Shown here one piece after another: positions 1-32,016 of a stretch of DNA of 32,016 nucleotides (positions are counted from its first letter, which is position 1; each line of letters opens with the position of its first letter). The position numbers were made by a program, and so were the translations under genes. Origin of the DNA: Bacteriovorax stolpii (GTDB lineage: Bacteria; Bdellovibrionota; Bacteriovoracia; Bacteriovoracales; Bacteriovoracaceae); NCBI GenBank assembly GCA_945885655.1, contig CAMCZE010000004.1, forward strand, positions 1 to 32,016, in the 5' to 3' direction. Under the pieces are notes generated by a model, which saw only the letters and a program-made list of their open reading frames with translations, was not told the origin of the DNA and searched no databases.

Positions 1-237
1 GAGATCTTCCCGCTCGGCCTGATCAAGAAGTTTTTCCACTTGTCCAGGCTCAGACTGATCATGCAAAGAAAAAACTCTTTTACCCTGAAGGGAAATTCCT
101 AAATGGTTTAAGAGTTCTTTAAATACCCGAGTGTCTTCGGCCGCAAAGACCTCTCCCTTCTCCAAGGCCTCTCTTACACGAGTCGTAAGATCGCCAAGAT
201 TTCCAATAGGTGTATTTAAGAGAATGATTTTTCCCAC
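1..237 (-). CDS. rsmI: RsmI, 16S rRNA 2'-O-ribose methyltransferase (N-terminal part)
   Basis: Only the first 79 codons are present; the gene runs off the left edge of the window. The reading frame opens with GTG at 237, preceded at about 7 nt by an AAGGGG ribosome binding site. The N-terminus shows the tetrapyrrole-methylase-fold signature of RsmI: TPIGNLGDLTTR close to the start and AAEDTR about 30 residues in. RsmI methylates the ribose of C1402 in the 16S rRNA decoding centre using S-adenosylmethionine; that role comes from the family, not from this fragment. It is divergent from the STAS gene at 307, with about 70 nt between the two starts. The identification rests on two motifs and their spacing, which are characteristic. 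Confidence 0.88.
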   Translation of the reverse strand, partial: MGKIILLNTPIGNLGDLTTRVREALEKGEVFAAEDTRVFKELLNHLGISLQGKRVFSLHDQSEPGQVEKLLDQAEREDL

Positions 238-306
238 TCTAAACCCCTTTCTTATACCGTGATAGAGTTATCTACAGTACCGGGCATACACCAAGGAGTA
301 AACCCA

Positions 307-702
307 ATGAGTATGAAGGCCAATGTTCTGCGCGACGCCAACGGAAATATCCTCATTCATATGCAGGGTGATCTTAATTACGACCATTCCGGACCGCTTC
401 GTGGTCAATTACAGACCATTGCTAAAGACAATCCGAACTCCAAAATCACAATTGATATTGGTGCGATTGATTTTGTAGGTTCTTCTGGAATTTGCCATTT
501 TGTTGAGACAGTCAAATTTCTCAAAGAAGGCCGTGAAGCATCGGTTCATCTCTCAAACGTGAAGCCAGAATTTATCAAGATTTTTAAGCTTTATTCACTT
601 AATGAAGCCGATTATGTAGCGGAACTCTTCAATTTCGATAACGATGAAACTGAAAATCTCAGTTCTCGTTTTGCGAATCGTACAAATACTTTCGAAAACT
701 AA
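307..702 (+). CDS. STAS-domain protein (anti-sigma-factor-antagonist-like)
   Basis: A 131-aa single STAS domain. I place the start at ATG 307 because an AAGGAG box lies 7-8 nt upstream; an in-frame GTG at 259 would add 16 residues but has no such box. STAS proteins act in partner-switching, where an anti-sigma kinase phosphorylates a Ser/Thr in the central loop. Here that loop reads DFVGSSGICHF, with Ser59 and Ser60 as candidates. The residue usually Asp in a DSSG motif is Gly, so phospho-control is plausible but not assured. The last 20 or so residues are polar and likely disordered. No kinase or phosphatase partner is encoded nearby. The stop codon overlaps the convergent gene at 699 by 4 nt. 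Confidence 0.85.
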   Translation: MSMKANVLRDANGNILIHMQGDLNYDHSGPLRGQLQTIAKDNPNSKITIDIGAIDFVGSSGICHFVETVKFLKEGREASVHLSNVKPEFIKIFKLYSLNEADYVAELFNFDNDETENLSSRFANRTNTFEN

Positions 703-1193
703 AAATTAAAATTAATGATGTTTACAGTAAGAGGGGGCAATGAGCTTCCTCTTACTTTTTGAGAGTCACCAGTAAAGGCCTGCCCATGAAGGCCTTCTTG
801 CAAAATACTGAAGCGGTTAAAACTTCCTTGAGGATCTCTCCCCTCCTCACCGCCACCTTCTTGAGCATCATAGTCTTCACCATAAACATCAGTGGCTTGA
901 TCATAATTACTATCATCGTATGTGCCTTGTTTATTCCTACCGGCCGAAAAAATAACATAGGCCCCAAAAAGAATCCCTGCATACAAACCAATAGAGGCCC
1001 CTTGTGCCACTGCACGAGTAGACGTTCCGAATGCTAACGACGCTGTTCCTAAAAGAGCACCACCAGCAGTCCCATAACCAATAATTGTCAGGACGGCCCG
1101 GGCCTTGGCCGGCATGGCCGCTTGAGCAGGTAGAGGTCTAGTGAGTGTCGCCATCACAATCATGGCCATAAAAAATGTAGCGATTTTTTTCAT
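699..1193 (-). CDS. small exported or membrane protein with glycine-rich hydrophobic segments
   Basis: A 164-aa protein of unknown function. Residues 1-25 form a signal peptide (Lys-Lys start, long hydrophobic core, cleavage near AQA-A). Two glycine/alanine-rich hydrophobic stretches follow, at about residues 33-55 and 62-84, spaced as in glycine-zipper membrane segments. The remainder is a polar tail rich in Asp, Glu, Gly and Tyr, roughly residues 85-145, with no recognised motif. The ATG overlaps the stop of the upstream YraN-like gene as ATGA, so the two are probably translationally coupled in an rnhB-led operon. The 3' end overlaps the convergent STAS gene by 4 nt. Membrane insertion is inferred from hydrophobicity only. 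Confidence 0.7.
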   Translation of the reverse strand: MKKIATFFMAMIVMATLTRPLPAQAAMPAKARAVLTIIGYGTAGGALLGTASLAFGTSTRAVAQGASIGLYAGILFGAYVIFSAGRNKQGTYDDSNYDQATDVYGEDYDAQEGGGEEGRDPQGSFNRFSILQEGLHGQAFTGDSQKVRGSSLPPLTVNIINFNF

Positions 1194-1540
1194 ACTCTTA
1201 GAGTAATGAACATTAATAATATTTGCAAAACAAACAATTGACCGACTATTTCAATAAACCTTGATGGTGCTCCAAAAAGTCCAGATAAAAAATATTGTGA
1301 GTTTCGTAATCGATTCATTTGATTCCGTAACATACTCTCTGATCCAACGAGGGAACTTTTGACTTCTCCAACTTCGATGACCCATCCCCCATACTGTTTT
1401 ATCATCCTGGCCACATCCACTTGCCCTAATCCCCTAGCTCTTAAAAGCTGAGGAGAAACAAGAAGAGGCAATCCTTTAGCATGAAAATTCTCTGACGCTT
1501 TTTTTTCTATCTCAATGGCGTGTAACGAATTCCCGCACAC
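1190..1540 (-). CDS. YraN-like small PD-(D/E)XK nuclease-fold protein (divergent)
   Basis: About 116 aa from a GTG at 1540. The open frame reaches back to 1654, but that part lies wholly inside rnhB in another frame, and the conserved region begins only near the rnhB stop. No clear ribosome binding site fixes the start, and an initiation coupled to rnhB termination is possible. YraN (UPF0102) proteins have the pattern A-x-x-x-L near the N-terminus, then GE(I/V)D and an EVK motif. Here the equivalents are RGLGQVDVA and WVIEVGEVKSS, giving the Asp and Glu-x-Lys of a PD-(D/E)XK fold. Position directly after rnhB is the classic yraN location. The C-terminus departs from the family, ending in a hydrophobic stretch of about 20 residues. 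The call rests on weak motifs plus synteny. Confidence 0.55.
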   Translation of the reverse strand: MCGNSLHAIEIEKKASENFHAKGLPLLVSPQLLRARGLGQVDVARMIKQYGGWVIEVGEVKSSLVGSESMLRNQMNRLRNSQYFLSGLFGAPSRFIEIVGQLFVLQILLMFITLRV

Positions 1541-2213
1541 CTTTAAAGGTTTTACGATGGATGGGACTTGGCCCATGGAGCTTGATGGCCTCACGGTGGG
1601 CCGATGTGGGATATCCGAAGTGAGTGTTAAATCCGTATTGAGGATAAATTTCATGCATGTCTCTCATAAAAGCATCACGCTTTTCTTTAGCGATGATGGA
1701 GGCGAGCCCAATTAATAGAGATTTTGAATCCCCTTTAATAATAGGAATCTCATTCCAAGAAGAGAGCTTATTACCGTGACGAAGTTTCATAGGCCCATCA
1801 ATTAGGATTGTCGTTGAGCCTTTTTTCGACTTTGAAAGAAACTGTGCTGCCTCTTTCATCCCTCGCAGACTGGCCCCTAAAATGTTCTCTTCATCAATAA
1901 TATTGTGGTCCATATCCCAGGTGGTAAAAGTTAATTTAATGCCTTTAAACTCAATTTCACCACTTGCTCGATAGGAGAGAAAAAAAACGCCCAGCTTCTG
2001 CAAAACTTTAAGCCTATCCGCAGAACTGAGTTTTTTAGAGTCTTTAATACCTTTTGATTTAAGAAACTTAAGAAATACTTTTAGATTTTCGGCCGACTCA
2101 AATAAAACACGTACCGCTCCAATGACAACAGGTCCACCCAAGGGACCTCTTCCCACTTCATCAACAGCGATAATTTCTTGAGGAAAATTCTGAACAAGCT
2201 TAAGTTCAATCAT
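1512..2213 (-). CDS. rnhB: Ribonuclease HII
   Basis: A 233-aa RNase HII, which nicks RNA-DNA hybrids and starts removal of ribonucleotides misincorporated into DNA. The family motifs are present in order: AVDEVGRGPLGGPVV near residues 16-30, with the catalytic Asp18-Glu19 pair; GIKDSKKLS; ILIDGP with the third acidic residue; GDSKSLLIGLASIIAKEKRD with the fourth; and the C-terminal FGYPTSAHREAIKLHGPSP motif with the family's conserved His. It is slightly longer than typical enzymes (190-220 aa), the extra residues lying before the third motif. It is separated from rplS by an intrinsic terminator and about 130 nt, so it likely has its own promoter and leads the three-gene run ending at 699. 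Confidence 0.97.
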   Translation of the reverse strand: MIELKLVQNFPQEIIAVDEVGRGPLGGPVVIGAVRVLFESAENLKVFLKFLKSKGIKDSKKLSSADRLKVLQKLGVFFLSYRASGEIEFKGIKLTFTTWDMDHNIIDEENILGASLRGMKEAAQFLSKSKKGSTTILIDGPMKLRHGNKLSSWNEIPIIKGDSKSLLIGLASIIAKEKRDAFMRDMHEIYPQYGFNTHFGYPTSAHREAIKLHGPSPIHRKTFKGVREFVTRH

Positions 2214-2241
2214 GAGAAGGTGTAACCCAGGTTAAATCCTA

Positions 2242-2271
2242 ATAAATAAAAGTCGGTTAACTTTTATTTAT
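2242..2271. repeat. 11-bp perfect AT-rich inverted repeat upstream of rnhB
   Basis: Arms ATAAATAAAAG (2242-2252) and CTTTTATTTAT (2261-2271) are exact reverse complements separated by 8 nt. It lies about 30-60 nt upstream of the rnhB start. There is no T-tract, so it does not look like a terminator; an operator or a leader-RNA hairpin is possible. Function is unknown. Confidence 0.45.
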
Positions 2272-2344
2272 CTCTTTCATATTTTTACCTCATGCAGAAA
2301 GAGAATAAAAGAAATTTTCTAAAATCAGGATAGTGTGCACAAAC

Positions 2345-2366
2345 AAAAAAGGCCCCTTTCGGGGCC
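2345..2366 (-). terminator. intrinsic terminator after rplS
   Basis: Read on the minus strand: stem GGCCCC, GAAA tetraloop, GGGGCC, then six T. It lies about 22 nt beyond the rplS stop and closes the rpsP-to-rplS transcript. Confidence 0.9.
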
Positions 2367-2387
2367 CTCTTTTGGAAAAACTTTTGA

Positions 2388-2747
2388 TTAACGAGAGTAA
2401 TCGATAGCTACACGAGCTGCTTTACCAGTACGTTCACGTAGATAGTTGTGTTTAGCGCGACGAGATTTCCCTTTAGAGATAATCGTAACACCTTCAACTG
2501 CTGGTGAATGGAATGGAAATACACGTTCAACACCAACACCATCAGACATTTTACGAACACGGAAGTGACCGTTAACTTGTCCAGGGTGCTTCATAGCAAT
2601 ACATGTACCTTGGAATACCTGAATACGAGTTTTTTCACCCTCTTTGATTCGAACGGCAACTTCAATTGTGTCACCAGTTCTGAAAGCAGGGAGTTTCGCA
2701 ACGTTTGGGTTCGCATGCTGTTTTTCAACAAGATCAACTAAATTCAT
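2388..2747 (-). CDS. rplS: 50S ribosomal protein L19 (bL19)
   Basis: A 119-aa bL19, of normal length. Hallmarks are the FRTGDTIEV segment, the EGEKTRIQVFQGTCIA strand pair, the GVGVERVFPFHSP motif, and the basic C-terminal block SRRAKHNYLRERTGKAAR. bL19 sits at the interface of the two ribosomal subunits. A GAGGA box lies 6 nt before ATG 2747. It is the last gene of the rpsP operon and is followed directly by the intrinsic terminator at 2345-2366. Confidence 0.98.
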   Translation of the reverse strand: MNLVDLVEKQHANPNVAKLPAFRTGDTIEVAVRIKEGEKTRIQVFQGTCIAMKHPGQVNGHFRVRKMSDGVGVERVFPFHSPAVEGVTIISKGKSRRAKHNYLRERTGKAARVAIDYSR

Positions 2748-2816
2748 AACGTCCTCACATAGACTTGTCTTCCATTCGGCGAACTTGTGCCCAGAGGGAA
2801 GGAAAAAATTAAAGGA

Positions 2817-3392
2817 TCAGAGGCTTCTGGCGAGCCGGTCACAATAAATTGCGACAGCTGATCGAACAGACAGATGATTATATCCGTCATCTGCTATGCC
2901 AAATATTGGCTCTAGCCGAAAATCGGCCTGTTCAACAACCGAGGCAGTTAATCCCCATCCTGTACCAAATAACAAGAACATAGGTTTTCCGTCAAGACGA
3001 ATCTGCTCTAGGAGCGCTTTTTCTTTTCCATCATATTTTTCAAAATTCGCACCGGTCACCACAACAAAAGGACGCTGCCCTTCAATCTTAGTGATTTCTT
3101 CAATGGCCAGCTCTATTGAATCAATGACTTCCGCCTCTGCTAAGGCATTTTTTCGGTCTGGATTATAGATCAGTCCAGAGTCCGCTTCCCAAAAACCTAA
3201 GATTTTTTTAACCATGGCCTGTTGGGTCTTAATAGGGGTAATGAGAAAATAATGCTTAAACCCAAAAGTTCGAGCAGTACGAGAAATATCGTGAATATCA
3301 AGATTAGTCACCGAGGTGGTGATCTCTTTACCATCCTTAGACCTGATAGGCCCGTGGACAAGTCCAATGTAACTAGCTGTAGGTAATTTCAT
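2817..3392 (-). CDS. SPOUT-like SAM-dependent RNA methyltransferase (Methyltrn_RNA_4 family)
   Basis: About 191 aa. The frame opens at 3434, but I place the start at ATG 3392 because family members begin with a short Met-Lys-x-x-x-(Y/N)IALVH stretch, matched here by YIGLVHGP. Next come the diagnostic TSVTNLDIHDISRTARTFG segment and a C-terminal half with VVVTGANFEKYDG, MFLLFGTGWGL, and the end motif GYNHLSVRSAVAIYCDRL. This resembles the knotted SAM-binding core of SPOUT enzymes. The family commonly lies between trmD and rplS, exactly as here; its RNA substrate was not established to my knowledge. No good ribosome binding site precedes 3392. A short ACACC/GGTGT palindrome at 3411-3424 lies just upstream. 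Confidence 0.82.
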   Translation of the reverse strand: MKLPTASYIGLVHGPIRSKDGKEITTSVTNLDIHDISRTARTFGFKHYFLITPIKTQQAMVKKILGFWEADSGLIYNPDRKNALAEAEVIDSIELAIEEITKIEGQRPFVVVTGANFEKYDGKEKALLEQIRLDGKPMFLLFGTGWGLTASVVEQADFRLEPIFGIADDGYNHLSVRSAVAIYCDRLARSL

Positions 3393-3439
3393 GGCCCATG
3401 AATATAAGAAACACCGAAAGGTGTCACGTACCATTTGGC

Positions 3440-4171
3440 CTATTTGATAAGATCAGGGCGATGTTTTTTTGTCATGCGAAGTTTTTCTTGGCCCTGCCAC
3501 TCTACGATCTTTTTGTGATGCCCTTGGACCAAAACATCTGGCACCAACATTCCTTCAAATTCACGAGGTTTGGTATATTGAGGATATTCAATGAATCCAT
3601 CTTCAAATGAGTCGGCCTCACTGGATAATTTATTACCTAAAATGCCCGGAACAAATCTCACAGCACTATCAAGCATCAACATAACTGCTAACTCTCCGCC
3701 TGTAAGAACCACATCTCCAATAGAATAATACTCTTGAACATACTTTTCTAAAAATCGCTCATCCACTCCCTCATAACGGCCACAGATAAACACCAGATCT
3801 TTTGCTTCTGGGCCCATGTGAGTGGTAGCAAATTCGCGAGCGACCTTGTTATCCCACACTCTGCCTCGAGGTGAAGTGTAAACCACACATAGCTCCTCTA
3901 CCGATGCATATCCCCCGGCCTCAACCACGCCCTTTATAAGTGCATCTCGCAGAATATCTGCCTTCATCACCATACCAGGTCCACCGCCATAGGGTGAATC
4001 ATCCACACTTTTATATTTTGTCGTGGAGTAATCACGAACGTTTACACACTTCACTTCAAATTTAAAATCCCTTTCATGACGTTCACCACGAAAGGCCTGG
4101 CCTGCAATGCCACATTCTAAAAGAGGTTTAAAAAATTCTGGAAAAAGAGTGAGAATCCAAATACGTCTCAT
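3440..4171 (-). CDS. trmD: TrmD, tRNA (guanine-37-N1)-methyltransferase
   Basis: TrmD methylates N1 of G37 next to the anticodon and so prevents +1 frameshifting. The 243-aa product has the expected length. The trefoil-knot and active-site motifs are clear: DDSPYGGGPGMVM, FICGRYEGVDERF, and YSIGDVVLTGGELAVM. The C-terminal domain ends with VLVQGHHKKIVEWQGQEKLR. A GTG one codon earlier (4174) is possible, but ATG 4171 gives the canonical MRRIWILTLFP start and a TGATG overlap with the rimM stop, indicating translational coupling. Immediate neighbours rimM and the RNA methyltransferase fit the conserved ribosome-maturation operon. Confidence 0.97.
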   Translation of the reverse strand: MRRIWILTLFPEFFKPLLECGIAGQAFRGERHERDFKFEVKCVNVRDYSTTKYKSVDDSPYGGGPGMVMKADILRDALIKGVVEAGGYASVEELCVVYTSPRGRVWDNKVAREFATTHMGPEAKDLVFICGRYEGVDERFLEKYVQEYYSIGDVVLTGGELAVMLMLDSAVRFVPGILGNKLSSEADSFEDGFIEYPQYTKPREFEGMLVPDVLVQGHHKKIVEWQGQEKLRMTKKHRPDLIK

Positions 4172-4713
4172 CACTCCGTAAACTCCGGCATAATCATGGT
4201 GATTTTTTTATTTTCAACGTCCACATTTGGAAAAAAAGCATCTACATAAGGAAGAGTTATGAGCTCTCCATTAACGAGTCTTACTTCAAAAAGATACTGC
4301 ATACCATTATCAGAAAAACTTTCAAGTTTACCTAACTCTTCCCCAGAAGGTGCCACCACCATCATATCGATGAGGTCTACCAGATAAACCTCTCCATCAT
4401 CAACGTCAGGAAAAGATTCTCGATCAAGGAAGATTTCAAATGGCAATAAGGTTTCAAGATGGGTGCGATCACGAATGCCATCTAGCTGGCAAATGACCTT
4501 GTTCCCAAAACGAAGTTTGACTATGTGCCACTGCTGACCTTGTTCTGGAATTTTTGATTTCGGAGCAGCTGGAAATAGCCAAACATCCATATCATCATCA
4601 AGAACACTTTCATCTTGGTTGGGATTTAATAAACGAAATTCAACTTCACCCTTAATACCATGAGGGTGGGCGGCGAAGGCCATCTTAATTAACTGATCTT
4701 TGGATTTTGTCAT
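4171..4713 (-). CDS. rimM: RimM, 16S rRNA processing / 30S maturation factor
   Basis: RimM binds uS19 in the 30S head and assists late 30S maturation. The product is 180 aa. It has the N-terminal RimM motif AAHPHGIKGEVEFRL and a C-terminal PRC-barrel beginning near DDGEVYLVDLIDMMV and including the LITLPYVDAFFPNVD strand set. The frame extends to a TTG at 4731, but ATG 4713 fits the family N-terminus better. No good ribosome binding site is visible. The only purine run, GGGG, lies 12 nt upstream inside the hairpin at 4723-4760, so translation may depend on that structure or on coupling. The stop overlaps trmD by one base. Confidence 0.93.
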   Translation of the reverse strand: MTKSKDQLIKMAFAAHPHGIKGEVEFRLLNPNQDESVLDDDMDVWLFPAAPKSKIPEQGQQWHIVKLRFGNKVICQLDGIRDRTHLETLLPFEIFLDRESFPDVDDGEVYLVDLIDMMVVAPSGEELGKLESFSDNGMQYLFEVRLVNGELITLPYVDAFFPNVDVENKKITMIMPEFTE

Positions 4714-4714
4714 G

Positions 4715-4760
4715 AAATAAAAATACCCCAATTAAACATTAAACTGCTTAATTGGGGTAT
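4715..4760 (-). terminator. 13-bp hairpin plus T-rich tract before rimM (attenuator-like)
   Basis: Arms ATACCCCAATTAA (4723-4735) and TTAATTGGGGTAT (4748-4760) are perfect reverse complements with a 12-nt loop. On the minus strand the second arm is followed directly by TTTTATTT and then the rimM ATG. It could be a partial terminator, an attenuator, or a translation-control hairpin. Its only GC-rich part is the four C/G pairs, and it sits inside the operon, so full termination is unlikely. Confidence 0.6.
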
Positions 4761-4781
4761 ATAAAATTTTTGAAGTGAATA

Positions 4782-5021
4782 CTACTCAATAATTTCGAGG
4801 ACTGATCTCTTCCTCAGCTTGGTCGAAGCTGCATTTAGAATTGTTCTTAATGCCCTAGCTGTTCTTCCTTGCTTTCCGATCACTTTACCAAGGTCAGACT
4901 TATCTACCTTAAGCTCAATAACCGTAGTCTGCTCACCGTTGATCTCATTGACTTCCACATTATCGGGCATGTCTACGAGGGCCTTGGCAACAATCTCAAT
5001 CAGAGTTTTCAATTCGCTCAT
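4782..5021 (-). CDS. khpA: KhpA, small KH-domain RNA-binding protein
   Basis: A 79-aa protein consisting of one KH domain. The GxxG loop is in [15 protein letters not shown], the hallmark nucleic-acid-binding turn. The family (YlqC/KhpA) binds many RNAs and can pair with KhpB. Position between rpsP and rimM is the conserved one. A weak AGG box lies just upstream of ATG 5021. The 48 nt separating it from rpsP show no strong structure. The stop at 4782 is followed by the rimM-leader hairpin. Confidence 0.93.
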
Positions 5022-5069
5022 AATACCTACTTGTGTTAGAGCAGATCCGAGAATAAACCTCGAATAAAA

Positions 5070-5312
5070 TTATAACTTGATATTATTATTTTTAAGCAAA
5101 GTTCTTACAGTATCTGAAAGTTGAGCACCTTTAGAGAGCCACGTTTTGATTCCTTCTACGTTCACCATTTTTAGCATATCTGGAGACTTAGGATCATACT
5201 GTCCTAATTTCTCTAAAAATTGGCCATCACGAGGACTACGTGAATTTGTGGCCACGATTGTATAAACAGGACGGTTTTTGCGGCCGCCACGGGCCATTCT
5301 GATTTTTACCAT
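5070..5312 (-). CDS. rpsP: 30S ribosomal protein S16 (bS16)
   Basis: An 80-aa bS16 of standard size. The N-terminus MVKIRMARGGRKNRPVY and the SRSPRDGQFLEKLGQYDP segment are diagnostic. bS16 is needed for stable assembly of the 30S body. An AGGAGA box lies 7-8 nt before ATG 5312. A sigma-70-like promoter 40-70 nt upstream (5353-5381) probably starts the rpsP-khpA-rimM-trmD-methyltransferase-rplS operon, separating it from ffh. Confidence 0.98.
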   Translation of the reverse strand: MVKIRMARGGRKNRPVYTIVATNSRSPRDGQFLEKLGQYDPKSPDMLKMVNVEGIKTWLSKGAQLSDTVRTLLKNNNIKL

Positions 5313-5352
5313 TTGAGCATCTCCTATAAAGATCGCGAAAAAATTTAGTGTT

Positions 5353-5381
5353 TTTATATTTCATCAAAAAGCTAAAGTCAA
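5353..5381 (-). promoter_or_regulatory. sigma-70-like promoter of the rpsP operon
   Basis: On the minus strand: -35 TTGACT (5376-5381), a 17-nt spacer, -10 TATAAA (5353-5358). Each hexamer matches consensus at five of six positions. The predicted start near 5346 gives a leader of about 34 nt to rpsP. Confidence 0.75.
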
Positions 5382-5402
5382 ACTCCGCAGGCCATTAACC
5401 CC

Positions 5403-6842
5403 TTAAAAATACTTCTTTCCGAAAGGGCTTTTTTTATTATCCTTTTCAGGTTTCTGTGCAAATGGCTGTTGTTTCTGAGGAGCTTGGCGGAATCCTTTGA
5501 CGGGACCCATGCCTGGAAGATTTGGAAGTCCTCCTCCTTTCATCATCCCCATCATACCAACCATCATCTGACGCATCTGTCCAAATCGTTCAATAAATTG
5601 ATTCACTTCCTGAACCGTACGACCGGCCCCAGAGGCAATTCTCTTACGACGAGGACTATCGATAAGATCCACGTCTTCGCGCTCTTTTTTTGTCATCGAG
5701 TTAATGATGACCTTCATTTTTTTCATTTCATTTTCGGCCGGACCTAAATCGCCCATCTGGCGAAGGGCCCCACCCATCCCTGGTATCATTTTAAGAATAG
5801 AACCAAAAGAACCAAGACGGTTAATGGTCTCCATCTGTTTAACAAAATCGTTGATGGTGAATTTGCCTTTTTCAAGATTGGCCATCATACCCATGGCATC
5901 GTCTTGGTTAATGGCCTCTTCAGCTTTTTCAACCAAAGAGAGAACATCTCCCATATCAAGAATACGTTTGGCCAAACGATCTGGATGAAAGGACTCTAGG
6001 TCCTTCATCTTCTCACCCACCGAAATAAATTTTATGGGCACACCTGTTACATAACGAATCGAAAGGGCCGCACCACCTCGAGCATCTGAATCCATTTTTG
6101 AAAGCACAACACCAGTAAGGCCCACTTTTTCATGGAAAACCTTGGCAACGTTGACGGCCTCTTGGCCTGTCATCGCATCGGCCACAATAAGAACTTCAGG
6201 ATTATCCAGAGATTTACGAACATCAACGAGTTGATTCATAAGTTCATCGTCAACTTGCAAACGTCCTGCAGTATCAATAATGGCGATTTCTTTATGCATC
6301 TTACGAGCATAAGCTAAACCATTTTTGACAATCTCCACAGGAGATTGAGTTAAATCAGAATCAAAATAATCGACCCCTAAATTTTTAGCATGAGTGATCA
6401 ACTGATCTTTAGCGGCAGGACGAAAATTATCCGCAGGAATAAGAAGCACTTCTTTTTTATTTTTATTACGAAGAAAAAGGGCCAGTTTACCGGCAAAAGT
6501 TGTTTTACCAGCACCATTAAGACCCACAATCAAAATGGGTATCACTGGTGGGCGATTAAGATTAAGAGTCTCCTGCTCACCACCCATAAGTCGGGCCAAT
6601 TCATCATGCATAATCTTAACAAACTGCTGTCCGGGCTCAACACCTTTAAGCACTTTTTCACCGAGAGCTTCGGTCTTAACTTTTTCAACAAATTCTTTTA
6701 CGACTTTAAAATTTACGTCAGCTTCTAAAAGTGCGGTCTTCACTCCTTTAAGTGTTTCCTCAATATTGGCCTCGGAGATTTTGTGACTGCCTTTGAGTGC
6801 GCGAAACGCGTCTGAAAACTTCTCACTTAAATTATCGAACAT
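5403..6842 (-). CDS. ffh: Ffh, signal recognition particle GTPase (SRP54)
   Basis: Ffh binds signal sequences and 4.5S RNA and delivers nascent membrane proteins to FtsY/SecYEG. The product is 479 aa. Residues 1-90 form the N domain. The G domain has GLNGAGKTT (about 107-115), DTAGRL (190-195) and SKMD (248-251, usually TKxD). The M domain (about 325-435) has the RNA-binding helix SPRRKRIASGAGRTVQEV followed by Met-rich helices. The tail is basic and Pro/Gln-rich. I start at ATG 6842, 6 nt after AAGGGAG; an ATG two codons upstream sits against that box. The start lies inside the 3' end of the HAD gene, so the two are likely coupled. Confidence 0.96.
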   Translation of the reverse strand: MFDNLSEKFSDAFRALKGSHKISEANIEETLKGVKTALLEADVNFKVVKEFVEKVKTEALGEKVLKGVEPGQQFVKIMHDELARLMGGEQETLNLNRPPVIPILIVGLNGAGKTTFAGKLALFLRNKNKKEVLLIPADNFRPAAKDQLITHAKNLGVDYFDSDLTQSPVEIVKNGLAYARKMHKEIAIIDTAGRLQVDDELMNQLVDVRKSLDNPEVLIVADAMTGQEAVNVAKVFHEKVGLTGVVLSKMDSDARGGAALSIRYVTGVPIKFISVGEKMKDLESFHPDRLAKRILDMGDVLSLVEKAEEAINQDDAMGMMANLEKGKFTINDFVKQMETINRLGSFGSILKMIPGMGGALRQMGDLGPAENEMKKMKVIINSMTKKEREDVDLIDSPRRKRIASGAGRTVQEVNQFIERFGQMRQMMVGMMGMMKGGGLPNLPGMGPVKGFRQAPQKQQPFAQKPEKDNKKSPFGKKYF

Positions 6843-7305
6843 GGTCATCTCCCTTAAGATTTTCGAGCAGAAGCTTACTACACTCTAAAGGATGCGACAC
6901 TATGAAATCGGCCCCAAATTCCTTTAAGGTTTGTGAAGATGCATCCCGCTGCCAAATGGCCCCTATGGCCATAACTCCAAAATTTTTTGCTCCTACCATA
7001 TCGGCCGAGCTATCCCCAATGACACAAATAGAATGTTTGGGAGTGCTGCCTAAGAGTGAAAACAGGCCAGCGACGTGAGGCTTACCAGGAGCATCATCTG
7101 GTGTACAAAGTTGATCAAAAAGATGAAGAATGCCCATCTCTTCAAAGAAGCGCAGTGTTGAGGCACGCCCTCTCGCCGTCCACACATAAAGCATGTAGTC
7201 CTGTGTAAGCTCTAATAAAAGCTCTTTGATTCCAGGAAAAAGTTTATATTTGGCCCCAGACGTATCAAGAATCGTTCCGTCACAATCAAAAACAACATGC
7301 TTCAT
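6832..7305 (-). CDS. HAD-superfamily phosphatase, phosphoglycolate-phosphatase-like
   Basis: A 157-aa haloacid-dehalogenase-fold hydrolase. Motif I is DCDGTILD at residues 7-14 (nucleophile Asp7, acid/base Asp9). Motif II is the Thr of VWTARG. A Lys in PGKPH serves as motif III, and motif IV is VIGDSSADMVGAKN. The cap region is short, so it is smaller than typical Gph enzymes (about 220 aa); the substrate cannot be told. The 3' end contains the ffh ribosome binding site and overlaps ffh by 11 nt. There is no ribosome binding site before ATG 7305, and a -10-like TAGAAT lies 7 nt upstream, so the mRNA may be leaderless. Confidence 0.85.
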   Translation of the reverse strand: MKHVVFDCDGTILDTSGAKYKLFPGIKELLLELTQDYMLYVWTARGRASTLRFFEEMGILHLFDQLCTPDDAPGKPHVAGLFSLLGSTPKHSICVIGDSSADMVGAKNFGVMAIGAIWQRDASSQTLKEFGADFIVSHPLECSKLLLENLKGDDHVR

Positions 7306-7312
7306 GGTAAAG

Positions 7313-7342
7313 ATTCTAAATAAAGTTAAGCGATAATTACAA
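7313..7342 (-). promoter_or_regulatory. candidate promoter of the HAD-ffh genes
   Basis: Minus strand: -35 TTGTAA (7337-7342), 18-nt spacer, -10 TAGAAT (7313-7318), then 7 nt to the ATG. The -35 box is the same six bases as the weaker -35 proposed for dus on the other strand. Confidence 0.5.
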
Positions 7343-7365
7343 CTAATTACATCTTCGATTAAACA
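7337..7365 (+). promoter_or_regulatory. weak candidate promoter of dus
   Basis: TTACAA (7337-7342), 17-nt spacer, TAAACA (7360-7365), then 6 nt to ATG 7372. Both hexamers match consensus at only about three positions. It is mentioned because dus has no ribosome binding site and the geometry repeats at other starts. Confidence 0.3.
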
Positions 7366-7371
7366 TAGCCC

Positions 7372-8466
7372 ATGAATTATCCACGCCCTTTTGGCCCAGA
7401 ATTAAGCCTAAAACTCAAAAGTTTCAGAGGTCATGCCAAACCGATTAAGTTGGGCCAGATTGATTTTGACTCTAAACTCATCCTGGCCCCTATGGCGGGG
7501 ATCTGTAATATTCCTTTTCGCATTCTCATGGAAGACTTAGGGGCCGGTGGTACTGTTTCTGAGCTCATTTCATGCCACGGGATTAACTATGGTAATCAAC
7601 GAACCCTTGAAATGCTCAAGATCCATCCCTTAGAGAGAAATGTAGGTATCCAACTTTTTGGTGAAGATCCTGAATCGATGGCCAAGGCCAGTGAAGTGGC
7701 AGAAAGTTACGGGCCCAAATTTTTAGACATTAACATGGGCTGCCCTGTGACCAAAGTGGTCACCAAGGGTGGTGGCTCGGCCTTGATGAAAGACATTAAA
7801 AATCTAGCGCCATTATTTGAAAAAATGCGCTCTCGCATGAAGATCCCTTTATCAATTAAAATTAGAACAGGCTGGGATTCTAGTTCTCTGAACGCCGCTG
7901 AGGTGATGAAAATTGCGGCCGAGTCAGGGATTGAATGGGTCGCCATCCATGGACGCACACGCACTCAGCAGTACACGGGCCAAGCAAATTGGGATTTTAT
8001 CGAAAATCTCAATGAAGTTAAAAAAACTCCTCTTATTGGCAATGGTGACCTCCATCATCCCTATGGAGTTTCTGAGCGTCTTCAAAAAACTCAGTGTGAT
8101 GCTTTGATGATTGCCCGCGGGGCCCTTCGAAATCCTTTTATTTTCCTTGAATCACTTGATCCTCATTATGCTTCTCAAAAAAGATCTGTCTTCAATGGGT
8201 CCGATTATTGGGAGGTAGTGCAAAGACTTCATCACTACACCACGGAAACTTTTTCTGAAGAGCGGACCATCTTGGTCCAGATCAGAAAACTTGTGGTTTG
8301 GTTTGCTGCTGGTTTTCCCCATGCCGCCGCTTTCAGATCAAGAATCTTTACATGCCAAAATTTAGAGGAGTGCATGAAGATTTCGGAAGAGTACTTTTTA
8401 GGCCTTGGAAGTGCTCAAAAATTCATCAACTACGATGAAGTATTCATGAGTTCGGGCCATGGCTAA
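7372..8466 (+). CDS. dus: tRNA-dihydrouridine synthase (Dus family)
   Basis: An FMN-dependent enzyme reducing uridine to dihydrouridine in tRNA D-loops. The 364-aa product has the TIM-barrel motifs: LILAPMAGICNIPFR near residue 37; DINMGCPVTKVVTKGGGSAL with the catalytic Cys; SIKIRTGWD; AIHGRTRTQQYTG, an FMN/tRNA site; and MIARGALRNPFIF. A C-terminal helical domain follows. It most resembles DusB, but the exact target uridine cannot be assigned. It is a little longer than usual because of an N-terminal extension of about 30 residues. No ribosome binding site is visible; see the candidate promoter at 7337-7365. It is divergent from the HAD gene. Confidence 0.92.
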   Translation: MNYPRPFGPELSLKLKSFRGHAKPIKLGQIDFDSKLILAPMAGICNIPFRILMEDLGAGGTVSELISCHGINYGNQRTLEMLKIHPLERNVGIQLFGEDPESMAKASEVAESYGPKFLDINMGCPVTKVVTKGGGSALMKDIKNLAPLFEKMRSRMKIPLSIKIRTGWDSSSLNAAEVMKIAAESGIEWVAIHGRTRTQQYTGQANWDFIENLNEVKKTPLIGNGDLHHPYGVSERLQKTQCDALMIARGALRNPFIFLESLDPHYASQKRSVFNGSDYWEVVQRLHHYTTETFSEERTILVQIRKLVVWFAAGFPHAAAFRSRIFTCQNLEECMKISEEYFLGLGSAQKFINYDEVFMSSGHG

Positions 8467-8535
8467 CCCCCTTAATTCCCGACGTATCAAATAAGCTATC
8501 AAGATTTCCGATGTTTTAGCCGAAAATAGAGAGGT

Positions 8536-10488
8536 ATGAAATTCTTAATCCTGATCTTATTCATCACTCCTGCGTTTTCTCAAGAATTGGCACCTAATTG
8601 CCAAGAGCTCTCAAAAATTCTTCAAAGTCTTGAGCAAGACCTTGCCATGAGTTCCATCACAAATGTGCCTGGGGGATGTAATACATATATCAATCAAGAA
8701 ATTCCAGAGAATCAAAAAGGATATTTTGATGAAAAAAAGTGTGACACACTTAATACGATTGAAACTGAATTAAGATCTCTTGAAAACCAAGAAGGCATTT
8801 TAAAAGGCCTTCAGAGATTACGTCTGGATATTCAAGCATCATTGGATAAAACCAAAAAGACTACAGGTCTTGCGGCCGCAATCGCTGGGGAAGAATTTGT
8901 TCAAAAACTCAACATTGGGCAATCTTTTGAAACCATACTCCGTTTAGATATTGATTTGAGATTGAAATTTGAGAGTGAGATCAAGGGTAAAGATATTGAC
9001 ACAGCAGAAGAGATGAAGGCCCAATTTTTTTCTTTTTGTAATAACCCTGAAATCAAATCTCAAATAAAACCAGGCCAACACACCTTTTGTGAACCGGGAT
9101 TATTTAATCCCTCAGACGCAGCAGTTAAAGAATTAAACCTTTATCTGCATGAATTTGCATCGCCTGTCTCAGATGAGATTTCGAAAGCAGAATCTAAAAA
9201 GAGAGAGGAAGAGGCCCTCTCCAATAAAGATTCTAAAGGGGATCCTGTCTCTTTCACTGAGATGACTCAAAAGCTTGTTGAGGAACTTTCAAAAAGTACC
9301 AATACAGATGAAAAAACTGCAGGATTGGCGTTGGCCAAACTTACTAAGGATGAAAGTCAATCTCTGTCTAGAGATGAATTAAAGGCCGTTCAAAAACTGG
9401 GCTCTTTTACAAAAGATCATGATGCTTTAAAAAACAAAATATCCTCTGAACGGTATAAATTTTTACTTGATGATATTAAAAAAAGACAAGAACTTGAGAT
9501 TCGTTCTAAGGCGTCAATCCTTATTTCACAATATGGAACGAAACTCTCTTCTGATCAGCAGCTTAAATGTGCTAAAACAAAATCAGATATCAATGTGGCC
9601 AAAGATTGCCTAGAGCTCCTAGATCAATCTTATGGGACGAACGGAACGGCCGAGACAGATGTGCATAAAGGTGTGAAGGCGTTGAGTGCTTCTTTGCTCT
9701 ACTTAAATACATTACAAGAGATGCAAAATAAGTGCACAGGTGCCGAAAAAAATCCACTCCCAGACATTTGCAGCAATCCTGATTTTAACGTGGAAGACTT
9801 TGATTCCTTATATAAAAACATACATTCTTTAAATCTTATCCGTGCTCAAATCATTTCTGAAAATAAAAAACAAGCAGATCTAAAAAACTTCACTCTTGCC
9901 ACGATGATGAAAATGGATAACTGCTTAACTTCGGAACAAACTGAAATTGAATTTTGTGAAGCAGAACCAAAACTCAATACAGAGGCCATCTCTTTAAGTA
10001 GTGATATTTTGGATATCTCGATTGTCATCGGAAAATCCAACGAAAATTCTTCTAAACCAGATATCTCTGAGATTTGTAAAACAGATGGAAAAAATCACGA
10101 TGAAAAAAGATTATGTGCGGTACTCACTGGCCCGCCTGCTAGTGAAACACCTCTAGAGATTCCGAAAAAAGAAAATAAAGAGGAAGAAGTTTTCACGACT
10201 CCTGGGAAAAGAGAAGAGTCCAGCATTGCCGACAAGATAGGTAGTGTATTCGGGTTTGTACAACAAGTTCTGGCAAGCCCAAGTTCAGTTCCTCCTATCT
10301 ATCCAATGATACCTCCTCCAGGCTTTGCAAGTCCCTACGCCAACGGGGGCGGAGGGGCCATGTCGATCTCTGACCGCATTCTAGCACCGGCCGTTTTCCA
10401 GGGTGGCTTTGGATTTTATCGGAACACCCCTGGCACCCAACCTTTCACTTCATTTGGATCGCGAACAACGAGCTCTTTTTTTCCTTAA
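8536..10488 (+). CDS. secreted protein of unknown function, coiled-coil-rich, Pro/Gly-rich C-terminus
   Basis: A 650-aa exported protein that I do not recognise. Residues 1-15 are a signal peptide (MKFLILILFITPAFS, cleavage before Gln). Most of the chain is charged, Lys/Glu-rich and probably helical, with several stretches suited to coiled coil. Scattered Cys residues, often near FC, NC or IC, suggest disulphides in the periplasm. From about residue 585 the composition changes to Pro/Gly/Ser/Phe-rich, including PPIYPMIPPPGF and a run of five Gly. The end is aromatic. AGAGAGG sits almost against ATG 8536, which is unusually close. It precedes the giant lipoprotein at 10607 by 118 nt on the same strand, so a joint role is possible. 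Confidence 0.75.
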   Translation: MKFLILILFITPAFSQELAPNCQELSKILQSLEQDLAMSSITNVPGGCNTYINQEIPENQKGYFDEKKCDTLNTIETELRSLENQEGILKGLQRLRLDIQASLDKTKKTTGLAAAIAGEEFVQKLNIGQSFETILRLDIDLRLKFESEIKGKDIDTAEEMKAQFFSFCNNPEIKSQIKPGQHTFCEPGLFNPSDAAVKELNLYLHEFASPVSDEISKAESKKREEEALSNKDSKGDPVSFTEMTQKLVEELSKSTNTDEKTAGLALAKLTKDESQSLSRDELKAVQKLGSFTKDHDALKNKISSERYKFLLDDIKKRQELEIRSKASILISQYGTKLSSDQQLKCAKTKSDINVAKDCLELLDQSYGTNGTAETDVHKGVKALSASLLYLNTLQEMQNKCTGAEKNPLPDICSNPDFNVEDFDSLYKNIHSLNLIRAQIISENKKQADLKNFTLATMMKMDNCLTSEQTEIEFCEAEPKLNTEAISLSSDILDISIVIGKSNENSSKPDISEICKTDGKNHDEKRLCAVLTGPPASETPLEIPKKENKEEEVFTTPGKREESSIADKIGSVFGFVQQVLASPSSVPPIYPMIPPPGFASPYANGGGGAMSISDRILAPAVFQGGFGFYRNTPGTQPFTSFGSRTTSSFFP

Positions 10489-10606
10489 ATCGTTTTTCTC
10501 AGGTACATATTTCCCCCTATGAAAATGGAACAATTTTCCGCGACTCGAGTACAATAAAGACTGTGGTGTAAAATTCCGACATAAAAAGCTGGGAGATATA
10601 ACTAGC

Positions 10607-13600
10607 ATGGATGTTAAGTTATTACTGGTCTTATTATTTGCCATCATCTCATGTACACCTCAAGGCGATGTGAGCAAAGGCAGTTCAGTCAGTCCCACTT
10701 CCACCGGGGGCAGTACAGGTGGATCATCAACTTCAACTTCTCTTACGACAATATGGAATTTTTTAGGAACCAACGCCAACCTCATTTCAGTTAATGTTAC
10801 CAATATTCAAACCGCCTATTTGGTTGGGGCACCCGTTGAAAAATTTTTAGATACAACTGTTGATGGCATTTTTACCAACTTCGCCGGAGCGGAATATTGC
10901 CTCATCTCAAACTTCACCATTAGTGGAACTGCAACCCAGCTTAGAACTCGAGTGGTTCCTATTTCTTATTTTGATTTTAAGGCCAATAAAACAGTACGTG
11001 TTTTCCGAGTGGACTTTCCTGATGTCACAAACTCACAAGGTTTATGTAACCTTCCTGTTAGAACATTCAGTGCCACGGGTGCTTTAGTGGTTGAGCCTTT
11101 TGCGACTCCAAAGTTTGACCCCAATTTATTGTGTTCGACTTGTACGAGTTTTTTAACTTCAGGCAAATTACGCCTTTTTAAACGTGGAACAACCCTAGAT
11201 GAAGTTTCGCTCAATCTTGTTACTCTAACTCCTCTTACTCTCAAAGTTGATCCAAATGCTAACTCCACTGGAGAGGTAGGAATTTGCAGCAATTCTGAGT
11301 GTGTCTCCCGAGGTTTTGATTGCTGTTTAGATAATCAATGTGTCAGAGATGGATTCCCTAGACCTTCAGCATCTTTATCCCATACAACTCAATTGGCCAT
11401 GGCCGAAGCGGAGAGACTTCAAAATCCTTTGGCCTATTTAAATTATCCTCACCTTTTTTATGTGTGTGGAAATTCTATTCCAACGACGACAACCACTGGA
11501 CCAACTACTGGTGTTACTTATGATGCTGCATTTGAAGCGTTAAAAAATGATTATAACTGTATCCAGGATTTAAAAAATCTTTCAAGTTCTACTCCTTTTC
11601 ATTCGGATACACTTTTAGCTCCTGGCCTTCACCCTTTTAATGCTTCAACAAAATGTTTAACTTCAGCTGCTCAAACTTCTTCAACGATGTTTTATCAAAG
11701 TGTGATGAGACGTCTTTATCAAACCTGTGGATGCGCTCAAACAAACCTTCCGGACATGGTGAGTTCTTGTCCGGCCTATGACTATGTCATCGAAGAAGCA
11801 AGTACGACTGGTGCTCCTTTAAGAATTGATTGTTTCACACCCGCAGTGGTTGAACCTAGCATTCCATCAACTCAAAACGTTAACGTCAGTGCAAGATCTG
11901 CTCCTCATCGCTTTTTTGATTCTTCTGGTAATGAACAGGTTCTTTCGTTAAATGCAAATTTCACTCAAGAAGGTGAGGTTTTTAATTACGCCGATGATCA
12001 AAAACTTATACCTCAAGCTCAAAACTTCAGCATGAATTCTATTCTTGGCCAAATGAGTGTGACCATGGATAAGGCCCTTCCGGCCAAAACGGTGGACGTT
12101 GAGGTTGATCAGGTCTATCTCATTTCTACCAGACAAGGATTTTATACTCCATGCCCAACATGCTCTAAAGACTCTTGGCTCTCAACTCTCACCGCTTTTC
12201 CCACCTCTTCATTTGGAACAGGACTTCAGGCCATAGGACACTCAACTGCCCGAGACGAACTTTCAACAAACATCACTGGCGGCAATTACGAAGATACCAT
12301 CTTTGGAAGAGCGTGCTGGCTACCACCAACGATGATTCCTTTCACTCACGCTTCAAACTCAACCATCGCCACTCAAAGAACTGATCGTTTACGTGCTCAG
12401 GCCGCTCTTTTTATCAATGGATATCAGAAGGATTGGTTCGGTTTTAATAAAGGTGCGACCATTGGATCCTTTGATGGAGTAACCTGGTTTGCCATTGGAA
12501 AAGGCAGAATTGTCAGATCCACATCAAAAAAACTTTTCCTCGCCATCAATGCTCCATTTGCTGATGTCGCAAGTCCCACTCTTCAAGTGGTAAATATATC
12601 TGCCTTTGATGGAATCTCTCAGGCCACGGCCGTAGATTACGATCCACAGTTTCATCTCTCCCACCCGCTACAAAACGAAGCAGGAAACTGTCAGGCCAAT
12701 CACTTTTGTTCAACAGATACAGATTGTGTAACAAAACTTGGTTGGGAATATTCTTGTGCTGACGTTAAAACCGTAAAAACCAAGTGGCCAACTTTTGATG
12801 CAGACGGAAATGAAAAAACGGGCTCAACGATCTTAACCTTAGATCAAATCCTTGCTCAAAAGAAGTTTCCCTCCGCCAGCTCCAAGAGATGCATTTACAG
12901 GGGAGCAGGGGCCTTATGTAACAGGGCCACTGAAGCGCAACTCAATCTTATGGATGTTAATGAAAAACGTTTTGCCACCTGTGCACCAAATTTTTTCTGT
13001 GCTGATGTGGATAACACCGCCGCCACTAATTCTGTTTTTAACTCTAAGATCTCTCGTTTTGCTGGGCCCATTGAAGACATTCCCGTCGTAAGAAATCATC
13101 TTTATGGAAGAGATACAAACGTCCTTGGACGTCCACTTCATTATGTGGCCACGTCATCTTCAACTGCAGCTTTAGAAACCACGACACTCCCCTTTAACAT
13201 CTTCAGTATCCTAAAAGATAATTCGGCCTTAACTCTCATTCCTCCTGAAGTTTCAAATGATGAAACCGGTGTATGCCGCCCAGGAAAGGCCCTCGATGCT
13301 AACTCACCTTTCACTCAGCATCGATCAGCAGACACCGAAAGTCGCACGGACTTCATCAATCAAATTGCGAGTTGTGATTCAAAAAACTTTAAAAACGCAA
13401 CCACTACCACCGTAGGCCGATTTGCATCATGCCCTGTTATAAATGCGACCTCTGGTAACTACACCATGTTCACCAGTATTCTTCCCCTAACATTTTCAGG
13501 TCTCGAACATGCTCAGGCAGCAAGACATCAAAACTCATGTGGCCTAGAAGTTGTGAGTGGCATGAGCTCGGCCACCATGAATTTATCAAGTACCACCACC

Positions 13601-15913
13601 GACCAAATAAGCATCTTCTCACCATTTAAACTCATTGAGGCAAAACCCCTGAGTAATACTTCTCAAACAATCATTGATCCGACTCTTACCCGTGATGCTT
13701 GTTTAAGAAGAGCGGGCCAAGTCTGTCACACCGACTTAGACTGTGGGCCAAATAAATTCCATGCGGCCCAAGTTGATTTTTTTCCATCTTTTTTTGGTAA
13801 CGATGCAGAGAAGGCCTATTACAGTGAGTATCTTGTCTGTGGCCAGGAAACTCCAAAACCTCTTCCTTCTCAAGGAACGGTCTTCACAAGTTTTAACATG
13901 GGATTAAATCGCTGTTGCCGTGAGGCCGGTAAAGACATCTCAACTTTCACCAGTGATATACCTACATCAAATGTTACCTCCCTCTCTGGTGGTGTACACT
14001 CTGTTCCTTATGAAGCATCCTCACAATTACTCATGAGCCTAGCGGTCACGGATACTCCACAGAATAGTGCTTTCAAAAATTCAAGACTCATGACGGTTGA
14101 AAATCTGGGTACGCCCGACAGACCTTACCTCACTGCTTTCCAAAACTGGACAAATGCCGCCGCACAAACATTAGTAGCAACCAATGTAAAAAGTCTTGGT
14201 GTTGGATCAACATTTCTAAATGTTAACGTTAGAACACCTAAACAATGGAGAACTTTAAACGAGGCCAACAGTGAAACTTGTTGTGGAGGTGGCTGGGTTC
14301 GTAAGTTTGCAGATGGAACAAATAATTGGAGTAAACGTGATCGATTGTTTATGGATGTGACAAACTTTAAATGTCTTAACTCTAGAACGACACTCTTAAC
14401 AAATCCTACTTCCTTTGATGACTATTATAGACTTCCTTTTACAAAAACAACCAACGCTGTTCTCCCCTTGAGAACTTATGTTCCTGCTAGTAATAATGCT
14501 ACAAATACCGTGGCAAAAGATTTTTTACATTATTGTATTGACCCCTTAGGAGAGGTTGCAAGTTGCGCGCAATTTGGATTTGAATCAAACGTTGCAGATA
14601 CTCCACCTGATTCAAATCCGAGTTTTACCTATGAAGGCTCCATTCAGGTTAATACTCTGACTCCAAATTTTGTCGATAAACTTGATTACCTATTTAAACC
14701 TTTTAGTGCAGATACTGATGTTCGAACTCATCTTAATTTTACAACAACTGATGCACGTAAAAACATAAAAATAAAAATTCCAAGTTATATCTCTTCTGAA
14801 TTTGAAGAACGTTTAAACGAAGATGAGCTTGCAGGTGTTCACAACACGATTAAATTGGTCAATGCGGATGAATCATTCTTCACAGAATGTTCTCCTAATT
14901 CAGTAGCTTTTCCATTTGAAACTACACTCACATCACCTACTACTGGCGATACACTGACCTGCATTCCTATAAATGGCAACTGCTGTTATGCTTATGATCA
15001 AGCTACTCGAACTATAATTGCAACTGCTCAAGCTGGTTCTATTGGAGGAGCTGTTCCAGACGATGAGGATCTAGGTTTAACTTTTGAATTTCACGCTGTA
15101 GGCTCTGTAGATCTAAGAAATTTTTTAAGTCCTAAACCTGGTTATCAAGCCTTAACAAAAACACGTACCAAACCAGGAACAGACTCATACTACCTGCGCC
15201 GTTTAGGAAACTTCGAACTTCTTGGCATTCCACAAATATCTTACGAGGCCCTTTATTGTAATGATGATGAGGACAGAGTTGTTCCTGGACTTTTTAAAAC
15301 ATCTTTGCCTGATAGAGCTAGTTTTGAGGTCAATACAAATTCATTTAAAGACAACGGAATTCATTTCGTGAACCAATTTGCCACTGATCATGAGCCCATT
15401 TTTTCTGCGAATGATTTTAAATGCTGCTCACCATTGGGTAAAACGGTGAACTCTCAGGCCACATGTTGTTCTGGTTTTGGTGTTTCTAATAATGCGACCA
15501 ACACCAGTTTTACTTGCAGACTTCCGGCGGGTACAGATTTGATGGTGTATTTTAACCGTTTTGTTTCTAACGAAGGTGTGGGTACTGACAAACCAGGTGG
15601 CGGTTTGGTGGAAGCTGATTTTGAAGACCAGACTGGGGAACCAAAAGTTCTTAATGCAAGCGTGATTCAGAAAATTTCGGCGATGGGAAATGCTTTTTGT
15701 GTGAACAATTCAGTTCGCCAAGGTGGAGCTTTTGGCCAGTTTGCTCCAGAGCCAGTAGGCCCTTTCACACGATCGGCCATCCCTATATATAATATCGTTG
15801 ATTCTTTTGGAGATTTTGCTACAAATTCCAATGCCACAAAAACTGTTGATGTGGGATACTTTGCTTTTATGAACGGTTTCCGCTGGAACCACCACCTATA
15901 TTGTGATGACTAG
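10607..15913 (+). CDS. giant cysteine-rich surface lipoprotein, unknown function
   Basis: A 1768-aa predicted lipoprotein. The first 16 residues are a lipoprotein signal with lipobox AIISC, the lipidated residue being Cys16. A Ser/Thr/Gly-rich linker (about 20-47) follows, as in proteins displayed away from a membrane. By hand I count about 55 Cys, including six adjacent Cys-Cys pairs (for example DCC, RCC, NCC, KCC and TCC twice). Short patterns of the type C-x-x-D-x-D-C recur (CSTDTDC, CHTDLDC), resembling small disulphide-knot modules. Otherwise the sequence is Thr/Asn/Phe-rich and probably beta-structured. No transmembrane segment, protease motif or known domain was recognised. GGGAG lies 11 nt before the ATG. 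The thioesterase gene starts 12 nt after the stop. A surface or extracellular role is inference. Confidence 0.8.
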   Translation: MDVKLLLVLLFAIISCTPQGDVSKGSSVSPTSTGGSTGGSSTSTSLTTIWNFLGTNANLISVNVTNIQTAYLVGAPVEKFLDTTVDGIFTNFAGAEYCLISNFTISGTATQLRTRVVPISYFDFKANKTVRVFRVDFPDVTNSQGLCNLPVRTFSATGALVVEPFATPKFDPNLLCSTCTSFLTSGKLRLFKRGTTLDEVSLNLVTLTPLTLKVDPNANSTGEVGICSNSECVSRGFDCCLDNQCVRDGFPRPSASLSHTTQLAMAEAERLQNPLAYLNYPHLFYVCGNSIPTTTTTGPTTGVTYDAAFEALKNDYNCIQDLKNLSSSTPFHSDTLLAPGLHPFNASTKCLTSAAQTSSTMFYQSVMRRLYQTCGCAQTNLPDMVSSCPAYDYVIEEASTTGAPLRIDCFTPAVVEPSIPSTQNVNVSARSAPHRFFDSSGNEQVLSLNANFTQEGEVFNYADDQKLIPQAQNFSMNSILGQMSVTMDKALPAKTVDVEVDQVYLISTRQGFYTPCPTCSKDSWLSTLTAFPTSSFGTGLQAIGHSTARDELSTNITGGNYEDTIFGRACWLPPTMIPFTHASNSTIATQRTDRLRAQAALFINGYQKDWFGFNKGATIGSFDGVTWFAIGKGRIVRSTSKKLFLAINAPFADVASPTLQVVNISAFDGISQATAVDYDPQFHLSHPLQNEAGNCQANHFCSTDTDCVTKLGWEYSCADVKTVKTKWPTFDADGNEKTGSTILTLDQILAQKKFPSASSKRCIYRGAGALCNRATEAQLNLMDVNEKRFATCAPNFFCADVDNTAATNSVFNSKISRFAGPIEDIPVVRNHLYGRDTNVLGRPLHYVATSSSTAALETTTLPFNIFSILKDNSALTLIPPEVSNDETGVCRPGKALDANSPFTQHRSADTESRTDFINQIASCDSKNFKNATTTTVGRFASCPVINATSGNYTMFTSILPLTFSGLEHAQAARHQNSCGLEVVSGMSSATMNLSSTTTDQISIFSPFKLIEAKPLSNTSQTIIDPTLTRDACLRRAGQVCHTDLDCGPNKFHAAQVDFFPSFFGNDAEKAYYSEYLVCGQETPKPLPSQGTVFTSFNMGLNRCCREAGKDISTFTSDIPTSNVTSLSGGVHSVPYEASSQLLMSLAVTDTPQNSAFKNSRLMTVENLGTPDRPYLTAFQNWTNAAAQTLVATNVKSLGVGSTFLNVNVRTPKQWRTLNEANSETCCGGGWVRKFADGTNNWSKRDRLFMDVTNFKCLNSRTTLLTNPTSFDDYYRLPFTKTTNAVLPLRTYVPASNNATNTVAKDFLHYCIDPLGEVASCAQFGFESNVADTPPDSNPSFTYEGSIQVNTLTPNFVDKLDYLFKPFSADTDVRTHLNFTTTDARKNIKIKIPSYISSEFEERLNEDELAGVHNTIKLVNADESFFTECSPNSVAFPFETTLTSPTTGDTLTCIPINGNCCYAYDQATRTIIATAQAGSIGGAVPDDEDLGLTFEFHAVGSVDLRNFLSPKPGYQALTKTRTKPGTDSYYLRRLGNFELLGIPQISYEALYCNDDEDRVVPGLFKTSLPDRASFEVNTNSFKDNGIHFVNQFATDHEPIFSANDFKCCSPLGKTVNSQATCCSGFGVSNNATNTSFTCRLPAGTDLMVYFNRFVSNEGVGTDKPGGGLVEADFEDQTGEPKVLNASVIQKISAMGNAFCVNNSVRQGGAFGQFAPEPVGPFTRSAIPIYNIVDSFGDFATNSNATKTVDVGYFAFMNGFRWNHHLYCDD

Positions 15914-15925
15914 AGGCCTTAAAAT

Positions 15926-16411
15926 ATGAAACGAAATGCAAAAACTCCTTCTGAAACTTCTGTAGAAATGCGTGAACTTGTCATGCCTAACCACACCAAT
16001 CCCCAAAACACAGTATTTGGGGGAACAGTGATGAGCTGGATTGATATTGCCGCTGCGATGGTGGCCGCACGACACTGTGGACGTCCGGTTGTCACGGCCC
16101 ATATAGATGACATTGATTTTATCGCTCCCATTAAAATGGGCTACCACGTGCTTATTCAGGCCTCACTAAATTATGTTGGAAAAACATCCATGGTTATCGG
16201 TGTAAAAGTGACTTCAGAAAATCCCTACACTGGTGAGTGTCGCACAACGACCAAGGCCTACCTTACGTTTGTGGCCCTTGATGATTTAGGCCGCCCAGTT
16301 GTTGTGCCTGAACTCACACTCCAAAGTGAAGATGAATTCCGGCGTTTTGAGAATGCTAAAAAAAGAGTCGCCATGAAAAAAGAATTTAGAGGCTCTCTGA
16401 GAAGCAAATGA
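15926..16411 (+). CDS. acyl-CoA thioesterase, hotdog fold (YciA/BACH type)
   Basis: A 161-aa single-hotdog thioesterase that would hydrolyse acyl-CoA to fatty acid and CoA in the cytoplasm. The family core is clear: NTVFGGTVMSWIDIAAAMVA with the active-site Asp40, VVTAHIDDIDFIAPIKMG, and the central strands ending KAYLTFVALD. The N-terminal MRELVMPNHTNPQ segment is also typical of this subgroup. Chain-length preference cannot be told. AGAGG lies upstream of ATG 15926. Its stop overlaps the next gene as ATGA, tying it to the desaturase-like protein and suggesting a membrane-lipid remodelling pair. It lies 12 nt after the giant lipoprotein and may share its mRNA. Confidence 0.9.
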   Translation: MKRNAKTPSETSVEMRELVMPNHTNPQNTVFGGTVMSWIDIAAAMVAARHCGRPVVTAHIDDIDFIAPIKMGYHVLIQASLNYVGKTSMVIGVKVTSENPYTGECRTTTKAYLTFVALDDLGRPVVVPELTLQSEDEFRRFENAKKRVAMKKEFRGSLRSK

Positions 16412-17217
16412 AATATTCCCGATATGACTTTATTTTAGTGTTGCTCTCTTTTTTTCAGGCATCAGGCCTGTTATTGTGGGCCATTTATTTTAACGATTTA
16501 TATTTCAACGAAAACTGTCTGATCTTTTTATTTCAATTATTTTTGTTTTATTTTAACCCTATCGTAACCACTCATAACTTTTTACACACACCTTTTTTCA
16601 CTTCTTCTTGGATGAATAGCTCTTTTGCCATTTTAAACTCTATGAATCTTGGTCTGCCTCAAATTCTCTATAAATATCATCACCTCAATCATCACCGTCA
16701 TAATAACTCTCTCGAAGATCCTTCATCGACCTATCTTTTTGGGAAAAATAAAAAGCAGGAACACTGGATCAGCTACAGTGCTCGTTCGTTATTTAGAGAA
16801 GGAACTACCCTTGCTTTTAAACAGACTTTACAAAAAAAAGAAACGGCCCAGCTCTTGGTTGAAACTCTAAGCACACTTTTTTTTTGGTCCATGTTAGTTT
16901 TTATTAATTGGAAATTTTTTATTTGTGCTTACTTGCCACTTTTTTATGCGGGATGGTTTTTGGCCCATGTTGAAAATTATTTTGAACACTTCAAGGCCCG
17001 TGCTCCATCAAATCGTTTTGGGAATGCAGTCAGTTTTTATGGGAGAGGTTATAATATTGTAATGTTTAATGAAGGGTATCATCAAGAGCATCACATCTCG
17101 CCTCAAGAACATTGGTCAAAACGTCCTGAAACAACACTTCGTTATCAAAAACAAATGAGGGAAGCAGGTGCCTATACGGCCAAACTTCCCCCACTCTTAG
17201 GTATGTTCGAAAGATAA
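16408..17217 (+). CDS. fatty-acid-desaturase-like membrane di-iron oxygenase
   Basis: A 269-aa membrane protein with three His boxes of the desaturase/hydroxylase superfamily: HNFLH (56-60), HHLNHHRH (91-98) and HQEHH (225-229), plus an extra His pair (187, 194). These coordinate two irons. Hydrophobic segments lie at about 8-30, 35-55 and 155-185. Such enzymes desaturate or hydroxylate acyl chains, and some relatives act on carotenoids or sterols; the substrate is not certain here. The start codon overlaps the thioesterase stop as ATGA, favouring an acyl-lipid substrate. It is short for a desaturase (300-400 aa). It ends 11 nt before the convergent glutaminase-like gene, with no obvious terminator between. 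Confidence 0.82.
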   Translation: MKYSRYDFILVLLSFFQASGLLLWAIYFNDLYFNENCLIFLFQLFLFYFNPIVTTHNFLHTPFFTSSWMNSSFAILNSMNLGLPQILYKYHHLNHHRHNNSLEDPSSTYLFGKNKKQEHWISYSARSLFREGTTLAFKQTLQKKETAQLLVETLSTLFFWSMLVFINWKFFICAYLPLFYAGWFLAHVENYFEHFKARAPSNRFGNAVSFYGRGYNIVMFNEGYHQEHHISPQEHWSKRPETTLRYQKQMREAGAYTAKLPPLLGMFER

Positions 17218-17228
17218 CTTATTAAAGC

Positions 17229-18080
17229 TTACCACCAACCAGTAAAAGCTTGTTTCCAAGCAGTACTTACTTCACTTTGATTCCAAGATCTTTGTGGAAC
17301 TGTCTCAGTCTCCATAAGTTCTAAATTATTTGGTTCCCAATAGTACATTGGAACTTTCATTAGATAACAAGATTGAGCGTACTGATTATTGTTATACTCA
17401 GAATATTTAGCAACTGTTGGGCAATAAGCTTCATTCTGCATGAATTCATCAGTCCAAGCTTTCATTTCATAGGGAGCGTCAGTAAAAGCTCTATCAAGAA
17501 CTCTTTCTTCAGCTTTTCCATTAATGTCTACTAAAACATAAGGAGAAACGTGGAACCACCACTTATAACGGTATTGTCTGATGTATTTTGTTGTGAAGAA
17601 CAAAAAGACTTTCATTGATTTCACTGAGTGTCTGTTCCACATATCATTGGCCCAAACGTGGGCACGATTAAAACATTGAGATCTTTTTTTTGCTCTACCA
17701 TTCATTTCCCAGAAATACTCATCAGCTGTTTCCAAAGAAGAAATAACTGTTGGTTCATAGGCCTGGGCCTGAATTTTAAAACGTGAGGCCGCTTTGACTT
17801 TAGATTGACCTGCAAGTTTAGCACCGATAACGTTTCCATGGGTGTCGATCTCTACTTTAACGAGGAAGTTATCTTTCTGAGCGATTGAGAAAGCTTCAAC
17901 CATTTTTGTGTCCGTGCTATCAACAAGAAGAACACGGCCTTCTTTGTGTGCAAAAACAAGTGTCGGTTCAGTAGGTGAAGTACTGATATCAACTTTTTCG
18001 ATGGTTGTAGTCAAAACCGTATTCCCAACAACACCTGCAAAAGCAGAGCTGAAGAGAATGAATGCGAGCGAACTCAACAT
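17229..18080 (-). CDS. predicted secreted protein-glutaminase-like deamidase
   Basis: A 283-aa exported protein; the signal peptide is residues 1-15 (cleavage near AFA-G). The C-terminal half matches what I know of the protein-glutaminase fold, whose enzymes deamidate Gln side chains in proteins. Key elements are Cys136 in QCFNRAHVWANDMW, His177 in KWWFHVSPYVLVD, and Asp196 in ERVLDRAFTDAP. The spacings of 41 and 19 residues compare with 41 and 20 in the Chryseobacterium enzyme (Cys156-His197-Asp217, from memory). Residues 16-120 would then be a pro-region. The Trp/Tyr/Cys-rich end is also family-like. AAGGAG lies 6 nt before the ATG. Substrate and location are unknown; a role in modifying foreign or envelope proteins is inference. 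Confidence 0.7.
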   Translation of the reverse strand: MLSSLAFILFSSAFAGVVGNTVLTTTIEKVDISTSPTEPTLVFAHKEGRVLLVDSTDTKMVEAFSIAQKDNFLVKVEIDTHGNVIGAKLAGQSKVKAASRFKIQAQAYEPTVISSLETADEYFWEMNGRAKKRSQCFNRAHVWANDMWNRHSVKSMKVFLFFTTKYIRQYRYKWWFHVSPYVLVDINGKAEERVLDRAFTDAPYEMKAWTDEFMQNEAYCPTVAKYSEYNNNQYAQSCYLMKVPMYYWEPNNLELMETETVPQRSWNQSEVSTAWKQAFTGWW

Positions 18081-18111
18081 ATGTATCTCCTTAACAAATT
18101 AGTTTTGGGGA

Positions 18112-18140
18112 TATGTACAATTCATGACTGAGTCCGGCAA
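18112..18140 (-). promoter_or_regulatory. candidate promoter of the glutaminase-like gene
   Basis: Minus strand: TTGCCG (18135-18140), 17-nt spacer, TACATA (18112-18117). The match is moderate. It lies immediately past the terminator at 18151-18176, so this gene has its own transcription unit. Confidence 0.35.
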
Positions 18141-18150
18141 GAGGGTGAAT

Positions 18151-18176
18151 AAAAAAAGCCTCCATTCGGAGGCTTT
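18151..18176 (-). terminator. intrinsic terminator, minus strand
   Basis: Stem AAAGCCTCC (18155-18163) pairs with GGAGGCTTT (18168-18176) around a 4-nt loop. On the minus strand the stem runs on into T residues, giving a T-tract of seven. It ends transcription from the 38-aa gene or from the promoter at 18271-18299. Confidence 0.9.
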
Positions 18177-18264
18177 GTGTGTGTGCAGGAATGTTGAAAC
18201 TTTTATTAAAAGAGATACTTTAATTAAACATGTCAAAAGGGCCAGACGTCAAACGTAAAACACT
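18151..18264 (-). ncRNA. candidate small RNA or 3' UTR fragment (about 114 nt)
   Basis: A promoter-like pair (18271-18299) and a strong intrinsic terminator (18151-18176) bracket about 114 nt with no convincing reading frame. It could be an independent small RNA, or simply the 3' untranslated part of the 38-aa gene transcript. No known RNA family was recognised. Confidence 0.35.
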
Positions 18265-18270
18265 AGATCT

Positions 18271-18299
18271 AGTATTCTTTATCGTCACAAATTTGACAA
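18271..18299 (-). promoter_or_regulatory. candidate promoter between the 38-aa gene and the terminator
   Basis: Minus strand: -35 TTGTCA (18294-18299), 17-nt spacer, -10 AATACT (18271-18276). Five and four of six consensus bases match. It lies downstream of the 38-aa gene's stop, and a 12-bp palindrome (ACTAGATCTAGT, 18262-18273) overlaps its -10. Confidence 0.4.
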
Positions 18300-18332
18300 G
18301 AAACAATACAAATAACGCTTTAGGCTAAAAAA

Positions 18333-18449
18333 TTAGTTATTATGCCCTTTTAGAAGTTTTTTCTTACGAGCAATTCTTTTTAATTTAAGACCGCTTTTGT
18401 TGTTCTTCTTAGATTTTTTCGCAGGGCGCGACTTTTTTAACTTTTTCAT
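18333..18449 (-). CDS. very basic 38-aa protein, ribosome- or nucleic-acid-associated candidate
   Basis: A 38-codon gene with an excellent ribosome binding site: GAGGAGG ends about 5 nt before ATG 18449. The product has 15 Lys and 3 Arg in 38 residues and no acidic residue. It starts MKKLKKSRPAKKSKK and ends LLKGHNN, with a likely helical KLKRIARKKKLL stretch. This composition is typical of tiny ribosomal proteins (bTHX, bS22, AURKAIP1/COX24-like) or of DNA-compacting peptides, but I cannot match it to one. An AT-rich divergent promoter region lies between it and the gene at 18523. It is separated from the terminator at 18151-18176 by about 155 nt. The start signal, bias and terminator make it a credible gene. 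Confidence 0.72.
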   Translation of the reverse strand: MKKLKKSRPAKKSKKNNKSGLKLKRIARKKKLLKGHNN

Positions 18450-18483
18450 AAAATCCTCCTCAATAAAATAATTGCGGTGAGCT

Positions 18484-18489
18484 TATAAT
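18484..18489 (+). promoter_or_regulatory. consensus -10 element before the 18523 gene
   Basis: TATAAT, a perfect -10, lies 33 nt before ATG 18523; no good -35 is seen. On the minus strand the surrounding TTATTATAAG could also serve as the -10 region of the divergent 38-aa gene. Confidence 0.45.
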
Positions 18490-18522
18490 AAAAGAAGTCC
18501 TTTGGAAATAACGGGAGACACA

Positions 18523-19323
18523 ATGCTTACAGGATATTTACTCTTTTTCATCACTCTTCCACTATTTGCACAGGTTAGGCCGCCCATCCAAGTCATACCG
18601 GAGCCTAAAACCGCCGCGGATTTTGAACATCAGTTCAAAGGATGTTTTGAAAACTCTGAATGTGACCAGGTTATGGGACTTCAACTTGGGCGCTGGAGGG
18701 AGCTTATCACAAAGCTCAAGGCGCCCGAAATGGGTGAAGAGAAAAGAGTTCAGTTCCTGGAACTCTTTAGAGCAAAGTATGGTTTACCGATTGAATTCTA
18801 CACAAATGATAAATCTCAGCTCACTTTTAGGCCTATGATTTTCAACTCTCCATGTAAAAATCATAATCTCAAAGAAAAAAAAATCTTAAGAGGAACCGCT
18901 TTCATTAAAGCACTTTCAAAAGAGAAGGCAACAGTTTGGAGAGATCAGGCCCAGATAGAGGTTCCCATTGGGGAGTTTTTTATTCCTCAGCCAGTGCTCG
19001 TGTATTTTTCACCCACGCCTGAGGTTTATTTTTTACCTTTGGATGATCAACCTCTTTATCTTAAAAATAAAGAGATCCATGTTCTTAAAGATGAAGATGA
19101 TTACTTTTATTCAATCAAAATTGATCGTTTAGGAAATTGGAAGGCCGTGGCCACGGATTATTCTCGTTTAAGCGAGCTCGAAGATAAAAGACAGGAAGTG
19201 AAATGTCCATCAGAGACATTTTCGGCCCCAAAAGCTTTTGGGACCGAATTTTGTAAAACTGTATGGGACGAAGATACTAAAAAAACAGTGATCGTTAAAA
19301 TGTACCGCGGCTGTGTTATTTAA
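18523..19323 (+). CDS. secreted protein of unknown function
   Basis: A 266-aa exported protein. The frame opens at 18502, but ATG 18523 has GGGAG 5 nt upstream and gives a clean signal peptide (LTGYLLFFITLPLFAQ, cleavage near residue 16). The mature part has six Cys: one in FKGCFENSECDQ with a partner four or five residues on, one in SPCKNHN, one in VKCPSE, and two near the C-terminus. It has alternating hydrophobic strands consistent with a beta-rich periplasmic domain. No catalytic motif or known domain was recognised. It is transcribed from the perfect TATAAT at 18484 and ends 8 nt inside the convergent lipoprotein gene. Confidence 0.75.
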   Translation: MLTGYLLFFITLPLFAQVRPPIQVIPEPKTAADFEHQFKGCFENSECDQVMGLQLGRWRELITKLKAPEMGEEKRVQFLELFRAKYGLPIEFYTNDKSQLTFRPMIFNSPCKNHNLKEKKILRGTAFIKALSKEKATVWRDQAQIEVPIGEFFIPQPVLVYFSPTPEVYFLPLDDQPLYLKNKEIHVLKDEDDYFYSIKIDRLGNWKAVATDYSRLSELEDKRQEVKCPSETFSAPKAFGTEFCKTVWDEDTKKTVIVKMYRGCVI

Positions 19324-19993
19324 GGGTGGCCGTTCTCACTAAAACCTTGCCTATTTCGCAAGTTGAACGTGAGACAAGCTTTCTTTCTACAAAAAATCCG
19401 ATACGTGGGCCAGTTATCTGAAACTTAATCCACTCCTCAGAACCGATACGATAATCATTGCCTTCAACAAGCTGACCTTTTCTAATCATCACACAAAGAG
19501 TATTCACATTATCCCCTGCACATTCACTCGTCCTTGTAAGAGCTGTAAACCAGATGGCGATACTTGAATTAATCTGCATGGGACTTCTGATATCACCAAG
19601 GTTTTTACAAATTTCGGCCATTGATCCATACCGAGTGGTCTCTACATTTGGAAAAGCAAAAGGATCATTATTGATTTTTTTAAAAATATAATTATCTTGA
19701 GAAGGCTCAATTTTAACTAAGATATCAAGCGCTGGAGAAGCACTTTCGGCGGCACAACTTTTTTCAGAGAACAAATACGTAAAATGAGTATCAGGACCCA
19801 AATCATTAAGCACAGCTACTTTACTATCTAAAGCATTACAGATGCGTGCAAGCTTGGAAGCATCATCATTACTTAAAAGTTCTGGATTGTAACTTATTAG
19901 GGCCGAAACCGTTGCGGGATCCGTTCTTTTGAGGTCTTTTTTGTTACATGAAAATATAATAAAAAGGCTCAGAAATACGAACAGCTTCGCCAT
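19316..19993 (-). CDS. lipoprotein, paralogue of the next upstream gene
   Basis: A 225-aa lipoprotein. The frame opens at 20020, but ATG 19993 is preceded by GGAGG at 6 nt and gives a proper lipoprotein signal with lipobox IIFSC (Cys16). The mature part resembles the protein at 20059-20748 along its length: ARICNALDSKVAVLND, a central IAIWFTALT segment, and RIGFFVERKLVSRSTC near the end have counterparts in the same order. Five or six Cys are conserved in place, suggesting a disulphide-bonded periplasmic domain. No known family was recognised. The last 8 nt overlap the convergent gene at 18523. Confidence 0.8.
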   Translation of the reverse strand: MAKLFVFLSLFIIFSCNKKDLKRTDPATVSALISYNPELLSNDDASKLARICNALDSKVAVLNDLGPDTHFTYLFSEKSCAAESASPALDILVKIEPSQDNYIFKKINNDPFAFPNVETTRYGSMAEICKNLGDIRSPMQINSSIAIWFTALTRTSECAGDNVNTLCVMIRKGQLVEGNDYRIGSEEWIKFQITGPRIGFFVERKLVSRSTCEIGKVLVRTATLK

Positions 19994-20058
19994 AGGGATC
20001 CTCCAATTTAATTTGCTCATTAAATTGTCATTAATCGTGGAGTTCCTGGCAAATTTTA

Positions 20059-20748
20059 TTATAGGTTTTTAAGCAAGGCCCTAACTTCTGTTGTTTGATT
20101 CACAGCACACAGACCTGTTGAAATATTAGTCCGTTGTAAAAAAAATCCTATGCGAGGTAAAGTGGGATCAACTTGAAAACGGAAAAAGTCACGATCAGTA
20201 ATTTTATAGGTGTTCCCATTAGGACTCCCTGTCTCGACTGAAAGACACAAACTTTGGGGGGTTGGAGAACAATCTGTACTATTTACCTTTGTAGTAAACC
20301 AAACGGCCTTACCACTTGAAAGAACCACTGGATTTGTTATTGGATTGGTGGTGCTAGAAAGTTTACTACATAGCTCTCCGACTAAACCACTGTTAGGAGT
20401 TTGTAATTCACTAAAAATGAAATCTCGATTATCCAAAACTCTTTTAAAATAGTACTGAGTTCCAGCTTGCTGAATATAAACAGATTCATCAAAAGCGGCC
20501 GGAGCTGTTGCCTGAATACAACTTTTCTGACTAACGGTAAAAATATAAGTGTCCGCAGTGGTATTATTAAGTGCCAAGGCCTTTTGCCCTAAAGCATTAC
20601 AGATCGTCGACAGCTGGGCACGATCATCACTTTCAATATTAATGAGTGAAAGACTGCGCTGAGTTCCCACCACTGCATCACTATTTGTGCCTGGAGGGTT
20701 GCCACCGCAGGCCGCTAATAAAAAAAGAGGTAAGGCCCACATTTTCAT
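20059..20748 (-). CDS. lipoprotein, paralogue of the next downstream gene
   Basis: A 229-aa lipoprotein with signal MKMWALPLFLLAAC (lipobox LAAC, Cys14) and a Gly/Asn/Pro linker. It is homologous by eye to the protein at 19316: LSTICNALGQKALALNN, KAVWFTTKVNSTDC, and PRIGFFLQRTNISTGLC align in order. Sequence identity looks about 30%, so the duplication is old. The start lies 2 nt from the stop of the upstream lipoprotein gene at 20751, and 65 nt separate it from its paralogue, so all three probably form one transcript. Function is unknown. Confidence 0.8.
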   Translation of the reverse strand: MKMWALPLFLLAACGGNPPGTNSDAVVGTQRSLSLINIESDDRAQLSTICNALGQKALALNNTTADTYIFTVSQKSCIQATAPAAFDESVYIQQAGTQYYFKRVLDNRDFIFSELQTPNSGLVGELCSKLSSTTNPITNPVVLSSGKAVWFTTKVNSTDCSPTPQSLCLSVETGSPNGNTYKITDRDFFRFQVDPTLPRIGFFLQRTNISTGLCAVNQTTEVRALLKNL

Positions 20749-20750
20749 AA

Positions 20751-21491
20751 CTACCTTTTAACCATTGTGTTCTTGATATAAGTTCCACGCATTTTACTGG
20801 CCTCATCAACATACTTCTCAAACCAATCAGTCCGAGTCATTTTGATAAATCTTTTTTCTTCAGGATGAAACGTAAGTTTTCTTAGATTCTCTGCTTGAAG
20901 CATTTTCACAAGATAAAAATTAGCAAATACGGGAATTTTAAGAACTGATTCCATGGCCGTTTTATCTAAATGAAAAGATTTTTTATTGGCATAATGAGTG
21001 ACAAGGTTATCAAATTTATAATAATTATCACTCACTCCTTCCTCACATAATACTTTTAATTCTTTTTTCATCATGTCATGGTGGTCTTTAAGCGAAAAAG
21101 ATTTTGTAAAAGCGAGTTCGGGGAAATAGTCTCTTCCTTCTTTGACTACGTTTGAAGCTTTATACATCAAGACTTCCGGAACAGCATAAGTCGCATCAAC
21201 TTCTGTCCGGTCATGGTGAAATTGAGGACAAAACTTAATCCCTGGATTTTTATCCATATGCTGACCCAATGTCAGGTACTGATGATATAGAGAACTAAAA
21301 TAAACCCTACGAGCAGACTTACCTTCTACCTCTTCAACTTCAAGTTTTGTTTCTGGAACTTTAAAGGCCGTCTTTTGTACCGACTGCAAGAGTTCTTTGG
21401 CATAAGGAAAATACACGATCTTTGTTTCTTCCTTTAAGTGTGAACAGCTAACCACTGAAAACGTGAGAAGACATAAACTCATATTTTTCAT
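20751..21491 (-). CDS. lipoprotein of unknown function
   Basis: A 246-aa predicted lipoprotein. I choose ATG 21491 (AGAGGGG about 4 nt upstream) over the ATG at 21506. The signal ends in lipobox SVVSC. The mature chain is Lys/Glu/His-rich, with a Cys-His cluster CPQFHHDRTEV about half way and another Cys in KVLCEEGVSD. It is mostly helical in character. No known domain was recognised; metal binding by the Cys/His patch is only a guess. It heads the three-lipoprotein run to 19316 and is divergent from the EVE gene, where the minus strand has a perfect TATAAT (21561-21566) about 70 nt upstream of the start. Confidence 0.75.
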   Translation of the reverse strand: MKNMSLCLLTFSVVSCSHLKEETKIVYFPYAKELLQSVQKTAFKVPETKLEVEEVEGKSARRVYFSSLYHQYLTLGQHMDKNPGIKFCPQFHHDRTEVDATYAVPEVLMYKASNVVKEGRDYFPELAFTKSFSLKDHHDMMKKELKVLCEEGVSDNYYKFDNLVTHYANKKSFHLDKTAMESVLKIPVFANFYLVKMLQAENLRKLTFHPEEKRFIKMTRTDWFEKYVDEASKMRGTYIKNTMVKR

Positions 21492-21536
21492 AAAACCCCT
21501 CTTCATTCTGTGCTTCTCGGTGACTCAGAAGAGAAC

Positions 21537-21565
21537 TTGATTAACCATCTTTTTCTGTCCATTAT
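21537..21565 (+). promoter_or_regulatory. candidate promoter of the EVE-domain gene
   Basis: TTGATT (21537-21542), 17-nt spacer, CATTAT (21560-21565), then 6 nt to ATG 21572. Transcription would start at or next to the initiation codon. The same bases read on the minus strand include TATAAT for the divergent lipoprotein gene. Confidence 0.45.
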
Positions 21566-21571
21566 AGAGAG

Positions 21572-22030
21572 ATGAATTATTGGCTTATGAAATCTGAACC
21601 TGATGTTTTTTCTTTTGCGGATCTTAAAAAAAGACCCAATCAAACTGAGCCCTGGAATGGGGTCAGGAACTATCAGGCACGTAATTTCATGAGGGATGAC
21701 ATGAAGATAGGTGATCTTATTCTCTTTTATCATTCAAGCTGTGAAATCCCCGGAGTGGCCGGCATCGCACGTGTAAGTTCCATTCCTTATCCAGACAGCA
21801 CTCAATTTGATAAAAAGTCTGAGTATTTTGATTCAAAACCCAGTAAGGATGGCCCTCGCTGGATACTCATTGATGTGAGCTTCCATGAAGAGTTAAAAAG
21901 GTTCATTTCATTGGAGGAATTAAAAAAACAACCTGAACTCGCAGGCATGAGGCTTCTTCAAAGAGGGAACCGGCTTTCAATTTTACCGGTTACCTCATCT
22001 GAATATAACATCATAAGAAATTTAGTTTAA
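21572..22030 (+). CDS. EVE-domain protein (modified-base-binding, YTH-like fold)
   Basis: A 152-aa protein consisting of one EVE domain. The diagnostic segments are all present: YWLMKSEPDVFSF at the start, EPWNGVRNYQARNFMRDDMK, GDLILFYHSSCEIPGVAGIA, and GPRWILIDV. EVE domains have a hydrophobic cage that binds modified bases in DNA or RNA, and many are linked to sensing modified nucleic acid. A single-domain protein of this type is widespread in Proteobacteria, and its exact ligand is not settled. The only purine-rich box (AGAGAG) abuts the ATG, so the mRNA may be nearly leaderless. The last 9 nt overlap the convergent carboxypeptidase gene. Confidence 0.92.
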   Translation: MNYWLMKSEPDVFSFADLKKRPNQTEPWNGVRNYQARNFMRDDMKIGDLILFYHSSCEIPGVAGIARVSSIPYPDSTQFDKKSEYFDSKPSKDGPRWILIDVSFHEELKRFISLEELKKQPELAGMRLLQRGNRLSILPVTSSEYNIIRNLV

Positions 22031-23332
22031 GAGAGCAAAATTCCCATTACTTCCGATCTCATCTTTACGGACTTCAACTTCAAGATCTTTAACTGATCCA
22101 TTTTTTTCTTTTATTGAGAATCGATATTTCCCTTCAGGCATTACTTTATAAAACTCCGAAGAACTAAAAGCATAATTTCCAAAGTCTTTTTTCTCAGGAG
22201 AAATTTGAGTGATACTCACGACACCTTCAGCATTCGTCTTAGCGAATTTAAACCCTGCCCCTCTATGAACCTGCTTCATATAAAAAATAAGTGAGTCACG
22301 GTTGTTAGCATAAAAGTCAGGGATATCATGATAACTTGGCCATTTTGCATAAGAGAGTTCAACCGTTATCTGAAGATCTTGATGCCAAAAGTAACTCCAA
22401 TCTTGCATCCCACCTTTAACAACATACCAGTCAGCACCATTTGTTACCCCTAATGGAAACTCTGATGAATTCCTCATCTCTGGATTAAGTTCTGCATAAC
22501 CTATAGAGAGTTCTTTTACGAACGCATCAAGTGGGTGCCGATCATAGGTCGAATCCCATGGGTAGTTAGCAACAATCACTCCTCCGTGAAAGTTTGCAGA
22601 AAGAGCAAAATGCCGCTCGGCCTGAAATTTCATAACGGCCTGGTTTTCAACTTCGCGACCGATTGATGTACTGTCACGATCCCTTAAAATATCGGGAAAA
22701 TTACGGTTCAAATCAGTTCCATTAGCATTGGCCCTTTGGCGGAGTTCACTACCATCGGGATTCATCGAAGGCATAACATAGATTTCAGTATTATTAATGA
22801 GATTTGTAATCTCCGTGTCTGAGCCGTACTTTTGCCCAATCTCTTGAATAAGATTTATCATAAGTTCGCGCCCAGTGATTTCATCTCCATGCATTGAAGA
22901 TATATACTTAAACTCTGGTTCAATCTCATCAAGATTTACATTATCAGAGATTTTCATCATCCAAAGAGAGCGGCCCTTTACTGTTTTTCCAATACTGAAG
23001 AGTCTCATAATTTTAGGGTATCTCTGCGCCAGTTCTTGAAGAGATGTTGTGATCTGAGTGTAGCTTGGATAGTCTGCCATCATTTTTTTATTCATGAGTT
23101 TCATGTCAAAATAAAAAATGTTTTTCTGATCGAGGTAAGTCTTAAGACCTTTTGAACCATAGAGCTCAAAACCTTCAGAACTCACGTGATCCACTTCCAC
23201 GGAGCCTGAATCTATGAGCTCTTTAACAATTTCTGGTCTCTGTCCGGTAACAAAAACCTCTTCTTCAATCTTCACAGTGGCCATACATGGCAAACTTAAC
23301 GTGAGTAATACGAGCGCAACATTTATTTTCAT
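22022..23332 (-). CDS. secreted zinc carboxypeptidase, M14 family (D/E-type)
   Basis: A 436-aa exported metallocarboxypeptidase removing C-terminal residues from peptides. The signal peptide is residues 1-18 (SLPCMA cleavage). Zinc ligands are His148 and Glu151 in MHGDEITGRE, and His249 in NFHGG. Substrate-binding Asn-Arg lies in GTDLNRNFPD, and the catalytic Glu325 in QITVELS. Residues NGADWY and GGMQDW are typical of the carboxypeptidase N/E/D branch, and the C-terminal 70 or so residues form the transthyretin-like domain of that branch. Residues 19-85 look like a pro-region. AAGGA precedes the tandem ATGATG; I use the second. A role in degrading external peptides fits a predatory or proteolytic lifestyle (inference). 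Confidence 0.93.
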   Translation of the reverse strand: MKINVALVLLTLSLPCMATVKIEEEVFVTGQRPEIVKELIDSGSVEVDHVSSEGFELYGSKGLKTYLDQKNIFYFDMKLMNKKMMADYPSYTQITTSLQELAQRYPKIMRLFSIGKTVKGRSLWMMKISDNVNLDEIEPEFKYISSMHGDEITGRELMINLIQEIGQKYGSDTEITNLINNTEIYVMPSMNPDGSELRQRANANGTDLNRNFPDILRDRDSTSIGREVENQAVMKFQAERHFALSANFHGGVIVANYPWDSTYDRHPLDAFVKELSIGYAELNPEMRNSSEFPLGVTNGADWYVVKGGMQDWSYFWHQDLQITVELSYAKWPSYHDIPDFYANNRDSLIFYMKQVHRGAGFKFAKTNAEGVVSITQISPEKKDFGNYAFSSSEFYKVMPEGKYRFSIKEKNGSVKDLEVEVRKDEIGSNGNFALLN

Positions 23333-23358
23333 CATGAAATCCTTCGTTATGCATCCTT

Positions 23359-23412
23359 AAAAAATCCTACCCAGACTTATGCCGGATGGCAAAGTCTGTT
23401 ATGGCCGGATTT
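23359..23412 (-). terminator. bipartite intrinsic terminator after bamB
   Basis: On the minus strand an outer stem AAATCC/GGATTT encloses an inner hairpin (CAGACTT plus TGCC, loop ATCC, GGCA, one bulged T, AAGTCTG). A run of six T, three of them in the outer stem, follows. It lies about 25 nt past the bamB stop. Confidence 0.7.
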
Positions 23413-23438
23413 CTAAATTTAAAATGAAGGTTTATTGT

Positions 23439-24530
23439 TTATCTAAAAACGTAAAGCCTATTTCGTGAAGAATACAAAGTGAGGTACTCATCAGTGATGA
23501 CAAGATCAGAGAAGATAGAAGAGTAATCATAACCTAAAGCAAAGGAATCGATGACAGTCAATGTAAGGGGATCAATTGCACGAAGGTAACCATCAAAACT
23601 TGCAGCTACGATAGTATCCTTCCACCAGGTCACTGCACTCACTGGTTGTTTAGAGATCTTAACTCTTTTTAATATCTCTCCACCTAAACCCATAATGACC
23701 ACTTCTCCATCATTTGTTCCTAGAAGAAGTTGTTGTCCCCTTATAAAGGGATGGGCCATGACACTGACATTAAAACTGCGAGAGATAGCACCACTATCTG
23801 GATTGATGGCCTTCAGTTCCCCTGATGGAGAACCCATAATCAATAATCCTTGAGCAATAAGAGGATTTAAATCAGCATCCACAAACTTCTGCTGATCGAC
23901 AACCTTTGTCTCCCAAAGGAGAAGTCCCTCTTCGACTGAAAGAGCACCCACAAATCCGTCAGCAAAACCAATAAAGATTTTATTACCAGAAACGAGTGGT
24001 CGACTGGTTCTTTGAAAAGTTGTTGTGACAGGAACGGCACGTTTGTACACCCAAAGAACTTTTCCTGTCTCAGCATCTAAATGAACAATCTGATGTCCAC
24101 GAAGATAGATAAGGAGTTTATCATTATAAAAGAAGGGAGCACTCTCAATTGGCGCCATGAGATCAATGGCATACTTAAGTTTTCCCGTTAGATAATGACG
24201 AACAAATAAACGACCGTTTAGTCCACCATAGGCCACATGATCTTTAAAAAATTCTACAGGTCCACCCAGCGGGGTTTTATCATTTTTTGACCAGATAGTA
24301 CGTCCAGTTTCTACATCGTAAGCCGTCATCACACCGGACATGCTTCCCATATAAACCAGATCATTAAAAACACGAGGAGCACCCAAACCAATGGGCAAGT
24401 TGCCGGTGACATATTCAGGATCAAGATTTTTTGCCCAGTTCAGGGAAAAAAATCGTTTTTCCTGAGCAGGAGCATGAGGCCTAAACTGCCCACATGACGC
24501 AAGAAAAAGAATGAGGAAAAAAAATTTCAT
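23439..24530 (-). CDS. bamB: BamB-like outer-membrane-assembly lipoprotein (PQQ-type beta-propeller)
   Basis: A 363-aa lipoprotein: signal with lipobox FLASC (Cys13), then a beta-propeller built of repeated blades. Blade signatures include VMTAYDVETGRTIW, IVHLDAETGKVLW, VGALSVEEGLLLWE and LKAINPDSG. BamB is an accessory subunit of the BAM complex that folds outer-membrane barrels. Identity is supported by position: it follows a YfgM-like gene with an ATGA overlap and lies near der, as in many Proteobacteria. PQQ-type propellers are also found in dehydrogenases, but there are no such catalytic features here. The gene ends at a strong terminator. Confidence 0.87.
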   Translation of the reverse strand: MKFFFLILFLASCGQFRPHAPAQEKRFFSLNWAKNLDPEYVTGNLPIGLGAPRVFNDLVYMGSMSGVMTAYDVETGRTIWSKNDKTPLGGPVEFFKDHVAYGGLNGRLFVRHYLTGKLKYAIDLMAPIESAPFFYNDKLLIYLRGHQIVHLDAETGKVLWVYKRAVPVTTTFQRTSRPLVSGNKIFIGFADGFVGALSVEEGLLLWETKVVDQQKFVDADLNPLIAQGLLIMGSPSGELKAINPDSGAISRSFNVSVMAHPFIRGQQLLLGTNDGEVVIMGLGGEILKRVKISKQPVSAVTWWKDTIVAASFDGYLRAIDPLTLTVIDSFALGYDYSSIFSDLVITDEYLTLYSSRNRLYVFR

Positions 24531-25207
24531 TGAGCTAATTTTGAAAGATAAAGTTTGGCAAGTTTAGCATACTCATCATTAGGATAATTACTCACAACTG
24601 TATCAAACTGAGTTTGTGCCTTCCCTTTTTCACCTTTTAACAAATACAACCGACCTAATTCAAGATTAACTTTTGCAGGTAAAATCCCATCTTTAGTCTG
24701 AGCAAGTTTTTCTAAAAGGACCATGGCCTCTTCAACTTTATTTAATTTTTCTAAAACAACTGCCAATTGCATAGTTACAAAAAAAGCACCTACAGGATGT
24801 TTTGTAGTGCCAGCAATTTTACGAAGCACTATTTCTGCTTGAGAGTATTCACCTTTTTCATAAAGAAATTTTCCCATCTCAAGAACAACTGGCAACATCA
24901 CCGGTGTGGATTGAACGGATGAATCCAGTTTTTCAAACTGACTGACTAGTTCTGTCGGTGCTATTTTCCCTGTCTTGGCCTCAGACCATACTTTATTTTT
25001 GAATTCAAAAACTTTTACTGAATCATTAAGATCCGAAGAGCGCTGAGATTGTCTCCATAAAAAATATCCAGTGACTCCAACTAAAATGGCCACTAATAGT
25101 GCAAAAAACACTTTTCTCTTTTCATAAATAAGATGACCTAAATCTGTCTTATTAAGGGTCTGCTCTAGAGTTTGAGATTGATCGGTAGCTTGAGTCACTT
25201 CGCTCAT
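24527..25207 (-). CDS. yfgM: YfgM-like TPR protein, periplasmic ancillary to the Sec translocon
   Basis: A 226-aa single-pass membrane protein: cytoplasmic N-terminus of about 32 residues, one transmembrane helix (33-52, with FFALLVAILVGVTGYFLW), then a periplasmic part with TPR-like helix pairs. Repeats are visible around GKFLYEKGEYSQAEIVL, AVVLEKLNKVEEAMVLLEKL and GRLYLLKGEKGKAQTQF. In E. coli YfgM associates with SecYEG and the chaperone PpiD; that function is inferred from architecture and gene order. AAGGA lies 7 nt before the ATG, with a promoter carrying a perfect TTGACA at 25240-25268. It is coupled to bamB by an ATGA overlap. Confidence 0.8.
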   Translation of the reverse strand: MSEVTQATDQSQTLEQTLNKTDLGHLIYEKRKVFFALLVAILVGVTGYFLWRQSQRSSDLNDSVKVFEFKNKVWSEAKTGKIAPTELVSQFEKLDSSVQSTPVMLPVVLEMGKFLYEKGEYSQAEIVLRKIAGTTKHPVGAFFVTMQLAVVLEKLNKVEEAMVLLEKLAQTKDGILPAKVNLELGRLYLLKGEKGKAQTQFDTVVSNYPNDEYAKLAKLYLSKLAQ

Positions 25208-25239
25208 TGGTCGGTCCTTTTGGTACTAAATTCCCTAGA

Positions 25240-25268
25240 AGTTTAAAATCTGCGAGCAACGTTGTCAA
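25240..25268 (-). promoter_or_regulatory. sigma-70-like promoter of yfgM-bamB
   Basis: Minus strand: -35 TTGACA (25263-25268, perfect), 17-nt spacer, -10 TAAACT (25240-25245). The predicted leader is about 25-30 nt. Its -35 overlaps that of the divergent promoter at 25262-25290 by five bases. Confidence 0.65.
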
Positions 25269-25290
25269 AGATCAAAAGATTTCTTAGACT
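25262..25290 (+). promoter_or_regulatory. sigma-70-like promoter of the outer-membrane protein genes
   Basis: TTGTCA (25262-25267), 17-nt spacer, TAGACT (25285-25290), then 6 nt to ATG 25297. No ribosome binding site fits between, so a leaderless message is suggested. Confidence 0.6.
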
Positions 25291-25296
25291 TAAGTT

Positions 25297-25785
25297 ATGA
25301 AACAAAAAATTCTTTTTTTATTTATGCTGCTTCCCTCACTCACTTTTGCTGCGGACTTAAGAGGCCGTCTTGGAGTAGGTGCCACGAATCAATTAGCGAC
25401 TGATCTACCGGCCCTTTCTTTTAAGATTCAACAGTCTAAAACCTTTGCCCTTGGTGGCCTTCTTGGATTTAAATCAGACGAGGACAACACTCTTTACGGA
25501 ATCGGGCTCAAGGCGTACCGCATTATATTTGATGAGCCGCAGCTCAATTTTTATTTTGCTGGGATGCTGGCCACGCAAACTTATTTAGATAATGAAGACG
25601 ATGTTAAAAATGGCTACCAGGTCGATGGAACCATGGGCACTGAGTTTAACTTCACAGGACTTGAAAGTATCGGCTTTAGTTTTGAGTTTGGTGTTAGTCT
25701 TCGCACGACCGATCCAGATCATGGAAGATCCATTCAAACCTTGGGTGACAACTTCCTAAAAGCTGCCGTTCACTTTTATCTTTAA
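25297..25785 (+). CDS. small outer-membrane beta-barrel protein
   Basis: A 162-aa exported protein. The signal peptide is residues 1-18 (ends LTFA, cleavage before Ala-Asp). The mature 144 residues consist of alternating hydrophobic/polar strands such as LRGRLGVGATNQLA, LYGIGLKAYRII, LNFYFAGMLATQTY and IGFSFEFGVSLRTT. It ends AAVHFYL, a pattern like the C-terminal strand recognised by BamA. The size suits an eight-stranded barrel. Function is unknown. It has no ribosome binding site; see the promoter at 25262-25290. The next barrel gene begins 10 nt later, probably on the same transcript. Confidence 0.75.
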   Translation: MKQKILFLFMLLPSLTFAADLRGRLGVGATNQLATDLPALSFKIQQSKTFALGGLLGFKSDEDNTLYGIGLKAYRIIFDEPQLNFYFAGMLATQTYLDNEDDVKNGYQVDGTMGTEFNFTGLESIGFSFEFGVSLRTTDPDHGRSIQTLGDNFLKAAVHFYL

Positions 25786-25795
25786 CCAAAAAAAT

Positions 25796-26599
25796 ATGGT
25801 GCTAAAAAGCCTTGTCCTCATTTTTTTCTTTTGTACGACTATCTCAGTGATGGCCCAATCGACTGATCAAGTTTTACAAGAGATGGAAGATGATACAACT
25901 TTAGGCAGTGACATCTTTTCTGATTTTAATGAAGATCTAGAATCAGCTCAAGTTTTAGAAGACGAACGTTTTTATCGTTACGGCCGTTTTTTTTCCGTTA
26001 ACCTTGGTGGAGGGGCAACAACTTTCACCGGTAATCGTGGTAAGGCCTACGATGACAATCACCCGACTTTCCATCTCTCTGTTAACTATTTTTTAGATTT
26101 TCAAAAAGCTATCACCCTCGGTATTGAATATTCAAAACACACCATGGTTCTTGATACTGTCGTCAATGGCTTCCCAGATAATGGCCCCTTGGGTGCGGTC
26201 GTCACAGATATGACACGCGTTTTTGTGGGTTATAAATATTATGTTGATACCACGGACTTAGGTACGGCCATCACATATTCAAATCCTCACTTCATCGGTC
26301 GCCTTGAATACTGGTACCAAAGCAATAAATTTATTGATCAACCGTCTATACCTCGCGAAAAAGGTGGCGGTATTGGAACAGGTATCGGAGCGGGATTTGA
26401 ATTTCCTGTAGTTTTAAAAGAATCTTATATCAGTGTGGAAGGTCTTTATCATGTCGTGAACTTCTTTGATAAGTTCACCCAGAATTACCGCCAGGCCTTC
26501 AATGCCGACGGTACTACCGTTGAAGGTAGTACTTTTGGAATTGATGACCTGACAGGAAATGCGATGTCACTTATCGTGACTTATAACTTTACTTGGTAG
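25796..26599 (+). CDS. outer-membrane beta-barrel protein
   Basis: A 267-aa exported protein. The signal peptide covers about residues 1-20 (ends SVMAQ). An acidic linker of about 35 residues (rich in Asp and Glu) follows. Strand-like repeats come next, for example [51 protein letters not shown] and [12 protein letters not shown]. It ends IVTYNFTW with a terminal aromatic residue, the usual barrel signature. The size would fit a barrel of 8-10 strands. No ribosome binding site is seen; it begins 10 nt after the previous gene and may depend on coupling. The last 11 nt overlap the convergent der gene. Confidence 0.75.
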
Positions 26600-28424
26600 A
26601 GGCAAATTTCTTTTCAACTTTTTTCATCCTTCGTTCAATGTCCGACGAAGTTCTAAAAATCAAATGAACCGGCGTGTTCGTAAGATCAAATTCACGACGG
26701 ATCCCATTGACTAAATATTTCCTGTAATTCTCAGGAATCCCTTGAGACTTGTTACTAAAGAGTAGGAACGTCGGAGGACTCGTCTTAAGCATTGAAGCAT
26801 ATTTCACTTTGAAACGAACACCGTTGGTTTTTTTAATGACCACAGGGTTCTGATCAGTAAGATTCTGAAGGCATCTATTTACTGCACCTGTTGAGATCTT
26901 ACGGTTACGAACAACGATTGTTCGTTTGACGGCTTCACGAAGATAATTGATGTTACGGTTTTTCTGAGCAGAAATAGTCACTAGCTGACAAAAACCTAAC
27001 CAAGGCACATCATCTCTAAGATTTTGTAGCCATTCTTTTTTCTTTTTAGCATCAGCAAAAGTTTCTCTTAAGAGATCAATCTTATTTAGACAAATGATGA
27101 TGGACTTACCTTTTTCCAAAGCAATGTCACAAAGACGACGATCTTGGTGAGTAATGCCTAAGGTCGAATCTACCATAAAAAGCACAATATCAGATTCAGT
27201 AATTGAACGAAGAGAGCGATAAACTGATTGAGTTTCAATAAAACCATCAACAAGCTTAGACTTACGAATTCCAGCAGTGTCGACGATTTTTATCGAGCGC
27301 CAACGGTTGATCTGATGAGCATGCTCAAGATTTTCAACTTCTTCTGCCGGCCCATTCCAGTTTTTTTCTATTTCTGAAACGATTTGTTTTTCCGTAAAAT
27401 AATCCTCTCCTACATTAGACTCATCAAAACTAAAATCATTTGAACCTGTAGGTTCCACGATATCAGCGAATGCATCTTCAGTTGTTTGACCAAACTCTAA
27501 ATAGATTTTTTTCTCTTCTTCTGTTAAATCTTCCTCATCAACACTAAAATCTACATGTCCTGCATCTTGATACTGTTTGATCTCATTATAAATATCTGCA
27601 TTATCTTTTCTGAATGGATTTTCTTTCGAACTTAACATCTCAACATCTGGCCCAAAATAAAGGTCAATATAACCTTCAATAGGATCAACTGTCGTTCCAG
27701 CAATTTCTGAAACAAGAGCTCGCTGAGCTCCTACTAAACAATTAAGAAGAGTTGATTTTCCAGCATTTGGAGCACCGATAATGGCCACTGAAGAAACGAC
27801 ATCATGACGTGGGGTCACGCCTTTTTGCAAAAACTCCTCATCTTCTTGACCTTGGAACTCACGAGACATTTTTGTCAGACGTTCACGAAGATCATAAAAG
27901 CCACGGTTATGTTCAGCAGATACAATCATCATATCTTCTTCATCAAGGCCTAACTTATAAAATTCGTACTGATCTCCTTCTTGTTTTTCAGTGTCAAACT
28001 TGTTGAGGATGAGCCAAAAAGGTTTTTTAGTTGATTTGATATAATCACAGATGCCTTTGTCAAAAGGCAAAAACCCTTCTCGAACATCTACTATGAACAA
28101 TACAAGATCTGATTCATCAATGGCGATTTTTGCATGCTCTGCCATGATATTAAAAAAAGGATCAACGTTGTTTTTTTTACGTGCATCGATTTCTATCTTT
28201 TCGGGATAAAAACCACCTGTATCAACAAGAATAAGTTCTTCATGAATGGTTTCCCCTTCATAGACTTCATCCAACGTCATGATGCCGTAATGGCGGTCTC
28301 GAGTGACACCTGGCTGATCGTGAGTCATGGCCAAATGTTGTTTTTTCATCAATCGGTTAAAGATGGTACTCTTCCCGACATTGGGTCTCCCAATAAGGGA
28401 AACGACCAGAGATCTTTTATTCAT
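26589..28424 (-). CDS. der: Der (EngA), double-GTPase of 50S assembly, with an acidic insertion
   Basis: A 611-aa Der; typical proteins are 440-490 aa. Der has two GTPase domains and a KH-like domain and helps mature the 50S subunit. First domain: GRPNVGKS (12-19), DTGG (68-71), NKFD (141-144). Second domain: GAPNAGKS (217-224), switch-I Thr in AGTTVDP (242-248), DTAG (382-385), NKID (447-450), SAQK (485-488). The KH-like domain is about 510-600, followed by a basic tail. Between switch I and DTAG lie about 135 residues where E. coli has roughly 20; the extra part is strongly acidic. ATG 28424 follows GGAGG and overlaps the era stop as ATGA. Confidence 0.95.
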
Positions 28425-29386
28425 TTTTTCCTCCACACACGAGCTGAATTTTGTGTTCGTGGTAGGCCTATCTCATCTAATACGTAATTGTTATTAAACC
28501 ATTTTGGCGAAACTTTAACGTGGAGATTTAAATGCACCTTCCCACCTGTCATCGCTTCAATTTTTTTACGAGCATTGATCCCTATTTCTTTAATCACTGA
28601 ACCACTTCTTCCTACAACAATCGCTCTCTGAGAAGGACGGTTAACAAGAATAGAAGCAGAAATGTGCGAGGCACCAGGACTCATATCATCTTTTTTTACA
28701 TCTTTATATTCATCAATTACCACTGCCACTTCATAAGGAAGTTCCTCTTGCAAAAGACGGAATGCCTGCTCCCGAATGTATTCAGTGGCAAAAAATCTTT
28801 CACTCTTATTTGATACGTCACCGGCCGGATAAAGATGTGGCCCACTGATGGCCACGTCTTGGATAGCACCAGTAAGTTCGTGGATGTTATGTCCATCTTT
28901 GGCGCTGATCACAAAATGTTTTTCAATGCTTGGGCAAATTTCTTTGAGTTGAGCAACAATGGGAGCAACGTTAATAGTTTCTTTGTTTAAAAGATCGGCC
29001 TTTGTGAAGATAATCCATGTACGCCCAAGAGGAGCATCAAAGTTTTTCATAAACTCTTTAAATTCTAAAACCATATCAGTCATGAGGTCCACTAACACAA
29101 AGTTAATATCCACTCCTTCAGATCCCATTTGGGCCTGGCCATTCATACGTTTATTGATCTCCTGACTCGTAGAGTGAACTCCCGGAGTGTCGACTAAAAC
29201 CACTTCCGTGCGATCAATTGTAAAAGCACAATGAAAATTATTTCTTGTGGTCTGAGGCTTAGAACTTACAATTGAGAGATCAAAACCCAAAAGGTGGTTA
29301 ATGAAAGAACTTTTCCCAACGTTGGGTTTTCCTAATACGGCGATCATGATCGCTTTATTGTGCGGATGTTGGTCAGTTAATAACAT
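28421..29386 (-). CDS. era: Era, GTPase of 30S assembly
   Basis: A 321-aa Era that binds the 3' end of 16S rRNA during 30S maturation. It has GTPase motifs GKPNVGKSS (19-27), switch I PQTTRNN, DTPGVH (66-71) and TKAD (128-131, where NKxD is usual). The C-terminal KH domain has [18 protein letters not shown] with the GxxG-type loop (GRSG). Its N-terminal 10 residues are polar and extra. AAGGAG lies 7 nt before ATG 29386, overlapping the rnc stop region. It is translationally coupled to der at the 3' end, an rnc-era-der order joining three ribosome-maturation factors. Confidence 0.96.
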
Positions 29387-29397
29387 ATAAAATCTCC

Positions 29398-30147
29398 TTA
29401 AATGAGGTTCTGTTTTAGTGCAAGAGAGGCCAGCTCTTTTTCCCCTGTTTTTTTTGAGGGATAAATGCCAGACCCTAAAAGTATGTCGTTAACCCAGAGT
29501 TTAACTTCAAATCCGCCTTCAACGGGTAAAGATGTATATAATGGTAATTTTTTATATTTACCCAAACTCGCTTCCTGAAGTTTTGATTTAGCATCAAATT
29601 GCTCCAAAGCATTCATATCAAAGGCATCTGAACGGTAGGCCTTAAACAGGGCAAGGACCCAGAGACGAGCAAACTCTAAACCCTGGAAACGATACACCTG
29701 GGCCAGGAGCGCCTCAAATGTATCTGCTATCGTTGCGTCTTGCTCAAAAAGCTTACGTTTAAATTCGCCCTTACCCACAAGGATCAGCTGATCTAGCTTA
29801 ATTGAGCGTGCAATCTTTGCTAATGAACTTTCATTTACAAGTGAGCTTCTACGTTTTGAGAGACTCCCCTCTTTTTCATCTGGAAAACGATGGTATAGTT
29901 CGTCTGTAAGAATCAGTTGCAAAACGGAATCACCTAAAAACTCCAATTGCTCCTGATGAGGAATCTGGTATTCATGAGAAAAAGAAGTATGAATAAAGGC
30001 CTTCACTAACTCTTCTTTGGGAATAGTGAGATAATGGGTCTTTTTAAACGTCTCAAAATCTGGGTGTAGGAAACAGTGATTGAGTACTTCTGGATTACGC
30101 TCTTCGAGCAGAGTTTGTAATAAACTATGGAAGTGAGGATGTGACAT
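29398..30147 (-). CDS. rnc: Ribonuclease III
   Basis: A 249-aa double-strand-specific endonuclease acting on rRNA precursors and structured mRNAs. The catalytic signature QEQLEFLGDSVLQLIL (E69, D73) and the second acidic site IADTFEALLAQVY (D142, E145) are intact. Residues 185-249 form the dsRNA-binding domain (SKLQEASLGKYKKLPLY... and KKTGEKELASLAL). An N-terminal extension of about 30 residues precedes the usual start. The frame opens with GTG 30153, but ATG 30147 is better placed behind an AGG box. The leader contains a hairpin at 30168-30193 that may allow autoregulation. Confidence 0.95.
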   Translation of the reverse strand: MSHPHFHSLLQTLLEERNPEVLNHCFLHPDFETFKKTHYLTIPKEELVKAFIHTSFSHEYQIPHQEQLEFLGDSVLQLILTDELYHRFPDEKEGSLSKRRSSLVNESSLAKIARSIKLDQLILVGKGEFKRKLFEQDATIADTFEALLAQVYRFQGLEFARLWVLALFKAYRSDAFDMNALEQFDAKSKLQEASLGKYKKLPLYTSLPVEGGFEVKLWVNDILLGSGIYPSKKTGEKELASLALKQNLI

Positions 30148-30167
30148 AATCACCTAAGGTCGTCTAT

Positions 30168-30193
30168 CTTGAGTTCCCTCGGGAAGCCTCAAG
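30168..30193 (-). promoter_or_regulatory. hairpin in the rnc leader
   Basis: CTTGAG (30168-30173) pairs with CTCAAG (30188-30193) and TTCCC (30174-30178) with GGGAA (30181-30185). A 2-nt bulge lies on one side; the loop is two bases, or four if the last pair is open. It lies about 20 nt upstream of the rnc start and has no T-tract, so it is not a terminator. Confidence 0.45.
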
Positions 30194-30295
30194 CAAAATT
30201 AAATAACTGTTAGCCATTACTAATCGTTTTGGTTCAATTAAGCAATGCCGCAAAAGAATGAGGGTAGATTTTACGTTTAAAGTTGCGCTAAGTCA

Positions 30296-30643
30296 TTAGA
30301 TTTTGATTCGAGCATTTGCTTTACGAAGTCTTTCGGCCAGGGTTTTGACAAGAATATCTAACCACTTAGGCTGGCCTTTAAAGATATTATCAAAGGTTTC
30401 TTGGGGAATCACAATAAGCTCAGACTCAATAGTGGCCTTAACAGTCGCACTTCTAGACTCTTTATCTAAAAAAGAGATCTCCCCCACTAACTCTCCTGTA
30501 TAAACATGGCCTAAAATCACATCTTCGTTGCCTCGTTTTTTAGTCACCACTAATTGTCCACTTTGAACCCAGTACATGCTCCGGCTATGCTCACCCTCAT
30601 TAAGGAGAATTTGATTAGGAGATAGCTTAACAATGTTGGCCAT
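30296..30643 (-). CDS. single-domain cyclic-nucleotide-binding protein
   Basis: A 115-aa stand-alone CRP-type cNMP-binding domain. The beta-roll is clear, with ILLNEGEHSRSMYWVQSGQL and the phosphate-binding cassette GELVGEISFLDKESRSATVKA, in which Glu and Arg occupy the usual ligand-contacting places. A C-terminal helix (DILVKTLAERLRKANARI) follows, but there is no DNA-binding domain. It is likely a sensor acting through a protein partner. Its ATG directly abuts the stop of the ABC-F gene (no gap), suggesting co-expression, though the functional tie is unclear. GGAGA near 30625 is too far upstream to be the ribosome binding site unless coupling is used. Confidence 0.85.
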   Translation of the reverse strand: MANIVKLSPNQILLNEGEHSRSMYWVQSGQLVVTKKRGNEDVILGHVYTGELVGEISFLDKESRSATVKATIESELIVIPQETFDNIFKGQPKWLDILVKTLAERLRKANARIKI

Positions 30644-32016
30644 TTAGTGTTCCCCGATGGAAGTAAGATATTCAGAGTATGCTCCTGGATAAAATGTTAC
30701 TCCGCCTTTATCAACTTCTGCAACCTGAGTTGTGAGCTGCTTTAAAAAATGCCTATCATGGGAGACAATGAGGATTGTGCCTTCATAATTTTTTAAGGCC
30801 TCAACTAAAACCTCTCTGGAACGAATATCCAAATGATTGGTAGGCTCATCCAGGATAAGCAAATTACAAGGATTGGTGAGAATCGTTGCAAGAATCAAAC
30901 GAGATTTTTCTCCCCCTGATAAAACAGAAACTTTTTTATCAGCATCATCACCTCTAAATAAAAAAGCGGCCAGAAGGTTTCTCATATAGCCATCTGATTT
31001 ATCTTTCACTCGATCTCTGACTTCATCAAAAACTGTTTTCTGAGGATTAAGCACATCCATAGAATATTGACTAAAATAACCAACCGTCACATTAGCACCT
31101 ATACTGACTGTTCCGGATGTTGCATCAGTCAAACCAGCGATACATTTTAGTAACGTAGATTTTCCAGCTCCGTTAACTCCAACGACGGCCACCCGTTCTA
31201 GTCTTTTCACCAGGCCAGTCACATTAGAAAAAACTTTTCTTTCTCTGCCTTCTGGCGTAACCCAAACTTTCATTAAACTGTCCATTTTCACCACATCGTT
31301 TCCAGAACGAGGAGGTTTAGGAAATTCAAAATGAATGGACTGATCTTCAGGTATAACTTCTATACGATCAATCTTATCTAATTTTTTTACTCGAGACTGA
31401 ACCTGGGCGGCATGTGAGGCACGGGCCGCAAATTTGGCAATAAATTCTTCTTCTTTTTTTAGCATGGCCTCTTGGCGCTCTGAACTGGCCACCAATTGCT
31501 CACGACGGATATCTCTTTCTTTTTCATAATAATCATAGTTTCCAGAATAAACCGTAATCGTTTTATGATTCACTTCAACAATCTTTTTGACTAATCCGTT
31601 CATAAAAATTCGGTCATGGCTTGTCATGAAAACCGCACCTTTAAAATTTCTTAACCAATTCTCCAGCCAAACAATAGATTCCAAATCAAGATAGTTAGTC
31701 GGTTCATCCATTAAAATAAATTCAGGGTTTTGTGCCAGGACCTTGGCCAAAGCAATACGCATTTTCCAACCACCGGAGAAGGCCTCCACTGGACGGCCGT
31801 GCTCTTCAGGTAAAATTCCCAACCCTGTTAAAACCTCAGCCGCTTGATACTCAATTTCATAACCACCAAGTTTTTCAAACTCCGTTTGGTAGTCTCCTAA
31901 TTTTTCTAAAAGAGCATCTGAGTACTCACCGTCTTCGAGTCGTTTTTCAATTTTTGATATTTCATTTTTCAAAAACCCCAAACGTTCATTTCCATGAATC
32001 ACTTCTTCTAAAGCAC
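30644..32016 (-). CDS. ABC-F family ATPase (5' end beyond the window)
   Basis: The frame is open through the right edge; the N-terminal Walker A lies outside. Visible in order: first ABC signature SGGWKMRIALAKVL and Walker B FILMDEPTNYLDLES; the linker between domains, with a charged coiled coil; second Walker A GVNGAGKSTLLKC; second signature LSGGEKSRLILATIL; Walker B LLILDEPTNHLDI; and a final SHDRHFLK. The catalytic Glu is intact in both DEPTN boxes. There are no transmembrane segments. ABC-F proteins act on ribosomes, affecting elongation or antibiotic protection. It ends soon after the second ATPase domain, without a long C-terminal tail. It may be of the YheS/Uup type, but the sub-type is unresolved. 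Confidence 0.93.
   Translation of the reverse strand, partial: ALEEVIHGNERLGFLKNEISKIEKRLEDGEYSDALLEKLGDYQTEFEKLGGYEIEYQAAEVLTGLGILPEEHGRPVEAFSGGWKMRIALAKVLAQNPEFILMDEPTNYLDLESIVWLENWLRNFKGAVFMTSHDRIFMNGLVKKIVEVNHKTITVYSGNYDYYEKERDIRREQLVASSERQEAMLKKEEEFIAKFAARASHAAQVQSRVKKLDKIDRIEVIPEDQSIHFEFPKPPRSGNDVVKMDSLMKVWVTPEGRERKVFSNVTGLVKRLERVAVVGVNGAGKSTLLKCIAGLTDATSGTVSIGANVTVGYFSQYSMDVLNPQKTVFDEVRDRVKDKSDGYMRNLLAAFLFRGDDADKKVSVLSGGEKSRLILATILTNPCNLLILDEPTNHLDIRSREVLVEALKNYEGTILIVSHDRHFLKQLTTQVAEVDKGGVTFYPGAYSEYLTSIGEH

What the first reader, a model, noticed from the sequence alone, without database searches (positions are those of the whole stretch)
17229..18080. Secreted protein-glutaminase-like enzyme with an intact Cys-His-Asp set
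Cys136, His177 and Asp196 are spaced 41 and 19 residues apart, nearly as in the known secreted protein glutaminase, within matching local motifs (CFNRAHVWAND, WWFHVSPYVLVD). A signal peptide and a 100-residue putative pro-region precede it. Such enzymes deamidate protein glutamines; in a predatory or surface-active bacterium it could modify prey, host or envelope proteins. Few have been studied.
Basis: partly seen in the sequence, partly recalled or inferred. Interest (0 to 1): 0.6.

Follow-up and report, generated by a model that had tools for sequence, protein, structure and literature searches.

The report
Secreted protein-glutaminase from predatory-bacterium relative
The gene encodes an exported, pro-domain-bearing relative of protein-glutaminase, an enzyme that changes glutamines to glutamates in other proteins, and it belongs to a multi-copy family (2 to 14 copies per genome) in a little-studied genus related to predatory bacteria, where many of the sister genes are followed by a gene for a matching surface or periplasmic lipoprotein.

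Summary
Window 17229-18080, on the MINUS strand, is one open frame of 283 aa with a Sec-type signal peptide, a folded pro-domain and a C-H-D catalytic domain. It passes Pfam's cut-off for Gln_deamidase_2 (PF18626; 47 bits against 25, E=3e-12). Profiles built from relatives reach the solved protein-glutaminases, pro and mature forms (E down to 4e-16). Cys136, His177 and Asp196 align with Cys42, His83 and Asp103 of the Chryseobacterium enzyme. A confident AlphaFold model (pLDDT 92) finds only protein-glutaminases among significant PDB matches. Deamidase activity itself is inferred. The catalytic domain is under strong purifying selection in the family; the pro-domain evolves faster. The window copy is a lineage-specific gain: two relatives have an exact empty site. 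In 54 of 136 relatives the gene directly downstream encodes an uncharacterised EF-hand-loop lipoprotein (0 of 136 upstream), a candidate self-protection partner; the window copy lacks it. The prey-protein role is plausible but untested.

The parts
17229..18080 (-). whole gene, 283 aa preproenzyme (stop codon 17229-17231)
   Evidence: PF18626 47 bits against cut-off 25
18036..18080 (-). signal peptide, residues 1-15 (MLSSLAFILFSSAFA|G), cleavage site inferred
   Evidence: sequence; hydrophobic N-terminus in 139 of 147 relatives
17763..18035 (-). pro-domain (residues about 16-106), folded beta-rich core 20-92 plus a less confident linker
   Evidence: AlphaFold pLDDT about 95 for residues 21-90, 74-76 in the linker; profile match to the pro part of 3a54/3a56; faster evolution
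17232..17753 (-). catalytic domain (residues 110-283)
   Evidence: AlphaFold pLDDT 94.5, significant PDB matches only protein-glutaminases; profile to 2zk9 E=1e-10
17673..17675 (-). codon of Cys136, nucleophile, equivalent to Cys42 of protein-glutaminase
17550..17552 (-). codon of His177, equivalent to His83
17493..17495 (-). codon of Asp196, equivalent to Asp103
18087..18092 (-). ribosome-binding site AAGGAG
   Evidence: sequence
18112..18140 (-). sigma-70-like promoter by eye: TTGCCG, 17-base spacer, TACATA
   Evidence: sequence; inference, not scanned against shuffles
18155..18176 (.). hairpin with a T run on the minus strand, terminator of the small basic gene upstream, conserved in relatives
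17212..18146 (.). segment absent from the syntenic site of genomes G012 and G003 (empty site): lineage-specific gain of this gene

Best explanation
The gene encodes a Sec-exported zymogen of the protein-glutaminase family (Gln_deamidase_2). The pro-domain folds with the enzyme and keeps it inactive in the cell's own envelope; proteolysis in the linker around residues 93-110 releases the catalytic domain, whose Cys136, activated by His177 and Asp196, attacks side-chain amides of protein glutamines and leaves glutamates plus ammonia. In this Bacteriovoracaceae genus it is one of a multi-copy set of such enzymes, most likely used outside the cytoplasm on proteins of prey or of the surroundings. 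Shown here: gene, family, fold, intact triad, export signal, pro-domain, purifying selection in the family, multi-copy family, lineage-specific gain of this copy. Inferred: catalysis on glutamine, activation by cleavage, prey as target.
For: PF18626 over cut-off. Alignment profile to PDB: 8z3i 4e-16, 3a54/3a56 4e-12 spanning pro and mature parts, 2ksv/2zk9 5e-10 to 8e-10; catalytic domain alone 4e-13 to 3e-10 with C-H-D on C42-H83-D103. AlphaFold pLDDT 92.1, pTM 0.87; Foldseek's only six hits with E below 0.001 are protein-glutaminases, E to 7e-11 over 265-271 columns for the pro forms; same for the catalytic domain, TM 0.59/0.55. Triad invariant in 96/96. Catalytic domain dN/dS mostly 0.04-0.14 in close family pairs, pro-domain usually faster. 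Copies: 6 in own genome, 26/26 genus genomes, 222/369 phylum genomes, 0/14 controls.
Against: Only 14-17% structural-alignment identity to characterised enzymes, TM about 0.5-0.6 and rmsd 5-6 A; the profile match stops before the last 50 or so residues, and cysteines differ (C220/C238 here, others in the Chryseobacterium enzyme). Specificity-pocket residues were not compared, so glutamine as substrate is by family. Triad geometry not measured. No close orthologue: nearest relative 39-41% identical, so selection was measured on other family members, not on this gene. No expression or localisation data. One sister copy in this genome has an in-frame TAG.
Confidence: 0.72

Rival explanations
1. 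A papain-like protease or transglutaminase-like enzyme that kept the protein-glutaminase fold but uses another reaction: peptide-bond hydrolysis or Gln-Lys cross-linking through the same Cys-His-Asp thioester.
For: The fold class includes proteases, acyltransferases and transglutaminases (PMC10318531); sequence identity to studied enzymes is low and the C-terminal part diverges.
Against: Only protein-glutaminases score significantly by fold; the next hit, a vasohibin, has E=0.13. Pfam, profile and pro-domain all point to the same family.
Confidence: 0.15
2. A true protein-glutaminase whose role is self-directed or nutritional: modifying the cell's own envelope proteins, or releasing ammonia/glutamate from any environmental protein, rather than acting on prey.
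For: The Chryseobacterium enzyme is a secreted enzyme of a non-BALO bacterium found in culture supernatant (PMC9396377); the genus is known to me only from draft genomes and its lifestyle is not tested; many genomes of the same family have no copy.
Against: Copy number is highest in a family with known predators and many sister enzymes travel with a lipoprotein gene, as expected if the cell must be protected from them; both are circumstantial.
Confidence: 0.35
3. A decaying or inactive copy, kept as a binding protein or on the way to loss.
For: No close orthologue, absent from the syntenic site in relatives, and a sister copy has an in-frame stop.
Against: Full-length frame, all three catalytic residues, signal peptide, ribosome-binding site and a confidently folded model.
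Confidence: 0.07

Closest known systems
Protein-glutaminase of Chryseobacterium proteolyticum (EC 3.5.1.44; PDB 2zk9, 2ksv, pro forms 3a54-3a56) and FBPG of Flavobacterium sp. 316 (8z3i)
   Same: pre-pro-mature layout of similar lengths (about 15-21 + about 90-118 + about 174-185 aa; PMC9396377), C-H-D triad with spacing 41 and 19-20, CxxRAH and WxxHV motifs, profile and fold match over pro-domain and catalytic domain
   Different: 14-17% identity in structural alignment; lacks the loop of about 13 residues before the Cys; different cysteines; diverged C-terminal part; one of six copies in its genome
Pfam PF18626 Gln_deamidase_2 members of Bdellovibrionota (222 of 369 genomes searched)
   Same: same family; most have signal peptides and the triad
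   Different: the window copy forms an isolated lineage with no member above 41% identity, and has no downstream lipoprotein partner
Bd3459/Bd3460 of Bdellovibrio bacteriovorus: exported endopeptidase followed by the gene of its periplasmic self-protection protein (PMC4686830)
   Same: the enzyme-then-protector gene order resembles the sister PG-lipoprotein pairs
   Different: unrelated proteins; inhibition by the lipoprotein is not shown, and the window gene is solitary

Membership tests
Protein-glutaminase family (PF18626) | score over the curated Pfam cut-off | tested here: met
   47 bits against 25, E=3.1e-12
Protein-glutaminase family (PF18626) | catalytic Cys-His-Asp aligned with C42-H83-D103 | tested here: met
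   printed alignments; invariant in relatives
Protein-glutaminase family (PF18626) | papain/transglutaminase-like fold closest to protein-glutaminase | tested here: met
Protein-glutaminase family (PF18626) | export signal and N-terminal pro-domain homologous to that of proPG | tested here: met
   profile match from profile position 51 to chain residue 55 of 3a54; Foldseek match over 265-271 columns of the pro forms; signal peptide judged from sequence, no dedicated predictor
Protein-glutaminase family (PF18626) | triad residues within bonding distance in the model | not testable with these tools
   model coordinates are not released to the Python box
Protein-glutaminase (EC 3.5.1.44) | deamidation of protein-bound glutamine, not asparagine, without proteolysis | not testable with these tools
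   needs an enzyme assay
NCBIfam named family | match to a curated NCBI model | tested here: not met
   no NCBIfam hit
PG plus EF-hand-loop lipoprotein two-gene unit (described here) | partner gene directly downstream on the same strand | tested here: not met
   no partner-profile frame anywhere in the window; the downstream neighbour is a convergent fatty-acid desaturase gene

The most novel reading that the evidence does not exclude
This Bacteriovoracaceae genus uses a diversified set of secreted protein-glutamine deamidases as predation enzymes, many of them encoded with a dedicated calcium-loop lipoprotein that stays in the predator's envelope and blocks the enzyme there. The window gene would be a later-gained, unpaired member that relies on its pro-domain alone or borrows protection from the unlinked lipoproteins of the same genome.
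Probability: 0.3. Interest if true: 0.75.

Novelty: new member of a known kind. Interest (0 to 1): 0.5.

Why it matters
Characterised protein-glutaminases are few, valued as food enzymes and, so far as I could find, from Bacteroidota. I found no paper in the held library that links them to predatory bacteria, and a review of BALO secreted enzymes does not mention glutaminase or deamidase. A phylum-wide, often multi-copy set of such enzymes in relatives of predators would add protein deamidation to the known prey-processing chemistry, and the paired lipoproteins make a self-protection hypothesis directly testable. It also offers many natural enzyme variants.

Tried and rejected
Single-sequence phmmer against the PDB found nothing of weight (a chance beta-lactamase stretch, E=0.4): only profiles reached the family. 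The Pfam hit ANAPC4_WD40 at residues 32-70 (E=0.04, under cut-off) is rejected: the region is part of the pro-domain. Foldseek matches of the full model to AB5 toxin B subunits and tRNA synthetases fall away with the catalytic domain alone, so they come from an OB-like small beta fold of the pro-domain and say nothing on function. Viral, plasmid and PHROG searches gave no relatives, so there is no sign of a phage or plasmid gene. The lipoproteins at 19316-20020 and 20059-20748 were considered as the missing partner: they do not match the partner profile and are conserved at this site in genomes that lack the window PG. Rfam found no RNA element in the window. The single-protein scan of genome contigs found nothing; the alignment scan found 146. 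The Python copy of the whole genome was not available. The 2011 paper on the pro forms is not in the library, so the pro-domain's inhibitory contacts could not be compared.

Full report
Observation. The frame at 17229-18080 is real but lies on the minus strand. It encodes 283 aa with a ribosome-binding site (AAGGAG) and a plausible promoter (TTGCCG-17-TACATA, by eye) in the 60 bases before the start.

Family. Pfam places residues 134-211 in Gln_deamidase_2, E=3.1e-12, 47 bits against a cut-off of 25. A 71-row alignment of relatives (A1) turned into a profile finds, in the whole PDB, protein-glutaminases 8z3i (3.9e-16), 3a54/3a56 (4e-12), 2ksv and 2zk9 (5e-10 to 8e-10), the next entry having E=0.95. 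The match covers part of the pro-domain as well as the mature part. The catalytic domain alone gives the same set; on the printed alignment, Cys136, His177 and Asp196 fall on Cys42, His83 and Asp103 of 2zk9 (my count from the printed start residue). Beyond the triad, Arg139-Ala140-His141, Lys157, Trp174, Val178 and Trp209 match as well.

Structure. AlphaFold2 with A1 gives pLDDT 92.1 and pTM 0.87, with a confident N-terminal beta-rich domain (residues 20-92), a less confident linker and a confident catalytic domain. Foldseek's six PDB matches with E below 0.001 are all protein-glutaminases, the pro forms first, over 265-271 columns. For the catalytic domain alone (pLDDT 94.5) the same six are the only ones below 0.001, TM 0.59/0.55 for the best; the seventh, a vasohibin, has E=0.13. 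The match is moderate (rmsd 5-6 A for most, 14-17% identity), as expected for a distant branch. Distances within the triad could not be measured.

Selection and pro-domain. In pairs of close relatives with unsaturated synonymous sites, the catalytic domain has dN/dS of about 0.04-0.14, and the pro-domain usually two to several times more (a rough Nei-Gojobori count; one pair has too few synonymous changes in the pro-domain to mean anything). This fits an enzyme under constraint with a faster-evolving pro-domain. The window gene itself has no relative close enough for the test.

Distribution. The genome holds six copies, one with an in-frame TAG between the His and the Asp. All 26 genomes of the genus have copies, 2 to 14 each. 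In the phylum, 222 of 369 genomes have at least one, mostly 1-4; none of 14 control genomes does. Titles of related contigs read Bacteriovoracaceae, Bacteriovorax, Halobacteriovorax and Bdellovibrionales, all metagenome-assembled. On a quick FastTree of 145 members, the copies of the two genomes looked at have their nearest relatives in other genomes, so most duplications predate the species; the window protein is a long, isolated branch, 39% identical at most. The genome has HMG-CoA reductase and flagellins and no DXP reductoisomerase; mevalonate-pathway genes are enriched in most predators but not exclusive to them (PMC4646340). The genome is 85% complete, so counts are lower bounds and the absence of a single gene is weak evidence.

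Site. The block thioesterase - desaturase - [PG] - terminator - small basic gene - 18502 gene - two lipoproteins - 20751 gene - 21572 gene is syntenic in several genomes of the genus. In G012 and G003 the alignment runs to window 17211 and resumes at 18147 with adjoining coordinates in the relative: the 935 bases that hold the PG are absent. In G018 and G009 the desaturase is not found there either. The slot between thioesterase and terminator is therefore variable, and this PG is most simply a lineage-specific gain (loss in the others is less parsimonious but not excluded).

Partner genes of the sister copies. Of 142 PG genes with enough downstream sequence, 84 have a same-strand gene within 150 bases; 41 of these begin with a lipobox, against 139 of 1048 background genes (odds ratio 6.2; the rows are related, so the p-value is not literal). 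Forty-six of the downstream proteins form one family. With its profile, the partner lies directly downstream in 54 of 136 PG loci, directly upstream in 0, adjacent on the opposite strand in 1. The family has an invariant lipobox cysteine, a near-invariant EF-hand-type loop DxNxDGxxDxxE and two further invariant cysteines, no Pfam match over cut-off, and weak PDB matches mainly to EF-hand loops. It also has many unlinked members in the same genomes. A second, unrelated family of about 141-aa exported proteins follows another PG clade, including copy L005 of this genome. An enzyme followed by its periplasmic protector is known from Bd3459/Bd3460 (PMC4686830); that the lipoproteins act so is a hypothesis. 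The window PG has no such partner beside it.

Verdict. The family assignment is secure; protein-glutamine deamidation is the most likely chemistry; the predation role is a reasonable but untested guess. The individual gene is a new member of a known family; the multi-copy family and the partner lipoproteins are the part worth a specialist's attention.

Noticed in passing
relatives, e.g. L002:565-1470 (-), L072:1882-2529 (-), L079:10783-11475 (+): Uncharacterised lipoprotein family with an EF-hand-type loop, encoded directly downstream of 54 of 136 PG genes and also found unlinked; no Pfam family.
   Followed up: partly
relatives, e.g. L054:997-1422 (-), L061:1903-2325 (-): Second family of about 141-aa exported proteins directly downstream of another PG clade (13 cases), no Pfam match over cut-off.
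   Followed up: partly
17212-18146: Variable gene slot: PG absent in G012 and G003, PG and desaturase not found in G018 and G009, flanks syntenic.
   Followed up: yes
L004 (G000:C174), about 881-1693: Sister PG copy with an in-frame TAG between catalytic His and Asp, followed by an apparently intact partner lipoprotein gene: pseudogene or assembly error.
   Followed up: partly
18333-18449 (-): 38-aa strongly basic protein gene with a good ribosome-binding site, up to 84% identical at the same site in relatives.
   Followed up: partly
26589-28436 (-): Der/EngA GTPase of 615 aa; an acidic stretch of roughly 110 residues seems inserted in the second GTPase domain.
   Followed up: no
19316-20020 (-) and 20059-20748 (-): Tandem paralogous lipoproteins without Pfam match, conserved as a pair in relatives.
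   Followed up: partly
10607-15913 (+): 1768-aa exported, cysteine-rich protein with a lipobox-like start and no Pfam match.
   Followed up: no
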